A DNA stretch of 64,000 nt. Source: Agromyces sp. H17E-10 (GTDB lineage Bacteria > Actinomycetota > Actinomycetes > Actinomycetales > Microbacteriaceae). The translations under genes were made by a program, and so were the position numbers. Location of the stretch: positions 2,356,001-2,420,000 of the forward strand of contig NZ_CP095042.1 of the NCBI RefSeq assembly GCF_022919715.1, in the 5' to 3' direction. Positions 1 through 64,000 of the stretch are shown piece by piece. How positions within the stretch are numbered: the stretch's first letter is position 1; each line of letters begins with the position of its first letter. The notes beneath the pieces are model-generated. The model had not been told where the DNA came from. It ran no database searches and worked only from the letters and a program-made list of their open reading frames with translations.

Positions 1-2
1 GC

Positions 3-410
3 CACGAGTTCGGCACGACCACCGGTCGCAAGCGCCGCACCGGCTGGTACGACGCCCCCATCGCCCGCTACGCGTCGCGCATCAACGGCGTCACCGACTT
101 CGTGCTCACGAAGCTCGACGTGCTCACCGGCATCGAGAAGATCCCAGTGTGCGTCGCCTACGACGTCGACGGTGAGCGCTTCGACGAGGTGCCCGTTTCG
201 CAGAGCGACTTCCACCACGCGAAGCCGATCTACGAGGAGTTCCCCGGCTGGACCGAGGACATCTCGGGCGCCCGCGAGTTCGCCGACCTGCCCGCGAACG
301 CGCAGGCGTACGTCCGCACGCTCGAGGCGATGAGCGGCTCGCGCATCTCGGCGATCGGCGTCGGGCCCGGCCGAGACGAGATCGTGCAGCTGCACGATCT
401 GCTCGGCTGA
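3..410 (+). CDS. purA: Adenylosuccinate synthetase, C-terminal part (gene begins before the window)
   Basis: Joins IMP and aspartate with GTP to make adenylosuccinate, the first committed step to AMP, in the cytosol. The open frame is already running at base 3 ([17 protein letters not shown]...) and ends at TGA 408-410. The [14 protein letters not shown] stretch, the [14 protein letters not shown] stretch and the closing GPGRDEIV are hallmarks of the PurA C-terminal third, so the identity is firm although only about 135 residues are visible. The giant surface-protein gene follows on the same strand after 126 bases. That spacer carries a small inverted repeat (CCCGAT/ATCGGG, 459-479) around a possible -10 (TAGTGT), so the two genes probably have separate promoters. 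Confidence 0.95.
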
Positions 411-536
411 CGCGACGCTCCACTCGGCCTCCCGGAGGGTTCCCCCGCGGCATCCGCCCCCGATAGTGTCGAAATCGGGCGCGCGCGCTACCGCGCACCC
501 GAAGCGGCTTTCCCGAGCCGCGGCAAGGGGGAGTAG
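411..536. other. purA to surface-protein intergenic gap
   Basis: No gene. It carries the inverted repeat CCCGAT/ATCGGG (459-479), a possible -10 (TAGTGT, 464-469), and a CGGCATCCGC element (446-455). The RBS of the surface gene is at its end. Confidence 0.4.
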
Positions 537-3500
537 ATGTCGATCGTCCGTCGTACACTCGCAGGATTCGCGGCAGCGCTCCTGGCCGTCGGGCTCACGG
601 CGCCGGCGGCGCTCGCACCCGCCTTCGCCGCCGAGGACGACGCCGAACTGATCCTCGAGAAGTCGGTGAACCCGAACAACTCGCCGTACAACCCGGGCGA
701 CCAGTTCAGCTACACGATCGAGCTGACCTGCAACAGCAACCTGGTCGACACCTGCATCAACGCCGAACTCTCCGACACCCTGCCCGCGCCGCTCGTCTTC
801 GATCAGAGCATCGACCCGGCCGTCGAGGTCTCGGGCGGCGGCGATTCGACCGTCGCGGTCGACGGTACGAACTTCACGGTCGACTTCACCTCGCTCGGCG
901 GCGACGGCACCGGGCAGCCGGCCGGCCAGAAGGCCACGATCACGGTGTTCGTGCAGATCCCGGCCGACATCAGCGCCGACTACAACGGGGTCGACATCAC
1001 GAACACGGCGAACGCGACCGCCGACAACGCGCTCCCGGTCTCCGAGAGCGAGACCATCACCATCGCGGTGCCCGAGGTACTCGACTCGACGGTCACGAAG
1101 TCGGTCGACGACCACCAGCCCGACGGCACCCCCGGTGTGCCCGCGCTGCCCGACCAGCCGGTCGACTACACGATCGGCGGCGGCAACGCGTCGAACCGAT
1201 CGGTCGACGAGATCGTCGTGCAGGACCCGGCAGCGGGCGTCGCGAGCCCGTTCGACGGCTACTTCGACTTCACCGGCATCACCTCGATCACCCCGCCCGC
1301 CGGCGCCGACCAGGTCGAGATCGAGTGGCTCGACGCCGACGGCAACTGGACCTCGGCGTACGGGCCCGGGCCGATCCCGGCCGACCCGTCGGGCATCCCG
1401 GCGGGCGTTCCGCCGGCGGACGTGAAGGGCCTGAAGTTCACCTTCAGCAACTCGAACGGCGACCAGCTGCCGCCGTCGGGCGACGAACCCGCGAGCATCG
1501 GCATCGGGGCCGAGACGAACGACCAGGTGCTCGACCTCCCCCTCGACGAGTCGGTCACCGTTCCGAACACGGCCTCGTCGAACGTCGTGGTGCACGGCGA
1601 CTCGAGCACGCCGAAGACCGCGGCCGGCGACGTGGTCATCTCGAACACCGGTCCCTTCGTGGACGTGACGAAGAACTTCGCCAACCCGAACCTCCTCGCC
1701 GGTCAGCAGACGACCGCGACGATCGAGGCGACGAACGGCTTCCGGCCGGTGACCCAGATGGTGATCCAGGAGCCCACTCCGGGTCAGCCGGACCTCGCCG
1801 ATCAGGGGCTCGTGTTCGACGGCTTCACGAGCGGCGTCACCTGGCCGCCGAACGCGACCGGTGCGTCGATCACGTACGTGTACGCCGACGGCCAGACCGA
1901 GACGCTCACCGCGGACACCCCGAACACGCTCCCCGACCCCGAGCTCGAGGACACCGCCGAGGTCGTCGGGTTCACGGTGACGTTCACCGGTCCGATCATC
2001 CAGAACGCGACCGCCACCGTGCCCTTCGACGTCATCGCCCAGCCCGTCGACGGCGAGGACGTGACGACGACCAACGAGACGACCTCGATCGTCACCGACC
2101 AGACGGGCAAGAGCGGCGACGACTCGGCGAGCGACGACGTGACGCGCCAGCCCGGTCGCGTCTCGACGACGATCGACAAGAACATCGCGCGCGACGAGCA
2201 GTGGGCGGTGCCGGGCTCGACGACCGACGTGAGCTTCATCGCGCACGTCAACGACCAGGGGCCCAACGCCTCGACGGTCGGCTCGGATGTCCTCGTCATC
2301 AGCGATCCGGCCGACCCGTCGGGCGCGATCGACCCGTTCTGGAACGCCTTCGACCTCACCCAGATCGTCGCCGGCGTGCCGGCGAACGCCGACCTGCAGG
2401 TCAACTACTGGGACGGCACCGCATGGGTGCCGCTGCCCGGCGGACAGCTCGACGGCGCGGGCACGCTCGTGCTCTCGGTGCCCGGTGGCACCGCACCCGT
2501 CACCCAGGACCAGATCCAGGGCATCCAGTTCGTCTACACGCCGAAGGAGGGCGAGCTCCTGCCGCCGGGCTTCCAGGCAGCCCCGTCGATCACCGTCGAG
2601 ACACGCGACCAGTTCCGCGACGGCTCCGGTTCGGTCGCGGATGCCGCGGCGGCGGCCGACCCGCTGACCGTGCCGAACGAGGCGCGTTCCGACGTGCACA
2701 ACGACAACGACGTCACCCCCGACGACAACACCGCGACCGACGGCGACGAGATCGACCTCAAGCCGATCGACGGCGGCGAGGGGCCCGACCTCTTCGAGAA
2801 GCACTGGATCGTCGACGCCTCGGATCCGCTCTTCGCGTTCAGCGAGGACCGGCGCACCGCCCGCATCTCCTGGTCGACCGAGGGGGTGCCGTTCGACAGC
2901 GTCGCGATCACCGACGACCCGACCGCCGGCCCCGACTACGACGACACGGCGATCGCCCAGTCGGCGTTCGACGCCTGGAACCTCGTCGAGATCGCCCCGA
3001 TCGACTCGGCGAGCGATGCGTCGATGCAGTACGACCGGGTATCGAAGGTCGAGCTGTTCGAGTTCGACGAGGGCACCGGCACGGGCGCGTGGGTGGACGT
3101 CACGGCCGCGGCGTGCGGCGACGGCACCGCCTGCGACGGCGCGTTCCCCGGGTATGAACTGTCGGCCGACGAGCAGCTGACGACGCGGGCCGTCCGTCTC
3201 ACGTATGCGGAGGGCTCGCACCGCGGCGGTGCCGGCCAGCCGACCGCGGGTTCCGGCGTCGCGCCCTCGTACGGGCACGACCGCGATCTCGACCTCGTGT
3301 TCGAGCTGCGCGACTTCAAGCGCAGCGACGGCGGTCCCGTGACCGGCACGCTGCACACCGAGGACTTCAACTCCGGCCAGCCCGGCGTCGTCGACAACAC
3401 GGCCGAGATCTCGGGCGAGGGGCCGAACCCAATCGACCAGACCGACTCCGACCTCATCACGATCCTCGACTCGACGGTGAACGTCTCGGTCACCAAGCAG

Positions 3501-6500
3501 TTCGATCAGGACAACCTGCCGATCCCGCCGGAGACGACGCCGGCCGACAGCTACCCCCTCGTCAACGCGACGATCACCGCACGCAACGAGACCGAGGCCG
3601 GGGTGCAGACCCTCGCGATCGCCGACCCCGCGCCGGGCAGCCCGACGAACACGTACGAGTTCCTGAACCTCTACGCGATCGACACGATCACGGTGCCCGA
3701 CGCGGCGACGGAGTCGACCGTGACGCTCACGCGCGAGGGTGGCGCGACCACCGACTACACGATCGCCGAGGCACTCGCGCTCACGCCGGACGAGCTCGCC
3801 GACGTCATCGCCTTCTCGGTCGTGCACACCGACGCCGACGACGTGGCGATCGAGTCGAAGGCGATCGCCTCGGTGGTACTGACCTACCAGTTGCGCCAGA
3901 CCGAGCGCAGCAACCCGGCCAACCCCGTGACGACGGCCGACCTCGTCACCAACGTCGCGGGCGCCCAGGTGGACCGCCCGGGCGGCAACCCCGCCATCGA
4001 CACGGCGACCGGCACCGCAACCGACACGCTCCCATTCGCGGCGGCGAGCTACGGTGTGGTGGCGCAGAAGACCATCGACACGCCGCCCACGTCGGCGAAC
4101 AACAACGACCGGGTCGAGAACGAGCCGCGCGAGGGCTACACGATCGGCCTCACCGGCCAGCCGACCGGCAATGTGCGCACGACCGTGCTCACGATCACCG
4201 ACGACGACCCGACGTTCTGGAACCAGTTCGAGTTCGCGTCGTTCCCGCAGACGACCCTGCCGACGCCCGTCCGGCAGATCCGCGTCTCCGCGCTCACCGG
4301 AGTCGAGTACGCGTACGACAGCGGCACGAACACGCTGAGCCAGACCTGCGACGGCGACACCGACCTCACCGACTGCTGGACGGTCGGCGAATGGCAGGAC
4401 GCCGACTCGAGCGGTCTCGTCGACCCGGTGCTGCCGAGCGGCGTCGCCGCGGGCGACGTCGTGGGCCTCCGGTTCGAGTTCCGCGTCGACGACGCCGAGT
4501 CGAACTGGGAGAACCCGATCAACCCGGTCGTGCCGATCACGTTCACGGCGAACCAACTGGTCGACCTGCGCTCCGGCCCGAACGGCGAGACCGACACCCC
4601 CGTGCCGACCACCCAGCCCGGCATTCCGGTGCCGATCGCTCCAGGTGAGACCGCGCCCGGTACGACGACCGACACCGTCGACGTGCACGGCGAGGGCTCG
4701 TGGACGAACGGCCAGTCCAACTGGTCGGCCGACGACGACGCGACGGATGCGACGGTGCTGAAGCACCTGGCGAACGGCATCAAGGTCGTGAAGACGCCCG
4801 GCAACGGCCAGGGCGGCTCGGCCTCCCAGCAGTTCCCGCCGTCGGGCAACATCCCGTACCGGATGCGGATCACGAATACGGGGCAGTGGCCGATCACGGG
4901 TCTCGAGCTCACCGACCAGGTCGCGACCGACGCACAGGGGTCGCTGCTCATCCCGCGCCCGAACGTCGACCCGACGTTCTCGTTCACGCTGACCGCGGCC
5001 GACGGCACCGTGCTCGACGCCTCCGGCTTCGCGGGGAGCCTCGACACCGCGACCGGTCTCGTCACCATCACGGTGCCCGACGGCTTCGTCTTCGATCCCG
5101 GCGACGTGCTCGTCATCGGGGCGGCGCTGCAGTTCCGCCAGGGGCTCGCGCCCGGCACCCCGGTGGGCAACACGATCACCGCGACGAGCGACCGGGAGTT
5201 CGACACGTGCGACTCGACGTCGAACGCGACCGTCGTCAACCCCCAGGTCACCGACGTCGAGGCATGTTCGTCGAACACCACGGTGAACCCGACCGCCGCC
5301 GCGCCGATCGCGCTCGTCAAGAGCGTCAAGGGCAGCGGTGCCGGGGTCCCCGGTGCCGCCGCCGGCGACCCGAACTTCGATGATCTCGGCGTGCTCAACA
5401 CGACCGGGGATGCTGCAGGTTGCGCCGAGCCCAACTCGGTCATCGCGGGCTTCTACCGCAACAACTGCGTGCCGATCACGCGACCCGGCGGCGTGGAGAC
5501 GTGGACCATCGGGTTCACCAACCTCGGAAACGTCCCGGCCGAGGCGGTCGCGGGCATCGACGTGCTCCCCGCGGTCGGCGACACGGGCGTGACGGTCGGC
5601 ACCAGCCGCGGGTCGCAGTGGTCGCCGGTCTTCATCGGGAACGTCTCGGCGCCGGTCGACGGTGCGGTCTTCGACCTGTACTACCTGACGACGGTCCCCG
5701 ATCGCACCTGCAACGCGAAGGACATCGAGTGGAGCGCGAGGGCGGGCGACATCCCGACGACCGACCCGTGCTACGCCGACGTCAGCAGTCGTCAGTGGAT
5801 CTCGTTCACGAACGCCACCCCCGAGGCCGAACTCGCCCAGGCGAAGGCGTTGAAGCTCGTCGTGACCTGGCCCGGCCCGGAGAACCTCCGGGCCCAGGGA
5901 TCCGGTGGCATCACCTTCCAGACGCGGACCCCATACAACGTGCCGAACGCGTCCGCGGACGGCCTGCCGATCGCGTGGAACGCCGTCGCCGCCGGATCGC
6001 GCGCGGACTACAACGCGCAGGAGATCTACCAGGGCCCGGTCGAGCCGGTGCGCTCGGGCGTCGCGGTGCCGACGGGCGAGATCGCGCTGCAGAAGGTCGT
6101 CGACGTGCCCGACGGCTGGACGGCCCCGCTGCCCGGTTCCTACGACTTCGGCGTCCAGTGCACCTCTGGCGGGGAGGCGGTGACGCTCGTCGACCCGACC
6201 GGCGGCCCGGCGAACCCGGTGACGGTGCCCGCCGACGGCACGGTCGTCGACTACGGCACGGGCACCAACCTGCCGATGTACGCCGACTGCATCGTGCAGG
6301 AGGTCCCCTCGCAGGGTTCGACGGTCACCTACGACCCGGCGGGTGCCGACGCGACGACCTCGGGCGAGGTGACCGCGCGTCGTGACCTCACGGGCAACAC
6401 GTCGATCCACCACCCGGCTCCCGACGAGGGCGAGCTCGAGCAGGTGACGGTCACGAACACCTACGCGCTCGGCGGCTTCTCGGTCACGAAGAGCGTCGTC

Positions 6501-9500
6501 GACGGCGGCGCCCTCGACCAGGACGGCAATCCGATCGCGTACGACCCCGAGTTCACGTTCACGGCGAGCTGCACCTTCCTCGGCGAGGAGGTCGTGCCGG
6601 CCGACCAGCAGGAGTTCACCCTGCACGACGGCGACACCGAGACGTTCGACGCGCTGCCCGTCGGGGCAGACTGCACCGTCGAGGAGACCGACACGGCCGG
6701 CTCGACGTCGACGTCGATCGTGGTGACCGAGGATGGCACGGCCGGTGAGCCCGTCGACGGCACGACGGCGGACTTCACGATCCTGCCCGACGACGAGAGC
6801 GAGCAGCACGTCACTGCGCTCGCGGTCACGAACACCTACACGGTCGGCTCGATCGCGATCACCAAGGACGTGACCGGTGCCGGTGCCGACGACTGGGCGG
6901 CCGACTCGTTCGACGTGCGGCTCGTCTGCACGTGGGACCAGGCGACCACCAACCCCGTCTACGACGCCACGCACACCATCGCCGACGGCGAGACGTGGAC
7001 CGTCGAGAACCTGCCCACGGGTGCCGAGTGCACCGTGACCGAGCCCGATGACGGCGGCGCGACCGAGGTCGTCGTCTCGCCCGACCAGCCGGTCGTGATC
7101 GGGGTCGGCGGCACCGAGGGCGACCCGATCGAGGTCACGGTCACGAACGACTACCGGGTCGGCGGCTTCGACATCGCGAAGACGGTGTCCGGCCCGGGCA
7201 CGGGCTTCAGCAGCGACGTCGACTTCGTCTTCCACTACGTCTGCACGTACGAGGGCGAGACGGTGGGCGAGGGCGACCTCACGATCACGGGTGACGGCAG
7301 CGCCGGACCGCTCACGAGCGAGGCCGTCACGGGTCTTCCCGTCGGCACCGAGTGCGAGATCACCGAGACCGACGCAGGCGGCGCCGATGCGCTGCCCGAG
7401 CCGGTCATGGTGACCATCCCCGACGAGGTCGATGGCGCGGCGCAAGTGGCCACGGCCCAGCTCGACAACCACTTCTCGGCGGGCACGATCGCCGTCACGA
7501 AGGAACTCGCGGGCGAGGCATCCGACGACCCCGACGTCGTCGATGCGACCTACACGGTGCACGTGACCTGCGCGGTGACCGACGGCGGCACGCCCGTCTA
7601 CGAGGGCGACGTGCAGGTGACGGGCGGCCAGACGGTCACGGTGACCGACCCGGCGACGGGCGACCCGGTGCTGCTGCCGATCGGCACGCATTGCTGGGGC
7701 GACGAGACCGACGATGCCGGCGCGACCGACTCGAGCGTCGACCACGACTCGTTCGACGACGCCGTGATCGTGGTGGCCGACGACGGCGACGAGCCGCAGG
7801 CGCTCGGGCTCACCGCGACGAACACCTTCGATCTCGCCGACCTCGTGATCGAGAAGGCACTCGACGGCGACGCCGCGTCGTACGCCGAGGACAAGACCTT
7901 CGAGATCCTCGTGACCTGCACGCTCGACCGCGGGCCCGACAACGACCCGATCGTCACGTATGACCAGGAGCCGGTCGAGCTGGAGGGCGGCGAGCAGGCG
8001 ACGCTGACCGGCATCCCGATCGGCTCAGACTGCTACGCCGAGGAGCCCGACGGCCAGGGCGCCTGGACGATCGAGATCAGCGCGACGGCCGACGACCCCG
8101 TGGTCGTCGACGGCGGCGAGACGCCCATCACCATCACGGTGACGAACGTCTTCCCCGACGCCGGGTTCGTCGTCACGAAGACGGTCGACAACGGCGGCGC
8201 CGCGAACGCGAACGGCGAACCGATCGAGTACGACTCGATCTACCGCTTCACCGCGACGTGCGTGTTCGAGGGCGAGACCGTGCTCGACGACGAGTTCCTG
8301 CTCCGCGACGGCGGCGAGCAGACCTACACGGGCCTGCCCGCGGGCGCCGACTGCACCGTCGAGGAGACCGAGCAGCGCGACGCCGCCGACACGACCATCG
8401 TCGTGACGCAGAACGGCGCCGACGACGACCTCGGTTCGGCCACGAGCGCCGAGTTCACGCTGCAGCCCGACGTCGACGACCAGCTCGTCAACGTCGTCGC
8501 CGTCACGAACCACTACACGGTCGGGTCGGCATCGGTCGTGAAGACGGTCACCGGCACCGGGGCGGATGCCTGGGGCGGAACCTTCGGCGACTTCGAGGTC
8601 GAACTCGTCTGCACCCTGCCGGCGGCCGACCCCGACACCGTCTACGACGGCACCCACACCCTGACGAAGGATGCTCCGGGCGACGTGTGGCTCGTCGAGA
8701 ACCTGCCGACCGGGGCCGAGTGCCGGGTGTCGGAGATCGACGACGGCGGAGCCACCGAGTCGACCGTCACGCCCGAGACGTTCGTCGTGGGCGACGACTC
8801 GGGCGAGGGCGCAGAGCCCGTGCAGGTCGACATCGTGAACGACTTCCGCACCGGTGCGCTCAACGTGCTCAAGCACGTCGCGGGCCCCGGGGCGCCGGCG
8901 TTCTCGGAGGACGAGTTCACCTTCCAGGTCGTCTGCACCTACGAGGAGCAGACGGTCGTCGACCAGGAGCTCGTCGTCGAGAGCGACGGTGGCGAGGGAC
9001 CGTTCACGAGCGACACGATCACCGGCATCCCCGTCGGTGCCGAGTGCGTCGTGACCGAGACCGACCCGGGCCACGCCGACGAGCCGGCGGCGCCGGTCAC
9101 CGTCACGATCGCCGACCAGGCCGAGGAGGGCGTCGAGACCGTCGTCACCGCGGGCTTCGTCAACGAGTTCTCGCTCGGCACGGTCGAGCTCACGAAGGAG
9201 GTCGACGGCGACGCCGCCGACGCCGCGTGGGTGGCCGACACGGTGTTCACCGTGCAGGTGACCTGCCAGGTCGAGGTCGACGACACGCTCGTCACGCTCT
9301 ACGACGCACCGGTCGAGCTGACCGCGGGGGAGACGGTCGAGATCGTCGATGCCGAGGGCGTCGCCGTGCAGCTGCCGCTCGGCACGCACTGCTTCGGGGT
9401 CGAGACCGACACGGGCGGCGCGACCGCCTCGAGCGTCGACTTCGACTCGTACGACGACGCGGCGATCGTCGTGGAGGCGCCGACCGCGCAGCGGCTGACG

Positions 9501-9965
9501 CTCACCGCCACGAACACCTTCGACAACGGCGCGCTCGAACTCGAGAAGACGGTGTCGGGCGCAACCGACCAGGCCGCCGGCAAGACGTTCGAGATCGCGC
9601 TCATGTGCGTGCTCGACCGCGGCGAGGGCAACCCCGACGTCGTGGCGCTCGACGAGACGGTCTCGATCACGGCCGGCGAGACGAAGACGTTCGGCGACCT
9701 GCCCGTCGGGGCGGACTGCTGGGCCGAGGAGACCGACACGGGCGGAGCCGTCGCCGTGACGGTGAGCGCGACCGAGGCGAACCCGGTCGTCGTCGGCACC
9801 GACGACGTCGTGACGATCACGATCGACAACCGGTTCGAGGCGCACATCCCGTCGACGGGCGTCGACGGGATCGAGGCGCGGCTGACGCTCGCGCTGCTGC
9901 TCGTCGGCGGCGGGCTCGCGGCCATCGCGTTCGTCGTGATCCGGCGTCGCCGGCGGCAGGCCTAG
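537..9965 (+). CDS. Giant LPXTG-type wall-anchored repeat protein (3142 aa)
   Basis: Secreted surface protein, probably a stalk-like adhesin or cell-wall coat. Start ATG 537 has a good RBS (AAGGGGGAG) and opens a Sec signal peptide, with cleavage likely after AFA near residue 31. Residues about 35-1840 hold eight or so DUF11/isopeptide-like beta repeats, each opening with a strand such as SVTKQF or IKVVKTP and carrying a D..PG...NT pattern. Residues about 1847-3101 are eleven DUF5979-like domains of 105-125 aa, each opening with xxxTKxVxG, holding a cysteine pair (xxCTxx...GxxCxVxE) and closing with VTNxFxxG. The last ten form a duplicated five-domain block. The C-terminus is a sorting signal: IPSTG (3104-3108), a hydrophobic segment and five arginines. 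No sortase gene lies in the window. A perfect terminator hairpin follows the stop. The ligand is unknown. Confidence 0.9.
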   Translation: MSIVRRTLAGFAAALLAVGLTAPAALAPAFAAEDDAELILEKSVNPNNSPYNPGDQFSYTIELTCNSNLVDTCINAELSDTLPAPLVFDQSIDPAVEVSGGGDSTVAVDGTNFTVDFTSLGGDGTGQPAGQKATITVFVQIPADISADYNGVDITNTANATADNALPVSESETITIAVPEVLDSTVTKSVDDHQPDGTPGVPALPDQPVDYTIGGGNASNRSVDEIVVQDPAAGVASPFDGYFDFTGITSITPPAGADQVEIEWLDADGNWTSAYGPGPIPADPSGIPAGVPPADVKGLKFTFSNSNGDQLPPSGDEPASIGIGAETNDQVLDLPLDESVTVPNTASSNVVVHGDSSTPKTAAGDVVISNTGPFVDVTKNFANPNLLAGQQTTATIEATNGFRPVTQMVIQEPTPGQPDLADQGLVFDGFTSGVTWPPNATGASITYVYADGQTETLTADTPNTLPDPELEDTAEVVGFTVTFTGPIIQNATATVPFDVIAQPVDGEDVTTTNETTSIVTDQTGKSGDDSASDDVTRQPGRVSTTIDKNIARDEQWAVPGSTTDVSFIAHVNDQGPNASTVGSDVLVISDPADPSGAIDPFWNAFDLTQIVAGVPANADLQVNYWDGTAWVPLPGGQLDGAGTLVLSVPGGTAPVTQDQIQGIQFVYTPKEGELLPPGFQAAPSITVETRDQFRDGSGSVADAAAAADPLTVPNEARSDVHNDNDVTPDDNTATDGDEIDLKPIDGGEGPDLFEKHWIVDASDPLFAFSEDRRTARISWSTEGVPFDSVAITDDPTAGPDYDDTAIAQSAFDAWNLVEIAPIDSASDASMQYDRVSKVELFEFDEGTGTGAWVDVTAAACGDGTACDGAFPGYELSADEQLTTRAVRLTYAEGSHRGGAGQPTAGSGVAPSYGHDRDLDLVFELRDFKRSDGGPVTGTLHTEDFNSGQPGVVDNTAEISGEGPNPIDQTDSDLITILDSTVNVSVTKQFDQDNLPIPPETTPADSYPLVNATITARNETEAGVQTLAIADPAPGSPTNTYEFLNLYAIDTITVPDAATESTVTLTREGGATTDYTIAEALALTPDELADVIAFSVVHTDADDVAIESKAIASVVLTYQLRQTERSNPANPVTTADLVTNVAGAQVDRPGGNPAIDTATGTATDTLPFAAASYGVVAQKTIDTPPTSANNNDRVENEPREGYTIGLTGQPTGNVRTTVLTITDDDPTFWNQFEFASFPQTTLPTPVRQIRVSALTGVEYAYDSGTNTLSQTCDGDTDLTDCWTVGEWQDADSSGLVDPVLPSGVAAGDVVGLRFEFRVDDAESNWENPINPVVPITFTANQLVDLRSGPNGETDTPVPTTQPGIPVPIAPGETAPGTTTDTVDVHGEGSWTNGQSNWSADDDATDATVLKHLANGIKVVKTPGNGQGGSASQQFPPSGNIPYRMRITNTGQWPITGLELTDQVATDAQGSLLIPRPNVDPTFSFTLTAADGTVLDASGFAGSLDTATGLVTITVPDGFVFDPGDVLVIGAALQFRQGLAPGTPVGNTITATSDREFDTCDSTSNATVVNPQVTDVEACSSNTTVNPTAAAPIALVKSVKGSGAGVPGAAAGDPNFDDLGVLNTTGDAAGCAEPNSVIAGFYRNNCVPITRPGGVETWTIGFTNLGNVPAEAVAGIDVLPAVGDTGVTVGTSRGSQWSPVFIGNVSAPVDGAVFDLYYLTTVPDRTCNAKDIEWSARAGDIPTTDPCYADVSSRQWISFTNATPEAELAQAKALKLVVTWPGPENLRAQGSGGITFQTRTPYNVPNASADGLPIAWNAVAAGSRADYNAQEIYQGPVEPVRSGVAVPTGEIALQKVVDVPDGWTAPLPGSYDFGVQCTSGGEAVTLVDPTGGPANPVTVPADGTVVDYGTGTNLPMYADCIVQEVPSQGSTVTYDPAGADATTSGEVTARRDLTGNTSIHHPAPDEGELEQVTVTNTYALGGFSVTKSVVDGGALDQDGNPIAYDPEFTFTASCTFLGEEVVPADQQEFTLHDGDTETFDALPVGADCTVEETDTAGSTSTSIVVTEDGTAGEPVDGTTADFTILPDDESEQHVTALAVTNTYTVGSIAITKDVTGAGADDWAADSFDVRLVCTWDQATTNPVYDATHTIADGETWTVENLPTGAECTVTEPDDGGATEVVVSPDQPVVIGVGGTEGDPIEVTVTNDYRVGGFDIAKTVSGPGTGFSSDVDFVFHYVCTYEGETVGEGDLTITGDGSAGPLTSEAVTGLPVGTECEITETDAGGADALPEPVMVTIPDEVDGAAQVATAQLDNHFSAGTIAVTKELAGEASDDPDVVDATYTVHVTCAVTDGGTPVYEGDVQVTGGQTVTVTDPATGDPVLLPIGTHCWGDETDDAGATDSSVDHDSFDDAVIVVADDGDEPQALGLTATNTFDLADLVIEKALDGDAASYAEDKTFEILVTCTLDRGPDNDPIVTYDQEPVELEGGEQATLTGIPIGSDCYAEEPDGQGAWTIEISATADDPVVVDGGETPITITVTNVFPDAGFVVTKTVDNGGAANANGEPIEYDSIYRFTATCVFEGETVLDDEFLLRDGGEQTYTGLPAGADCTVEETEQRDAADTTIVVTQNGADDDLGSATSAEFTLQPDVDDQLVNVVAVTNHYTVGSASVVKTVTGTGADAWGGTFGDFEVELVCTLPAADPDTVYDGTHTLTKDAPGDVWLVENLPTGAECRVSEIDDGGATESTVTPETFVVGDDSGEGAEPVQVDIVNDFRTGALNVLKHVAGPGAPAFSEDEFTFQVVCTYEEQTVVDQELVVESDGGEGPFTSDTITGIPVGAECVVTETDPGHADEPAAPVTVTIADQAEEGVETVVTAGFVNEFSLGTVELTKEVDGDAADAAWVADTVFTVQVTCQVEVDDTLVTLYDAPVELTAGETVEIVDAEGVAVQLPLGTHCFGVETDTGGATASSVDFDSYDDAAIVVEAPTAQRLTLTATNTFDNGALELEKTVSGATDQAAGKTFEIALMCVLDRGEGNPDVVALDETVSITAGETKTFGDLPVGADCWAEETDTGGAVAVTVSATEANPVVVGTDDVVTITIDNRFEAHIPSTGVDGIEARLTLALLLVGGGLAAIAFVVIRRRRRQA
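6474..9839 (+). repeat. Tandem duplication of a five-domain DUF5979-like block inside the giant surface gene
   Basis: Block A spans 6474-8162 (aa 1980-2542) and block B 8163-9839 (aa 2543-3101), about 1.69 kb each. The five domains correspond in order. A1/B1 share VDNGGA/VDGGAL openings with xxNGxPIxYD. A2/B2 share GADxW and VYDxTHT with ENLPTGAEC. A3/B3 share VSGPG/VAGPG openings and VCTYE. A4/B4 share GTHCxGxETDxxGAT. A5/B5 share KTFEI and LDRG. A domain resembles its counterpart five places away more than its neighbour. An isolated eleventh domain precedes block A (about 6075-6473). Confidence 0.85.
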
Positions 9966-9985
9966 TCCGAGCACCCGGGCATGAC

Positions 9986-10017
9986 CGAGGGGCGGATGCC
10001 GAAGCATCCGCCCCTCG
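9986..10017. terminator. Bidirectional terminator between convergent genes
   Basis: Perfect 14-bp stem (CGAGGGGCGGATGC pairing with GCATCCGCCCCTCG) with a CGAA tetraloop. It sits between the stop of the surface-protein gene (9965) and the stop of the converging lipoprotein gene (10021), so it can serve both. No clear U-tract, as is common in high-GC actinobacteria. The stem contains the CGGATGC motif discussed in the findings. Confidence 0.85.
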
Positions 10018-10020
10018 TCG

Positions 10021-10827
10021 TCAGTAGGCGATGCCGAGCGGGCCGGTGCCGGTGTCGGCGGCGACGGTGCGCACGTCGAGGAGCTCCTCGCGGCCCGCGC
10101 CGCCCGATACCGCGAGCGTCAGCACGGGTCCGACTCCGGCGGCGTAGAACTTCAGCTCTTCGACGTCGGGTTCGAGCGGCGTCGTGTCTCTCGTCAGCAG
10201 GGCACCGGTGAACGCACCGTACGGCACCTCGACCAGCTCGTCGACGCCGAGCACGGCTCCGGCGTCCTCCGCCTCGCCCTCGAGGTACTCCTGTCGGTAG
10301 GCCATGCCCGGCTGCGGGTCGGCCGGCAGGGCGACGCCGGCCTGCGCCCCGTCGACTCCGGCCTCGAAGCTGCCCTCGGTCGACGCGACCTCGCCGTGCT
10401 CGAACTCGGCGGTCTGCTCGCCGAGGTACCAGATGTTGCCCGCCTGGTCCTGCGCGTACCAGTCGAAGGTGTCCTCCACGATGTCGACCCCGCGGCTCAC
10501 GGTGTCGCGCACGACCCGCGCCTCGACGCCGTTCGCGACGACCTTCGTCTCGGAGGTCGCGGTCACCCGGACGGTGAGGTCCCCGTCGGGGTCGGTCTCG
10601 CGGTACACCCACTGCGTGCCCGGCTTCATGGGCCAGTACGGGTTGTCGATGTCGCTCGTGAAGTCGGCCGGGTCGAGGGTCACGGGTTCGCTGCCGACGG
10701 GGAGCGCCGTCGCCGCTGCTGGGGGTGTCGACGGGGGTGGCACCGCGGGCGACGCGGTGCAGGCGGACAGCAACGCGACGCTCGCCACGAAGACGACGGA
10801 CGTCGATGATCGTTGCTTCGAACCCAT
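10021..10827 (-). CDS. Secreted lipoprotein of unknown function (268 aa)
   Basis: Start ATG at 10827 is chosen because it opens a lipoprotein signal: a short polar start (MGSKQRSS), a hydrophobic stretch and the lipobox LLSAC, with the modified cysteine at residue 23. The longer open frame upstream is low-complexity shadow. The mature part begins with a Pro/Ala/Ser-rich tether and then a beta-rich domain with repeated aromatic and acidic turns (PYWPMKPGTQWVYRE, DTFDWYAQDQAGNIWYLGE). The pattern of a strand with GTxWxYxE followed by DWYAQDxxGNxWYxGE is one I associate with uncharacterised actinobacterial lipoproteins; I do not know the function. It is expressed alone, with terminator hairpins on both sides, and faces the membrane exterior. 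Confidence 0.8.
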   Translation of the reverse strand: MGSKQRSSTSVVFVASVALLSACTASPAVPPPSTPPAAATALPVGSEPVTLDPADFTSDIDNPYWPMKPGTQWVYRETDPDGDLTVRVTATSETKVVANGVEARVVRDTVSRGVDIVEDTFDWYAQDQAGNIWYLGEQTAEFEHGEVASTEGSFEAGVDGAQAGVALPADPQPGMAYRQEYLEGEAEDAGAVLGVDELVEVPYGAFTGALLTRDTTPLEPDVEELKFYAAGVGPVLTLAVSGGAGREELLDVRTVAADTGTGPLGIAY

Positions 10828-10921
10828 CTCGCCTCGATCCCGAGCGCAGCCCTCCACCCAGCATCCGCCGCGCGCGGCCGGGCGGCAGCGCAGTCGATCC
10901 AATCGTCCTGTGGCGAGGTGC

Positions 10922-10957
10922 GACGAGGGGCGGATGCCGCAGCATCCGCCCCTCGTC
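10922..10957. terminator. Terminator downstream of the antitoxin-like gene
   Basis: Perfect 16-bp stem (GACGAGGGGCGGATGC with its complement) and a CGCA loop. Its stem is the same sequence as the terminator at 9986-10017 extended by two base pairs, so the two hairpins bracketing the lipoprotein gene are near-identical copies. Confidence 0.8.
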
Positions 10958-10993
10958 CTGCCGGCCCAGCGACCGGCGTTCCGGCTCTGCCGG

Positions 10994-11212
10994 TTACTCG
11001 TTGCCGACGGCCCCGTCGGCGGCGTCGCGAGCACCGTCGATGTGCTCGTCGAACTTGCCGCCCGTGACCTTCTTGGCGAGGTCGGCGACGCTGTCGAGCA
11101 CGCTGTCGCTCACGCCCTCGGCCTGCTCGCTCTTCAGCGCCTCGCCGATCTTCTCCTTGTTGTCTTCGATGAAGTCCTGCGCGGCCTTCGTGACATCGTC
11201 GATCGAACCCAT
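10994..11212 (-). CDS. MT0933-like antitoxin family protein (72 aa)
   Basis: Small acidic helical protein: MGSIDDVTKAAQDFIEDNKE..., then a middle with KSEQAEGVSDSVLDSVADLAKKVTGG and an ending KFDEHIDGARDAADGAVG. The pattern of an amphipathic helix with NKEKI, then TGGKFxxHID near the end, fits the family of Mycobacterium Rv0909/MT0933, annotated as a type II antitoxin. Start ATG 11212 has a strong RBS (AAAGGTGGGG). No partner toxin is next to it: its downstream neighbour is a lipoprotein and its upstream neighbour a divergent GNAT enzyme. The antitoxin role is therefore by family only, and a stress-related helical protein is an equal possibility. Confidence 0.7.
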   Translation of the reverse strand: MGSIDDVTKAAQDFIEDNKEKIGEALKSEQAEGVSDSVLDSVADLAKKVTGGKFDEHIDGARDAADGAVGNE

Positions 11213-11332
11213 CGCCCCCACCTTTCGTTCGGGTGTCGTGTGCCTCGTCATCGTTGCACGCCTTGCGCCCTCGTGGAAAGCCCCCGACTTGCTCGCCCCG
11301 CGGGCTGACGACGCCGTGGCAGACTCGGACGG

Positions 11333-11959
11333 GTGACCGCTGCTCCCACCGCGACCGTTCCCGCTCCGACCGAACTGCGGGGGCGATTCGTGCTCCTGAC
11401 CCCGCTCGTCGAGGCCGACCTGCCCGAGCTCCACGGGCCGCTCGCGCGTCCCGAGGTGTTCGCAGGCGGGTTCGGCGGCGGACCGGCCGGGCTGCCGCAG
11501 GGGAGCGCGGCGTTCATCGAGTGGGCGCGGCGCTACTACCTCGCCGACGATGCGGCGCGGCCCTTCACGGTGCGCCTCGTCGGCGGATCGGGCGACGAGG
11601 AGATCGTCGGCGCGACGAAGCTCGCCGACTTCGACGTCGCGAACGAGTCGACGCACATCGGCTGGACGGCGTACCACCCGAAGGTCTGGGGCACGGCCGT
11701 CAACCCCGAGACGAAGCTGCTGCTGCTCGACCTCGCGTTCTCGCACGGGTTCGGTCGCGTGAAGATCCAGGCCGACTCGGTGAACGAGCGTTCGCGCGCC
11801 GCGATCGAGAAGCTCGGCGCCAAGCTCGACGGCGTCATGCGTCGCGACAAGCGCCGCGCCGACGGCACGTGGCGGTCGAGCGCCGTCTACTCGGTGATCA
11901 TCGACGAATGGCCCGATGTGCGAGCCGGGCTCGAGGCCCGGCTCGCGACCTTCGACTGA
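11333..11959 (+). CDS. GNAT-family N-acetyltransferase, RimJ/RimL-like (208 aa)
   Basis: Transfers an acetyl group from acetyl-CoA to an amine; the substrate is unknown. Start is GTG 11333. The N-terminus has the RimJ/L entry strand LRGRFVLLTPLVEADLPEL. The core strand GATKLADFDVANESTHIGWTAY is followed by an acetyl-CoA loop region with NPETKLLLLDLAFSH. Motif B, VKIQADSVNERSRAAIEKLG, is typical of this subfamily (the NxRSxxAIEKLG helix). The usual acetyl-CoA loop pattern RGxG/A is replaced by VWGTAVNPE, which is within family range. Divergent from the antitoxin-like gene with 120 bases between; the convergent GH3 gene ends 37 bases further on. Confidence 0.85.
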   Translation: MTAAPTATVPAPTELRGRFVLLTPLVEADLPELHGPLARPEVFAGGFGGGPAGLPQGSAAFIEWARRYYLADDAARPFTVRLVGGSGDEEIVGATKLADFDVANESTHIGWTAYHPKVWGTAVNPETKLLLLDLAFSHGFGRVKIQADSVNERSRAAIEKLGAKLDGVMRRDKRRADGTWRSSAVYSVIIDEWPDVRAGLEARLATFD

Positions 11960-11996
11960 CGGGAGGGCACGCGGGCGGGGTGCGGGCGGCCCTCGG

Positions 11997-14360
11997 CTAC
12001 CCGACCACGGTGAACGGGGCGCGGAGCAGGTCGGCGTCGCGTGACGACGGCCCGACGAGCAACTCGAACGCACCGGGCTCGACGATGCGCTCGCCGCGCG
12101 CGTCGACGATCGAGCACGCTGCGACGGGCAACTCGAGCTCGACGATCGCCGTCTCGCCGGCCGCGAGGTCGACCTGGGTGAAGGCCTTGAGCTCCTTGCC
12201 GGCCCAGCTGACCGACGTCACGGTGTCGCTCACATAGACCTGCACCGTCTCGCGGGACGGCCGATCGCCGGTGTTGCGCAGCTCGATCGTCGCGCGCACC
12301 GTGTCGGAGACCGAGAGCTCGTCGGCCTCGAGGCGAAGCGCGCCGTACTCGACCGTCGTGAACGAGCGGCCCTCGCCGAACGCCCACGCCGGCGACTGGG
12401 TGAGGTCGGCGTAGCGGTCGCCGTGCTGCCCGCGGATCTGGTTGTAGTACGTCGGCTGCTGGCCGACGTGGCGGGCGAACGAGATCGGCAGGCGGCCGCT
12501 CGGCTCGATGAGGCCGAGTGCGAGTTCGGCGATCGCTCGTCCGCCCTCCATGCCGGGCGAGGCGGCCCAGACGATCGCCGAGGCCTTGTGCGCCGAGGGC
12601 GGCAGCACGAGCGGCTTCGACGCGAGCAGCACGACGACGAACGGCGTGCCCGCCTCGGCGACCGCGTCGAGCAGCGCGATCTGGCCGCCGATGAGCTCGA
12701 GCGTCGCGGTCGAGCGACCCTCGCCGACGAGCTCGATGACGTCGCCCACGACGGCGACGACCACGTCGGCGGCCTCCGCCTGCGCGACCGCGTCGGCGAG
12801 CAGGGTGTCGTCGGGCGGTGAGGGCACGACGATCTGCGGGCGGGGCTGGCCGTCGGGGAAGGTCGCCCCCGCCGGGTCCTGCTCGAGGGTGAGCACGTCG
12901 GCGCCGCGGGCGTGCGTGATCGTCCAGTCGGCGGGCGCGTAGCGGCGGAACCCGTCGAGCACGGTCGTGATCATCTCGCGCGGCTGGCCGTCGAGCCAGC
13001 CGGCCTGGCCCGAGCTGCCGGCCCAGTCGCCGAGCTGGGTCTGCGCGTCGTCGGCGAGCGGCCCCACGACCGCGATCGTGCGGGATGCCTCGTCGCCGGC
13101 GATCGCCCGCCCCGAGGCATCCGCCTCGAAGCCGCCGCCGAGCGGCAGCAGCCCGTCGTTCTCGAGCAGCACGAGCGACCGCCGCGTGAGCTCGAGGTTG
13201 AGCGCACGGTGCCGGGCCGTCGCGATCTCGGTGGCGATGCGCTCGCGGTCGGGATGCCGCGGGTCCTCGAAGAGGCCAAGCTCGAACTTGAGGGTGAGCA
13301 CGCGGGCGACCGCCGCGTCGAGCTCGTGCTCGGCGAGGAGGTCCTGCTCGATCGCGTCGAGCGCGCCGCGGTAGAAGCCGGGCGTCGTCATGATCATGTC
13401 GTTGCCGGCCTTGACCGTCGCCGCCGAGGCGTGCGCGTAGTCGGGCTGGATCTGCTGCTCCCACACCATGCGGCCGACGTTGTCCCAGTCGGTGATGAGC
13501 GAGCCCGTATAGCCCCACTCGCCGCGCAGCACGTCGGTGAGCAGCCACTCGTTGAGCGTGATCGGCACGCCGTCGGTCGTCTGGTAGCCGAGCATGAACG
13601 TGCGGCAGCCCTCGCGCGCGACCCGCTCGAACGGCGGCAGGAACCACGAGCGCAGCTTGCGCCGCGACAGGTCGGCCTCGCTCGCGTCGCGTCCGCCCTG
13701 CGTCTCGGAGTAGCCCGCGAAGTGCTTCGCCGTCGCGAGGATCGCCCGGCGGTCGTCGAGCCCGTCGCCCTGGTAGCCGCGCACCATCGCCGAGGCGAGC
13801 TCGCCGATGAGGTGCGGGTCCTCGCCGAAGGTCTCGTCGACGCGGCCCCAGCGCAGGTCGCGGCTGATGCAGAGCACGGGCGAGAAGGTCCAGTGGATGC
13901 CGGTGGCCGCGACCTCGACCGCCGTGGCGCGGGCGGCGCGCTCGACGAGGTCGGCGTTCCAGCTGCCGGCCATGCCGAGCTGCGTCGGGAAGATCGTGGC
14001 GCCCTCCCAGAACGAGTGCCCGTGAATGCAGTCCTCGCCGACGAGCAGCGGGATGCCGAGCCGGGTCTGCGCGACGAGCTCGTGGGCGCGCTCGAGCCGC
14101 TCGGGTGAGGCGTGCAGGATCGAGCCGACGTGCTTGCCGAGCACGAGGTCGTCGATGTCGTCACGGGCGTCGAGCTGCAGCATCTGGCCGACCTTCTCCT
14201 CGACGCTCATGCGGGCGAGGAGGTCGGCGACCCGCTCGGCGATGGGCAGTGCGGGATCGCGGAAGGCGGGGGCGTCGTCGTGCAGCGGCAGGGCGGTCAC
14301 GGGTGGGATGCTCCTCGAAGGTGCTGGGGTCGGCTGGACGCGGAGATCGATGTCGGTCAT
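11997..14360 (-). CDS. Glycoside hydrolase family 3 beta-glycosidase (787 aa)
   Basis: Cytosolic exo-hydrolase that releases a sugar from the non-reducing end of beta-glycosides, most likely beta-glucosidase or beta-xylosidase. Order: (beta/alpha)8 barrel (about 30-360) with the substrate-binding KHFAGYS motif and nucleophile Asp291 in LITDW; alpha/beta sandwich (about 390-620) with the general-acid region; C-terminal fibronectin III-like domain (about 680-787). There is no signal peptide. Start ATG 14360 overlaps the upstream permease stop by four bases (ATGA), so the gene is translated as the last member of the importer operon. That implies it cuts the imported oligosaccharide. The longer frame reading through the permease is a shadow. 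Exact sugar specificity cannot be read from sequence. Confidence 0.93.
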   Translation of the reverse strand: MTDIDLRVQPTPAPSRSIPPVTALPLHDDAPAFRDPALPIAERVADLLARMSVEEKVGQMLQLDARDDIDDLVLGKHVGSILHASPERLERAHELVAQTRLGIPLLVGEDCIHGHSFWEGATIFPTQLGMAGSWNADLVERAARATAVEVAATGIHWTFSPVLCISRDLRWGRVDETFGEDPHLIGELASAMVRGYQGDGLDDRRAILATAKHFAGYSETQGGRDASEADLSRRKLRSWFLPPFERVAREGCRTFMLGYQTTDGVPITLNEWLLTDVLRGEWGYTGSLITDWDNVGRMVWEQQIQPDYAHASAATVKAGNDMIMTTPGFYRGALDAIEQDLLAEHELDAAVARVLTLKFELGLFEDPRHPDRERIATEIATARHRALNLELTRRSLVLLENDGLLPLGGGFEADASGRAIAGDEASRTIAVVGPLADDAQTQLGDWAGSSGQAGWLDGQPREMITTVLDGFRRYAPADWTITHARGADVLTLEQDPAGATFPDGQPRPQIVVPSPPDDTLLADAVAQAEAADVVVAVVGDVIELVGEGRSTATLELIGGQIALLDAVAEAGTPFVVVLLASKPLVLPPSAHKASAIVWAASPGMEGGRAIAELALGLIEPSGRLPISFARHVGQQPTYYNQIRGQHGDRYADLTQSPAWAFGEGRSFTTVEYGALRLEADELSVSDTVRATIELRNTGDRPSRETVQVYVSDTVTSVSWAGKELKAFTQVDLAAGETAIVELELPVAACSIVDARGERIVEPGAFELLVGPSSRDADLLRAPFTVVG

Positions 14361-15532
14361 GCGTTCGCGGTCTCCTGCTCGGCGGTGGGCGCGGCGGCTG
14401 CGGCCGCGTCTGCGGGTGCGGTGGTGTCGGCGGTCGCGGATGCGGCGGGCTCGGCGACGGGCGCGGGGTGCTGCCCCGCGTCGCGAGCGGGCGGCGTGGC
14501 GGCCGCGGACGGCGCCTCGCCCGGGGCATCCGCGTCGCCCGAGGCCGCCGGCGCGCGCACCGCGGTGACCGCGCTCGTCGCGCTGAGGCCCTGCTTGCGC
14601 ATCGCCCGGGCGCGCTCGCCCGCCGAGCGCAGGCGCGGGTTGACGTACTCGTCGATGCCGAAGTTGATGAGGGCGAGGGCGGTGCCGAGCAGGGCGATGC
14701 AGAGGCCCGCGGGCACGTACCACCACCAGTAGTCGGGGAAGGCGCCGTTCTGCTGCGCCCAGAACAGGATCGTGCCCCAGTTGAGGTTCGTGATCGGGAT
14801 GACGCCGATGAACGCGAGCGTCGTGAGGCCGAGCACCGCGGCGGTCACCGTGCCGACGAAGCTCGAGGCGATGATCGCCATGAGGTTGGGCAGCATCTCG
14901 ACCGCGATGACCCGCCAGAGCGGCTCGCCATTGGCGCGCGCCGCCTGCACGAAGTCGCGGCTGCGCAGCGACATCGTCTGCGCCCGGAGCACGCGTCCGC
15001 CCCACGCCCACCCGGTGATCGCGAGCACGGCCGAGATGAGCAGCAGGCTCGGGTTCTCGTACTGCGAGGCGATGATGATCATGAGCGGCAGGCCCGGGAT
15101 GACGAGGAACACGTTCGTGAGCATCGACAGCGACTCGCTGCGCCAGCCGGCCAGCATGCCCGAGGTCACGCCGACGACGATCGCGATGAGGGTCGCGATG
15201 ATGCCGGCCAGGAATCCGACGACGAGCACGCCGCGGGTGCCGTAGATGATCTGGCTCAGCACGTCCTCGCCCATGTGGGTGGTGCCGAGCCAGTGCGCGG
15301 GCGACGGCGGCTGCTTGAGCGCCGAGTAGTCCTTCTCGAGCGGGCCGTACGGGGCGATGAGGTCGCCGAAGACGGCGAGCACGGTGAAGAAGGCGAGGAT
15401 CGCGAGGCCCGTCAGCGACTTGCCGTTGCGGAACATCGAGAACGAGGCACCCATGCGCTTCCACATGTTGCGGCCCGGTCGCGAGCCCGCGGGGGCGGAC
15501 TCGCGCAGCGCGGTCGTGGTGGGGATCGTCAT
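14357..15532 (-). CDS. ABC oligopeptide/oligosaccharide transporter permease, OppC/DppC type (391 aa)
   Basis: Second membrane subunit of the Opp-family importer. One N-terminal transmembrane helix (SLTGLAILAFFTVLAVFGD) precedes a five-helix core with the permease signature around VLRAQTMSLRSRDFVQAARANGE, where the EAA-like loop docks on the ATPase. LGTTHMGEDVLSQIIYGTR is the typical OppC entry motif. Unusual: after the last helix (about residue 290) comes a tail of about 100 residues that is almost all Ala, Pro, Thr and Glu, absent from ordinary OppC proteins. The start is ATG 15532, one base from the stop of the upstream permease. Confidence 0.92.
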   Translation of the reverse strand: MTIPTTTALRESAPAGSRPGRNMWKRMGASFSMFRNGKSLTGLAILAFFTVLAVFGDLIAPYGPLEKDYSALKQPPSPAHWLGTTHMGEDVLSQIIYGTRGVLVVGFLAGIIATLIAIVVGVTSGMLAGWRSESLSMLTNVFLVIPGLPLMIIIASQYENPSLLLISAVLAITGWAWGGRVLRAQTMSLRSRDFVQAARANGEPLWRVIAVEMLPNLMAIIASSFVGTVTAAVLGLTTLAFIGVIPITNLNWGTILFWAQQNGAFPDYWWWYVPAGLCIALLGTALALINFGIDEYVNPRLRSAGERARAMRKQGLSATSAVTAVRAPAASGDADAPGEAPSAAATPPARDAGQHPAPVAEPAASATADTTAPADAAAAAAPTAEQETANA

Positions 15533-15533
15533 G

Positions 15534-16517
15534 TCAGGCCTCCAGCTGGCGGGCGCGCGGGTCGAGGATCGCGTAGGCGATGTCGGCGAGGATGTTCGCC
15601 GCGAGCACCGCGAGCGTGATCACCAGGAACAGGCCCTGCATGAGCGGGTAGTCCTTGGCGTTCGTCGCGTCGAGCAGCAGCTTGCCGACGCCCGGGTACG
15701 AGAAGACGAGCTCCATCACGAGGGTGCCGCCGACGATGAAGCCGAGCGAGAGCGCGAAGCTCGACAGCTGCGGCAGCATCGCGTTGCGGGCGGCGTAGCC
15801 CGTGACGACCTGACGCTCGGGCAGGCCCTTCGCCTGCGCGACCGTGATGTAGTCCTCGTCGAGGACCGTGATCATCATGTTGCGCATGCCGAGGATCCAG
15901 CCGCCGAGCGAGGCCACGACGATCGTGAGCGCGGGCAGCATGCCGTGGTAGATGACGCTGCCGATGAACTCGGCGTTGAACCCGGGCGTCACGCCCTTGT
16001 CGTAGGCGTGCGAGGCGGGGAACCAGCCGAGCGTCGTCGAGAAGACGGCGATCGCGATGAGGCCCATCCAGAAGTACGGCACCGTCGAGAAGAACGTCGC
16101 GATGGGCAGCACGGCGTCGGCCCGGCTGCCGCGCCGCCAGCCGATGAACGCGCCGAGTCCCGTGCCGAGGATGAACGAGATGATCGTGGCGAGGCCGACG
16201 AGACCGATCGTCCAGGGCAGGGCGACCGCGATGACGTCGGTCACGGGGGAGAGGCCGTGCGAGAAGGAGCGGCCGAGGTCGCCCGACAGCAGCAGGCGCC
16301 AGTAGTCGAGGTACTGCTGCCAGAGCGGCGTCTCCTGGTCGAGGCCGAACAGCGTGCGCAGCGCCGCTGCCGCCTCGGGGCTGATCTTGCCCTGGTTCTT
16401 CGCGAGGAAGGCCGAGACCGGGTCGCCCTTCATCATGCGTGGCAGGAAGAAGTTGATCGTGATCGCCGCCCAGGCGGTGAACAGGTAGAACAGGGCGCGT
16501 CGGACGATAAACCTCAC
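15534..16517 (-). CDS. ABC oligopeptide/oligosaccharide transporter permease, OppB/DppB type (327 aa)
   Basis: First membrane subunit of the importer. MRFIVRRALFYLFTAWAAITINFFLPRMMKGDPV is the usual OppB entry helix followed by the periplasm-facing loop. The EAA-type loop is DYITVAQAKGLPERQVVTGY, and LVMELVFSYPGVGKLL is an OppB hallmark. Start is GTG 16517, overlapping the stop of the upstream ATPase gene by four bases (GTGA). Part of the six-gene minus-strand operon running from 19918 to 11997. Confidence 0.93.
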   Translation of the reverse strand: MRFIVRRALFYLFTAWAAITINFFLPRMMKGDPVSAFLAKNQGKISPEAAAALRTLFGLDQETPLWQQYLDYWRLLLSGDLGRSFSHGLSPVTDVIAVALPWTIGLVGLATIISFILGTGLGAFIGWRRGSRADAVLPIATFFSTVPYFWMGLIAIAVFSTTLGWFPASHAYDKGVTPGFNAEFIGSVIYHGMLPALTIVVASLGGWILGMRNMMITVLDEDYITVAQAKGLPERQVVTGYAARNAMLPQLSSFALSLGFIVGGTLVMELVFSYPGVGKLLLDATNAKDYPLMQGLFLVITLAVLAANILADIAYAILDPRARQLEA

Positions 16518-17313
16518 GCTCGGGCTCCTTGGGTGCTCGGGGCCGCGAAATGGCGGTCGGGGTCGGGGGAGGCGTCGCGCAGGGCGCGCGTGTACTCCTG
16601 CGTCGGGCGCAGGATGACGTCATCGGCGGGGCCGCGCTCGACCACGCGGCCGTGGTGGAGCACCATGATCTCGTCGCTGAAGTGACGAGCGGTGGCGAGG
16701 TCGTGGGTGATGTAGAGCACGCCGAGCTGCGACTCGCGCTGGAGCTCGGCGAGCAGGTTGAGCACGCCCAGGCGGATCGACACGTCGAGCATCGACACGG
16801 GCTCGTCGGCGACGAGGAGGCTCGGCCGCGACGCGAGGGCGCGGGCGATCGCGACGCGCTGGCGCTGGCCGCCCGACAGCTCGTGGGGCCGGCGGTCGAC
16901 GACACGTGCGTCGAGGCGCACCCGGTCGAGGAGGCGGTGCACCTCGGCGTCGACCTCGTCGCGCGGCACCACACGGTCGAGCCGCAACGGCCGCTCGAGG
17001 TGGTGGCGGATCGTGTGGTACGGGTTCAATGAGGCGAACGGGTCCTGGAAGACCATGCGCACCTGCGCGCGGTACCGGCGCAGTGCGCGCCCCGAGCGCG
17101 GGATCGGCTGCTCGTCGAGCAGCACCTGCCCCTCGCTCTGGCGTTCGAGCTGGGTGATGATCTTCGCGATGGTCGACTTGCCGCTGCCCGACTGGCCGAC
17201 GAGCGCGAGCGTCTGGCCGCTGCGCAGCGTGAAGTCGACGTCGTCGAGGGCGAGCATCTGGCCGGCACCGCGTACGCGGTAGCGCTTCGTGACGTGGCGG
17301 AATTCGAGGACGG

Positions 17314-17317
<4 letters not shown>
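16514..17317 (-). CDS. ABC transporter ATP-binding protein, OppF/DppF type (267 aa)
   Basis: Hydrolyses ATP to drive the importer, paired with the OppD-type subunit. Walker A is GQSGSGKST (about residue 40), the Q-loop follows in MVFQDPFASLNPY, the signature is LSGGQRQR, and Walker B is LLVADEPVSMLD, followed by the H-loop in YITHDLATA. Start ATG 17317 overlaps the stop of the preceding ATPase gene by four bases. The C-terminal oligopeptide-transporter extension seen in many OppF proteins (a cysteine-rich tail) is missing; the protein ends soon after YTRALRDASPDPDRHF. The core is otherwise complete. Confidence 0.93.
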
Positions 17318-18195
<878 letters not shown>

Positions 18196-18217
18196 GTCAG
18201 GTGTCTCTCACGTGGTG

Positions 18218-18249
18218 CGGGAGCCGGGCCGTCCCCGGCCCGGCTCCCG
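18218..18249 (-). promoter_or_regulatory. Intercistronic hairpin after the binding-protein gene
   Basis: Perfect 14-bp GC-only-plus-one-AT stem (CGGGAGCCGGGCCG and its complement) with a TCCC loop, lying between the stop of the substrate-binding protein gene and the start of the OppD-type gene. In importer operons such hairpins usually protect the binding-protein mRNA and partly terminate, so that the binding protein is made in excess over the membrane parts. No U-tract. Role is inferred from position. Confidence 0.7.
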
Positions 18250-18259
18250 ATGGGGTGGA

Positions 18260-19918
18260 TCAGTCGGCCGGCTGCAGCTTGGTCAGGATGAGGACCGAGG
18301 TCGGCTGCGTCGGGTCTGCGGGCACGTACGGGTCGTCCTCGCCGGGCCAGCCCACGTAGTTGCGGGTGTTGTACTGGCCGATGAAGGGACGGGTGCCGAT
18401 CGGGATCGTCGGCACCTGGTCGACGAAGATCTTCTGCACCGTCTCGAGTGCGGCGGCGCGGGTCGCGTCGTCGGTCGCCGTCGCGTACTCGTCGAGCGCG
18501 GCGGTGGCCTCTGCGTTGTCGAAGCGGCCGAAGTTGAAGTCGGCGGCCTCGCCGATCGGCTTCAGGAACCGGCCGTCCATCTGGTCGCTGTAGAGGTCGT
18601 ACGGCGTGGCACCCGAGTCGGTCCAGTGCAGGATGGCCTGGAAGTCGCCCTCGCTCTTCGCCGCCCACCAGGTGTCGGCGTCGGGCGTGTCGACGGCGGC
18701 CTCGACGCCGAGCTCCTTGACGGAGTCGGAGATGAGGCTGATGCCGGTCACGTAGTCGTTCCAGCCCTGCGGCACGGTGAGCGTGAAGGTCACCGGCTCG
18801 CCGTCGGGGTCGACGAGCGTCTCGCCGTCCCACGTGTAGCCCGCGTCGGAGAGGATCTTCTTCGCGGCGTCGACGTCGACCGAGTAGTCCTCGCCCTGGA
18901 ACTCGTCGGCGATGTACGCGTCGCCGGCGGGGGTGGGCAGGCCCGTGACGCTCGTGAGCTCGGGCACGCCGCCCTCGCGGGCGATCTCCTGGTGCTTCTG
19001 GCGGTCGACCACGAGGTTGACGGCCTGGCGGAACGCGACGTCGTCGAACGGCTTCGTCGTGGTGTTCACGAACATCGAGTCGGTGCCGAGGCCCGCGGCC
19101 GCCCAGTAGACGTTGTGGTCGGGGTCCTTGTCGAGGTAGGCCGACTGCACGTTCGGGATGAACGCCTGCGCCCAGTCGGCGTCGCCGTTCGCGAGCGCGG
19201 TCGTGAGGGCCGTGTTGTCGGCGTACGAGACGTAGTACAGCGTCGGCACGGCGAGCTCGCCGCCCCAGTAGTCGTCACGTGCGGTGAGCTCGACGGCCTG
19301 GCTGTCGAACGTGTCGAGCACGTAGGGCCCGGTGCCGACCGGGTCCTCGTTGACGAACGTGGTCGGGTCGTCGACGTCCTTCCAGACGTGCTCGGGGAGG
19401 ATGAGCGTGTGCAGCACCTTGTCCTGCTTCACGAACATCGGGCTCGCGAAGGTGACCGTGGCGACGTCGCCGTCGACCGACACGTCGGTGATGCCGAGCG
19501 CCTTCGTGTCGAGGGCCGGGTTGCCCTTGATCAGCTCGAACGTGAACGCGATGTCTTCTGCGGTGAAGTCCTCGCCGTCGTTCCACGTCACACCGTCGCG
19601 CGCCGTCAGCTGCACCGACGTGTAGTCGTCGGACCAGGCGATGTCCGACGCGAGCCAGGGCACGACGTCGGCGCTCGGGTCGACGAGGTTCACGATGCCG
19701 AGGGGCTCGAAGATCGCGTTCGCGTAGCCGAGGCGCATGGCCGACGAGTCGCTGATCCAGGGGTTGTTGCCCTCGGTCGTGATGGGGCCGTCGGGCTTGG
19801 CGATGGTGAGGGCGGCGCCCGCCTCGGGGCCGCCTTCGTTCGAGTTTCCGCTCGTGCATCCGGTGAGCACGAGCGCGGCCGCGACACTCGCGGCCACCAA
19901 TGCGGGCTTCAGCCTCAC
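18260..19918 (-). CDS. ABC transporter substrate-binding lipoprotein, SBP family 5 (552 aa)
   Basis: Extracellular lipoprotein that captures the substrate for the Opp-type importer. Signal with lipobox LVLTGC (Cys21). The body shows the family-5 pattern: the N-lobe motif VDPSADVVPWLASDIAWSDD, then VTWNDGEDFTAEDIAFTFEL (signature region), and the C-lobe VDRQKHQEIAREGG. The start is GTG 19918 facing the TetR gene. Family 5 proteins bind peptides or, in many actinobacterial and Thermotoga operons, beta-oligosaccharides; the GH3 enzyme in the same operon favours an oligosaccharide here. First gene of the operon. Confidence 0.92.
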   Translation of the reverse strand: MRLKPALVAASVAAALVLTGCTSGNSNEGGPEAGAALTIAKPDGPITTEGNNPWISDSSAMRLGYANAIFEPLGIVNLVDPSADVVPWLASDIAWSDDYTSVQLTARDGVTWNDGEDFTAEDIAFTFELIKGNPALDTKALGITDVSVDGDVATVTFASPMFVKQDKVLHTLILPEHVWKDVDDPTTFVNEDPVGTGPYVLDTFDSQAVELTARDDYWGGELAVPTLYYVSYADNTALTTALANGDADWAQAFIPNVQSAYLDKDPDHNVYWAAAGLGTDSMFVNTTTKPFDDVAFRQAVNLVVDRQKHQEIAREGGVPELTSVTGLPTPAGDAYIADEFQGEDYSVDVDAAKKILSDAGYTWDGETLVDPDGEPVTFTLTVPQGWNDYVTGISLISDSVKELGVEAAVDTPDADTWWAAKSEGDFQAILHWTDSGATPYDLYSDQMDGRFLKPIGEAADFNFGRFDNAEATAALDEYATATDDATRAAALETVQKIFVDQVPTIPIGTRPFIGQYNTRNYVGWPGEDDPYVPADPTQPTSVLILTKLQPAD

Positions 19919-20040
19919 TGCTGTCTCCTCAGGGTTCGGTCCGGCCGGTGCCGGATCGGGATGTGATTGCTCGGCGAGAACCGGGCGCCTGAGGGCGCTC
20001 GTGGACGTCGCTGTCGCAGTGTTCGTGGTGCTCGACGATT

Positions 20041-20068
20041 ACCTTACTGACAAGTAAGCAATTTGCAA
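20041..20068 (-). promoter_or_regulatory. Probable promoter of the Opp-GH3 operon with TetR operator
   Basis: On the minus strand TTGCAA (20068-20063) and TAAGGT (20046-20041) are spaced by 16 bases and fit a sigma-70 promoter. A perfect palindrome CTTACT-GACA-AGTAAG (20043-20058) covers the spacer and the -10. A TetR dimer bound there would block polymerase. It is also an A/T-rich island in GC-rich surroundings. The promoter assignment is inference; the palindrome is seen directly. Confidence 0.65.
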
Positions 20069-20178
20069 ACCCCGAGTCCGTTCGGCGCCCGATGTGCGCC
20101 GTCGACGCCGTCGCGGCCCGTAGACTTACCGGTCGGAAGGTCGACCGACGACGGTCGCCGAGAGCGAGAGGGGGCGAG

Positions 20179-20823
20179 GTGTCGACGACTGCCAAGCGCC
20201 CCAAGTCGCGCCCCGAGACGCTCGCGAAGCGGCGCGAGATCCTGCGCGCCGCGACCGAGGTGTTCGGCAGCAAGGGCTTCACGAACGGCACCCTCGCCGA
20301 CATCGCCGACCAGGTCGGCATGACGCACGCGGGCATCCTGCACCACTTCGGGTCGAAGGACCAGCTGCTCATGGAGGTGCTGACCTACCGGGACCAGACC
20401 GACGTCGCCGACCTCGAGGAGCAGCACATCCCCGGCGGCATCGAGCTCTTCCGCCACCTCGTGCGGACCGCCTTCGCCAACGCACAACGGGCCGGCATCG
20501 TGCAGGCGTTCGTCGTGCTCTCGGGTGAGTCGGTGACCGACGCGCACCCCGCGCAGCGGTACTTCGCCGAGCGCTACCGCACGCTGCGCGGTGAGGTGAT
20601 CGAGGCCTTCGGCGTCGTCTGCGCCGAGCGCGGCATCGACCCGGCCGCCGATGTCGTCGCCCATGCCGCCAATGCGATCATCGCCGTCATGGACGGGCTG
20701 CAGGTGCAGTGGCTGCACGAGCCCGAGGCGGTCGAGCTCGCCGAGGCGACCGAGTTCGCGATCGAGGCGATCGTCGCCGCCGTGCTCGACCCGCGCCCGC
20801 CGTTCGTGCGCACGAACGTCTGA
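20179..20823 (+). CDS. TetR-family transcriptional regulator of the glycoside operon (214 aa)
   Basis: N-terminal helix-turn-helix (about residues 12-58: RREILRAATEVFGSKGF...TLADIADQVGMTHAGILHHFGSKDQLL) is canonical TetR. The C-terminal ligand domain is of the TetR_C type found in many actinobacterial sugar regulators. Start GTG 20179 is preferred over the in-frame ATG 87 bases upstream because it has an RBS (GAGGGGGCGAG) and begins directly before the basic arm (STTAKRPKSR). It is transcribed away from the importer operon, sharing a 260-base regulatory gap with the palindrome at 20043-20058. Its natural effector is likely the imported sugar, by context only. Confidence 0.88.
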   Translation: MSTTAKRPKSRPETLAKRREILRAATEVFGSKGFTNGTLADIADQVGMTHAGILHHFGSKDQLLMEVLTYRDQTDVADLEEQHIPGGIELFRHLVRTAFANAQRAGIVQAFVVLSGESVTDAHPAQRYFAERYRTLRGEVIEAFGVVCAERGIDPAADVVAHAANAIIAVMDGLQVQWLHEPEAVELAEATEFAIEAIVAAVLDPRPPFVRTNV

Positions 20824-20858
20824 GCCGCTCGCAGCGCTCCGCGGGCCGGGCGGGCGCG

Positions 20859-21599
20859 TCACCCGAGCAGCTCGAGTGCGCCGTCGACGAGCGCTGCGGT
20901 GCCGCCGAGGTACGCGATCACGATGACCGCGAGCCGGGCGACCCGATGGCTCACCCGGGGTGAGAGCCACTCGCCGATCAGGAGACCCACGAGGAGCGCC
21001 CCGATCACGAACGGCCAGGCCGCGGGGTCGAGCGACGGCCACGTCCACCCGGTCGCGATGAACTTGCCGAGCAGGGCCGCCGAGCCGATCACGATGAAGT
21101 ACACCTGCGCGGTGGCGGCGAAGCCGACCTGCGGCCAGCGGGTCGCGACGGCGTAGACGCTGAGCGCCGGCCCGCCCACACCGGCCGAGGCGTTCATGAA
21201 CCCCGAGGCGGCGCCCGCGATGATCGCGGGAGCCGGCCCGGTCGCCGTGTGCGCGGTGCGGGTCACGACGAGGGTCACGGTGAGGGCGACGACCACGAGC
21301 AGCCCGACCCCGACCTGCAGCACGGGCCCCGGCACGTTCGCGGCGACGATCGCGCCGGCGACGGTGCCGAGGATCGCCGGTGGCAGGAGCCAGGCCAGCC
21401 TGCGCCCCTCCACCTGCCGCCACACGCGCGGCAGGATGAGCAGTGACGAGAGCACGGCGCACAGGTTGACGACGACGACGCCGTCGAACGGCCCGAGCAG
21501 GATGACGAGCGCGGGCGCCGCGATGAGCGCGAACCCCATGCCGGTGATGCGCTGCGACGCCGCGCCGACGAGCACGGAGAGGGCGACGGGCAGGAGCAC
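20859..21599 (-). CDS. TauE/SafE family anion exporter (246 aa)
   Basis: Integral membrane protein with seven or eight predicted helices, typical of the TauE/SafE (DUF81) family that exports sulfite, sulfoacetate or similar organosulfur anions. It opens with LLPVALSVLVGAASQRITGMGFALIAAPALVILLG, the family's first-repeat signature with the MGFALIAAP string. The second repeat has GFMNASAGVGGPALSVYAVATRW, the matching signature. Start is GTG 21599. It converges on the TetR gene (35 bases between stops) and lies alone ahead of the symporter operon. The substrate is unknown. Confidence 0.88.
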   Translation of the reverse strand: MLLPVALSVLVGAASQRITGMGFALIAAPALVILLGPFDGVVVVNLCAVLSSLLILPRVWRQVEGRRLAWLLPPAILGTVAGAIVAANVPGPVLQVGVGLLVVVALTVTLVVTRTAHTATGPAPAIIAGAASGFMNASAGVGGPALSVYAVATRWPQVGFAATAQVYFIVIGSAALLGKFIATGWTWPSLDPAAWPFVIGALLVGLLIGEWLSPRVSHRVARLAVIVIAYLGGTAALVDGALELLG

Positions 21600-21669
21600 C
21601 GGGCAAGTCTAGGCGTCGTTCGGCAGGATCCCGTCGTTCCGGCTCGGCGGCCCCTGGACGGGCCCCGGC

Positions 21670-23148
21670 TCAGCCCCGCTCGGGCACGTGCAACCGAGTC
21701 AGGTACGCATCGACACCGCGCGGGATGCCGCGGCGATCGCCGCGCGAGGCGAACACGGTCACGACGACAGCGAGTGGAACGGTCCACGCGGCGGGCTGCT
21801 CGAGGAAGGGACGCAGCGCGGGCACGGCGTCGCCGAGCGGGCCGCCCGCGAGGATCGCCGCGGCCGACAGCACGGCACCCGTGAGCATGCCCGCGATCGC
21901 CCCGCGGGCGGTGAGGCCCCGCCACCAGATGCCGAGGATGAGCATGGGGCACAGGGTCGACGCCGTGAACGCGAACACGAGCCCCACGCTGCCGGCGAGC
22001 CCGCTCGACTCGGTCGCGAGTGCGACCGCGAGCGGCACCGCGGTCGACACGATCGCGGCGATCCGGAACCCGCGCACCCGGCCGCCCAACAGGTCCTGGC
22101 TGATGACGCCCGCGAGTGAGACGACGAGCCCCGACGAGGTCGAGAGGAACGCGCCGAACGCGCCCGCGATGACGAGCGCCGTCAGCAGGTCGCCGACGAT
22201 GCCGGGCACGAGCCGGTCGGGCAGCAGCAGGATGAGTGCGTCGGCGCTGCCCGGTGCGGCGAGGTCGGGCGCGAACACGCGGCCGAGCAGGCCGAACGTG
22301 GTCGGGAAGAGGTAGAACACGCTGAGCAGCACGAGCACGATCACGGTGGTGCGCCGGGCGGCGACGCCGTCGGGGTTCGTGTAGAAGCGCACGAGCACGT
22401 GCGGCAGCCCGAGCGTGCCGAACAGCAGCGCGACCATGAGCGAGATCGTGCGGTAGACGTCGAGGTCGGCAGGTCCCGCGCTCGCCGGGAAGGCTTCGGC
22501 GGGGGTGATCGCGGCCGCGAGCTCGGCCGACGGCGAGCCGCCGCCGACCACCATGAGCAGCACGACGACGGGCAGGGCGAGCGCGGTGAGCTTGAGCCAG
22601 AACTGGAACGCCTGCACGAACGTGATCGCCCGCATGCCGCCCGCAGCGACGACGACCGCGACGATCACCGCGACCGCCACCGATCCCGCCCACGCCGGCA
22701 GGCCGGTCGTGATGCGCACCGTGAGCGCCGCGCCCTGCAGCTGCGGCACGATGTAGAACCAGCCGACCACGATCACGAGCACGCTCGTGACGAGTCGTGC
22801 GCCCCGCGACTCGAGCCGGGCCTCGGTGAAGTCGGGGATCGTGTACGCGCCGCTGCGCCGGAGCGGCGCCGCGACGAAGAGCAGCAGCATGAGGTACCCG
22901 GCCGTGTAGCCGATCGGGAACCACAGCGCCGACGCGCCCGTCAGCAGGATGAGCCCCGCGATGCCGAGGAACGACGCCGCAGACAGGTACTCGCCGCCGA
23001 TCGCCGAGGCGTTCCACCACGGGCGCACGGTGCGGCTCGCGACGTAGAAGTCGCTCGTCGTGCGCGAGACGCGCAGTCCGTAGAACCCGATGAGCGCCGA
23101 GACGAGGGCGACCGCGGCGATCGCGATGTAGCCGATCGCGGGGTTCAC
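21670..23148 (-). CDS. Sodium:solute symporter (SSS family), acetate/monocarboxylate-like (492 aa)
   Basis: Cation-coupled importer of the ActP/MctC type with about 13 helices. Features: SRTTSDFYVASRTVRPWWNASAIGGEYLSAASFLG, the SSS core helix 1-2 region; and LMVALLFGTLGLPHVLVRFYT, the motif typical of acetate and pyruvate symporters. Start GTG 23148 overlaps the stop of the DUF485-like gene by four bases (GTGA). The upstream ATG of the longer frame is rejected because it lies inside the preceding gene. It ends the operon DUF485-symporter behind the LytS/LytTR pair. The substrate is likely a small carboxylate, inferred from family and context. Confidence 0.9.
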   Translation of the reverse strand: MNPAIGYIAIAAVALVSALIGFYGLRVSRTTSDFYVASRTVRPWWNASAIGGEYLSAASFLGIAGLILLTGASALWFPIGYTAGYLMLLLFVAAPLRRSGAYTIPDFTEARLESRGARLVTSVLVIVVGWFYIVPQLQGAALTVRITTGLPAWAGSVAVAVIVAVVVAAGGMRAITFVQAFQFWLKLTALALPVVVLLMVVGGGSPSAELAAAITPAEAFPASAGPADLDVYRTISLMVALLFGTLGLPHVLVRFYTNPDGVAARRTTVIVLVLLSVFYLFPTTFGLLGRVFAPDLAAPGSADALILLLPDRLVPGIVGDLLTALVIAGAFGAFLSTSSGLVVSLAGVISQDLLGGRVRGFRIAAIVSTAVPLAVALATESSGLAGSVGLVFAFTASTLCPMLILGIWWRGLTARGAIAGMLTGAVLSAAAILAGGPLGDAVPALRPFLEQPAAWTVPLAVVVTVFASRGDRRGIPRGVDAYLTRLHVPERG

Positions 23149-23567
23149 GAGTCCTCCGCGAGGGCGCGGTAGCGGGCCTCGTTGCGCGCGGCCGCACGCA
23201 CGTAGAGCACGCCCACCGTGATGACGAGGGGGTAGAGCCCGAAGCCGAGCAGGAGCCACGAGACGGGCACGCCGAAGACGAACGCGCGGTCGAGGTCGGG
23301 GACGAGTGCGATCGCGACCACGAAGAGCGCGGTCGCGACCATGAACCCGACGGCCACGACGACCGCGAGGCGCAACTGCGACCGGATGAGCGAGCGCACG
23401 TACAGCCCCTGCACGTCGCTCGTGCCGCCGCCGACGGTCGGCGCCGGTGGCGGCCCGCCCGCCTGCGGCGCGGTCACCCGCACCCGCTTGCTGCCCGCTG
23501 GTCGAGTGGGGAGCGCCCCTTCGACGGGCTGAGGCGCCGCGACCGGCTCGAGACCCTCGTCGCTCAC
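23145..23567 (-). CDS. DUF485-like membrane protein with a repeat-derived N-terminus (140 aa)
   Basis: Accessory protein of SSS symporters with two transmembrane helices (about 63-85 and 98-120) in the C-terminal half, matching the DUF485 pattern of a helix pair before RNEARYRALAEDS. Start GTG 23567 overlaps the stop of the response-regulator gene (GTGA). The first about 25 residues (EPVAAPQPVEGALPTRP) are translated from a stretch that matches the genome's extragenic repeat (23497-23555), so the N-terminus looks like an inserted repeat that has become coding. A Pro/Gly-rich linker follows. Confidence 0.82.
   Translation of the reverse strand: MSDEGLEPVAAPQPVEGALPTRPAGSKRVRVTAPQAGGPPPAPTVGGGTSDVQGLYVRSLIRSQLRLAVVVAVGFMVATALFVVAIALVPDLDRAFVFGVPVSWLLLGFGLYPLVITVGVLYVRAAARNEARYRALAEDS
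23497..23555 (-). repeat. Extragenic-type palindromic repeat inside a coding sequence
   Basis: GCTGGTCGAGTGGGGAGCG at one end and TCGAGACC at the other flank CCTTCGACGGGCTGAGG. The two ends match the repeat family seen at 31741-31819, 53222-53267 and 55462-55479, and the centre resembles the CCTTCGAC(A)GGCTCAGG element at 30791-30809. It encodes the N-terminus of the DUF485-like protein. Confidence 0.65.
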
Positions 23568-24319
23568 GGCCGCGCTCGCAGGGTCGCCTGCTCGAGCCGT
23601 TCGCGCAGGCCCGGCAGGAGGCGCCGGCTCACGGGCAGCTCGGCCTGCCCGACCGTCACGCTCGGGTGGTCGGCGCCGAGCCGCACCCGCCGCACGTGAG
23701 CGAGGGCCACGAGGTACGACCGGTGCACCCGCACGAATCCCGCGTCGGCCCACTGCCGTTCGAGGTCGGCCATCGGCACGCGCACGAGGTAGCTCGCCTC
23801 CTCGGTGTGCAGCCGCGCGTAGTCGCCCTGCGCCTGCACGTAGCGCACGTCGTCGCGGCGGATCATGCGCGTCGTGCCGCCGAGCGTCACCGCGATCATC
23901 TCGGGCGGGGCGGATGCCTCGGGCGCGGTGCGGCCCGTGGCGCGGGTGCCGGCCGCGGTGATCGCCTCGACGACCCGTCCGACCGAGCGGTGCAGTCGCT
24001 CGGTGCGCACGGGCTTCAGCAGGTAGTCGACGGCCTCGAGGTCGAACGCCTCGAGCGCGCCCTCCTCGTCGGCGGTCACGAACACGAGCACGGGGCGCTG
24101 CTCGAAGCGCGCGAGCGCCCGCGCGAGGTCGAACCCCGTGAGGCCCGGCATGTGGATGTCGAGGAATGCGGCATCCACGGGCTCGCGCGCGAGCAGCCGG
24201 ATGGCCTCGGATCCCGAGGAGGCCTGGTGGATCGTGCCGATCCGCGGGTCCTGCCGCAGGAGGTAGGCGAGCTCGTCGATCGCGGGCTGCTCGTCGTCGG
24301 CGATGAGCACGGAGATCAT
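23564..24319 (-). CDS. LytTR-type response regulator (251 aa)
   Basis: Receiver domain (1-120) with acidic pocket D8-D9, phospho-acceptor Asp54 (LDIHMPG), Thr82 and Lys102 (YLLKP). The C-terminal LytTR DNA-binding domain (about 145-251) carries the family pattern: RMIRRDDVRYVQAQGDYARLH...YLVR...FVRVHRSYLVALAHV. It is the partner of the LytS-like kinase (24316-25506), with which it overlaps by four bases, and probably binds the direct repeats at 25554-25583 in the divergent promoter. The group of BtsR/YpdB-type regulators controls pyruvate or other carboxylate transporters, matching the symporters here. Confidence 0.92.
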   Translation of the reverse strand: MISVLIADDEQPAIDELAYLLRQDPRIGTIHQASSGSEAIRLLAREPVDAAFLDIHMPGLTGFDLARALARFEQRPVLVFVTADEEGALEAFDLEAVDYLLKPVRTERLHRSVGRVVEAITAAGTRATGRTAPEASAPPEMIAVTLGGTTRMIRRDDVRYVQAQGDYARLHTEEASYLVRVPMADLERQWADAGFVRVHRSYLVALAHVRRVRLGADHPSVTVGQAELPVSRRLLPGLRERLEQATLRARP

Positions 24320-25506
24320 GGTGCGATCCTCCCATCACGACGCGGACCGGCCTTGGGCACGCGCATGCGCACGAGGGTACCCGCGCCGAGGTTCGTCTCG
24401 ACGACGAGGCCGTGCTCGTCGCCGTAGACCTGGCGCAGCCGGGCGTCGACGTTGCGCAGGCCCACGTGCTCACCGTCGGCGGGGCCGCCCGCGAGCACGC
24501 TCGCGAGCGCCTCGGGGTCGATGCCGACCCCGTCGTCCTCGACGGTGACCTCGGCGTAGGCGCCCGAGTCGGCTGCCTCGATCGTGATGCGACCGCCGCC
24601 CTCCTTCGACTCGAGCCCGTGCCGCACGGCGTTCTCGACGAGCGGCTGGATCGAGAGGAACGGCACGACCGTCGAGAGCACCTCGGGAGCGATCTGCAGG
24701 GTGACCTTCAGCCGGTCGCCGAACCGGGCGCGCTCGAGCTTGAGGTAGCCGTCGATCGAGCGCAGCTCCTCGGCGATGGTCGTGAAGTCGCCGTGCCGGC
24801 GGAACGAGTACCGCGTGAAGTCCGCGAACTCGAGCACGAGGTCGCGGGCCTTCTGCGGGTCCGTGTTGATGAACGAGGCGATCGCGTTGAGCGAGTTGTA
24901 GATGAAGTGCGGGCTGATCTGGGCTCGCAGGGCCTTCACCTCGGCCTCCGCGAGGGCCGCGCGCGAGGCATCCAGTTCGCCCAGCTCGACCTGGGCCGCG
25001 ACCCAGTCGGCGACCTCGCCGGTCGCCCGCACGAGGCCCGCCCGCACGGGGGAGGCGAACGCGACGATCGCGCCGACCGGGCCGGCGCCGCCGACGACGG
25101 GCGCGGCGACCGCGTCGGTCTCCCACGCCCCGATCGGGATGCGGCGCTGCACCGTCGCCCGCCCGCTCGCGAGCGCCTCGGCCGCGAGCCGTTCGGCGAC
25201 CGGGCGCACGGCGTCGTCGCCGTCGATCGCGATCGCGCCCGTGCGGTCGGCGAGCGCGAGGCTGTCGCAGCCGAGGAGCGCGCGCAGGTGCTTGCCGGCG
25301 CGCTGCGCGTCGGGGCCCTCGAGCCCGCCGCGCAGGTGCTCGGCCGCCCGCGAGGCGAGGTGCAGGGTCTGGTAGGTCGCCTGCTCGGCGTCGGTGCCGA
25401 GCTCCTTCGAGGCGAGCACGATGCGTCGCAGGAAGATCACGAGCCCGACGGCGAGCGCACCCGCGGCCACGCCGACGGCGGCGGCGAGCAGCATCGACTC
25501 GGGCAT
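24316..25506 (-). CDS. LytS-type sensor histidine kinase (396 aa)
   Basis: Membrane sensor with one N-terminal helix (residues 5-27), a GAF-like sensory domain (about 45-175), a short coiled coil, then the His_kinase region with phospho-acceptor His200 in ISPHFIYNSLNA and a C-terminal ATPase with LVENAVRHGLE (N box), VEDDGVGID (G1) and HVGLRNVDARL (G2). Single-helix GAF architecture differs from the multi-helix 5TM LytS/BtsS sensors, so the signal is more likely cytoplasmic. Start ATG 25506 is the first after the divergent intergenic region. It is the first gene of a four-gene operon, all overlapping by four bases: kinase, regulator, DUF485, symporter. Confidence 0.9.
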   Translation of the reverse strand: MPESMLLAAAVGVAAGALAVGLVIFLRRIVLASKELGTDAEQATYQTLHLASRAAEHLRGGLEGPDAQRAGKHLRALLGCDSLALADRTGAIAIDGDDAVRPVAERLAAEALASGRATVQRRIPIGAWETDAVAAPVVGGAGPVGAIVAFASPVRAGLVRATGEVADWVAAQVELGELDASRAALAEAEVKALRAQISPHFIYNSLNAIASFINTDPQKARDLVLEFADFTRYSFRRHGDFTTIAEELRSIDGYLKLERARFGDRLKVTLQIAPEVLSTVVPFLSIQPLVENAVRHGLESKEGGGRITIEAADSGAYAEVTVEDDGVGIDPEALASVLAGGPADGEHVGLRNVDARLRQVYGDEHGLVVETNLGAGTLVRMRVPKAGPRRDGRIAP

Positions 25507-25553
25507 GCACGCCAGCGTAATCGCCTCGCCGCACGGCGGGCGGCGGCATCCCT

Positions 25554-25583
25554 GCCGTTCGTCGCACCGACGGCGCCGTTCGT
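25554..25583. promoter_or_regulatory. LytTR-type direct-repeat binding site
   Basis: Two identical 9-mers GCCGTTCGT at 25554-25562 and 25575-25583, separated by 12 bases (period 21). Each matches 8 of 9 positions of the published LytTR consensus ([TA][AC][CA]GTTN[AG][TG]), and the 12-base spacing is the one known for this family. It lies in the 206-base gap between the kinase operon and the divergent DUF485-symporter operon. That it is bound by the local regulator is inference. Confidence 0.72.
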
Positions 25584-25712
25584 CGACGACGAGCGGCGCT
25601 CGCCCCACGCCGGCCGCCCGCGCGACGAGACTCGGCCACGGCAACACCGAACGCGACGGGCGCCCGCCCGTCGACCTCCTGAGAACAGCGAACCCCCGAT
25701 GAAGGAGACGCC

Positions 25713-26093
25713 ATGGGCAACGACGCCCTGAGCGCGGAGCAGCAGACGGCCCCACCCGTCGACTACCCCGCAGTCCAACGATCCCCCGAGTTCCAAGAGC
25801 TGCGCCACACGCACCGGAAGTTCGTCTTCCCCGTGCTCGGCGCCTGCCTCGTCTGGTACTTCGGCTACGTGCTGCTCGCGAGCTACGCGCACGACTTCAT
25901 GTCGACGCCCGTCTGGGGGCACGTGAACGTCGCGATGCTGCTCGGCCTCGCGCAGGTGGTCACGACCTTCGCGGTCACCACCTGGTACGTCAGCTACGCC
26001 AACCGCAAGCTCGACCCGCGCGCCGAGACGCTGCGCGACGAGATCGAGTCGGGGCAGTTCGTCGCCCCCGCAGCCGAGGAGGCCGCACGATGA
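25713..26093 (+). CDS. DUF485 family membrane protein (126 aa)
   Basis: Two-helix accessory protein of cation:acetate symporters (the YjcH type). The motif FQELRHTHRKFVFPVLGACLVWYFGYVLLASYAHDFM, helix 1 plus loop, then VNVAMLLGLAQVVTTFAVTTWYVSYANRKLDP, helix 2, is the classic DUF485 pattern. Start ATG 25713 has a strong RBS (AAGGAGACG). The stop overlaps the symporter start by four bases (ATGA), so the two are co-translated. Divergent from the LytS kinase operon. Confidence 0.93.
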   Translation: MGNDALSAEQQTAPPVDYPAVQRSPEFQELRHTHRKFVFPVLGACLVWYFGYVLLASYAHDFMSTPVWGHVNVAMLLGLAQVVTTFAVTTWYVSYANRKLDPRAETLRDEIESGQFVAPAAEEAAR

Positions 26094-27754
26094 GCTTCAC
26101 CGCAGTCGCGGCATCCGCCGCCGCATCCGTCTCGACCGGAGTCATCGCCGAAGCCGCACCCGCCGCCTCGCCCGGCGAGCCCTGGCTCAACATCGCGATC
26201 TTCGCCGCGTTCGTCGCGATCACGATGGTGATCGTGTTCCGTGCGAGCCGCAACAACAAGACCGCGGCCGACTACTACGCCGCCGGCCGCTCGTTCACGG
26301 GCGGGCAGAACGGCTCGGCGATCGCGGGCGACTACCTGTCGGCGGCGTCGTTCCTCGGCATCGTCGGCGCGATCGCGATGACGGGCTACGACGGGTTCCT
26401 CTACTCGATCGGGTTCCTCGTGGCGTGGCTCGTCGCGCTGCTGCTCGTCGCCGAGCTGCTGCGCAACACGGGCAAGTTCACGATGGCCGACGTGCTCTCG
26501 TTCCGGCTGAAGCAGAAGCCCGTGCGCATCGCCGCCGCGACGACCACGCTCGTCGTCTGCTTCTTCTACCTGCTCGCCCAGATGGCCGGCGCCGGCGGGC
26601 TCGTCTCGCTGCTGCTCGGCGTCGGCGACCAGCTCGGCCAGGCCGTCGTCATCACGGTCGTGGGCGCGCTCATGATCCTCTACGTGCTCATCGGCGGCAT
26701 GAAGGGCACCACCTGGGTGCAGATCATCAAGGCGATCCTGCTGATCGCGGGCGCCGGCGTCATGACGGTGTGGGTGCTCGCGCTCAACGGCTTCGACTTC
26801 TCGGCGCTGCTCGAGAACGCGGTCGAGGTGGCCGAGAACCCGGCGATCCTCGACCCCGGCCTCAAGTACGGCGTCTCCGACCTGTCGAAGGTCGACTTCA
26901 TCTCGCTCGGCCTCGCGCTCGTGCTCGGCACCGCGGCCCTGCCGCACGTGCTCATGCGCTTCTACACGGTGCCGACCGCGAAGGAGGCCCGCAAGTCGGT
27001 CGTCTGGGCGATCTGGCTCATCGGCATCTTCTACGTGTTCACGCTCGTGCTCGGCTACGGCGCCGCGGCCCTCGTCGGCCCCGCGACCATCGCCGCAGCG
27101 CCCGGCGGCCCGAACTCGGCGGCCCCGCTGCTCGCGTTCGAGCTCGGCGGACCGCTGCTGCTCGGTCTCATCTCGGCGATCGCGTTCGCGACGATCCTCG
27201 CGGTCGTCGCGGGCCTCACGATCACGGCGGCGGCGTCGTTCGCGCACGACATCTACGCGTCGGTCGTGAAGAAGGGCAAGCCCGAGCCGGGCGCCGAGGT
27301 CAAGGTCGCCCGTCGCACGGTCGTCATCATCGGCATCGTCGCGATCATCGGCGGCATCGGGGCGAACGGGCAGAACGTCGCGTTCCTCGTCGCGCTCGCG
27401 TTCGCCGTGGCCGCGTCGGCGAACCTGCCGACGATCGTCTACTCGCTCTACTGGAAGCGCTTCACCACGAAGGGTGCCCTGTGGAGCATGTACGGCGGCC
27501 TCGCGTCGGCGATCCTCCTCATCATCTTCTCGCCCGTCGTCTCGGGCTCGGAGACCTCGATGCTGAAGACCGCGGAGATCAACTTCGCCTTCTTCCCGCT
27601 GTCGAACCCGGGCATCATCTCGATCCCGCTCGCGTTCTTCCTCGGCTGGCTCGGCACCGTGCTCGACAAGGGCACCGAAGACCCGCTCAAGCAGAGCGAG
27701 ATGGAGGTGCGCTCGCTCACGGGCGTCGGCGCCGAGAAGGCGACGCAGCACTAG
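26090..27754 (+). CDS. Cation:acetate-type sodium:solute symporter (554 aa)
   Basis: ActP-like SSS importer with about 13 helices: an early helix after a signal-like N-terminus (residues 1-25), then NNKTAADYYAAGRSFTGGQNG, GDYLSAASFLGIVGAIAMTGYDGFLY and LGTAALPHVLMRFYTVPTAKEARKS, the diagnostic acetate/pyruvate symporter motif. Start ATG 26090. The C-terminus (DKGTEDPLKQSEMEVRSLTG) is as in the MctC/ActP family. It is the second of two symporters around the LytS/LytTR pair and more typical of the family than the 492-aa one. Substrate acetate, pyruvate or propionate by family. Confidence 0.93.
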   Translation: MSFTAVAASAAASVSTGVIAEAAPAASPGEPWLNIAIFAAFVAITMVIVFRASRNNKTAADYYAAGRSFTGGQNGSAIAGDYLSAASFLGIVGAIAMTGYDGFLYSIGFLVAWLVALLLVAELLRNTGKFTMADVLSFRLKQKPVRIAAATTTLVVCFFYLLAQMAGAGGLVSLLLGVGDQLGQAVVITVVGALMILYVLIGGMKGTTWVQIIKAILLIAGAGVMTVWVLALNGFDFSALLENAVEVAENPAILDPGLKYGVSDLSKVDFISLGLALVLGTAALPHVLMRFYTVPTAKEARKSVVWAIWLIGIFYVFTLVLGYGAAALVGPATIAAAPGGPNSAAPLLAFELGGPLLLGLISAIAFATILAVVAGLTITAAASFAHDIYASVVKKGKPEPGAEVKVARRTVVIIGIVAIIGGIGANGQNVAFLVALAFAVAASANLPTIVYSLYWKRFTTKGALWSMYGGLASAILLIIFSPVVSGSETSMLKTAEINFAFFPLSNPGIISIPLAFFLGWLGTVLDKGTEDPLKQSEMEVRSLTGVGAEKATQH

Positions 27755-27836
27755 AGTTCCGGCGGCGGGTGGGGGCCCGCCGCCGGACGAGACTCGACGC
27801 GGCGGCATTCGCCTGTCCCAACCGCGTCGAACCGAT

Positions 27837-27874
27837 CGGGCGGATGCGGCGACTCAGGTCGCGGCATCCGCCCG
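27837..27874. terminator. Terminator between symporter operon and converging small gene
   Basis: Stem of 11 bp (CGGGCGGATGC with GCATCCGCCCG) continued by 5 bp (GCGAC/GTCGC) after one G.G mismatch, closed by a TCAG loop. Shared by the symporter (stop 27754) and the converging 65-aa membrane protein gene (stop 27882). The stem again contains CGGATGC. Confidence 0.8.
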
Positions 27875-27881
27875 CTTCACG

Positions 27882-28079
27882 TCAGGAGCGAGAGCGGCGC
27901 TGGCGGGCGATGCCCCAGCCGACGAGGCCGAGCCCGACGACCGCGACGATCGGGCCGACGATCGCCCACAGCGTGACCCCGCTCATGACGGAGCCGGGCA
28001 GGATCCCGACGCCTTGGAGGGTCCACACCGCGCCGATCAGGGCGAGCAGCACGCCGACGATGATGAGCAGCCACTTCAT
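27882..28079 (-). CDS. Small two-helix membrane protein (65 aa)
   Basis: MKWLLIIVGVLLALIGAVWTLQG followed by a short loop and a second helix (WAIVGPIVAVVGLGLVGWGI) and a basic tail RQRRSRS. The pattern matches a family of uncharacterised actinobacterial proteins often annotated as integral membrane protein. No function can be given. Start ATG 28079 is the only one that includes the first helix; an RBS (AAAGGCGG) precedes it. It stands alone, with the terminator downstream and the gene-poor stretch 28080-28553 upstream. Confidence 0.82.
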   Translation of the reverse strand: MKWLLIIVGVLLALIGAVWTLQGVGILPGSVMSGVTLWAIVGPIVAVVGLGLVGWGIARQRRSRS

Positions 28080-28553
28080 GGTTACCGCCTTTCCATCACG
28101 TCGATCATGGGATCGCGCCCGCGAAACCGCAAGGACGGAGGAGCCGGAGTCCCGAAGCCGCTTCGGGGCCGGTCCCTCTTCTTGTCAAGGGGGTGTACCG
28201 CGTGGTGCGCCCGGTGTGTGATGAAGGAGTCGGGACGCTGGGGGCGTACTCCGACGGCAGACTGACCCTCGGTCCGGGAGTAGAGACCCGCTACGGTTGA
28301 CCGCCCAGGTGGCGGATTCGAGGGTCAGTCTGCTTCTTCGTGGATACGCCGCGGTCCTCGGGGCTCGATTCGCGCCGCGCTTCGCCGCCACGCGCCCCCA
28401 AGCGCTCACGACGAGTCGATTTCCTGTGCCACGATGACTGGCGTCCGGTGAGTACAGGCAAGACGTCGAACCCTGGTTCGTGGACTCGGAACACGGCGAT
28501 TCCGGCGATTCTGGGCGGCGATTCTGCCGTGCAACGAGGGGGCTGAGCTAACT
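28080..28553. other. Gene-poor region with repeats
   Basis: About 470 bases without a credible gene; the short open frames here are in conflicting frames and lack codon bias. It contains a 15-bp inverted repeat (28257-28271 and 28319-28333), a 7-bp hairpin CCCGAAG-CCG-CTTCGGG near 28153, and an upstream stretch with a weak RBS (GAGGGGG) before the 28554 start. Somewhat lower GC than its surroundings. It may be a decayed insertion. Confidence 0.5.
28257..28333. repeat. 15-bp inverted repeat with a third copy at 28837
   Basis: GCAGACTGACCCTCG (28257-28271) and its exact complement (28319-28333), 47 bases apart. The 13-mer GGGTCAGTCTGCT of the right arm (28322-28334) recurs directly at 28837-28849, over the stop codon of the minus-strand gene at 28840. 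The two direct copies bracket the small gene 28554-28826 at 515 bases. Confidence 0.7.
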
Positions 28554-28826
28554 ATGTTCAAGACAAAGGGAATCATCGTCGCGTGGGTGCTCGCGGGGGT
28601 GCTCGCCGTTATCACGTTCGTCCTGTTGGTCCTGGGTTTCGACCAGGCCGATGCGATCGCCGGCTCACCCGACGAGAGGATCGAGGGCCCCTACCCCTGG
28701 ATCGACGGCCTCCCCGCGCTCGCGTTGATCCTCACCGGCGTGGCGATTCTGTGGGCAGGTGCGGCGATGATCATCGGAGCGTTCCGAACCCGGAATCGCG
28801 AGCGATCGAGCGCACCCGGGCGTTGA
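28554..28826 (+). CDS. Small membrane protein of unknown function (90 aa)
   Basis: Two predicted helices: GIIVAWVLAGVLAVITFVLLVL (residues 6-27) and ALALILTGVAILWAGAAMIIG (about 54-74), joined by an exposed acidic loop (DQADAIAGSPDERIEGPYPWIDG). The tail is basic (RTRNRERSSAPGR). I do not recognise the family. Start ATG 28554 (MFKTKG) with only a weak GAGGGGG upstream at about 12 bases. It is flanked by two direct copies of a 13-mer (see repeat), so the gene may have arrived or been moved as a small unit. Convergent with the 102-aa protein at 28840. Confidence 0.62.
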   Translation: MFKTKGIIVAWVLAGVLAVITFVLLVLGFDQADAIAGSPDERIEGPYPWIDGLPALALILTGVAILWAGAAMIIGAFRTRNRERSSAPGR

Positions 28827-28839
28827 CCGCTCTCGGGGG

Positions 28840-29148
28840 TCAGTCTGCTGCGGGCCGCGCGTGCGACGTGGCGTCGTCGCGGGTCGTGTCCGGCACGTCG
28901 GCGGTGATCCCGGCCTGGTCGCCTCGTCGCGCGGCCTGCCAGCCGAACGCGCGGACGACGAGGAATCCGACGAGACAGGTCACGCCCGCCTGGCCGAACC
29001 AGGCGGCGATGCCGAGCTGCGTTCCGCTGAGGCCGGACGTCGCCAAGGAGTCCGAGGTCTGCGAGAGCCCGAACAGGATGAACGCCAGTACGAGGCAGAT
29101 CGATCCGAAGAGGCCGAGCGCGGTACCCCACGGGTTCTGATCGTCCAT
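28840..29148 (-). CDS. Small membrane protein of unknown function (102 aa)
   Basis: MDDQNPWGTALGLFGSICLVLAFILFGL (first helix), a loop, then LGIAAWFGQAGVTCLVGFLVVRAFGW (second helix) and a soluble acidic/basic tail. Looks like a two-helix membrane protein; I do not recognise a family. Start ATG 29148 with a modest RBS. Its final codons and stop (GCA GAC TGA) lie inside the third copy of the GTCAGTCTGC repeat, an odd coincidence. No operon partner. Confidence 0.65.
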   Translation of the reverse strand: MDDQNPWGTALGLFGSICLVLAFILFGLSQTSDSLATSGLSGTQLGIAAWFGQAGVTCLVGFLVVRAFGWQAARRGDQAGITADVPDTTRDDATSHARPAAD

Positions 29149-29217
29149 GGCGCGAGCATAGGTCGCGGGATGCCCCGTGGCGAGTCCCCCGAATGGGCGA
29201 GGCGACGTCGCGCCGCG

Positions 29218-30615
29218 CTACATGTTGATCATGTGCCCGACGAGGCCGTGGAACGCCTCCTGCAGCGCCTCCGACAGCGTCGGGTGGGTGTGCACGTTGC
29301 GGGCGAGCTCGAGCGCGCCGAGGTCCCACTTCTGGGCGAGCGTGAGCTCGGGCAGAAGCTCCGAGACGTCGGGGCCGATGAGGTGCCCGCCGAGCAGCTC
29401 GAGGTGCTGCTTGTCGGCGACGAGCTTCACGAACCCGACCGGGTCGCCGAGGCCGTTCGCCTTGCCGTTCGCCGAGAACGGGAACTTCGCCACGACCACG
29501 TCGTAGCCCTCGTCGCGGGCCTGCTGCTCGGTCAGCCCGAACGAGGCGACCTGCGGCGAGCAGAAGGTCGCACGCGGCATCATGCGGTAGTCGCCGAGCT
29601 CCATCGTCTCGGCGTCGCCGATCGTCTCGGCGGCGACGACACCCTGCGCCTCGGCGACGTGGGCGAGCATGAGCTTCGCGGTGACGTCGCCGATCGCGTA
29701 GATGTGCGGCACGTTGGTGCGCATGCGCTCGTCGATGGAGATCGCGCCGCGCTCGGTGAGCTGCACGCCCGCCGCCTCGAGCCCGATGCCGTCGACGTTC
29801 GGGGCGAACCCGACCGAGATGAGCGCCTTGTCGGCGACGAGCGAGCCGGGCTGACCATCGGCGCCGGTGTACGTGACCGTGACCGATGTGCCGTCGTCGA
29901 CGACGGTCTCGACCTTGGTCGACGAGAGGATCGGGATGCCGAGGTTGCGGTACTGCCGGGTGATCTCCTTCGAGACCTCGACGTCCTCGTTGGGCAGCGC
30001 ACGGTCGAGGAACTCGATGACCGTGACCTGCACCCCGTAGTTTCGCAGCACGTACGCGAACTCCATGCCGATGGCGCCCGCGCCGACGATCGCGATCGAG
30101 CGGGGAAGCTCGCGCGTGAGGATCTGCGTCTCGTACGTGACGACGTTCTGCGAGAGCTGAACGCCCGGCAGCAGCCGCACCTGCGAACCCGTCGCGATGA
30201 TCGCGTTGCGGAACGAGACCTGCTCGACCGACCCGTCGGCCTTCGTCACGTCGATCGTGTTCGGCCCGGTGAAGACGCCGCGCCCGTCGATCTCGGTGAT
30301 GCCGTTCTTCTTCATGAGGAAGTGCACGCCCTTGACGTGCTTCTCCGACACCTGGCGGCTGCGGTCGAAGGCCGCGCCGAAGTCGAAGTGCACGTCGCCC
30401 GAGATGCCGAACGTGGCGGCCTGGTCGTGGAAGATGTGGGCGAGCTCCGCGTTGCGCAGGAGCGCCTTCGACGGGATGCAGCCCACGTTGAGGCACACGC
30501 CGCCCCAGTACTTCTCTTCGATGACGGCCACGCTCAGGCCGAGTTGGGCGGCTCGGATCGCGGCCACGTATCCGCCGGGGCCGGCACCGAGCAGGACGAC
30601 GTCGTATTCGCTCAT
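29218..30615 (-). CDS. lpdA: Dihydrolipoyl dehydrogenase (465 aa)
   Basis: E3 flavoprotein of the pyruvate, 2-oxoglutarate or branched-chain dehydrogenase complexes: it reoxidises dihydrolipoamide with NAD+. FAD-binding [11 protein letters not shown] (10-20), redox disulfide Cys41/Cys46 in [16 protein letters not shown]-binding [13 protein letters not shown] (about 175), a second FAD contact in [14 protein letters not shown], and the dimer/active-site HTHPTLSEA at the C-terminus with catalytic His-Glu. Start ATG 30615 (MSEYDVV) is the canonical one; the longer frame beyond is shadow. It stands alone, facing the EamA gene across 132 bases. Confidence 0.95.
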
Positions 30616-30747
30616 GGCCGCCAGCCTATGCCCGCGCGCCGCCGGTTTCGAGGGGTCGGATGCCGCAGGCTGCCGTTCTTCGGCGGATTCCGGACAGGGA
30701 GTTCGCCAGCCGTTCCGGTGCCCGGCGGACCGCCGTAGCCTCGACGG

Positions 30748-31752
30748 GTGAGCACCACCGAGCAGACCGACACCCCGGCCGCGGCATCCCCCCTTCGACA
30801 GGCTCAGGGGGCGAAGCCCAAGCGGTTGTCGACCTGGGTGCAGTTCCTCGCGATGGGGCTCGTGTGGGGCGCCAGCTTCCTCTTCATGAAGGTCGCGCTC
30901 GGCGGGGTCTCGTTCGGGCAGATCGCCTGGTCGCGGGTCGTGCTCGGGGCGCTCGCGCTCGGCGTGATCGTCGCGGTCACCCGGCCGCGCGTGCCTGCGG
31001 CAGACGGCACGCCCGGTCCGGTACTGCCGCGCGAGCCGATCGTGTGGGTGCACTTCCTCGTGGTCTCGTTCACGACGTGCGTGATCCCCTACCTGTGCTT
31101 CGCGTGGGCCGAGCAGTACGTGTCGTCGAGCCTCGCGTCGATCTACAACGCGACGACGCCGATCATGACGGCGCTCATGGCGACCCTCGCCTTCAGGGTC
31201 GAGCGGCTCGGACTCAGCAAGTGGATCGGCGTCGGCATCGGCATCCTCGGCGTCGTCGTCGTGATCGGACCGTGGCAGTACCACGCGCTCACGGGCAGCC
31301 TCGCCGGCCAGCTCGCCTGCCTCGTCGCGACCGCCTGCTACGGGTTCACGTTCGCGTACCAGCGCAAGTTCCTCAGCCACCGGCCGATCGCGCCGGCGAC
31401 GTTCGCGTTCCTGTCGATCGGCGTGGCGGCCGTCGTCATGCTCGCGCTCACCCCATGGCTCGCGATCGGGCCGATCGAGCTCGACTGGACGGTCGGCCTC
31501 TCGCTGGCTGCGCTCGGCGTGCTCGGGACCGGGCTCGCCTACATCTGGAACATCAACGTGCTGCGCGCGTGGGGGCCGACGGGCACTTCGACGGTGACGT
31601 ACGTGACCCCGGTCGTCGGGGTCGCGCTCGGGGTGCTCCTGCTCGGCGAGCGGTTCAGCTGGCACGAGCCGCTCGGCGCCGCGCTCGTGCTGCTCGGCAT
31701 TCTGCTGGCGCAGGGGCGGCTGCGGCTCGGTCGCCGGAGGTCGGTCGAGTAG
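30748..31752 (+). CDS. EamA/DMT-family drug/metabolite exporter (334 aa)
   Basis: Ten-helix transporter of the DMT superfamily with two EamA repeats: helices from [23 protein letters not shown] and, in the second half, [21 protein letters not shown]. The helix with [16 protein letters not shown] is the first-repeat signature; [26 protein letters not shown] is the second. GTG 30748 is the start because it directly follows a putative RBS region and keeps the N-terminal 30 residues short. The N-terminus ([14 protein letters not shown]) is encoded by the repeat CCCTTCGACAGGCTCAGGG (30791-30809), a common bacterial extragenic repeat, read in frame. Substrate unknown. Confidence 0.9.
30791..30809. 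repeat. CCCTTCGACAGGCTCAGGG palindromic repeat inside the EamA N-terminus
   Basis: Classic imperfect palindrome with CCC(T)...(A)GGG arms, found at very high copy in many actinobacterial and proteobacterial genomes, usually outside genes. Here it codes for PLRQAQG in the first 25 residues, flanked by further C and G runs that lengthen the arms. Confidence 0.75.
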
Positions 31753-31819
31753 TGCGAAGCGCGTATCGAGACCACCGGTGGCGTGGTCTCGATACGGCGC
31801 TGCGCGCCTACTCGACCGA
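31741..31819. repeat. Extragenic palindromic repeat after the EamA gene
   Basis: Outer arms TCGGTCGAGTAG (31741-31752) and CTACTCGACCGA (31808-31819); inner arms GTATCGAGACCAC (31763-31775) and GTGGTCTCGATAC (31783-31795) around a 7-base loop. It can fold as a long hairpin with an internal loop and overlaps the stop codon TAG of the EamA gene (31750-31752), so it may act as its terminator. Confidence 0.8.
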
Positions 31820-31827
31820 CTCGAGGG

Positions 31828-31878
31828 TTGACAGATCCCGGCGAGGATGGTTGGTTAGTTACTGTAGTAACTAACCAA
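31828..31878 (+). promoter_or_regulatory. Promoter and GntR operator of the ABC operon
   Basis: TTGACA at 31828-31833 is a perfect -35. The 28-bp perfect palindrome TTGGTTAGTTACT-GT-AGTAACTAACCAA (31851-31878) starts 17 bases after it, covering the -10 position (best candidate TGGTTA at 31852). The regulator gene begins at 31920. A repressor bound here would shut off its own operon. The palindrome is directly visible and among the most AT-rich sites in the window. Confidence 0.8.
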
Positions 31879-31919
31879 CATGCGAACGCACCGTTCGCAT
31901 CAGCACCAGATGGGCCGGA

Positions 31920-32288
31920 ATGGACGACTCGCGTCCGATCTTCATCCAGATCGCCGAACAGCTCGAGAACGACATCATCGACGGATCGCTGCCCGAGGGC
32001 TCGCAGATCCCGTCGATCAACGAGTTCGCGACCTTCCTGCGGGTGAACCCGGCCACTGCACTGAAGGGAGTGAGCCGCCTTGTCGACGACGGATTCGTGG
32101 AGAAGCGACGGGGGATCGGCATGTTCGTGACCACGGGCGCCCGCGAGCGCCTCATCGTCAGGCGGCGAGCCGAGTTCAGCGCCCAGTACCTCAGACCCCT
32201 CCTCGTCGAGGCCGAGAAGCTCGGCATCGACATCGACGACCTGGCGGGCATGCTCGCCGCACTCCGATCCGAGAGGACCGCATCATGA
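31920..32288 (+). CDS. GntR-family regulator, YtrA type (122 aa)
   Basis: Winged helix: SRPIFIQIAEQLENDIIDGSLPEGSQIPSINEFATFLRVNPATALKGVSRLVDDGFVEKRRGIGMFV is the GntR DNA-binding domain with the YtrA spacing and short C-terminal helix pair (residues about 75-122) instead of a large ligand domain. The YtrA group sits next to ABC transporters and often responds to cell-wall damage. Start ATG 31920. The stop TGA 32286-32288 overlaps the ATPase start ATG 32285 (ATGA), so it is co-translated. It probably represses this operon through the palindrome at 31851-31878. Confidence 0.9.
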   Translation: MDDSRPIFIQIAEQLENDIIDGSLPEGSQIPSINEFATFLRVNPATALKGVSRLVDDGFVEKRRGIGMFVTTGARERLIVRRRAEFSAQYLRPLLVEAEKLGIDIDDLAGMLAALRSERTAS

Positions 32289-33190
32289 CGGCCACCGTGG
32301 CCCGCGTCACCGGGCTCACCAAGCGCTACGGCGATTTCACCGCCCTCGACGGCGTCGACTTCGCCCTCCAGGAGAACCGCATCTACGGCCTGCTCGGGCG
32401 CAACGGCGCCGGCAAGACCACGATCATGCAGCTGCTCACCGGGCAGCTCTTCCCGAACGGGGGCGAGCTCGAAGTCTTCGGGCGCACCCCCGCCGAGCAC
32501 GCCGACGTGCTGCGCCGGCTCTGCTTCATCGCCGAGGCGCAGCGCTATCCCGAGGACTTCCGGCCCCGGCACGTCTTCAAGTCCGCCCCATGGTTCTTCG
32601 AGAACTGGGACCAGGAGTTCGCCGACCGGCTGGTCGCCGACTTCCGGCTGCCGCTCAACCGCCCGATCAAGAAGCTCAGCCGCGGGCAGCTGTCGGCCGT
32701 GGGTGTCATCGTCGGGCTCGCCTCGCGTGCGCCGCTCACCTTCTTCGACGAGCCCTACCTCGGCCTCGACGCCGTCGCGCGGCACATCTTCTACGACCGG
32801 CTCCTCGAGGACTACGCCGAGCACCCCCGCACGATCGTGCTGTCGACGCACCTGATCGACGAGGTCGCGAACCTGCTCGAGCACATCATCCTCATCGACC
32901 AGGGCCGCATCCTGCTCGACCGCGACGCCGAGGAGGTGCGCGGGTCGGCGACCACGATCGCCGGAGCGAGCGCCGTCGTCGAGGAGTTCGTCGCCGACCG
33001 CCCGGTGATCGGGCGGGAACGCCTCGGCGGACTCGCCTCGGTCACGATCGACGGCCGGCTCGACCAGACCGAACGCGTGCGCGCCGCCGAACTCGGCCTC
33101 GAGCTCGCGCCGGTCTCGCTCCAGCAGCTCATCGTCCACCTCACCGGCACCGATCTCGCCGGTTCGTCCGAACAGGAGGCCGCAGCATGA
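32285..33190 (+). CDS. ABC transporter ATP-binding protein, YtrB-like (301 aa)
   Basis: ATPase of a likely multi-drug or cell-wall-stress exporter. Walker A GRNGAGKTT (about residues 38-46), Q-loop region, signature KLSRGQLSAVG (a variation of LSGGQ, with R for the first G, as in YtrB relatives), Walker B TFFDEPYLGLD and H-loop LSTHLIDEVANLLEH. The C-terminal 80 residues (AEEVRGSATTIAGASAVVEEFVADRPVI...) are typical of this subfamily. Start ATG 32285 is coupled to the GntR stop. Confidence 0.9.
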   Translation: MTATVARVTGLTKRYGDFTALDGVDFALQENRIYGLLGRNGAGKTTIMQLLTGQLFPNGGELEVFGRTPAEHADVLRRLCFIAEAQRYPEDFRPRHVFKSAPWFFENWDQEFADRLVADFRLPLNRPIKKLSRGQLSAVGVIVGLASRAPLTFFDEPYLGLDAVARHIFYDRLLEDYAEHPRTIVLSTHLIDEVANLLEHIILIDQGRILLDRDAEEVRGSATTIAGASAVVEEFVADRPVIGRERLGGLASVTIDGRLDQTERVRAAELGLELAPVSLQQLIVHLTGTDLAGSSEQEAAA

Positions 33191-33957
33191 CCGCCGTCGC
33201 CACCGCACCCGCCGAACGCGGGACCATGCCGACCGGCCGCGTGCGGCCGGGCGAGATCTGGCGCATCGTGCGCCTGCTCGCCGTGAACCCCACCATCTTC
33301 TTCGGCATCCCGTGGATGATCCTCGGCGGCGCCTGGGTGATCACCATGCTGATCGCCCTCATCCTCCGCGCGTCCGGCATCTCCGACGCCGAGGACGGGT
33401 TCCGATACAGCTGGGCCGTGCTCTCGCCGCAGTGGTACCTCGTCGTCGTCGGCGTGCAGGCCGTCGCGTACACGCTCTCGTTCGCGTTGGGCTTCGGGTC
33501 GACGCGCCGCGACTACTGGCTCGGCATGAGCCTCATGTTCCTCTTCGTCTCCACCGAGATGGCAGTCGCGATCGCAACGCTCGTGCAGGTCGAGATCGCG
33601 ACCGACGGCTGGTTCATCGGCGCCGGCATGTTCGACGCGCTCTGGTACGGCCAGTCGGGCTGGTGGTTCGACTTCTTCACGACCTTCTCGTTGCAGCTGT
33701 TCGTGCTCTTCGTCGGTGCGGGCATCACGACGGTGTACATGCGCTGGCGGATGCGCGGCATGATGACCCTGCTCTTCAGCGTGCTCGCGGTCGTGCTCGT
33801 GTTCGTCGCGACGGTCATGCTGACGGGGTCGGGCCCCGAGCTGGCGTCGTGGCTCGCGACGATCGGCATCGGCGGCGTCTTCGGGATCGTCCTCGCGCTC
33901 GCCGTGGTGTCGGGGCTCGCCGGGTACTTCGTGGTCAGACGGGCCACGCCGCGCTGA
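33187..33957 (+). CDS. ABC transporter membrane subunit (256 aa)
   Basis: Partner of the YtrB-like ATPase. About six helices: IFFGIPWMILGGAWVITMLIALIL, YLVVVGVQAVAYTLSFALGFG, LMFLFVSTEMAVAIATLVQV, FTTFSLQLFVLFVGAGITTVY, LLFSVLAVVLVFVATVML, and a last one (about 220-245). It lacks the EAA loop of importers, as expected of an exporter. I recognise only the generic pattern. Start ATG 33187 overlaps the ATPase stop. The three genes form an operon closed by the terminator at 33976-34015. Confidence 0.82.
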   Translation: MTAVATAPAERGTMPTGRVRPGEIWRIVRLLAVNPTIFFGIPWMILGGAWVITMLIALILRASGISDAEDGFRYSWAVLSPQWYLVVVGVQAVAYTLSFALGFGSTRRDYWLGMSLMFLFVSTEMAVAIATLVQVEIATDGWFIGAGMFDALWYGQSGWWFDFFTTFSLQLFVLFVGAGITTVYMRWRMRGMMTLLFSVLAVVLVFVATVMLTGSGPELASWLATIGIGGVFGIVLALAVVSGLAGYFVVRRATPR

Positions 33958-33975
33958 TCCAGCGCGTTCGAGACC

Positions 33976-34015
33976 GCGGCGCGGCATCCGATCGGGGGAA
34001 CGGATGCCGCGCCGC
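33976..34015 (+). terminator. Terminator of the GntR-ABC operon
   Basis: Perfect 15-bp stem (GCGGCGCGGCATCCG with CGGATGCCGCGCCGC) and a 10-base loop, 18 bases after the permease stop. Its stem contains CGGATGCC paired with itself as GGCATCCG. Confidence 0.88.
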
Positions 34016-34114
34016 ATGCACGACCCGGGATCATCCGCAGGGATGACGCGTCGGCCGCGAGATGCGACTCGCGCCCGACGCGCCTCAGTGCCCGGCCCCG
34101 GCAGGCTCGAGGGT

Positions 34115-34879
34115 ATGAGTTCCTTCGTGCTCGAGGCATCCGGCCTCGTCAAGACCTATGGCCAGACCCGGGCCCTCGCGGGTGTCGACCTGCGCGTGCG
34201 CACCGGCGAATCGCTCGCGATCATGGGTGCTTCGGGATCGGGCAAGACGACCCTGCTGCACTGCCTCGCCGGCATCGTGCCGCCCGACTCCGGAGCCGTC
34301 TCGTTCCTCTCGGGTGCCGGCCGCGTCGACGTCACCGCGCTCGGCGAGCGCGAGCGGTCGCGACTGCGCCGCGAGGCGTTCGGCTTCGTGTTCCAGCAGG
34401 GCCTGCTGATCCCCGAGCTCACCGCCGTCGAGAACGTCTCGCTCGCCCTCATGCTGAACGGGATGCCGCGGGCGAGAGCCGAGGAGTACGGGCGCGGCTG
34501 GCTCGCAGCCCTCGGGCTCGCCGGCATGGAGGACCGCCGCATCGGCCAGCTCTCGGGCGGACAGGCGCAGCGCGTGGCGATCGCCCGCGCGCAGGTCACG
34601 GGCGCACCCGTGGTGTTCGCCGACGAGCCGACCGGCGCACTCGACTCGGCGACCTCGGCCGACGTCATGCAGGCGCTCCTCGACTCCACCACGGGCCAGG
34701 GCCGCACGCTCGTGCTCGTCACCCATGATGCGGATGTCGCGGGCAGGTGCTCGCGCATCGTCGACATGCGCGACGGCCGCATCGTCGGCGAGCGGGTGCC
34801 CGCCGGTGCCGCGGCGGCGCAGGCGGCTTCGACCGGGGCGGATGCTGCAGCCGGCGCCGCATCGGGGGTGCCGGCGTGA
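34115..34879 (+). CDS. ABC transporter ATP-binding protein, MacB/BceA type (254 aa)
   Basis: ATPase partner of an FtsX-type permease. Walker A GASGSGKTT, Q-loop FVFQQGLLIPELTAVENVSLALML, signature QLSGGQAQRVAIARA, Walker B VVFADEPTGALDS (the ADEPTGALD string marks the LolD/MacB/BceA class) and H-loop LVTHDADVA. Start ATG 34115 is preferred over the longer upstream frame because it directly precedes the conserved SSFVLEASGLVKTYG and has an RBS-like GGCTCGAGGG. A Gly/Ala-rich tail (about 30 residues) ends the protein. Coupled to the permease by GTGA. Confidence 0.9.
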   Translation: MSSFVLEASGLVKTYGQTRALAGVDLRVRTGESLAIMGASGSGKTTLLHCLAGIVPPDSGAVSFLSGAGRVDVTALGERERSRLRREAFGFVFQQGLLIPELTAVENVSLALMLNGMPRARAEEYGRGWLAALGLAGMEDRRIGQLSGGQAQRVAIARAQVTGAPVVFADEPTGALDSATSADVMQALLDSTTGQGRTLVLVTHDADVAGRCSRIVDMRDGRIVGERVPAGAAAAQAASTGADAAAGAASGVPA

Positions 34880-36198
34880 TCGCGCGGGTCGCCTGGCTGC
34901 TCGCCCGCCCGGGGTCGGCGGGCGTCGCGACGCTCGCGCTGCCCGTCACGGCCTTCGCGATCGTGACGGCGCTGCTGCTCACCGTCATCGGCGGCGCGCA
35001 GACGTTCTGGACGTGGACCGACGACGTCGCCTTCACCTACCAACTGCTCGCCGTGGTCGCGCTCGTGCTGCTCGTCGTGCCGCTCGCCTCGCTCGGCGGG
35101 GCCGCGGCCCGGCTGTCGGCACGCCGCCGCGACGACCGGCTCGCGACGTTGCGCCTGCTCGGCGCCACGCCCTCGACCGTGTCGACGCTCGCCGTCGTCG
35201 AGTCGGCGGTGTTCGCGTTCGCCGGCGGCGTGGTGGGCGTCGGGCTCTACTTCGTGATCGTGCCGCTGCTCGCGCTCGTGCCGTTCCGCGGCGAGCCGCT
35301 CGGCGTCGACGGGGTGCTGCTCGGCTGGCCCGTGCTCGCCGGGGTCGTCGCGGGCGTCGTCGCGCTCGCCGCCGTCAGCGCCGTGCTCGGGCTGCGCAAG
35401 GTCGTCATCTCGCCGCTCGGCGTGCGCACCCGGCAGGACGCGCCGAAGCTCTCGTGGCTGCGGTTCGTGATCGGCGCGGTCGTGGTGCTCGCGTCGTTCG
35501 CGCTCATGGGCATGCTGCAGGTCGCCGGCTCGGCGATCGTGCTCGTCGCGATCCTCGCCGTCGGCTTCGGCGGCACGCTCGCCGTGCTCAACCTCGTGGG
35601 GCCGTGGGTGATCCGACTCGTCGCGAAGGGGCAGGCCCGGCGGGCGAAGCGCCCCGCGCAGCTGCTCGCCGCCAGGACCGTGCTCGAATCGCCGAAGGCC
35701 GCCTGGCGGCAGGTGTCGGGCGTCGCGATGACGAGCTTCATGGCGGTCTTCGCCGGCGTCGGCCTCGCGATCGTCGACCTCGCAGGTTCCAGCGCCGACC
35801 GCGAGTCGCTCGAGCTGTTCGCCGACATCCGCACCGGCATCCTCATCACCGTGATCGGGTCGTTCCTCATGGTGGCCTGTTCGGTGGGCGTCAACCAGGC
35901 GGCCGGTATCCTCGACCGCCGCGACCTCTACCGCTCGCTCGACATGCTCGGCATGCCCGAGTCGACGATGGACGCCGCCCGTCGCCGCTCGGTCATGTCG
36001 CCGCTGCGCATCACCGCGATCGGCTCGGCGCTCGTCGCCGCGTTCGTGATGCTGCCGCTCACCGGTGCCGCGCTCATCGTGCAGCCGCTCGCCCTCGTCG
36101 TCGTGGCCGCCGTGCTCGCGGCCGGCATCGGAGTCGTCTGGCTCGGACTCGCGGCGACCCGGCCGATGCTCGCACGCACCTCGGCCGCGGCATCCTGA
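34876..36198 (+). CDS. FtsX-family ABC permease (440 aa)
   Basis: Large integral membrane protein with ten or so helices in two FtsX halves. First half: VTAFAIVTALLLTVIGGAQTFW and the FtsX core after RRRDDRLATLRLLGATPSTVSTL, the conserved loop at the cytoplasmic end. Second half: RDLYRSLDMLGMPESTMDAARRRSVMSP, the equivalent loop. There is no large periplasmic MacB domain. Start GTG 34876 (VIARVAWLLARPGS) follows the ATPase stop. Resembles BceB-like or lipoprotein-release-type exporters; the substrate is unknown and no two-component system is adjacent. Confidence 0.87.
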   Translation: MIARVAWLLARPGSAGVATLALPVTAFAIVTALLLTVIGGAQTFWTWTDDVAFTYQLLAVVALVLLVVPLASLGGAAARLSARRRDDRLATLRLLGATPSTVSTLAVVESAVFAFAGGVVGVGLYFVIVPLLALVPFRGEPLGVDGVLLGWPVLAGVVAGVVALAAVSAVLGLRKVVISPLGVRTRQDAPKLSWLRFVIGAVVVLASFALMGMLQVAGSAIVLVAILAVGFGGTLAVLNLVGPWVIRLVAKGQARRAKRPAQLLAARTVLESPKAAWRQVSGVAMTSFMAVFAGVGLAIVDLAGSSADRESLELFADIRTGILITVIGSFLMVACSVGVNQAAGILDRRDLYRSLDMLGMPESTMDAARRRSVMSPLRITAIGSALVAAFVMLPLTGAALIVQPLALVVVAAVLAAGIGVVWLGLAATRPMLARTSAAAS

Positions 36199-36208
36199 GC
36201 GCTGCCGT

Positions 36209-36640
36209 CTAGAGCGACGAGCCGACCGGTGACCAATAGCGGAGGTGAACCAGGAGCGGAGCGTTCGGCGAGTCCTGTGCCGGGCCGAACATGGGAGTGA
36301 CGCACACGGAGAGGAGGTTGAGGGTCGGGGAGAGGGTGCACCGCTCCTCCTCGATGCCCATGTCCGCGGCGAGCTGTCGCGCCGACCGGCCCTCCGGAGG
36401 ATCGATGTTCACCACGAGCCAGCAGCCGCCCGACGCGCAGTCCTTCTCGCTCGAGCGCACCGTCGCGCCCGCCGGCAGCTCGGTGCCGAACGAGGCGGGC
36501 GGCACGCTGCCCTCGGTCACGAACAGGTGGCTCACCGCCACGTAGAGGAGCCACGTGCCGACGATGACCACGGCGACGGCAGCGACCACGATCCGGATCG
36601 TCGTCCGCCGTGCGGGGTCGGGGGATTCGGCCGTCGTCAT
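36209..36640 (-). CDS. Hypothetical single-helix membrane protein (143 aa)
   Basis: One N-terminal helix (IRIVVAAVAVVIVGTWLLYVAVSHLF, about 16-40) and a small extracytoplasmic domain with four cysteines (KDCASGGCWLVV, ERCTLSPTLNLLSVCV), suggesting two disulfides. I do not recognise a family. Start ATG 36640 overlaps the stop of the upstream lipoprotein gene by four bases (ATGA), so the two are made together and may act together at the cell surface. Convergent with the FtsX gene (10 bases between stops). Confidence 0.75.
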   Translation of the reverse strand: MTTAESPDPARRTTIRIVVAAVAVVIVGTWLLYVAVSHLFVTEGSVPPASFGTELPAGATVRSSEKDCASGGCWLVVNIDPPEGRSARQLAADMGIEEERCTLSPTLNLLSVCVTPMFGPAQDSPNAPLLVHLRYWSPVGSSL

Positions 36641-37422
36641 TCGGCCGGCCTCAGCACCGTCAGCACGTAGGTTTCGGGATCGGGGCAGGCCTCCTGCAAC
36701 GCGGCATCCATCTCGCGGTCCATGAATCGCTGGTCATCGGCCGACGACGGGAACCAGACGAACCCGGGATACGTGTCGACCCAGACCTCGCGTCCGGGCG
36801 GCTCGGCCACCTCGATGCCGTTCGCGGCGAGGCACGGGCCGTAGAACTCGGTGAGATAGTCGTAGACCCAGCCGAGCTCCAGGTCGTTCGGGCCGGGGTT
36901 CGTGATCTTCGTCGGGTGGGCGGTGTCGCACGCATACCCCGCGATCAGGTCGTCCTCGTCGCTGCCCGACCAGCCGATGGAGTCGGGCGGCCCGTCGGTG
37001 TTGCCCGACGTCCGCCCTTCGGAGATCTCGAGGCCGGCCGCCTCGTAACAGTCGCGCAGCACGTCGTTGCGGTTCTCCTCGGTGACGTAGCCCTCGAACG
37101 CGACTTGCGGCCGCACCGCATCGGGGTAGGTCGCGAGCACGCCCTGCCAGCGCGCGTCGGCGTCCGCGAGCCGCTTCGCCTCCGACTCCGCCTCGCTGAG
37201 CGGCGGGTCGGGCTCGGGGTACGGCGCCAGGTCGGGCATCTCGATGCCGACGATGGCGGAGGCCGGATCGGTCGGCGTCGGGTCGGTGACGGCGGGCTGC
37301 GCGGTACACGCGGTCAGCGCGAATACGGATGCGACAGGGATTGCGATGCGCCAGACGGTGGTCCTTCGTGGACCCCGCGGGCGGGGCGATGAACTGATCG
37401 CATCGGTGCGGTCTGTGCGCAT
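36637..37422 (-). CDS. Hypothetical lipoprotein (261 aa)
   Basis: Signal peptide with a long basic n-region (RTDRTDAISSSPRPRGPRR) then VWRIAIPVASVFALTAC, lipobox Cys39. The mature domain has conserved-looking cysteines (RDCYEAAGLEIS, GYACDTAHP, GPCLAANGIEV, EACPDPETY) and aromatic/acidic segments. I do not recognise a family; the repeated xC...A(A)xG(I/L)xV phrase (YEAAGLEIS, CLAANGIEV) suggests an internal duplication of a small unit. Upstream partner of the 143-aa protein at 36209, with ATGA overlap. Confidence 0.75.
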   Translation of the reverse strand: MRTDRTDAISSSPRPRGPRRTTVWRIAIPVASVFALTACTAQPAVTDPTPTDPASAIVGIEMPDLAPYPEPDPPLSEAESEAKRLADADARWQGVLATYPDAVRPQVAFEGYVTEENRNDVLRDCYEAAGLEISEGRTSGNTDGPPDSIGWSGSDEDDLIAGYACDTAHPTKITNPGPNDLELGWVYDYLTEFYGPCLAANGIEVAEPPGREVWVDTYPGFVWFPSSADDQRFMDREMDAALQEACPDPETYVLTVLRPAE

Positions 37423-37531
37423 TGGGCGTCCTCGTCCTTCGTTGCAGCGGCATGCCGTCTACACGTATATGTCCGGAGCGCCCGGAAAGGTTCCGGATCC
37501 GTCCCGCCGGGTCGTCGCACCCGATGCGCGG

Positions 37532-37723
37532 TCAGCGGTTCAGGGTCGTGAACAGGTCGAAGACCATGAACGCGGGCCACAGGAGCCCCTGGAAGAACGC
37601 CCAGACGACCTCCCAGAACCCGTCGGCCTGGCCGAAGAAGTAGAACCACGCCCCGAAGATGCCGAGGCCGTAGATCGCGCCCCCGCCGACCACCGCACTG
37701 TTGCCGCCGCTGCGTTCACCCAT
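37532..37723 (-). CDS. Small membrane protein (63 aa)
   Basis: MGERSGGNSAVVGGGAIYGLGIFGAWFYFFGQADGFWEVVWAFFQGLLWPAFMVFDLFTTLNR: a helix (GAIYGLGIFGAWFYFF), then an aromatic-rich stretch and a second amphipathic helix. This aromatic pattern is seen in a family of uncharacterised small actinobacterial proteins; no function is known. Start ATG 37723 is chosen over the longer frame because the upstream extension is compositional shadow. It faces chorismate mutase across 112 bases. Confidence 0.75.
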   Translation of the reverse strand: MGERSGGNSAVVGGGAIYGLGIFGAWFYFFGQADGFWEVVWAFFQGLLWPAFMVFDLFTTLNR

Positions 37724-37835
37724 CGCGACCACCTCCGCGCCCGACGCTACGCCCCGAGCGCCCCGACGCGCCACCGGCGACGTCGGGTGTCCTGCGACTT
37801 CGCGCGACCCCTGCCGTGCGAAGTACGCTCGAAGC

Positions 37836-38171
37836 ATGACTGACGATGCCGCATTCGACGACCGCGACGCCGCGATGAGCGAGCTGCTCGGCATCCGATC
37901 GAGCATCGACAACATCGACGCCGCGCTCATCCACCTGCTGGCCGAGCGGTTCAAGTTCACCCAGCAGGTCGGCCGGCTGAAGGCCGTGCACGGGCTGCCG
38001 CCGAGCGATCCCGACCGTGAGAAGCGTCAGATCGCACGACTCCGCTCGCTCGCCGAAGACGCCCACCTCGACCCGGCCTTCGCCGAGAAGTGGTTCAACT
38101 TCGTCGTCGCCGAGGTGATCCAGCACCACGAGGAGCTCGCGAACGGCGGCAACGCCGAGCGCGGGCTGTGA
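37836..38171 (+). CDS. Chorismate mutase, AroQ type (111 aa)
   Basis: Converts chorismate to prephenate, the first step to phenylalanine and tyrosine. All-helical AroQ fold: LGIRSSIDNIDAALIHLLAERFKFTQQVGRLKAVHGLPPSDPDREKRQIARLRSLAED; the catalytic pattern of R/K/E residues in helix 1 (R21, D25, D28 region) and helix 2 (K45) is visible. Length is normal for a monofunctional cytosolic enzyme. Start ATG 37836 avoids the longer frame over the divergent gene. Thirteen bases after it begins the short-chain dehydrogenase gene. Confidence 0.88.
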   Translation: MTDDAAFDDRDAAMSELLGIRSSIDNIDAALIHLLAERFKFTQQVGRLKAVHGLPPSDPDREKRQIARLRSLAEDAHLDPAFAEKWFNFVVAEVIQHHEELANGGNAERGL

Positions 38172-38184
38172 GCACCGGCGCACG

Positions 38185-39123
38185 GTGAACTGGTATCCGG
38201 CGCCGCTGCCGTCGCAGGTCGGCAAGCGGTATCTCGTCACGGGGGCGAATGCGGGCCTCGGCTTCTTCACCGCCGCCCGGCTCGTGGGCGCCGGCGCCCA
38301 CGTGACGCTCGCAGGGCGCAGCCCCGAACGCATCGAGGCTGCGCTGGCCGCGATCACCGACGCCATGGCGCGCACGCCGAACGGCGTCGAGGGGGCCCTC
38401 GAACCGCTCGTCGTCGACCTCGCGTCGCTCGACTCCGTGCGAACCGCTGCCCGCCGTCTCGGGCACCGGCCGCCGCTCGACGGGGTCGTCGCGAACGCCG
38501 GCATGGTGCACACACCCGGCGCGCGGCTCACCTCGCCCGACGGCAACGAGCTCGTCCTCGCGACCAACGTGCTCGGCCACTTCGCCCTGCTCGCCGACCT
38601 CGTGCCGCATCTCGCCGACGGGGCCCGCATCGTGTCGCTCGGGTCGCTGTCGAGCAAGCTCTCGACGTTCCGCATCGACGACCTGCAGCTCGAGCGGGGC
38701 TACGACTTCTGGCGGGCCTACGCGCAGTCGAAGATCGCGACGCAGGTCTTCGCGTTCGAGCTCGACCGGCGGCTGCGGGCATCGGGGCTGCCGATCGCGA
38801 GCCTCGTCGCCCACCCCGGCTACTCGATCAGCGGACGCACCCCGCGCGTGCCCGGGGTCAACGAGCCGACCGCGGGCGCTCGCTTCGCCGATGCGCTGCA
38901 GGCCCCGTGGGCGCAGGGCAAGCATCGCGGCGCCGAGGCCACCCTGCACGCGCTCACCGCACCCGAGGCCGAGGGTGGCCAGTTCTGGGGCCCGCGGTAC
39001 CTCGTGAAGGGGCGGCCCGTGCTGCAGCATCCGACCCGCACCTCCACCGACGCCGAGATCGCTGCGCGCGTCTGGGCCTTCGCCGAGCAGGCGACGGGCA
39101 CGACGTTCGCACTCGGCAGATGA
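38185..39123 (+). CDS. Short-chain dehydrogenase/reductase (312 aa)
   Basis: NAD(P)-dependent oxidoreductase of the retinol-dehydrogenase-like SDR group. It opens with GKRYLVTGANAGLGFFTAARLVGAGAHVTLAGR: the TGxxxGxG cofactor motif, with R after the second strand for NADP preference. Then VANAGMVH (the NAG motif), the catalytic serine in IVSLGSLSSK and YAQSK (Tyr-x-x-x-Lys). Start GTG 38185. It overlaps the small gene at 39120 by four bases. The substrate is unknown and its link to chorismate mutase is positional only. Confidence 0.9.
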   Translation: MNWYPAPLPSQVGKRYLVTGANAGLGFFTAARLVGAGAHVTLAGRSPERIEAALAAITDAMARTPNGVEGALEPLVVDLASLDSVRTAARRLGHRPPLDGVVANAGMVHTPGARLTSPDGNELVLATNVLGHFALLADLVPHLADGARIVSLGSLSSKLSTFRIDDLQLERGYDFWRAYAQSKIATQVFAFELDRRLRASGLPIASLVAHPGYSISGRTPRVPGVNEPTAGARFADALQAPWAQGKHRGAEATLHALTAPEAEGGQFWGPRYLVKGRPVLQHPTRTSTDAEIAARVWAFAEQATGTTFALGR

Positions 39124-39320
39124 GCGGTCCCGAGAGCGACGAGCGTCGCGGCTTCTTCTCGCGGCCGACGGTGCGCCGCATCCTCTCCCGGATCGTGATC
39201 GCCGTCGGCATCGTGCTCGCCCTCATCGCGCTCGTGAGCGCGCGCTACGGCCTGCTGTTCGCGGCGGTCATCCTGGTCGGCCTCGGCGCCGCGCTCGGCC
39301 CGGCACGACTGCGCCGCTGA
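39120..39320 (+). CDS. Small membrane protein (66 aa)
   Basis: Basic N-terminus (MSGPESDERRGFFSRPTVRRILSR) then two helices (IVIAVGIVLALIALVSA, GLLFAAVILVGLGAALG) with a short RY loop. No family recognised. Start ATG 39120 overlaps the SDR stop TGA (39121-39123), so it is translated with it. Rest of the operon is SDR and chorismate mutase upstream. Confidence 0.78.
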   Translation: MSGPESDERRGFFSRPTVRRILSRIVIAVGIVLALIALVSARYGLLFAAVILVGLGAALGPARLRR

Positions 39321-39378
39321 CCACGACGCGTCGCCGCGGCATCCCGATCGGAACCGCGTCGCCGACCCGCCGCGCCCG

Positions 39379-39400
39379 GTTCACCGACCGGTAACCGCGG
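39379..39400 (+). promoter_or_regulatory. Possible PHO-box upstream of the phosphonate operon
   Basis: Two adjacent 11-mers GTTCACCGACC and GGTAACCGCGG, the first matching the GTTCACC half of actinobacterial PhoP boxes (11-base direct repeats). It lies 96 bases before phnD. Phosphonate genes are commonly PhoP-controlled, so this is a reasonable, unproven call. Confidence 0.45.
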
Positions 39401-39495
39401 CGACCCCGGGCGTTGGCGCCTGCTGCCTACCGTGAGGCATCGGACACGCACCGCCAGCGCCCGAGAGCCGGGCCGGCGTACACGAAAGGTCTCCG

Positions 39496-40431
39496 ATGCA
39501 CACCATCACCAAGAGCTGGACGGCCGTCGCAGCAGCGGCCCTCCTCACCGTCGGCCTCGCGGCCTGCACCTCGGCGAACGCCGCCGAGGACACCGGCGAC
39601 ACCGCGTCGAGCTCGAGCGAGGCGAAGTTCGCGGTCGACGAGAACACGCTCGTCTTCGGCGTCGTGCCCGACTCGGTCGACACCGAGACCAACTACCAGC
39701 CGCTCATGGACTACATCGCCGCCGAGACCGGCAAGACGGTCGAGTACCACGAGTCGACCGACTACGCCGCCCTCATCGAGGCCGCCGTCGCCGGCAAGAT
39801 CGACGTCGCGAGCTTCTCGGGCTTCACCTACGTCACCGCGACGAACAACGGCGCCGCGATCACGCCGATCTCGTCGATCGTCACCGCGGAGGGCCAGGAG
39901 CCCGGCTACTACTCGCAGGCCATCGTGCCCAAGGGCTCCGACATCACCGACCTCGCCGGCTTCAAGGGCAAGAAGGTCTGCTTCGTCGACCCGTCGTCGA
40001 CCTCGGGCTACCTGTTCCCGACCTACAACCTGCTCGAGGCGGGCATCGACCCCGAGACCGACATCACGCCGGTGTTCGCGGGAAAGCACGACGTCTCGGT
40101 CACGAAGACCGGTGAGGGCGTCGAGTGCGAGGCCGGCTTCGCCGAGGACAGCGAGGTCGCCAAGAGCGACAAGGTCGAGGTCGTCGCCGAGACCATGGTC
40201 CCCGGTGCCCCGATCGTCGTCTCCGACACCCTGCCCGACGAGCTGACGTCGCAGCTCACCGACATCCTCGGTGAGGTCACGATCGACGACATCATCGCCT
40301 CGGGCGTGAAGTCGGCCGACAGCGACGGCTTCCGCAGCGTGTTCTACGCGACGGTGCCCGTCGACGACGAGTACTACGACACGATCCGCGACATCTGCGA
40401 GAAGACCGAAGCGGAGCAGTGCCAGGGCTGA
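39496..40431 (+). CDS. phnD: Phosphonate/phosphite ABC transporter binding lipoprotein (311 aa)
   Basis: Captures phosphonates (or phosphite) outside the cell. Lipobox VGLAAC (Cys24), then a Ser/Ala/Asp tether. The body fits the PhnD family: LVFGVVPDSVDTETNYQPLMDYIAAETG (N-lobe), VASFSGFTYVTATNNGAAITPI, the pocket-forming loop, and CFVDPSSTSGYLFPTYNLLEAG, the family signature (SSTSGYLFP) that holds the phosphonate group. Start ATG 39496 has an RBS (GAAAGG). First gene of a six-gene operon (39496-46263) ending with phosphonate-degrading enzymes. Confidence 0.93.
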   Translation: MHTITKSWTAVAAAALLTVGLAACTSANAAEDTGDTASSSSEAKFAVDENTLVFGVVPDSVDTETNYQPLMDYIAAETGKTVEYHESTDYAALIEAAVAGKIDVASFSGFTYVTATNNGAAITPISSIVTAEGQEPGYYSQAIVPKGSDITDLAGFKGKKVCFVDPSSTSGYLFPTYNLLEAGIDPETDITPVFAGKHDVSVTKTGEGVECEAGFAEDSEVAKSDKVEVVAETMVPGAPIVVSDTLPDELTSQLTDILGEVTIDDIIASGVKSADSDGFRSVFYATVPVDDEYYDTIRDICEKTEAEQCQG

Positions 40432-40479
40432 CGCCCGACCGCTGAATCGCGACGCGCGCGCACGGACACGGAGACGGAC

Positions 40480-41373
40480 ATGCAACGAACGGACGAGGAC
40501 ATGAACGAGACCGCCGGCAGCCAGGGCGCACCGGTCATCGAGGTGGCGGGTGTCACCAAGGCGTTCGGGTCGACGATCGCGCTCCGGGATGCCTCGCTGG
40601 AGGTCTCCCAGGGCGAGATCGTCGTGCTCCTCGGCCTCTCGGGGTCGGGCAAGTCGACGCTCCTGCGTCACCTCGACGGTCTCGAGACCCCGACCTCCGG
40701 TTCCGTGCGCGTGCTCGGCCAGGAGGTGCCGCGCCTGTCGGGCCGGCGCCTCCGGGCCCTGCGCAGCCGCATCGGCTTCGTGTTCCAGCAGTTCGAACTG
40801 GTGCCGTCGCTCACGGTGCTCGAGAACGTGCTCACCGGGGCCCTCGCCGAGGTGCGCGGCCCGCGCCTCGGGCTCTGGAGCTACCCGCGGCGACTGAAGC
40901 TCGCGGCCCTCACCCACCTCGACCGGGTGGGCCTGCTCGACCGCGCCTACCAGCGCGCCGACACCCTCTCGGGCGGCCAGCAGCAGCGGGTCGCGATCGC
41001 CCGCGCCCTCATGCAGGACCCCGAGATCCTGCTCGCCGACGAGCCCGTCGCCTCGCTCGACCCCGAGTCGAGCGAGCAGGTCATGGCGCTCATCCGCGAG
41101 ATCGCGATGGACGCCGGGCTCACGGTCGTCTGCAGCCTGCACCAGGTCGACCTCGCCCTCGCGTGGGGCGACCGCATCGTCGGTCTCCGTCACGGCGAGG
41201 TCGTGCTGGACACGCCGGCCGAGGGGCTCTCGAAGGCCGAGGTCATGGAGATCTACGGCCGGGTCGCGACCGCGACCGCCGAGCTCGAGGCGATCGAGCG
41301 CGAGCTGACCACGGTGCCCGACCTGTTCGATGGCGAGCACCTCGCCGCCGAACCGGAGCCCGCCGGACGATGA
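40480..41373 (+). CDS. phnC: Phosphonate ABC transporter ATP-binding protein (297 aa)
   Basis: ATPase of the phosphonate importer. Walker A GLSGSGKST, Q-loop GFVFQQFELVPSLTVLENVL (typical PhnC), signature LSGGQQQRVAIARALMQDPEI, Walker B LLADEPVASLDPES and the H-loop SLHQVDLALAWGDRI. The start is uncertain between ATG 40480 and ATG 40501 (MNETAGS), both with purine-rich upstream bases. The stop overlaps the permease start by four bases (ATGA). It follows phnD after 48 bases. Confidence 0.93.
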   Translation: MQRTDEDMNETAGSQGAPVIEVAGVTKAFGSTIALRDASLEVSQGEIVVLLGLSGSGKSTLLRHLDGLETPTSGSVRVLGQEVPRLSGRRLRALRSRIGFVFQQFELVPSLTVLENVLTGALAEVRGPRLGLWSYPRRLKLAALTHLDRVGLLDRAYQRADTLSGGQQQRVAIARALMQDPEILLADEPVASLDPESSEQVMALIREIAMDAGLTVVCSLHQVDLALAWGDRIVGLRHGEVVLDTPAEGLSKAEVMEIYGRVATATAELEAIERELTTVPDLFDGEHLAAEPEPAGR

Positions 41374-43046
41374 CCGCACTCCTCGCCCCGGAGCAACGGC
41401 CGGCCGCGGCATCCCCGGGCGGTTCGATCGCCGAGCGCGCGCCGCGCCGCGTCGTCTCGCCCGAGCGCATCGCAGCGGCGCTGACGCTCGTCGTGATCGT
41501 CGGCCTGGCGGTCGTCGCCGTCGCGCAGTCGGGCATCTCGATCTCGGGCATGATCGACAGCTGGGACAACGCCGAGCGATTCTTCGCCCGCGTCGGCCCC
41601 ATCACCTTCCCTGAGCCGGCCGAGCTCGCGTACCTCACCGCGCTCACCGTCGGCCTCGTGCTCTGCGGCACCCTGCTCGCCGCCGTGATCTCGGTGCCCG
41701 TCGCCTACCTCTCGGCCGCGAACACGACGCCCGGCCCCGGCTGGCGCGCCCTCGGACGCTTCATCAGCGTGCTCACCCGGGCGGTGCCCGACGTCGTGCT
41801 CGCGATGGTGTTCGTGCTCATGTTCTCGCTCGGCACGCTGCCCGGCATCCTCGCGATCGGCATCCACTCGATCGGCATGATCTCGAAGCTCTTCGCCGAC
41901 GCCATCGAGCAGATCGACGAGGGGCCGCGGCTCGCCATCCGCGCGGCGGGCGGCTCGAGGTGGCAGGAGTTCACGAGCGGCATCCTGCCGCAGGTGCTGC
42001 CCTCGTGGGTCGCGACCGTGCTGCACCGCAACGACATCAACCTGCGCGGGTCGGTCGTGCTCGGCTACGTCGGCGTCGCGGGGCTCGGCCTCGAGATGTC
42101 GTTCGCCTTCAAGTCGCTGAACTACTCGCTGGGCATCGGCATCGCGATCGTCATGTTCGCCCTCTGCGTCGTCATGGAGATCATCTCGAGCGCGGTGCGC
42201 AAGGCGATGCTCACGGGCGGCCGCTCCTCGGGCGGGCCGCTCACGGCCTCGACTCCGGATGCCGCGATCCGACGTCCGTGGACCGGATCACGCGTGCGCA
42301 ATGTCGTCTGGGGGTGGATCGCCGCCGCGGTCGTCGTCGGCAGCATCGCCATCTGCGACATCCAGTGGGGCGACCTCGTCACCGTGTGGGCGAAGATCCC
42401 CGCGGTCGCCGTGCAGTTCTGGCCGCCGGGCTTCGGCAGCTACGACGCGGAGACCATGTTCGGGGCGATGGGCCAGACCATCGGCATCGCGCTCGCCGCG
42501 ACGCTGCTCGCACTCGTCGTCTCGGTCGTCGTGGGCTCGCTCGCGGCCCGCAACGTCGCGCCGAACGGCACGACGCGCACGTCGATGCGGTTCCTGCTCG
42601 TCGCCATCCGCGGCGTGCCCGAGGTGATCCTCGCCATCGTGCTCATCGTCATCACGGGGCTCGGCGCCCAGGCCGGCACCCTCGCGCTCGCGTTCGGCGG
42701 CATCGGCCTCGCGGGCAAGCTCATCGCCGACTCGTTCGAGGAGGTGAAGGCCGGACCCGAGCGTGCGCTCGCCGCCACCGGCGCGAGTCGCGGCCAGGTG
42801 TACGCCTCCGCGACGCTGCCGCAGGGCACGCCCGCGCTCATCGGGCACGGCTTCTACCTGCTCGACACGAACGTCCGCGCAGCGACCATCCTCGGCATCG
42901 TCGGCGGCGGCGGCATCGGCTACTACCTGCTCAACGCCGGACAGGGATCGAACTACCAGGTCGTCACCGCGATTGTGCTCATGATCCTCGTGACCGTGCT
43001 CGTCGTGGAGGGGGTCGCGATGTGGATGCGGCGGGTGTTCCGATGA
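41370..43046 (+). CDS. phnE: Phosphonate ABC transporter permease, fused two-domain PhnE (558 aa)
   Basis: Both membrane subunits in one chain. Copy 1 (about 40-270) and copy 2 (about 315-555) each show the permease core: first, RAVPDVVLAMVFVLMFSLG and the EAA-like loop DEGPRLAIRAAGGSRWQEF; second, RGVPEVILAIVLIVITGLG and EVKAGPERALAATGASRGQVY. They are joined by a linker rich in Gly, Ser and Thr near residues 280-305. Usual PhnE is a separate chain that dimerises; here the dimer is built in. Start ATG 41370 overlaps phnC. Confidence 0.92.
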   Translation: MTALLAPEQRPAAASPGGSIAERAPRRVVSPERIAAALTLVVIVGLAVVAVAQSGISISGMIDSWDNAERFFARVGPITFPEPAELAYLTALTVGLVLCGTLLAAVISVPVAYLSAANTTPGPGWRALGRFISVLTRAVPDVVLAMVFVLMFSLGTLPGILAIGIHSIGMISKLFADAIEQIDEGPRLAIRAAGGSRWQEFTSGILPQVLPSWVATVLHRNDINLRGSVVLGYVGVAGLGLEMSFAFKSLNYSLGIGIAIVMFALCVVMEIISSAVRKAMLTGGRSSGGPLTASTPDAAIRRPWTGSRVRNVVWGWIAAAVVVGSIAICDIQWGDLVTVWAKIPAVAVQFWPPGFGSYDAETMFGAMGQTIGIALAATLLALVVSVVVGSLAARNVAPNGTTRTSMRFLLVAIRGVPEVILAIVLIVITGLGAQAGTLALAFGGIGLAGKLIADSFEEVKAGPERALAATGASRGQVYASATLPQGTPALIGHGFYLLDTNVRAATILGIVGGGGIGYYLLNAGQGSNYQVVTAIVLMILVTVLVVEGVAMWMRRVFR

Positions 43047-44275
43047 GCCGCACGTTCGATGTCGCCGTCGTCGGGTCGGGGGTCGTCGGCCTCGGCGCCG
43101 CGCTCGCCGCACACCGTCGCGGTCAGCGGGTCGTCGTGATCGAACGGGGGTCGGAGCCGACCGGCGCGTCGATCCGCAACTTCGGCCACCTGTGCTTTAC
43201 GCCCCAGCACGGTCGTGCGCGCGAACTCGCCCTCGCCTCGCGCGAGATCTGGCTCGGACTCGCCCGCGACGCGGGCGTCTGGCTGCGCGAGTCGGGCACC
43301 CTCGTCGCCGCCCGTGCCGACGACGAGCTCGCGGTGCTCGGAGAGCTCGCGGCGCTGCGCGGCGACGAGGTCGAGCTGCTCGACGCCGCCGAGGCATCCC
43401 GCCGCATCCCGGCCGCACCGGGCTCGCTCGCCGGCGGCGCGCACCTGCCGCGCGACCTGCAGGCCAACCCGCGCCAGGCGCTCGGCGCGATCGCCGCGCG
43501 CCTCGAGGCGTCGGGCGTCGAGTTCCACCGCCGCACGAACGTCGCCCGCGTGCGGGGCTCACGTGCCGTCGGCCGCGTGCGGGGCTCACGTGCCGTCGGC
43601 GGCGGCGCGGCTGTCGTCGAGACGAGCCGCGGGCCGATCGAGGCCGGCGAGGTCGTCGTCGCGGTCAACCACGACGTCGACCTGCTCTACCCCGAGCTCG
43701 CCGAGGCGCACGGCATCGTGCGTTGCGGGCTCGACATGCTGCGCGTCTCGGCCAGGCTGTCGGCACCGCTCGAGGCGCCGCTGCTCACGGGCTGGTCGCT
43801 CGTGCGGTACGGCGCATTCGCCGCGACGGATGCCGCGACCCGGCTGCGCGAGCGCCTGCACGCCGAACGCCCCGACCTCGCGGCGCTCGACCTGAACCAG
43901 ATGTACACGCAGCTGCCCGACGGGTCGCTCATCGTGGGTGACACCCACTCCCGCGGCGAGGCGATCGAGCCGTTCCAGGGGGAGTCGGCGTTCGACGCGC
44001 TGCTCGAGGTGACCGCCGAGCTCTTCGGCGTGGCGCGCCCCCGGGTCATCGAACGGTGGCAGGGCGTCTACGCGTCGGGGCCTGACGAGTTCCTCGTCGA
44101 ACGCGTCGAACCGGGCGTGCACGTCGTCGCCGCGACGACCGGCATCGGCATGACCTGCGGGCTCGGCCTCGCCGAGCACGTCGTGCACCGCGCCCTCGAC
44201 GGCGAACCCGCGTCGAACGGGCTCGCGACGGGGCATCCCGCCACCCAGACCACCACCCAGGAAGGCCGATCATGA
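43043..44275 (+). CDS. FAD-dependent oxidoreductase of phosphonate catabolism, HpnW-like (TIGR03364) (410 aa)
   Basis: Resembles the D-amino-acid oxidase fold: FAD-binding VVGSGVVGLGAALAAHRRGQRVVVIER at residue 8-34, then ASIRNFGHLCFTPQ, and closing VVAATTGIGMTCGLGLAEHVV. Within this family the closest group I know is TIGR03364, which occurs next to a phosphonatase-like HAD protein (TIGR03351) and phosphonate transporters, exactly as here. Proposed to oxidise an aminophosphonate to an aldehyde (inference). Start ATG 43043 overlaps phnE. A perfect 27-bp tandem duplication (43547-43600) doubles RVRGSRAVG at about residue 169-186. Confidence 0.88.
   Translation: MSRTFDVAVVGSGVVGLGAALAAHRRGQRVVVIERGSEPTGASIRNFGHLCFTPQHGRARELALASREIWLGLARDAGVWLRESGTLVAARADDELAVLGELAALRGDEVELLDAAEASRRIPAAPGSLAGGAHLPRDLQANPRQALGAIAARLEASGVEFHRRTNVARVRGSRAVGRVRGSRAVGGGAAVVETSRGPIEAGEVVVAVNHDVDLLYPELAEAHGIVRCGLDMLRVSARLSAPLEAPLLTGWSLVRYGAFAATDAATRLRERLHAERPDLAALDLNQMYTQLPDGSLIVGDTHSRGEAIEPFQGESAFDALLEVTAELFGVARPRVIERWQGVYASGPDEFLVERVEPGVHVVAATTGIGMTCGLGLAEHVVHRALDGEPASNGLATGHPATQTTTQEGRS
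43547..43600 (+). repeat. Perfect 27-bp tandem duplication in the oxidoreductase gene
   Basis: The 27-mer beginning CGCGTGCGGGGCTCACG occurs at 43547-43573 and again at 43574-43600 with no mismatch, in frame, adding nine residues (RVRGSRAVG twice). Both copies are identical, so the duplication is recent. Confidence 0.95.
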
Positions 44276-45075
44276 CCATCGACACCCGCGAAGAGACGCG
44301 CCCCGAGCTCGGGCTCGAGACCGACGACGAGCTCGCAGAGCTCGACGAGGCCGCGGAGCTCGCCGACCCCGACGACCTCGACGACGAGGACGGCGAGATC
44401 GAGCTCATCGTGCTCGACATGGCCGGCACGACCGTCGTCGACGACGGCGTCGTCGAGCGGGCGTTCGCGCTTGCCGCCGAGCGCAGCGGCATCATCGCCG
44501 AGGGCGGCGACTTCGATGAGGCGCTGCAGTACGTGCGCGACACCATGGGGCAGTCGAAGATCGAGGTCTTCCGGGTGCTCGCCGACGGCGATGAGGATGC
44601 GGCCCAGCACGCGAACGCCGAGTTCGAGGGCGCCTACGCCGAGCTCGTCGCGAGCGAGGGCGTGGCCGAGATCCCAGGTGCGGCGCGCGTGATCACGCGG
44701 TTGCGCGACGCCGGTGCCTCCGTCGTGCTGACGACCGGGTTCTCGCCCGTCACGCGCGACGCCCTGCTCGACGCGCTCGACTGGCGCGGGCTCGCCGATC
44801 TTGCCCTCTCGCCCGCCGACGCCGGGCGCGGACGTCCGTACCCCGACCTGCCGCTCACCGCGCTGCTGCGCACCGAGACGAGCTCGGTGGAGGCGATGGT
44901 CGTCGTCGGCGACACCGTCAGCGACATCGAGTCGGGCGTCGCTGCAGGCGCCGGTCTCGTCGTCGGCGTGCTGACCGGCGCGCACGACCGCGACTCGCTC
45001 GAGGCCGCCGGGGCCGACGCCGTCATCGCGAGCGTCGCCGAACTGCCGGCGCTGCTCGGCCTGCACGGCGAGTAG
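44272..45075 (+). CDS. Phosphonatase-like HAD hydrolase (TIGR03351, PhnX-related) (267 aa)
   Basis: Likely breaks the C-P bond of a phosphono-aldehyde. The nucleophile motif is DMAGTT (Asp49) with Ala at position +2 where most HAD phosphatases have Asp: the PhnX pattern. K97 in the cap (TMGQSKIEVFR) aligns with the Schiff-base lysine of PhnX (MG..K). Later motifs: TTGFSP (motif II), GRPYPD (motif III) and VVGDTVSDIESGVAAGAG (motif IV). Unusual: about 40 acidic residues precede the first motif (TDDELAELDEAAELADPD). Start ATG 44272 overlaps the FAD enzyme by four bases. Confidence 0.88.
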   Translation: MTIDTREETRPELGLETDDELAELDEAAELADPDDLDDEDGEIELIVLDMAGTTVVDDGVVERAFALAAERSGIIAEGGDFDEALQYVRDTMGQSKIEVFRVLADGDEDAAQHANAEFEGAYAELVASEGVAEIPGAARVITRLRDAGASVVLTTGFSPVTRDALLDALDWRGLADLALSPADAGRGRPYPDLPLTALLRTETSSVEAMVVVGDTVSDIESGVAAGAGLVVGVLTGAHDRDSLEAAGADAVIASVAELPALLGLHGE

Positions 45076-45084
45076 GGGGAGCCG

Positions 45085-46263
45085 ATGCACACCGTCGTGC
45101 GCGTCGCGGGGCCCGACCTGCTGCTGCGACCCGCCCCGGTCGCGATGGTCTGGTACGAACCGGGCCGGGCGCACGAGGCGCTCGCGGCGCCCGGCGTGCG
45201 ACTGTCGCCGGGTGAGGCGCTCGTCGAGGTCGAGCTGGCGACCGTCTGCGGATCCGACGTGCACACCGTGCGCGGCGACCGGCCGGCGCCGGCGCCGCTC
45301 GTGCTCGGCCACGAGCAGGTCGGTCGCATCGTCGCGGTCGGCGACGGTGCGGTGCGCGCCGACGGCTCGGCGCTCGAGCTCGGCGACCGCGTGGTGTGGT
45401 CGGTCGCGGTGAGCTGCGGCGACTGCGACCGCTGCCGGCGCGGACTCGAGCAGAAGTGCCGGGCGCTCGCCAAGTACGGCCACGAGCGGGTGCACCGGGG
45501 CTGGGAGCTCTCGGGCGGCTTCGCCACGCACGTGCAGCTCAAGTCGGGCACCGCCGTGGTGCGCGTGAGCGAGGAGCTTCCGGCCCTCGTCGCCGCGCCC
45601 GTCTCGTGCGCGACCGCGACCGCCGTCGCCGCGCTCGACGCGGCCTCGGCGCACGTGCCGCTCACCGGCAACGCCGTGCTCGTCACGGGCGGCGGCATGA
45701 TCGGGCTCAGCGTCGCCGCGATCGCGCGCGAGGCCGGTGCCGAGGTGATCGTCTCCGAACCGGATGCCTCGCGGCGAGAGTTCGCCCGTCGACTGGGTGC
45801 GCTCGTGGCCGACCCGCGGGCGCCACGCGGCGGACCCGAGCACCTCGACACGGTGATCGAGCGCCTCGCAGCCCGCGGCATCCCCGAGCTGCTCGTCGCC
45901 GTCGAGGCGTCGGGTGCGGCCCCGGCCGTGCGTGCGGCCGTCGACGCGGTCGGCGTCGGCGGCGTCGCCGTGCTCGTCGGCAGCGTGTCGCCCGGCACCG
46001 AGTTGCGGCTCGACCCCGAACGGCTCGTGCGCGGGCTCGTGACGATCACCGGTGTGCACAACTACACGGGCGCGCAGCTCGAGCGGGCGGTCGCCTTCCT
46101 CGAGCGGTCGTGGCGGTCGCTGCCGCTCGACGAGCTCGTCGGCATCACCCACGGGCTCGACGAGCTCGATCGCGCCCTCGCCGAGGCGGCGACGGGTGAG
46201 TACGTGCGGGTCGGCGTCGCGCCGGGGCGGCGTACCGTGCCGCATCCGGTCGAGCGCGGCTGA
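45085..46263 (+). CDS. Zinc-dependent alcohol dehydrogenase of phosphonate catabolism, HpnZ-like (TIGR03366) (392 aa)
   Basis: Medium-chain dehydrogenase. Catalytic zinc site: Cys55 in VCGSDVH and GHE at 75-77. Structural zinc loop CGDCDRCRRGLEQKC. Rossmann cofactor motif near AVLVTGGGMIGLSVAAIAREAG. Equivalent genes sit in operons with TIGR03351 and TIGR03364, where they are annotated as the putative phosphonate-catabolism alcohol dehydrogenase, so it probably acts on a hydroxy-phosphonate or on the aldehyde product. Start ATG 45085 with an RBS (GGGGAG) 10 bases after the HAD gene. Last gene of the operon. Confidence 0.85.
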   Translation: MHTVVRVAGPDLLLRPAPVAMVWYEPGRAHEALAAPGVRLSPGEALVEVELATVCGSDVHTVRGDRPAPAPLVLGHEQVGRIVAVGDGAVRADGSALELGDRVVWSVAVSCGDCDRCRRGLEQKCRALAKYGHERVHRGWELSGGFATHVQLKSGTAVVRVSEELPALVAAPVSCATATAVAALDAASAHVPLTGNAVLVTGGGMIGLSVAAIAREAGAEVIVSEPDASRREFARRLGALVADPRAPRGGPEHLDTVIERLAARGIPELLVAVEASGAAPAVRAAVDAVGVGGVAVLVGSVSPGTELRLDPERLVRGLVTITGVHNYTGAQLERAVAFLERSWRSLPLDELVGITHGLDELDRALAEAATGEYVRVGVAPGRRTVPHPVERG

Positions 46264-46312
46264 GGGGCCGATCGATTACCGCTCCGCCCGGCGCACGCGG
46301 CACCATGGTGGC

Positions 46313-46855
46313 ATGACGGATGCCACGGGGTCGGCGTCGGCCGGAGCGGTGATCGAGCGGGTTCGGGCGTCGTTCGCCGCGGCCGCCGCGAGCCTCGCCG
46401 CAGCGGGCGCGCGCACCGAAGTGCTCGCCGAGCTCGTCGAGCCGAAGCGCGTGCTCGGCATCGCCAGGGCGCCGCGGATGGCGCAGCTCGGCCGTGTGTG
46501 GCGTCTCGGCGTGCTGCTCGTCGCGTCCGACGGCTCGGCGTACGCCACCGGACACGTCGTACGTGCCGAGCTGCCCGCGCGACGCAGCGTGCTCGCCGAC
46601 AGCGTCGCCGAGCACCGCGCATGGCAGGCCGCCGCTGTGCGCGGAGGCATCGCCGAGGGCGAGACCGTCGACTTCGATGCCGCACCCGTCGACCTCGATA
46701 CGCTCGGTCGCGACGGGGTCTCGGGGCCGCTGGTCGTGCGCGACGGTGACGCGTTCGTGCGCTGGAACCCGAACCAGCCCGACGCGCTCGCCGAGCTCGA
46801 GCGGTACCTCGCCGACCGGGTCGGCCTGCTCGTCGAACCACCCGCGGGAGCCTGA
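46313..46855 (+). CDS. Hypothetical cytosolic protein (180 aa)
   Basis: No signal peptide, no helix for the membrane. N-terminal amphipathic helix (AVIERVRASFAAAAASLAAAG), a middle with beta strands (VWRLGVLLVASDGSAYATGHVVRAELPARRSVLADS) and an acidic/basic C-terminus (RWNPNQPDALAELERYLADRV). I do not recognise a domain; the strand pattern with LGVLLVASDGSAYATGHVVRA is that of glutaminase-like or unknown actinobacterial proteins, without enough to name it. Start ATG 46313. It follows the HpnZ-like gene by 50 bases on the same strand and may be part of its transcript. Confidence 0.68.
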   Translation: MTDATGSASAGAVIERVRASFAAAAASLAAAGARTEVLAELVEPKRVLGIARAPRMAQLGRVWRLGVLLVASDGSAYATGHVVRAELPARRSVLADSVAEHRAWQAAAVRGGIAEGETVDFDAAPVDLDTLGRDGVSGPLVVRDGDAFVRWNPNQPDALAELERYLADRVGLLVEPPAGA

Positions 46856-46897
46856 GGCCCCAGCCGCCGATTGCGGCCGGTCGCTAGGGTGGCGCTT

Positions 46898-47563
46898 GTG
46901 AGGTGGTACCGGAGCGAGGGTGCACGTGAATTCGTGGTGGCCGCCAACGACGGCATCATCGGCACCGCTGGCGTGCTGCAGGGCTTCGCCGGAGCCGGTG
47001 CCTCGAGCACCACCCTGCTCGTCGCCTCCGTCTCGGCGATGGTCGCGGGCGCCGTCGCCGGCTTCGGTTCGAAGTACGCCGAGCTCGCGGCGGAGCGCGA
47101 CGCCCAGCAGGCACTCATCGCGGACGAGGCGAGCGACCTCGCGAGTGACGACGCCGATGAGCTCGCCGACCTGGCCGAGCACTTCGAGGAGCGGGGCGTG
47201 CCCGGGCCGCTCGCGGAGGAGGTCGCGAGCGAGATGCACCGCCACGAACCGCTCGCGGCCCACCTCGAGACCGAGCACGGGATCACGGAACCGATGCGCG
47301 CACTCCAGCCCCTCGCGGGCGGGGCGATGAACGCGCTGGCGCTCGCGAGCGGGTCGGCACTGCCGTTGCTCATCCTGCTCGCCTATCCCGCCGCGTGGGA
47401 GTCCTGGGCGGTCTTCGTCGCCGTCCTCGTGTCGCTCGCGGTCACGAGCATGCTCGTCGCCGTCTCCGCGAGGACATCGGTGCCCCGTGCGCTCACGAGG
47501 ACGATCGGCATCGGTGCCGCGACGATGCTGCTCAGCTACCTCGCCGGTGTGCTCATCTTCTGA
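46898..47563 (+). CDS. VIT1/CCC1-family transporter (221 aa)
   Basis: Membrane protein of the vacuolar-iron-transporter-like family, probably moving Fe2+ or Mn2+. EGAREFVVAANDGIIGTAGVLQGFAGAGA is the family's first helix with the NDGIIGTAGVLQG signature; then AVAGFGSKYAELAAERDAQQALIADEA leads to a cytoplasmic helical segment with many acidic residues (the metal-carrying part in relatives), and last three helices. GTG 46898 is the better start because it begins directly at the conserved VRWYRSEGAREF; a GTG or ATG-type codon 27 bases upstream is also open. Confidence 0.85.
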   Translation: MRWYRSEGAREFVVAANDGIIGTAGVLQGFAGAGASSTTLLVASVSAMVAGAVAGFGSKYAELAAERDAQQALIADEASDLASDDADELADLAEHFEERGVPGPLAEEVASEMHRHEPLAAHLETEHGITEPMRALQPLAGGAMNALALASGSALPLLILLAYPAAWESWAVFVAVLVSLAVTSMLVAVSARTSVPRALTRTIGIGAATMLLSYLAGVLIF

Positions 47564-47617
47564 GCGGCACCCGCTCCGCGGCAGCCCGGGCCGCGCCCGA
47601 ACCGACCGCCGGACGCC

Positions 47618-48022
47618 TCAGGGCCTCGGCTCGGCGGGCGGCTCGCCGGCCTCGCCGGAGACATCCGCAGCGCCGTTCTCGCCGTCGTGAGCGGACTCAT
47701 CGACGCCTGCGCCGGCGTTCTCGCCCTCACCTGCGCCGCGGCCCGCGGCCGGATCGCGATCGCCGTCGGCGTCGCGCTCGCCGCCCTGCTGGCTCTGCTC
47801 CTGGATGGTGCGCATCATCGAGTCGCGCAGGCCCTCCTGGCCGGTGTGCAGCTCCTGGTACTTCTCACCGGCACCGGCGAACGGGCCGAACGCCTCGCGC
47901 ATGCGCTGCCCGGGCGGTGCCTTCACGGCGCGCATGATCACCCCGATGAGGATGATGATCGCGAACACGACGATCGCGCCGCCCGCGACCCAGCCCATGA
48001 GCACGTAGTCACTGCCCTGCAT
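47618..48022 (-). CDS. Hypothetical membrane protein with acidic tail (134 aa)
   Basis: One helix (YVLMGWVAGGAIVVFAIIILIGVIMRAV) then a soluble basic/aromatic part (GPFAGAGEKYQELHTGQEGLRDSMMRTIQEQSQQG) and a long acidic Gly/Ala/Glu tail (DADGDRDPAAGRGAGEGENAGAG). Low-complexity C-terminus resists recognition. Start ATG 48022; overlaps the upstream NUDIX gene by 14 bases, so translation is coupled. Third member of the purL-nudix-membrane protein transcript. Confidence 0.7.
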   Translation of the reverse strand: MQGSDYVLMGWVAGGAIVVFAIIILIGVIMRAVKAPPGQRMREAFGPFAGAGEKYQELHTGQEGLRDSMMRTIQEQSQQGGERDADGDRDPAAGRGAGEGENAGAGVDESAHDGENGAADVSGEAGEPPAEPRP

Positions 48023-48539
48023 GCGACGCCTCCGTGAACCCGAAGACGCTGACCGGCTCGAGCCGCCCGTCGCGCAGGCCCTCGAGCACCTGCCGCTCGT
48101 GAGGCACGACCGGTTCGGGCAGCGCGTCGAGGGCGAACCACTCGAGGGCTGCGGCCTTCTGCGTCTCGACGATGCGGGGCTCGCCCGACCACTCGCACAC
48201 CTGGAAGAACACGTCGAAGCGCTGCTCGATCGGCCGTCCGGAGCCGTCGGTGCGGTGCATGAGCGTGAGCAGCTCGAGCGCGCTCGGAGCGACCTCGACG
48301 CCGAGCTCTTCGAGCGCCTCGCGCGCAGCGCCCGTCGGCAGCGACTCGCCCGCCTCGACGTGGCCCGCTGCCCCGAACGCCCAGTGCTCGTCGTAGTAGC
48401 CCGTGCCGCGGCGCAGCTGCAGCAGCACCTCGTCGCCGCCGGCACCGGTGCGGCGCAGCAGCACGTACGCGGCGGGCACGACGGTGAACCGGCCGTGCGT
48501 CGACGCGTACGCGTCGGTGTAGTGATCGGTGCCGGTCAT
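48009..48539 (-). CDS. NUDIX hydrolase (176 aa)
   Basis: Hydrolyses a nucleoside diphosphate linked to another group; substrate unknown. The Nudix box is complete: Gly59, Glu65, Arg73-Glu74, Glu77-Glu78 and Gly80 fit GX5EX7REUXEEXGU. Preceding strand RFTVVPAAYVLLRR and TGYYDEHWAFGAAG lead to it; afterwards HRTDGSGRPIEQRFDVFFQV. Start ATG 48539, four bases after the purL stop (48544), so it is likely translated with purL. Its 3' end overlaps the next gene by 14 bases. Confidence 0.9.
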   Translation of the reverse strand: MTGTDHYTDAYASTHGRFTVVPAAYVLLRRTGAGGDEVLLQLRRGTGYYDEHWAFGAAGHVEAGESLPTGAAREALEELGVEVAPSALELLTLMHRTDGSGRPIEQRFDVFFQVCEWSGEPRIVETQKAAALEWFALDALPEPVVPHERQVLEGLRDGRLEPVSVFGFTEASHAGQ

Positions 48540-48543
48540 GGCG

Positions 48544-50877
<2,334 letters not shown>

Positions 50878-51066
50878 GAGTGGCGAGCTCCAGAGAACGG
50901 CGGCGAGGCGGATGCCGCGGGCGGATGCCTGACCGTGCCAGTCTACCGGCCGTGCTCAGGTGAGCAGGCCGGGCGGTGCGGCGGCCCGATGATGGTGGGG
51001 TCGGCGAGCCGCGAGTAGGCTCCGATCCGAGCACCGACCCCGTTCGTCTGGCCGAGGGGAGCCGTG

Positions 51067-51570
51067 ATGAGCAGCATCCGCACGCCGGTTCGGAGAGTGT
51101 TTTCGACCTTCCGCACCGAGCACGCGATCCATGGCACGGTTCTCGTGAGCGCCGTCATCGCCGTCGGCTGGAACGACGACACCGACCTCGAGGTGCTGCT
51201 CTTCGTGCTCGGCTCGGTCGGCGTGTTCTGGCTCGCGCACGTGTACTCGGGCATCCTCGCTCGCGAGGGCGACCGGGAGCCCCGGCTCCGAGCCGTGTTC
51301 ACCGCGGCCCGCCGGTCGATGCGCCACACCACCGGGCTCATCGCCGCGATGGTGCTGCCGGTGATCTTCCTCCTGCTCGCCGTCGTGGGCGTGCTCGACG
51401 AGTACGTCGCCTACTACGCGGCGCTCTGGGTCGGCGTCGCCGTGCTCGCGGTCATCGGTTTCACGGCCTCGGCCCGCCGCGGCAGCCCCTGGTACCTGCG
51501 CCTGGTCAGCGCGGTCGTCACGGCGAGCCTCGGGCTCCTCATCATCTGGTTGAGCGCGCTCGTGCGCTGA
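51067..51570 (+). CDS. Hypothetical four-helix membrane protein (167 aa)
   Basis: Begins MSSIRTPVRRVFSTFRTEHAIHGTVLVSAVIAVGWNDD, then helices at about 48-65 (VLLFVLGSVGVFWLAHVYS), about 95-115 (GLIAAMVLPVIFLLLAVVGVL), 120-140 and 147-165. I do not recognise the family. Start ATG 51067 with RBS GAGGGGAG at a spacing of five; the GTG 51064 next to it gives an unlikely spacing of two. It lies divergent from purL with 190 bases between and may have its own promoter. Confidence 0.72.
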   Translation: MSSIRTPVRRVFSTFRTEHAIHGTVLVSAVIAVGWNDDTDLEVLLFVLGSVGVFWLAHVYSGILAREGDREPRLRAVFTAARRSMRHTTGLIAAMVLPVIFLLLAVVGVLDEYVAYYAALWVGVAVLAVIGFTASARRGSPWYLRLVSAVVTASLGLLIIWLSALVR

Positions 51571-51887
51571 GCACGGGGCGGCCGCCCTCTATCCCTGAGG
51601 CTGCGAACGCCGTCGCGCACTCGCCGGTGAGATGGGCGGTGGTGGTCGCAGCCTCGATCGGCCGTCTCGAAGGCCGCTGCGCACCCGCCGGTGAGATGGA
51701 CGGCGGTCGTCGCATCCTCGTCGGCCGTCTCGGACGCCGCCGCGCACTCGCCGGTAAGATGGACGGCGGTCGTCGCATCCTCGTCGACCCTGGGCGCGCA
51801 CATCGGCGCGCAGTCGACCCGCCGCCGGCATCTCGCGGAGCCCCGCCGCCGCCGCCCGCGGGTACGCCATCCGCTGCAGGTCTCTCA
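51571..51887. other. Intergenic stretch of 317 bases, mostly tandem repeat
   Basis: Holds three tandem repeats (see next feature) and no open frame with normal codon use; the short reading frames in it are interrupted because the repeat period (64 and 63) is not a multiple of three. It lies upstream of the MFS gene and could act on its mRNA. Confidence 0.6.
51615..51787 (+). repeat. Three tandem copies of a 63/64-bp unit
   Basis: Units start at GCGCAC in 51615, 51679 and 51742; each carries GCGCACNCGCCGGTNAGATGG, GGTCGTCGCANCCTCG, and CGGCCGTCTCG (first two). The second and third units share the long run AGATGGACGGCGGTCGTCG. A minisatellite-like block between a membrane protein gene and the MFS transporter. 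Confidence 0.85.
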
Positions 51888-53087
51888 ATGACGTCATCGG
51901 TTCCCTCCGTCACGCCCGCGCCGCCGTTCCCGTGGCTCGGGCTCGTCGTGCTCGCCGCGGCCGTGTTCCTCTCGGTCACGATCGAGATGCTGCCGACGGG
52001 CCTCCTGCCCGACATGAGCAGCGGCCTCCAGGTCGGCGAGCCGCTCATCGGCGTACTGGTCACGGTGTTCGCGGCGACCGTCGTCGTGCTCACCGTGCCG
52101 CTCGCCGCGCTCACGAAGCGGGTGCCCCGCCGCACGCTGATCGTGATCACGCTGAGCGTGCTCGCACTCAGCTGCCTGCTCACGGCGGTCGCGCCGAACT
52201 ACCCGATGGTCGTCGCGACCCGGGTCATCGGCGGCGCGGCGCACGGCCTCTTCTGGTCGGTCGTCGGCGCGTACGCGGGCCACCTCGTGCCGAAGGAGCA
52301 GCTCGCCCGCGCGGTCTCGATCAGCGTGGCCGGCGGGTCGGCGGCGTTCGTGCTCGGCGTGCCGCTCGGCACCGCGCTCGGCCAGGCCTTCGGCTGGCGC
52401 CTCGCGTTCGCGTCGGTGGGCGTGCTCACCCTTGTGGGCGCATTGCTCGTACAGCGCTTCCTGCCGCCGGTGCGGCACCATGCGGGCGAGGCGGATGCCG
52501 CTCCCGTGCGCATCCGCAAAGACCCGACGTTCGTGCCCGTCATCGTGGTGTGCCTCATCACGGCGGTCGCGATGGTCGGCATGTACACCTTCTACACGTA
52601 CATCGCGCCGTACATGACCGACGTGATGGGGCTGCCGTCGAGCGCCATCAGCCCGATGCTCCTCGCCTACGGCATCGCCGGTGCGGTGGGCCTCGTGCTC
52701 GCGGGCGCCGTGCTCGGGCGCCGTCCGACCGTCGGACTCGTGGTCGCGATGGTCGCGACGGGGCTCGGTGCCGCGGGGCTCGCGGCGTTCCCGGACGTGC
52801 CCGTCGTCGGCCTCGCGAGCTTCCTGCTCTGGGGCACGGCGTTCGGCGCCCTGCCGACGATGCTCAACACCCGGTTGCTGCACTCGGCGTCGGCGAAGAT
52901 CCGCGACGCCGCGGCGTCGTTCTACACGACCGCGTTCAACACGGGCATCGGCGGCGGAGCGCTGCTCGGCGCGGCTCTCTACGGCGTGCTCGGCCTGCCC
53001 GCGCTGCCGTGGGTGTTCGTCGCGCTGCTCTCGTGCTCGACGATCGCGCTCGTCTGGACGGCGCTCGTCAACCGCGTGCATCGCTGA
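51888..53087 (+). CDS. MFS transporter, sugar efflux/AraJ-like (399 aa)
   Basis: Twelve-helix exporter of the DHA1 group. Start MTSSVPSVTPAPPFPWLGLVVLAAAVFLSVTIEMLPTGLLPDMSSGLQV is the AraJ-like entry: PTGLLPDMS is the helix 1-2 motif. The loop LTKRVPRRTLIV is motif A-like (GxLaDrxGrkxxl pattern), and GGSAAFVLGVPLGTALGQAFGWRLAF is motif C-like (gxxxGPxxGGxl). A central linker (HHAGEADAAPVRIRKDP) divides the halves. Start ATG 51888. The longer frame over the repeats is not credible. Substrate not known; drugs or sugars. Confidence 0.9.
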   Translation: MTSSVPSVTPAPPFPWLGLVVLAAAVFLSVTIEMLPTGLLPDMSSGLQVGEPLIGVLVTVFAATVVVLTVPLAALTKRVPRRTLIVITLSVLALSCLLTAVAPNYPMVVATRVIGGAAHGLFWSVVGAYAGHLVPKEQLARAVSISVAGGSAAFVLGVPLGTALGQAFGWRLAFASVGVLTLVGALLVQRFLPPVRHHAGEADAAPVRIRKDPTFVPVIVVCLITAVAMVGMYTFYTYIAPYMTDVMGLPSSAISPMLLAYGIAGAVGLVLAGAVLGRRPTVGLVVAMVATGLGAAGLAAFPDVPVVGLASFLLWGTAFGALPTMLNTRLLHSASAKIRDAAASFYTTAFNTGIGGGALLGAALYGVLGLPALPWVFVALLSCSTIALVWTALVNRVHR

Positions 53088-53122
53088 CGCGTCTCGAAAC
53101 CCCATGCGAGCCCGAATCCGCA

Positions 53123-53195
53123 GTGGAGGAACTTCTGCTTCGACGGCGGCGAGTCGGTGGGTGACGCACGGCGTGTCGGCGAGAAGTTCCTACAC
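53123..53195. repeat. Palindromic extragenic repeat (GAGGAACTTCT family)
   Basis: Arms GTGGAGGAACTTCT (53123-53136) and AGAAGTTCCTACAC (53182-53195), 13 of 14 paired; the inner 10-mers are exact complements. The loop of 45 bases is GC-rich. Lies in the 197-base gap after the MFS gene and next to a copy of the GGTCTCGATACG repeat. Confidence 0.75.
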
Positions 53196-53221
53196 AAGCT
53201 GGGGCGAGTGCGCGGTGACGG

Positions 53222-53267
53222 GGTCTCGATACGCGTGCTCCTTCGTCGCGCGCTACTCGACCACCGG
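53222..53267. repeat. Copy of the GGTCTCGATACG...CTACTCGACCACCGG repeat
   Basis: Ends GGTCTCGATACG (53222-53233) and CTACTCGACCACCGG (53253-53267) match the arms at 31741-31819, in the same orientation relation. Intergenic, after the MFS gene and before the stop of the shikimate-dehydrogenase-like gene. Confidence 0.8.
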
Positions 53268-53284
53268 GGCGAGGCGCGCGCTCC

Positions 53285-54109
53285 TCAACCCGCCGTTTCG
53301 CGGGAGAAGGCGGCTGCGCGGGCGATCTGCTCGCGCGTGATCGCGACGCCCGTGTAGCGCTCGAACTGCCGCGCCGCCTGCAGCGCATGCACCTCGGCGC
53401 CCGAGATCACGGTCTTGCCGGCGGCGCGCCCGGCGAGGATGAGCGGGGTCTCCGCCGGGAACGCGACGACGTCGAACACCACGGATGCCGCGGCGATGTG
53501 CCCATCGGAGAACGCCAGCGCCGAGGCATCCGCCCCCTGCATGCCGAGCGGGGTGACGTTCACGATGATGTCGGCGCTGCCCGGCGCGGGGTCGTCGGCG
53601 ACCCATTCGTAGCCGTACTGCGCGGCGAGCGCCGGGCCGAGCTCGGGGTTGCGCGCGAGCACCGTGAGGTGCGCGAAGCCCGCGTCGCGGAACGCCGCGA
53701 CGACCGCCTTCGCCATGCCGCCCGATCCGCGCACGAGCACGCGCGACGACGGGTCGAGCGCGTTGTCGGCGATGAGCTGCGCGATCGCCTCGAAATCGGT
53801 GTTCGACCCCGTCAGCACGCCGCCGTCGTTGACGATCGTGTTCACCGACTCGATCGCCGCGGCTGACGGCTCGACGACGTCGATGAGGGGGATCACCGCC
53901 TCCTTGAACGGCATCGAGATGCTCGCACCCCGGAACCCGAGCGCACGGATGCCGCGCACCGCACCCTCGATGTCGTCGGTCGTGAACGCCTTGTACATGA
54001 AGTTCAGGCCGAGCTCGTCGTAGAGGAAGTTGTGGAATCGCGTGCCGAGGTTCGACGGGCGGCCGGCGAGCGAGATGCAGACCTGCATGTCCTTGTTGAG
54101 GATGGGCAT
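53285..54109 (-). CDS. Shikimate 5-dehydrogenase-like protein (274 aa)
   Basis: Shares the two-domain AroE fold. N-lobe has the shikimate-site pattern: GASISMPFKEAVIP with Lys69, and ESVNTIVNDGGVLTGSNTDFEA with Asp106, the catalytic Lys/Asp pair. The NADP domain has VLVRGSGGMAKAVVAAFRDAG, close to GxGGxxxA. It differs from housekeeping AroE (GASISMPFKE instead of GxNVTxPxK), so it may be an AroE-like paralogue (YdiB or a quinate-type enzyme). Start ATG 54109 chosen as the first with sensible codon use and a family-length N-terminus. Confidence 0.85.
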   Translation of the reverse strand: MPILNKDMQVCISLAGRPSNLGTRFHNFLYDELGLNFMYKAFTTDDIEGAVRGIRALGFRGASISMPFKEAVIPLIDVVEPSAAAIESVNTIVNDGGVLTGSNTDFEAIAQLIADNALDPSSRVLVRGSGGMAKAVVAAFRDAGFAHLTVLARNPELGPALAAQYGYEWVADDPAPGSADIIVNVTPLGMQGADASALAFSDGHIAAASVVFDVVAFPAETPLILAGRAAGKTVISGAEVHALQAARQFERYTGVAITREQIARAAAFSRETAG

Positions 54110-54131
54110 GCGTCCATCATCCTCCGCGCGA

Positions 54132-54219
54132 CGCCCGCGTGGCGCCCGCGTGGCGCCCGCGCGAGTCGCCAGAAGATGCTGCTCATCGCGCAATGAACAG
54201 CACCTTTTGGCGAGTCGCG
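54132..54219. repeat. Tandem GCGTGGCGCCC units followed by a long imperfect hairpin
   Basis: An 11-base unit (GCGTGGCGCCC) repeats two to three times at 54132-54162. Directly after it lies a 27-bp imperfect palindrome: left arm 54160-54186 (CGCGAGTCGCCAGAAG...), right arm 54193-54219, four mismatches, six-base loop. It resembles the GCCAAAAGGTGCTGTTCAT type of extragenic hairpin common in related genomes. The strand has no gene. Confidence 0.75.
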
Positions 54220-54300
54220 GCCGGAGGCGGGCGGGGTGGGGCAGGGCGGGGCGCGGCAGGGCAGAAGCGTGGGGCGGTTGGGCCGGGGTTGCGGGCGGGC

Positions 54301-54813
54301 TCAGCCGACCTTGGGCGGGCCGATCATGAGCAGCACCGCGAAGAGCACGGCGATGCCGGCGACGGCGACCACCGTGAGCAGCAGCGGCCGGGCGAGGAAC
54401 CAGCGCAGCAGGCGGTTCACCCAGTTGCCGTCGGCCGGGTGGTCGGTCGCCTCGAAGCGCCAGTCGCCCTCGAGGTGCCCCTTGCGCACGAGCCACAGGT
54501 CGAACGGCACGGTGGCGTAGGGCACGATCGCGGTCAGCACGGCGAAGGCGATGCGGCCGACGTTCCAGCGCTGGTTGACGCCGACGAGCACCGACTGGAA
54601 CGCGTACGCGAGGAACACGAAACCGTGGATCGAGCCGCCGATGAGCACGGCCCACTCGATGCCCGCCGCGTACTTCAGGATCATCGCGACGATCAGGATC
54701 GTCCAGGTGACGACCTCGGCGAGCGCGAGCCAGCGGTAGAGGCGCTTCGGCGTGAGCGGGCTGCGCGGCGCGGCGACGGCGGGGGTGGCGCTCGTGGCGG
54801 GGGAGGTGGTCAT
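54301..54813 (-). CDS. DUF3817 family membrane protein (170 aa)
   Basis: Membrane protein with four helices: RLYRWLALAEVVTWTILIVAMIL (helix 1), VLIGGSIHGFVFLAYAFQSVLVG (helix 2, DUF3817 motif GGSIHGFVFLAY), IAFAVLTAIVPYATVPFDLWLV (helix 3; VPYATVPFDLW also diagnostic), and a last helix (PLLLTVVAVAGIAVLFAVLLMIG) after a soluble insert. Family function unknown. Start ATG 54813 gives MTTSPATS; the ATG 36 bases upstream is less likely since it reads into the apt promoter region. It is divergent from apt. Confidence 0.9.
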   Translation of the reverse strand: MTTSPATSATPAVAAPRSPLTPKRLYRWLALAEVVTWTILIVAMILKYAAGIEWAVLIGGSIHGFVFLAYAFQSVLVGVNQRWNVGRIAFAVLTAIVPYATVPFDLWLVRKGHLEGDWRFEATDHPADGNWVNRLLRWFLARPLLLTVVAVAGIAVLFAVLLMIGPPKVG

Positions 54814-54920
54814 GCGGTCGAGTCTCCAGACATCGGGGGATGCTTCCATGTTCGCAAGGGCGCATGGCCCGCGGCATCCGTCGAAGGTTTGAAATGCCGA
54901 CGCCGGAGTAGGCTGCCACG

Positions 54921-55454
54921 GTGAACGAGCAAGACACCCGCGCCCTCGTCGAGTCCCGGCTCGCCGTCATCCCCGACTTCCCCGAGCCGGGTGTGCTGTT
55001 CCGCGACCTCACCCCGGTCTTCGCCGACGGCGAGGCGTTCCACGCGCTCGCCGAGGCGCTCACGGCCCCGTTCGCCGGCACGTTCGACGTGCTCGCGGGC
55101 GTCGAGGCGCGGGGGTTCCTGCTCGCGGCGGCCGCCTCGGTCGCCGCGGGGGTCGGCGTGCTGCCGGTGCGCAAGGCGGGCAAACTGCCGCGCGCCGTGC
55201 TCACCGAGGAGTACGCGCTCGAGTACGGCACCGCTGCGCTCGAGGTGCACGAGGGCGAGCTGCCGCCCGGCACCCGCGTGCTCGTCGTCGACGACGTGCT
55301 CGCGACGGGCGGCACGGTGGGCGCCGCGGCGCGACTCGTCGAGCGGGCGGGATGGCGCGTGGCCGGCGTCTCGGTCGCGATCGAGCTCGACGGCCTCGGT
55401 GGCCGCGCCGCGCTGCCTACCGACCTCGAGGTCTACAGCCTGCTGCAGTACTGA
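54921..55454 (+). CDS. apt: Adenine phosphoribosyltransferase (177 aa)
   Basis: Salvages adenine to AMP with PRPP. Small cytosolic enzyme: IPDFPEPGVLFRDLTPVFADGEAFHALAEALT, VLAGVEARGFLLAAAASVAAGVG (the adenine-site motif EARGF), and the PRPP-binding VLVVDDVLATGGTVGAAARL (VVDDVLATGGT). Full family length. Start GTG 54921, with an RBS-like AGTAGGCTG upstream. Its stop is 39 bases from the converging ligase gene and a truncated repeat copy lies in the gap. Confidence 0.95.
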   Translation: MNEQDTRALVESRLAVIPDFPEPGVLFRDLTPVFADGEAFHALAEALTAPFAGTFDVLAGVEARGFLLAAAASVAAGVGVLPVRKAGKLPRAVLTEEYALEYGTAALEVHEGELPPGTRVLVVDDVLATGGTVGAAARLVERAGWRVAGVSVAIELDGLGGRAALPTDLEVYSLLQY

Positions 55455-55461
55455 GCCCGCT

Positions 55462-55479
55462 CGCTACTCGACCACCGGG
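55462..55479. repeat. Truncated copy of the CTACTCGACCACCGG repeat
   Basis: CGCTACTCGACCACCGGG in the 39-base gap between the apt and ligase stops. Only the right arm remains. Confidence 0.7.
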
Positions 55480-55493
55480 CGCATCGGCGCCGC

Positions 55494-57095
55494 TCAGCCT
55501 GCGTTCGCCGCCGCCTCGCGCGCCCGCAGGTCCTTGCGCAGGATCTTGCCCGAGGCCGACTTCGGGATCTGCTCGATGAACTCGACGACCCGCACCTTCT
55601 CGTGGGGGGCGACGTGGGCCGCGACGTGCTGCATGACCGCGTCGGCGTCGAGCGACGCGCCCTGCTGCAGCACGACGAACGCCTTCGGCACCTCCTGCCC
55701 GTCGTCGTCGAGCACGCCGATGACGGCGGCGTCGGCGATCGCGGGGTGTTCGAGCAGCACGGCCTCGAGCACGGCCGGTGCCACCTGGTAGCCCTTGTAC
55801 TTGATGAGCTCCTTGAGCCGGTCGACGATGCGGTAGACCCCTTCGGCGGTCACGGTCGCGACGTCGCCCGTGTGCAGCCAGCCCTCGGCGTCGAGCATCT
55901 CGGCCGTGGCGTCGGGTCGTTTCAGGTACCCCTGCATCACCTGCGGGCCGCGGATGAGCAGCTCGCCCGGTGCGCTCGCCTCGTCGGGCGACGCCGGCAC
56001 CGCGACATCCTCACCGGTCTCGACGTCGAGGAGCCGGGCCTCGGTGTTCGCGAGCAGCATGCCGATCGTCGACCGGTCGAGGTCGGGGCGGTCGACGGGG
56101 ATGACGTGGGTGACCGGGCTCGTCTCGGTCATGCCGTACCCCTGGCAGACGATGCAGTCGAGGCGTTCGGCGACGTGCTCGGCGAGGGCGCCGTCGAGCG
56201 GCGCCGCCCCCGAGAACACGACCTTCACGCTCGACAGGTCGTACTGGTCGACGAGCGGATGCTTCGCGAGGGCGACCGCGATCGGCGGGGCGATGAACAC
56301 CCACGTCGTGCGGTGCTCGCTGACGACGCGCAGGAAGTCGACGAGGTCGAACTTCGGCATGGTCACGAGCGAGGCCCGCTGGCGCAGCGCGAAGTTGAGC
56401 AGCACGGTCATGCCGTAGATGTGGAAGAACGGCAGCACGGCGAGCACGCGGTCGTCGTCGTTCAGGCCGATCGAGTCCTGGCACTGCGCGACGTTCGAGA
56501 CGAGGTTGCCGTGGGTGAGCATGACGCCCTTCGGCCGCCCGGTGGTGCCCGATGAGTACGGCAGCACGGCGAGGTGCGTGGCGGGGTCGAAGCTCACCTC
56601 GGGCGCCGGCCTGCCTTCGCCGAGGAGTTCGGCGAGCGAGGGATGCCCCGGGGCTCCGTCGAGCACGATGATCTGCTCGTTCGGGATGACGAGGCGTTCG
56701 GCCGCGGTGAGCACGCCCGGCAGCAGCGGGCTCACGGTGACGACCCACCGTGCTCCGGCATCGCGCAGCTGGTTCTCGATCTCGTCGGGCGTGTAGAGCG
56801 AGTTGATGGTCGTGGCGGTGGCGCCCGCGCGCAGGATGCCGTGGAACACGGTCGCGAAGGCGGGAACGTTCGGGCACAGCACTCCGACGACGTCGCCGAC
56901 GTGGATGCCGCGTTCGGCGAGCGCCCCGGCGAAGAGCCCGATGTGCGTGACGAGCTGGCGATAGCTCGTGGTCGCACCGCTCGTGCCGTCGATGATCGCG
57001 ACCGCGTCGAGCCGGCTCTCGTCGAGGTCGCCGAACAGGAAGTCGAAGACCGACACGTTCGGGATGTCGATTGCGGGGCGGGGGCTCTCGGCCAT
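55494..57095 (-). CDS. AMP-dependent acyl-CoA ligase, 4-coumarate-CoA ligase-like (533 aa)
   Basis: Activates a carboxylic acid to its CoA thioester by an adenylate. A3 motif YSSGTTGRPKGVMLTH (about 180), A5 region GYGMTETSPVTH, A7 EGWLHTGDVATV, A8 RLKELIKYKGYQVAPAVLEA and A10 lysine in IPKSASGKILRKDL. The arrangement with GYQVAPAVLE fits the 4CL/aromatic-acid group. Start ATG 57095 with strong RBS (AAGGAGATCGC); the ORF start further upstream is discounted. Divergent from the Fur-family gene across 151 bases. Confidence 0.93.
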   Translation of the reverse strand: MAESPRPAIDIPNVSVFDFLFGDLDESRLDAVAIIDGTSGATTSYRQLVTHIGLFAGALAERGIHVGDVVGVLCPNVPAFATVFHGILRAGATATTINSLYTPDEIENQLRDAGARWVVTVSPLLPGVLTAAERLVIPNEQIIVLDGAPGHPSLAELLGEGRPAPEVSFDPATHLAVLPYSSGTTGRPKGVMLTHGNLVSNVAQCQDSIGLNDDDRVLAVLPFFHIYGMTVLLNFALRQRASLVTMPKFDLVDFLRVVSEHRTTWVFIAPPIAVALAKHPLVDQYDLSSVKVVFSGAAPLDGALAEHVAERLDCIVCQGYGMTETSPVTHVIPVDRPDLDRSTIGMLLANTEARLLDVETGEDVAVPASPDEASAPGELLIRGPQVMQGYLKRPDATAEMLDAEGWLHTGDVATVTAEGVYRIVDRLKELIKYKGYQVAPAVLEAVLLEHPAIADAAVIGVLDDDGQEVPKAFVVLQQGASLDADAVMQHVAAHVAPHEKVRVVEFIEQIPKSASGKILRKDLRAREAAANAG

Positions 57096-57174
57096 GCGAT
57101 CTCCTTCGATCACGATCGTGCGCGCCGATCGCCGTCGACCGGGCGTGGGACTCATCCTGCTTCACGGTGCGTCC

Positions 57175-57202
57175 GAGCGGAAGTGCCCGAGCGGAAGTGC
57201 CC
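57175..57202. repeat. 14-bp tandem duplication in the ligase/fur intergenic region
   Basis: GAGCGGAAGTGCCC at 57175-57188 is repeated exactly at 57189-57202, just upstream of the Fur-type palindrome. Confidence 0.85.
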
Positions 57203-57207
57203 GCGTG

Positions 57208-57240
57208 TTGTTTTGAGCGATTCAAAACAACTGCTAGCGT
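57208..57240 (+). promoter_or_regulatory. Fur-type operator and promoter of the fur-katA pair
   Basis: TTGTTTTGA-GCGAT-TCAAAACAA (57208-57230) is a perfect 9-bp-arm palindrome, AT-rich in a GC-rich setting, typical of FurA/PerR/CatR sites. TTTTGA (57211-57216) and TAGCGT (57235-57240), spaced 18, can be -35 and -10; the start codon ATG 57247 is six bases after the -10, so the transcript may be leaderless. Autoregulation is inferred. Confidence 0.7.
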
Positions 57241-57246
57241 GAAGGC

Positions 57247-57675
57247 ATGCACACGACCACGGCCCCCGAGCGCCTGCGCGCGGCCGGCCTGAAGGTCACC
57301 GCACCGCGCACGGCGGTGCTCGAGGCGCTGTCGGGCCCCGGCCACCTCGACGCCGAGACCGTGCTCGAGCGGGTGCGCCCCACCCTGCCGACGACGTCCC
57401 TGCAGGCCGTCTACGGCGTGCTCGCCGCGCTCACGGCCGCCGGCCTCCTGCGCCGCATCGAGCCCGCCGGGTCACCCGCGCTCTACGAGGGCCGTACCGG
57501 CGACAACCACCACCACCTCGTGTGCACGAGGTGCCACACCGTCGTCGACGTCGACTGCGTCGTCGGCGAGCCGCCGTGCCTCGAACCGAGCGACGCGGGC
57601 GGCTTCGCGATCCACACCGCAGAGGTCACGTTCTGGGGCCTCTGCGCGAACTGCCGAGCGGAGCCGGCGGCCTAG
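57247..57675 (+). CDS. Fur-family regulator (FurA/CatR type) (142 aa)
   Basis: Metal- or peroxide-responsive repressor. Winged helix at N-terminus ([63 protein letters not shown]), then the dimer/metal part with [11 protein letters not shown] (H88-H90, Cys93/Cys96) and GLCANC (Cys133/Cys136): the four-cysteine structural zinc site. Family members next to catalase genes (FurA, CatR) repress the catalase and respond to peroxide. Start ATG 57247 fits with the promoter. The catalase follows after 131 bases on the same strand. Confidence 0.92.
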
Positions 57676-57806
57676 CCCGCGGCATCCGAACCCACCGCTT
57701 CCGCCGGCCCTGCCCGGCGGGAGACGAGCGCGCCCTCCCGGCGTGCTCGTCGCCGTGCCCCGGCACGGCATCGTCACCCGCCCGCCAACGAACGAAGGAC
57801 GAACGC

Positions 57807-59276
57807 ATGACGAACCACACGACCACCCAGACCGGCACCCCGGTCGCGAGCGATGCGCACTCGCTCACCGTCGGCGCCGACGGCGCGACCGTGCTGCACG
57901 ACCGCTACCTCGTCGAGAAGCTCGCGCAGTTCAACCGCGAGCGCATCCCCGAGCGCATCGTGCACGCGAAGGGCGGCGGTGCGTTCGGCCGCTTCGAGGT
58001 CACGGCCGACGTCTCGCAGTACACGCGGGCGGCGCTCTTCCAGCCGGGCTCGAGCGTCGAGACGCTGCTGCGCTTCTCCTCGGTCGCGGGCGAGCAGGGC
58101 TCGCCCGACACGTGGCGCGACGTGCGCGGCTTCTCGCTGAAGTTCTACACGACCGAGGGCAACTACGACCTCGTGGGCAACAACACCCCGGTGTTCTTCA
58201 TCCGCGACGCCATCAAGTTCCCCGACTTCATCCACTCGCAGAAGCGCCTGCCGGGCTCGGGCCTCCGCGACGCCGACATGCAGTGGGACTTCTGGACCCT
58301 CTCGCCCGAGTCGGCGCACCAGGTCACCTACCTCATGGGCGACCGGGGCCTCCCGCAGTCGTGGCGCGAGATGCACGGTTTCGGCTCGCACACCTACCAG
58401 TGGCTGAACGCCGAGGGCGAGCGGTTCTGGGTGAAGTACCACTTCCGTTCGCGCCAGGGCGACCTGCACCTCGACCCCGCAGATGCCGAGGCGATCGCAG
58501 GGGCCGACGCCGACCACTACCGTCGCGACCTGTACGAGGCGATCGAGCGCGGCGACTTCCCGCAGTGGGACCTCTTCGTGCAGGTCATGCCGTACGAGGA
58601 TGCGAAGACCTACCGGTTCAACCCGTTCGACCTCACGAAGGTGTGGCCGCATGCCGACTACCCGCTCATCGAGGTCGGCACGCTGACCCTCGACCGCAAC
58701 CCGCAGAACTTCTTCGCCGAGATCGAGCAGGCGGCGTTCTCGCCCGCGAACACGGTGCCCGGCATCGGCATCAGCCCCGACAAGATGCTGATGGCGCGCG
58801 TATTCAGCTACCCCGACGCGCAGCGCTACCGGGTGGGCACGAACTACAACCAGCTGCCGGTGAACGCCCCGCACGCGGCGCCCGTCGCGAACTACTCGCA
58901 GGACGGCGCGCAGCGCCACCACTACAACGCGCCGAGCGTGCCGGTGTACGCGCCGAACTCGTTCGGCGGACCGGCCGCGTCGGCCGATGCAGCCGGCGAG
59001 GGCTCGTGGGAGGGCGACGGCGAGCTCGTGCGCACCGCGTACACCCTGCGCGCCGACGACAGTGACTTCGGCCAGGCCGGCACGCTCTACCGCGACGTCT
59101 ACTCGGCCGAGGCGAAGGAGCGCCTGCAGGTGACCCTGCTCGGCCAGGCGCGGGCGATCACGATCGACGAGATCCGTGAGCGGTTCTTCCAGTACTGGAC
59201 GAACGTCGACGCCGGGCTCGGCCAGGTGCTGCGCGCGGCCTACGCGGTGGCCGCCGAGGACGGCGCGGCCGCGTAG
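57807..59276 (+). CDS. katA: Monofunctional haem catalase (489 aa)
   Basis: Decomposes H2O2. Distal His53 ([12 protein letters not shown]), Asn126 ([12 protein letters not shown]), haem-ligand Tyr335 in [14 protein letters not shown] and the small-subunit length mark clade 3 catalase. [15 protein letters not shown] is the PROSITE active-site signature. Start ATG 57807 (MTNHTTTQ) with an RBS (GAAGGAC); the longer upstream frame is excluded because it runs through the Fur gene. Under the Fur-family regulator upstream; a terminator follows at 59293. Expressed in oxidative stress, by family. Confidence 0.96.
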
Positions 59277-59292
59277 TCGCCGCGATCTGCAA

Positions 59293-59333
59293 CGACGGGC
59301 CGGATGCCTCTGGGTGAGGTGTCCGGCCCGTCG
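59293..59333 (+). terminator. Terminator of the catalase gene
   Basis: Perfect 12-bp stem CGACGGGCCGGA with TCCGGCCCGTCG around a 17-base loop that can form a small inner stem (CCTC/GAGG). Sixteen bases after the stop. Again a GGATGCC motif in it (59303-59308). Confidence 0.82.
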
Positions 59334-59381
59334 GCGTGTGTGCGCGGCGCTGCGCAGGGCGACGACATCGGGGGTCGGGTC

Positions 59382-59442
59382 TTGACCGTCGCACCGGGCG
59401 CTGGATAGGCTCCGACTGTCAGCAACTGATTGAAACGTTTCA
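59382..59442 (+). promoter_or_regulatory. Promoter and LacI-type operator of the rhamnosidase gene
   Basis: TTGACC (59382-59387) and TAGGCT (59406-59411), spaced 18, form a plausible promoter. TGAAACGTTTCA (59431-59442) is a perfect 12-bp palindrome like LacI/GalR-family sites (with a central CG). It would lie just after the start of transcription, a road-block position. No LacI gene is in the window. Confidence 0.6.
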
Positions 59443-59459
59443 TCAATGAGGAGAAACGC

Positions 59460-62400
59460 GTGCGATCCAAATTCCGCAGTACAGCGACCGGCATGCTCGT
59501 CGCCGGCACGGTCTTCGCTTCGGTCATCTCGGCAGCACCGACGGCCGCCTTCGCGGCGTCGACGCAGGCCGCCGCGGTGACGGTGAGCGGGCTCGAGACC
59601 AACTCCGCGAAATCGCCGCTGGGCATCCCGCTCGCGGCCCCGAAGCTGAGCTGGCAGCTCGCCTCGGCCGGTCGGGGGGTGACCCAGTCGGCGTACCAGG
59701 TGCGTGTCGCCACGAGCGCGGGCGCGCTCGAATCGCCCGACGTGTGGGACAGCGGCCGCGTCGAGTCGGGCACCTCGGTCGAGGTGCCCTACGGCGGCCC
59801 CGACCTCGAGGGCGCCACCCGCTACGCCTGGCAGGTTCGCGTGTGGGACGGCGACGGGCGCGCGACCGACTGGAGCAAGCCCGCCTCGTTCGAGACGGCC
59901 CTCGCCTCGCTCGACGACTGGAACGGCGCCGCCTGGATCGGCGCTGACACCTCGATCCCGGCTGCATGGACGAACTCGACGCTGACCTTCACCGCGTCGA
60001 AGATCTCGGGCGCCCTCGGCGTCTACTTCCGCGGCCGCGACGGATCGAACGCCTACATGTGGCAGCTCAGCGAGAGCTCGAAGTCGCTGCGCCCGCACGT
60101 GAAGTCGAACGGCGCCTACACGGTGCTCTCGGCGACGCCGTTCCCCGCAGGCTTCGACTTCGCTGCGAAGCACGACTACTCGATCACCGTCGACGGGTCG
60201 ACGATCACGACGAAGGTCGACGGGGCCGTGCTCGACACCCGCACGGTCTCCACGCACACCGCGGCCGGCCTCGTCGGGTTCCGCACGAGCGGTGCCGAGA
60301 CCGGCACGGTCTCCGCGGCGAAGGTCACCTCGAAGTCGGGTGACGTGCTGCTCGAGACGGACTTCCCGGCGAACGACCGCACGTTCACGGGCGGCACGCT
60401 GAAGGGCGGCGACCTCGTCGTCTCGGGCGACACCGACGCCTGGTACGCCTACGGCGCCGACGTGCCGCTGCTGCGCACCGACTTCGACGTCGACAAGGAG
60501 GTCGCCTCGGCCCGCGTCTACGCCGCCGCACGTGGTCTCTACGAACTCCAGCTCAACGGCGAGCCGGTCGGCGACCAGGAGCTCGCCCCCGGGTGGACCG
60601 ACTACAACACGCGCATCCAGTACCAGAGCTACGACGTCACCGACCTCGTCGAGGACGGCGACAACGCGTTCGGGGCCGAGGTCGCGAACGGCTGGTACGC
60701 CGGCCGGGTCGCCATGTTCGGCGACTCGATCTACGGCAGCGACACGTCGCTCATCGCCCAGCTCCGGATCCGCTACACCGACGGCTCGGAGGACGTGGTC
60801 GCGACCGGCGACGACTGGCGCACCACGAACGGTCCGACGACGTCGGCCGACCTCCTCGACGGCGAGGCCTACGACGCACGGCGTGCGGCCGAGGTCGGCG
60901 ACTGGGCCGAGGCGGGTTACGACGACGGTGACTGGTCGCACGCGGTCGTGCGCCCCTCGGCCACAGCGAAGCTCGAGCCGCAGACCGCTCCGCCCGTGCG
61001 GGTCGTCGACGAGCTCGACGCGAAGGCCCTGCCGAGCCCGGCCGACGGCGTGCACGTCTACGACCTCGAGCAGAACATGGTCGGGCACGTGCGCGTGAAA
61101 CTCACCGGTGAGGCCGGGCAGACGGTCCGCATCCGGGTCGCCGAAGTGCTGAATCCCGACGGCTCGCTCTACACCGCGAACTTCCGCAGCGCGAAGGCGA
61201 CCGACTACTACACGTTCGGCGAGGACGGCACGGCGACGTGGGAGCCGAAGTTCACGTTCCACGGCTTCCGCTACGTCGAGATCACGGGCGTCGACGAGGC
61301 ACCGGCGGCGTCCGCCATCACGGGCGTCGTCGTCGGCAGCGACAACGAGCAGACCGCATCGCTCGAGACGAACTCGGCGCTCGTCAACCAGCTGCAGAGC
61401 AACATCCTCTGGGGCCAGCGCGGCAACTTCCTCTCGATCCCGACCGACACCCCCGCGCGCGACGAGCGCATGGGCTGGACGGGCGACATCAACGTCTTCG
61501 CGAACACCGCGAACTACAACATGGACTCGCAGCTGTTCCTCACGAAGTGGCTGCAGGACCTGCGCGACACGCAGAACGCCGAAGGCTCCTTCCCCGGCGT
61601 CGCGCCGATCATCCCGGGCCGGTTCGACGGTGGCTACGGTCGTGCGGGCTGGGCCGATGCCGGCGTGCATGTGCCGTACTCGATCTGGAAGGCGTACGGC
61701 GACACCCAGGTGCTCGCCGACAGCTACGACTCGATGAAGCGATACGTCGACTACCTCGACGCGAGCGCCGTCGGCCACATCCGCAACGTCGGCGGGTACA
61801 ACGACTGGCTGAACCTCGACGACGACACCCCGGCCACGGTCATCGACACAGCGTTCCTCGCCAAGGGCACGCGCGAGTTCGCCGAGATGGCGAAGGCGCT
61901 CGGGCACGACGACGTCGCCGCCGAGTACTCGGAGCGGTACGAGGCGATCAAGGCGGCCTACGTCGCGGCGTTCGTCTCGGCCGACGGCACCGTGCGCGGC
62001 GACTCGCAGACCGCCTACATCCTGACGATCATGAACGACCTCATCCCCGAGGGGCTCGAGGATGCGGTCGCCACGCAGTTCGAGGAGACGCTCGCACGAC
62101 GCGGCAACCACCTCTCGACGGGCTTCCTCGGCGTCGACGGCCTGCTGCCGGCGCTCACGAAGATCGGCCGCACCGATATCGCCTACACGCTGCTGCAGAA
62201 CACCGACTACCCGTCGTGGGGCTACGAGATCGGCAAGGGCGCGACGACGATCTGGGAGCGTTGGAACTCGATCATGCCCGACGGTTCGTTCGGACCGGTC
62301 GAGATGAACTCGTTCAACCACTACGCCTACGGCGCGGTGGGTGAGTGGGTGTACCGCACGATGGCCGGCGTCTCCGCGCTCGAGCCCGGCTACCGCAAGG

Positions 62401-64000
62401 TGCTCGTGGCGCCGCAGCCGGGCGCGGGGGTCGACACGGTCGACTACGAGCTCGAGACCCCGTACGGCACCGTCGTCTCCGACTGGCGAACGGATGCCTC
62501 TGGCACGATGCGCCTCGACGTGACGGTGCCTGCCAACGCGACGGCCGAGATCCGCATTCCGACGTCGAGCCGGTGGGCGATCACCGAGGGCGGCGTGCCC
62601 GCCACGTCGGCGGAGGGCGTCGAGTTCTCGCGGTACGAGAACGGCGCGGCCGTGTTCACCGTCGGATCGGGCGACTACGCGTTCGGCCAGGACGCGACGC
62701 TCGGCCGCCTCGGCGACACCCGTGACTCGGCGGCCGCGTTCGACGCGAAGGTCGAGGAACTCGACGAAGCCGGCTCGCTCTCGGCGGAGCAGGCGGAGGC
62801 GCTCACCGAGTACGCCGACACCTTCGCCGAGCGCGCCGACAGGGCCTGGGACGCGTACGTCGGCGACGCGAAGGGTCGCGACCGCGACCTGCGCACCGCC
62901 GCGGCGGCGCACAAGGCGCTGAGCGCGATCCAGTCGATCTCCGCGTACCTCGACCGTGAGGTCGACCATGGTGCGCTCGCCGTCGAGACGGCCGACGCGC
63001 TGCAGGCGATCCTCGAACCGGCGGCGGCGAAGCTCACGCAGGCCTGTGCGACGCTCGCCGGCGCCGAGGTCTCGCTCACGACTCCGGCCGACGGGGTCTT
63101 CCCGGGCGACGTGGCACGCGCGAGCATCGCGGTCGAGGTGACCGGAAAGAAGAAGCTGGGTCAGGTCGAGGCTGAGCTCGTCTCGGACGACGGGTTCACG
63201 GTCACCGCCGTCGACGAGCGGCGCCTGCCGCAGCTCGCGCCGGGCGCGACCTCGACGTTCGACTTCGACGTGACGGTGCCGGCAGGTACCGAGCCCGGTC
63301 GCTACGGACTGACGGGTTCGCTGAACTACCGATACGAGGGCACCGACGTCGAGATCCCGGTCGATGCCGAGCTCGTGGTGTCGGCCCCGGTCGTGGTGCA
63401 GGCCGTGACGGTCGAGCCGGCGGCGGCGCATCCCGGTGACGTCGTCGCGGTGACGGTCGACCTCGCGAACCTGAGCGACGACGCTCGCACGGGCGCCCTG
63501 CGCGTCGAGGGCCCCGAGGGCTGGAGCGCGGCGACGGCCGAGGTCGACCTCGCCGCCGGAGCGACATCAGCCGCATCCGTCGAGGTCAGCGTGCCGTACA
63601 CGGTGACCGCAGGCGATGTCGCCCTCACGGCGTCGGTCGGCTCGACGACCGACGAGCGCGGTTCGGCGACGCTCGCGGTCGGCCTGACGAACGCCCCGGC
63701 GATCGTCGTCGACCACGTCGACCTCGGCCTCGCGCAGTCGGAGCGCTCGCACGGCCTCACGGCTTCCGAGCATTCGGGCACCTCGAGCGAGGCGGGCCTC
63801 ACCCGCCGCTACACGCACACGTCGTATCCGGGCGGCTGGTTCGAGTTCGATGTCGCGGTGCCGGCGGGCGAACCGTTCGTGGTGCGCGCGGTCGAGACGT
63901 TCGACGGGGCGCGTCAGAAGACGTACGACGTGTCGGCCGACGGTGCGACGGTGTTCGAGCAGCGCTACGCCCGAACGGCTGGCGGCGCGGGAACGATGGC
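59460..64000 (+). CDS. Secreted GH78 alpha-L-rhamnosidase with extra domains (N-terminal 1513 aa; runs off the window)
   Basis: Removes terminal alpha-L-rhamnose from plant or microbial glycans outside the cell. Start GTG 59460, RBS GAGGAG, Sec signal peptide (RSKFRSTATGMLVAGTVFASVISAAPTAAFAA). Then: N-terminal beta domain (about 40-165); an inserted 3-keto-disaccharide-hydrolase/LamG-like module (about 165-300, GVYFRGRDGSNAYMWQL); the DUF4982-type sandwich (about 310-500) with ARGLYELQLNGEPVGDQELAPGWTDY; the catalytic (alpha/alpha)6 barrel (about 620-970) with DTPARDERMGWTGD (663-677) and GYEIGKGATTIWERW (about 920). After it come NEW3-type beta repeats to the end. Not closed within the window. 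Confidence 0.93.
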   Translation, partial: MRSKFRSTATGMLVAGTVFASVISAAPTAAFAASTQAAAVTVSGLETNSAKSPLGIPLAAPKLSWQLASAGRGVTQSAYQVRVATSAGALESPDVWDSGRVESGTSVEVPYGGPDLEGATRYAWQVRVWDGDGRATDWSKPASFETALASLDDWNGAAWIGADTSIPAAWTNSTLTFTASKISGALGVYFRGRDGSNAYMWQLSESSKSLRPHVKSNGAYTVLSATPFPAGFDFAAKHDYSITVDGSTITTKVDGAVLDTRTVSTHTAAGLVGFRTSGAETGTVSAAKVTSKSGDVLLETDFPANDRTFTGGTLKGGDLVVSGDTDAWYAYGADVPLLRTDFDVDKEVASARVYAAARGLYELQLNGEPVGDQELAPGWTDYNTRIQYQSYDVTDLVEDGDNAFGAEVANGWYAGRVAMFGDSIYGSDTSLIAQLRIRYTDGSEDVVATGDDWRTTNGPTTSADLLDGEAYDARRAAEVGDWAEAGYDDGDWSHAVVRPSATAKLEPQTAPPVRVVDELDAKALPSPADGVHVYDLEQNMVGHVRVKLTGEAGQTVRIRVAEVLNPDGSLYTANFRSAKATDYYTFGEDGTATWEPKFTFHGFRYVEITGVDEAPAASAITGVVVGSDNEQTASLETNSALVNQLQSNILWGQRGNFLSIPTDTPARDERMGWTGDINVFANTANYNMDSQLFLTKWLQDLRDTQNAEGSFPGVAPIIPGRFDGGYGRAGWADAGVHVPYSIWKAYGDTQVLADSYDSMKRYVDYLDASAVGHIRNVGGYNDWLNLDDDTPATVIDTAFLAKGTREFAEMAKALGHDDVAAEYSERYEAIKAAYVAAFVSADGTVRGDSQTAYILTIMNDLIPEGLEDAVATQFEETLARRGNHLSTGFLGVDGLLPALTKIGRTDIAYTLLQNTDYPSWGYEIGKGATTIWERWNSIMPDGSFGPVEMNSFNHYAYGAVGEWVYRTMAGVSALEPGYRKVLVAPQPGAGVDTVDYELETPYGTVVSDWRTDASGTMRLDVTVPANATAEIRIPTSSRWAITEGGVPATSAEGVEFSRYENGAAVFTVGSGDYAFGQDATLGRLGDTRDSAAAFDAKVEELDEAGSLSAEQAEALTEYADTFAERADRAWDAYVGDAKGRDRDLRTAAAAHKALSAIQSISAYLDREVDHGALAVETADALQAILEPAAAKLTQACATLAGAEVSLTTPADGVFPGDVARASIAVEVTGKKKLGQVEAELVSDDGFTVTAVDERRLPQLAPGATSTFDFDVTVPAGTEPGRYGLTGSLNYRYEGTDVEIPVDAELVVSAPVVVQAVTVEPAAAHPGDVVAVTVDLANLSDDARTGALRVEGPEGWSAATAEVDLAAGATSAASVEVSVPYTVTAGDVALTASVGSTTDERGSATLAVGLTNAPAIVVDHVDLGLAQSERSHGLTASEHSGTSSEAGLTRRYTHTSYPGGWFEFDVAVPAGEPFVVRAVETFDGARQKTYDVSADGATVFEQRYARTAGGAGTM

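Follow-up and report, generated by a model that had tools for sequence, protein, structure and literature searches.

Among the closest described counterparts of the locus reported here is the PbfD2-PhnX pathway, in which, as described in PMC10590968, an FAD oxidase replaces the transaminase PhnW, phosphonoacetaldehyde (PAA) passes to PAA hydrolase, and the genome is without PhnW. PAA is likewise the central intermediate of the PhnWX and PhnWYA pathways. In the account given by Zangelmi et al. (2023; PMC10590968), PbfC and PbfD enzymes convert N-methyl-2-aminoethylphosphonate (N-methyl-AEP) to PAA, this being the best substrate and the product of the characterized PbfD enzymes. One such enzyme, from A. 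baumannii, is annotated there as TIGR03364, a family whose description, as quoted in that paper, names 1-hydroxy-AEP as a possible substrate. PbfD2 is described as also oxidizing AEP well and substituting for PhnW, and 2-hydroxyethylphosphonate (HEP) is reported there, as data not shown, not to be oxidized by Pbf enzymes. The published route for HEP is C-P lyase, with ethylene as product (as described in PMC5649143). Within the open-license PMC literature, we found neither a HEP dehydrogenase nor a role for the dehydrogenase family HpnZ.

We analyzed a 64,000-nucleotide stretch of the genome of the soil bacterium Agromyces sp. H17E-10 (the window), which holds a six-gene operon on the + strand at 39496-46263, in the order phnD-phnC-fused phnE-hpnW-phnX-like-hpnZ. 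Family calls were made by curated NCBIfam profile cut-offs. The first gene (39496..40431) encodes a PhnD-like phosphonate/phosphite-type substrate-binding lipoprotein that passes the general model TIGR01098 (158.3 against a cut-off of 112.05), matches PF12974 (159.3), and stays below the equivalog model TIGR03431 (136.4 against 261.1); its nearest PDB sequences are of the PtxB and PhnD types, which accommodates phosphite as well as phosphonate binding. It is followed by the ATPase gene phnC (40480..41373; TIGR02315, 290.0 bits against 266.1) and by a permease gene (41370..43046) whose product is a fused double PhnE, with two stretches matching each of TIGR01097 (422.4 bits against 216.7) and PF00528. 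Together, these three proteins would import phosphonate. The remaining genes are hpnW (43043..44275), a phnX-like gene (44272..45075), and hpnZ (45085..46263). ATGA overlaps occur at three junctions (phnC/phnE, phnE/hpnW, and hpnW/phnX-like), and 9 bases separate the phnX-like stop from the hpnZ start. An earlier note on this DNA had named the same set of genes, and the coordinates and profile scores bear it out. The order D-EE-W-X-Z recurs in 25 fetched loci, a count that includes the window and at least one genome twice; relative to the fetched locus, 21 read on the + strand and 4 on the -. The arrangement is therefore not due to chance. A promoter scan of 39300-46400 found no sigma-70-like site. 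No GntR gene adjoins the operon in the window, whereas many relatives have one.

HpnW is a PbfD-type FAD amine oxidase that, scanned without its first Met, scores 371.2 on TIGR03364 (cut-off, 285.1) and 146.2 on PF01266. It shares 24% identity with a homolog in an A. baumannii record and 30-34% with planctomycete homologs. In a FastTree phylogeny built without the M. fucicola PbfD2, the deep branches are weak, and either PbfD1 or PbfD2 could be the closer relative. The AEP transaminase that the earlier note had reported missing is indeed not detected: no PhnW match was found in the window's genome at 1e-50, and none of the 296 sampled genomes of the class, this one included, has PhnW (TIGR02326) above cut-off. 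PhnJ likewise had no match in the window's genome, in a search that detected the E. coli control; C-P lyase and this locus share the PhnDCE-type importer and differ in the lyase. By analogy with relatives in which the reaction has been shown, HpnW would convert N-methyl-AEP and/or AEP to PAA, releasing methylamine or ammonia and H2O2, and PhnW would be dispensable in this operon. The proposed swap of oxidase for transaminase therefore stands, on the TIGR03364 score and on the chemistry published for PbfC and PbfD (as described in PMC10590968). The note's interpretation is thus partly borne out: the substituted aminophosphonate that it favored as substrate is not required, since some PbfD-type enzymes oxidize plain AEP. 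This half of the system is already published, and the Agromyces operon is an actinobacterial example of it. Compared with the PbfD2-PhnX pathway (as described in PMC10590968), it has a TIGR03351 PhnX-like protein rather than a TIGR01422 one, a PhnDCE importer, and an additional HpnZ. Compared with PhnWX and PhnWYA, entry is by amine oxidation and, as we propose, alcohol oxidation.

The HAD hydrolase is a candidate PAA hydrolase. It passes TIGR03351 (225.9 against 218.9) and falls short of the true PhnX model TIGR01422 (79.9 against a cut-off of 220). Among 111 aligned rows, Asp49 is present in 110 and the cap Lys96 in 107, the latter sharing an alignment column with a Lys of a TIGR01422 PhnX; we take an Asp nucleophile and a cap Schiff-base Lys to be the catalytic residues of PhnX. 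From these residues and the family, the enzyme may form a Schiff base with PAA through the cap Lys, yielding acetaldehyde and phosphate. On a tree of the 111 rows, partner labels are mixed (12 HpnZ changes and 15 HpnW changes), so the hydrolase probably keeps a single substrate across its partners.

The dehydrogenase, together with HpnW and the PhnX-like protein, completes the TIGR03351/TIGR03364/TIGR03366 set (PhnX-like, HpnW_proposed, and HpnZ_proposed), all three above cut-off in this operon. HpnZ scores 355.7 on TIGR03366 (cut-off, 328.1), a family named merely "putative phosphonate catabolism associated alcohol dehydrogenase". Its catalytic and structural zinc ligands are present, in keeping with the family (Cys55, His76, and Glu77 in 98 of 98 sequences; Cys111/114/117/125 in 92 of 98), and the enzyme is probably zinc-dependent and NAD-linked. 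Four basic positions are nearly invariant: Arg66 (97/98), Lys or Arg130 (98/98), His133 (98/98), and His325 (97/98). This set is missing in 11 of 14 relatives just under the family cut-off. The residues presumably lie in the substrate pocket, where they are placed by horse-liver alcohol dehydrogenase numbering rather than by coordinates, and their conservation suggests an anionic substrate. The structural model (pLDDT 92.4) and the sequence place HpnZ close to threonine- and polyol-type MDR dehydrogenases. Seventh among the fold matches is the dihydroxypropanesulfonate dehydrogenase HpsP (8wwd), which shares the zinc MDR fold and 24% identity and which, as described in PMC11131964, oxidizes a short sulfonate, not a phosphonate, at its primary alcohol, giving the aldehyde.

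What sets HpnZ apart is its genomic company. We counted neighbors within 8 kb of 103 HpnZ loci; most of these were fetched for holding HpnZ, so the shares are not those of a random sample. PhnX or a PhnX-like protein is present at 71 and PhnA at 6. Among these 77 loci with a cleaving enzyme, 18, from 15 genomes, have neither HpnW nor PhnW nearby (PhnX/PhnX-like in 13, PhnA in 5). A genome-wide check covering 14 of the 15 genomes (all except that of locus L177) found HpnW elsewhere in six and PhnW elsewhere in one; in the other seven, one of which carries two labels (G209 = G306), both are below cut-off. Completeness is 93-100% for four of those seven, with no value given for three. The check covered HpnW and PhnW out of a set of PAA producers that also includes PbfA, PbfB, PbfC, and TIGR03301. 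Separate HpnW-X and HpnZ-X pairs occur in Prescottella defluvii, Pseudonocardia spinosispora, and Algoriphagus marincola, while in Agromyces fucosus an HpnW-X pair is accompanied by PhnA-MFS-HpnZ-ALDH at another site. In six loci, HpnZ accompanies PhnA and ALDH, with PhnA above its curated cut-off in all four scanned; in another, it occurs with a true PhnX (TIGR01422, 327.0 against 220). The MFS neighbors in two of the scanned PhnA loci matched organophosphate antiporter models below cut-off; those in three further loci had no NCBIfam match at 1e-15, and one of the three had no match in a PDB sequence search.

In the class sample, HpnZ occurs in 17 of 18 PhnDCE clusters and in 0 of 23 in which X, HpnW, or both accompany a different transporter (Fisher P = 1.2e-10). 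The single PhnDCE cluster with HpnW but without HpnZ is that of genome G138. One other-transporter cluster, scanned as an example, has PhnS and PhnU, subunits of an AEP importer, above cut-off. A c15-type transporter is weakly PhnS-like (75.5 against 310). Note that the association is clustered by descent, and independent pairs on the X tree are not significant: the class rows give P = 0.25 (4 supported pairs, with a mean of 2.9 concordant and none discordant), and the full set of rows gives P = 0.125 (4 of 6 pairs concordant). Furthermore, no cleaving enzyme lies within 8 kb of HpnZ at 26 of the 103 loci, 15 of which are also without a phosphonate-type transporter. For 13 of the 26, PhnX/PhnX-like is found elsewhere in the genome; for the other 13, five of them actinobacterial, the genome-wide search, limited to PhnX/PhnX-like, found none at the thresholds used. 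These lone genes and the shared descent (pairs P = 0.25) weigh against certainty on the role of HpnZ.

HpnZ thus tracks PhnDCE and a C-P-cleaving enzyme, not the oxidase, an association that suggests an alcohol phosphonate as substrate, with HEP the simplest candidate. We infer that HpnZ oxidizes HEP to PAA, the intermediate also made by the HpnW branch, and removal of PAA by the PhnX-like enzyme would draw this step forward. The earlier note had left the dehydrogenase with no assigned step; a role can now be proposed from the PhnDCE and cleaving-enzyme context, and what that reading missed is that a phosphonate without an amino group is probably used by the operon as well.

Other readings of HpnZ must be weighed against this one. 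Acetaldehyde, the product of PhnX, needs further processing (as described by Zangelmi et al., 2023; PMC10590968), and a zinc alcohol dehydrogenase adjoining X, as here, could reduce it to ethanol, leaving an operon for AEP and N-methyl-AEP only. We consider this improbable. Acetaldehyde should not arise by the PhnA and ALDH route, yet clusters of this kind hold HpnZ, and HpnZ is missing from all 23 other-transporter clusters, which should yield the same acetaldehyde. The near-invariant basic residues also suggest an anionic substrate instead. More improbable still is that HpnW turns 1-hydroxy-2-aminoethylphosphonate into hydroxy-PAA, from which X would release glycolaldehyde for HpnZ to reduce to glycol. 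This is the scheme of the TIGRFAM family notes, glycol step included; for HpnZ we propose HEP to PAA in its place. The mention of 1-hydroxy-AEP in the TIGR03364 description favors this scheme; however, HpnZ occurs without HpnW and with true PhnX or PhnA, and the characterized PbfD enzymes prefer N-methyl-AEP and yield PAA (as described in PMC10590968).

A somewhat stronger competitor, though still unlikely, is that HpnZ acts on another hydroxylated phosphonate (2-hydroxypropyl- or dihydroxypropylphosphonate) or on something unrelated, the gene being just carried along. The nearness of threonine- and polyol-type MDR dehydrogenases and the lone HpnZ genes in the data set would fit. Against it, HpnZ is linked to PAA-handling enzymes across several phyla, and a ketone product would suit neither PhnX nor PhnY.

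We therefore lean, by a modest margin over even chances, toward HpnZ as a HEP dehydrogenase that defines a dedicated hydrolytic, C-P-lyase-independent HEP route in Actinomycetota, Planctomycetota, Bacteroidota, and other phyla. The route itself, which we favor just as cautiously, would run from HEP to PAA and then through PhnX/PhnX-like or through ALDH and PhnA, with the oxidase branch joining it in the window, where a single operon would serve both amino- and hydroxyethylphosphonates. It is likewise somewhat probable that the Agromyces operon is a phosphorus-scavenging unit in which two entry enzymes, HpnW and, taking HEP to PAA, HpnZ, share one importer and one C-P-cleaving enzyme. The role for HpnZ is what is new here, the oxidase half being known; should that role prove wrong, this half remains an actinobacterial case of a published pathway. 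If it is right, a family named just "phosphonate catabolism associated" would gain a function and a simple assay, and HEP would be converted to phosphate and acetaldehyde by two enzymes without ethylene, altering how genomes are interpreted with respect to HEP use.

The window carries six collinear + strand genes at 39496-46263, as an earlier note had described: phnD (39496-40431), phnC (40480-41373), a fused phnE (41370-43046), hpnW (43043-44275), a phnX-like gene (44272-45075) and hpnZ (45085-46263). Five of the six proteins exceed a specific curated NCBIfam cut-off; the exception, PhnD, exceeds only that of a general phosphate/phosphite/phosphonate model. ATGA overlaps at the phnC/phnE, phnE/hpnW and hpnW/phnX-like junctions suggest coupled translation. 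A search of the genome (4.25 Mb, single contig) found no PhnJ and, in agreement with that note, no 2-aminoethylphosphonate (AEP) transaminase, PhnW. hpnW holds an exact 27-base tandem duplication (43547-43600; RVRGSRAVG twice), and a VIT-family gene (PF01988) lies downstream of the operon at 46889-47563.

The note's main idea, that an oxidase replaces the transaminase, is already known from published PbfC/PbfD chemistry (PMC10590968). In that work (Zangelmi et al. 2023), N-methyl-AEP was converted to phosphonoacetaldehyde (PAA) by FAD enzymes belonging to the PbfC and PbfD groups; PbfD2 also accepted AEP, with an efficiency roughly four-fold below that for N-methyl-AEP. The same paper reports that the commonest partner of pbfD genes outside the D1 group is phnX alone, that Acinetobacter baumannii PbfD1 carries the TIGR03364 (HpnW) annotation and that these enzymes do not oxidize 2-hydroxyethylphosphonate (HEP; given as data not shown). 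HpnW again takes PhnW's place in a 2024 Achromobacter study, its substrates there being in silico predictions only (PMC11203657, available part). The available parts of both papers give no role for HpnZ.

By NCBIfam cut-offs, the window hydrolase is a member of TIGR03351 and not of the PhnX family TIGR01422. Its Asp49 and Lys96 are invariant in a 20-sequence alignment that includes one protein over the PhnX cut-off, and are kept in 110 and 107, respectively, of the 111 sequences of the PhnX-like alignment. We take Lys96 to be the counterpart of the Schiff-base residue Lys53 of Bacillus cereus PhnX, which fits the MG..K motif common to both proteins. Because of these conserved residues and the shared motif, the hydrolase likely acts on PAA. 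It also has an acidic N-terminal extension of ~40 residues (44272-44394), also present in two Agromyces-type relatives (L071 and L101) of the 20-sequence alignment. Solitary PhnX-like genes in two genomes (L083 and L089) lie near the same gene set (families c52-c57), possibly an integrated mobile element.

HpnZ tends to follow transporter type in a sample of the class. Over cut-off among 296 sampled genomes of the class were HpnW (39), PhnX-like (37), HpnZ (16) and PhnW (0). We fetched 40 regions around matches and then 20 more (15 from the class sample), taking every listed HpnW and HpnZ place over cut-off and leaving out nine PhnX-like places (1e-40) without adjoining HpnW or HpnZ. Genes were called on the first 40 regions and the window with a purpose-built caller, and all regions were scored with profiles built here. 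Among class clusters with a recognizable transporter, HpnZ was present in 17 of 18 with the PhnDCE importer (all but G138) versus 0 of 23 with another transporter (Fisher P = 1.2e-10, descent ignored). These 23 comprise 14 of one type, eight of a second and one divergent PhnDE. A scanned example of the 14-member type matched the AEP importer proteins PhnS (NF011620; 445.9 versus cut-off 310) and PhnU (290.8 versus 283.45), with PhnT and PhnV matches below cut-off. On the PhnX-like tree, independent pairs for HpnZ versus transporter numbered four supported in class rows (mean 2.9 agreeing, 0 disagreeing, P = 0.25) and six in all rows (four agreeing, P = 0.125).

HpnZ also occurs without HpnW. 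Named genomes were scanned with an HpnZ alignment, and the best 80 of 466 matches were kept; Actinomycetota, Planctomycetota, Bacteroidota and Verrucomicrobiota are among the groups represented. Adding the class loci plus three further regions made up a pool of 103 HpnZ loci, most fetched for holding HpnZ and some genomes entering twice (L178 = L109, L208 = L181, L111 = L101). Within 8 kb of HpnZ, 71 of the 103 loci (including the best 80 of 466) have PhnX or PhnX-like, six have the phosphonoacetate hydrolase PhnA and 26 have neither. HpnW lies within the same distance in 56 of the 71 (one also with PhnW), PhnW only in two and neither in 13; among the six PhnA loci, HpnW is present in one and neither in five. 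The 18 loci with a cleaving enzyme but no HpnW or PhnW within 8 kb, in this same pool, are spread over 15 genomes. Looking genome-wide for these two PAA producers (status covers all 15 but L177), we found both absent above cut-off in seven (G031, G066, G209 = G306, G305, G299, G226 and G318); completeness is given as 93-100% for four of these (all but G305, G299 and G318). HpnW is elsewhere in the genome in six (G296, G297, G303, G304, G312 and G313), and PhnW is on the same contig in one (Caldithrix, G302).

HpnW and HpnZ lie apart in three genomes, where each is accompanied by a PhnX-like gene of its own: Prescottella defluvii (L205 and L173), Pseudonocardia spinosispora (L206 and L134) and Algoriphagus marincola (L207 and L160; here the copy that accompanies HpnW scores 199.6, below the 218.9 cut-off). 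A single five-row clade (support 91) unites the two P. defluvii copies, and both cluster kinds are represented in it. In a planctomycete (L140), HpnZ clusters with a PhnX over cut-off (327.0 versus 220). A Maribellus cluster (L155:4181-9020) combines a sulfatase-family hydrolase, weakly similar to phosphonate/sulfate ester hydrolases, with an isomerase-like protein, PhnX-like and HpnZ, and might release HEP from esters. In Phytoactinopolyspora (L109/L178), phnE and hpnZ share one open frame that contains masked bases, and may be fused.

That HpnZ is an acetaldehyde reductase is unlikely, since it also stands with PhnA and an aldehyde dehydrogenase (ALDH), where no acetaldehyde is expected. The PhnY-PhnA route runs from PAA through phosphonoacetate to acetate and phosphate, and a reductase would therefore be idle there. 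Divergent HpnZ genes precede ALDH and PhnA in G226 and G209 (L224:9487-13474 and L225:9605-13581; PhnA 538.2 and 537.8 versus cut-off 407.55); neither genome has HpnW or PhnW above cut-off. The order is PhnA (466.6)-MFS-HpnZ-ALDH in Agromyces fucosus and PhnA (486.1)-MFS-HpnZ, plus ALDH, in Verrucomicrobium sp.; profiles built here added L147 and L183. The Verrucomicrobium ALDH scores 621.0 bits against the PhnY model, just below its cut-off (635.65), and those of G226, G209 and A. fucosus better match general ALDH models.

The catalytic zinc site is complete across 98 HpnZ sequences (matches <270 bits or <300 residues removed; some genomes twice). Near-invariant are Arg66 (97/98), Lys or Arg130 (98/98), His133 (98/98) and His325 (97/98). 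Among 14 relatives that score under the TIGR03366 cut-off, 11 lack this basic set; the three that keep it are two PhnA-linked genes and L226, which lacks known partners nearby. By an offset from the zinc cysteines and motif alignment only, positions 66, 130 and 325 would presumably fall where horse liver alcohol dehydrogenase has Leu57, Leu116 and Ile318, residues lining its substrate pocket. The structure model of HpnZ (mean pLDDT 92.4) resembles MDR dehydrogenases, including HpsP, an enzyme that oxidizes a short sulfonate alcohol (PMC11131964).

Counting against a role in PAA supply are the 26 of 103 loci (including the best 80 of 466) without a cleaving enzyme within 8 kb. Eleven have a PhnDCE or antiporter-like neighbor and 15 no such transporter. 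A PhnX or PhnX-like match lies elsewhere in the genome for 13; for the other 13, five of them actinobacterial (G325, G326, G328, G330 and G331; threshold 1e-22), none was found genome-wide, PhnA having been sought within 8 kb only. Lone hpnZ genes occupy the window operon's chromosomal place in Agromyces ramosus and the Agromyces-type G117 (L072:8549-9826 and L110:8001-9155); in G117 this is a second copy, the full operon being elsewhere. Such genes may be remnants, or HpnZ may have a further use.

The pattern of contexts and residues fits a role for HpnZ in supplying PAA by a second route. HEP would be its simplest substrate: this primary alcohol needs only a single oxidation to become PAA, has been reported in marine organic matter and is reportedly not oxidized by Pbf enzymes. 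We found neither a catabolic HEP dehydrogenase nor any role for HpnZ, that of HEP dehydrogenase included, in the open-licence PMC literature. From the observed genes, family scores, contexts and residues we infer all of the proposed chemistry: HpnZ would oxidize HEP to PAA, and in the window operon a single importer and a single hydrolase would then suffice for amino- and hydroxyethylphosphonates alike.
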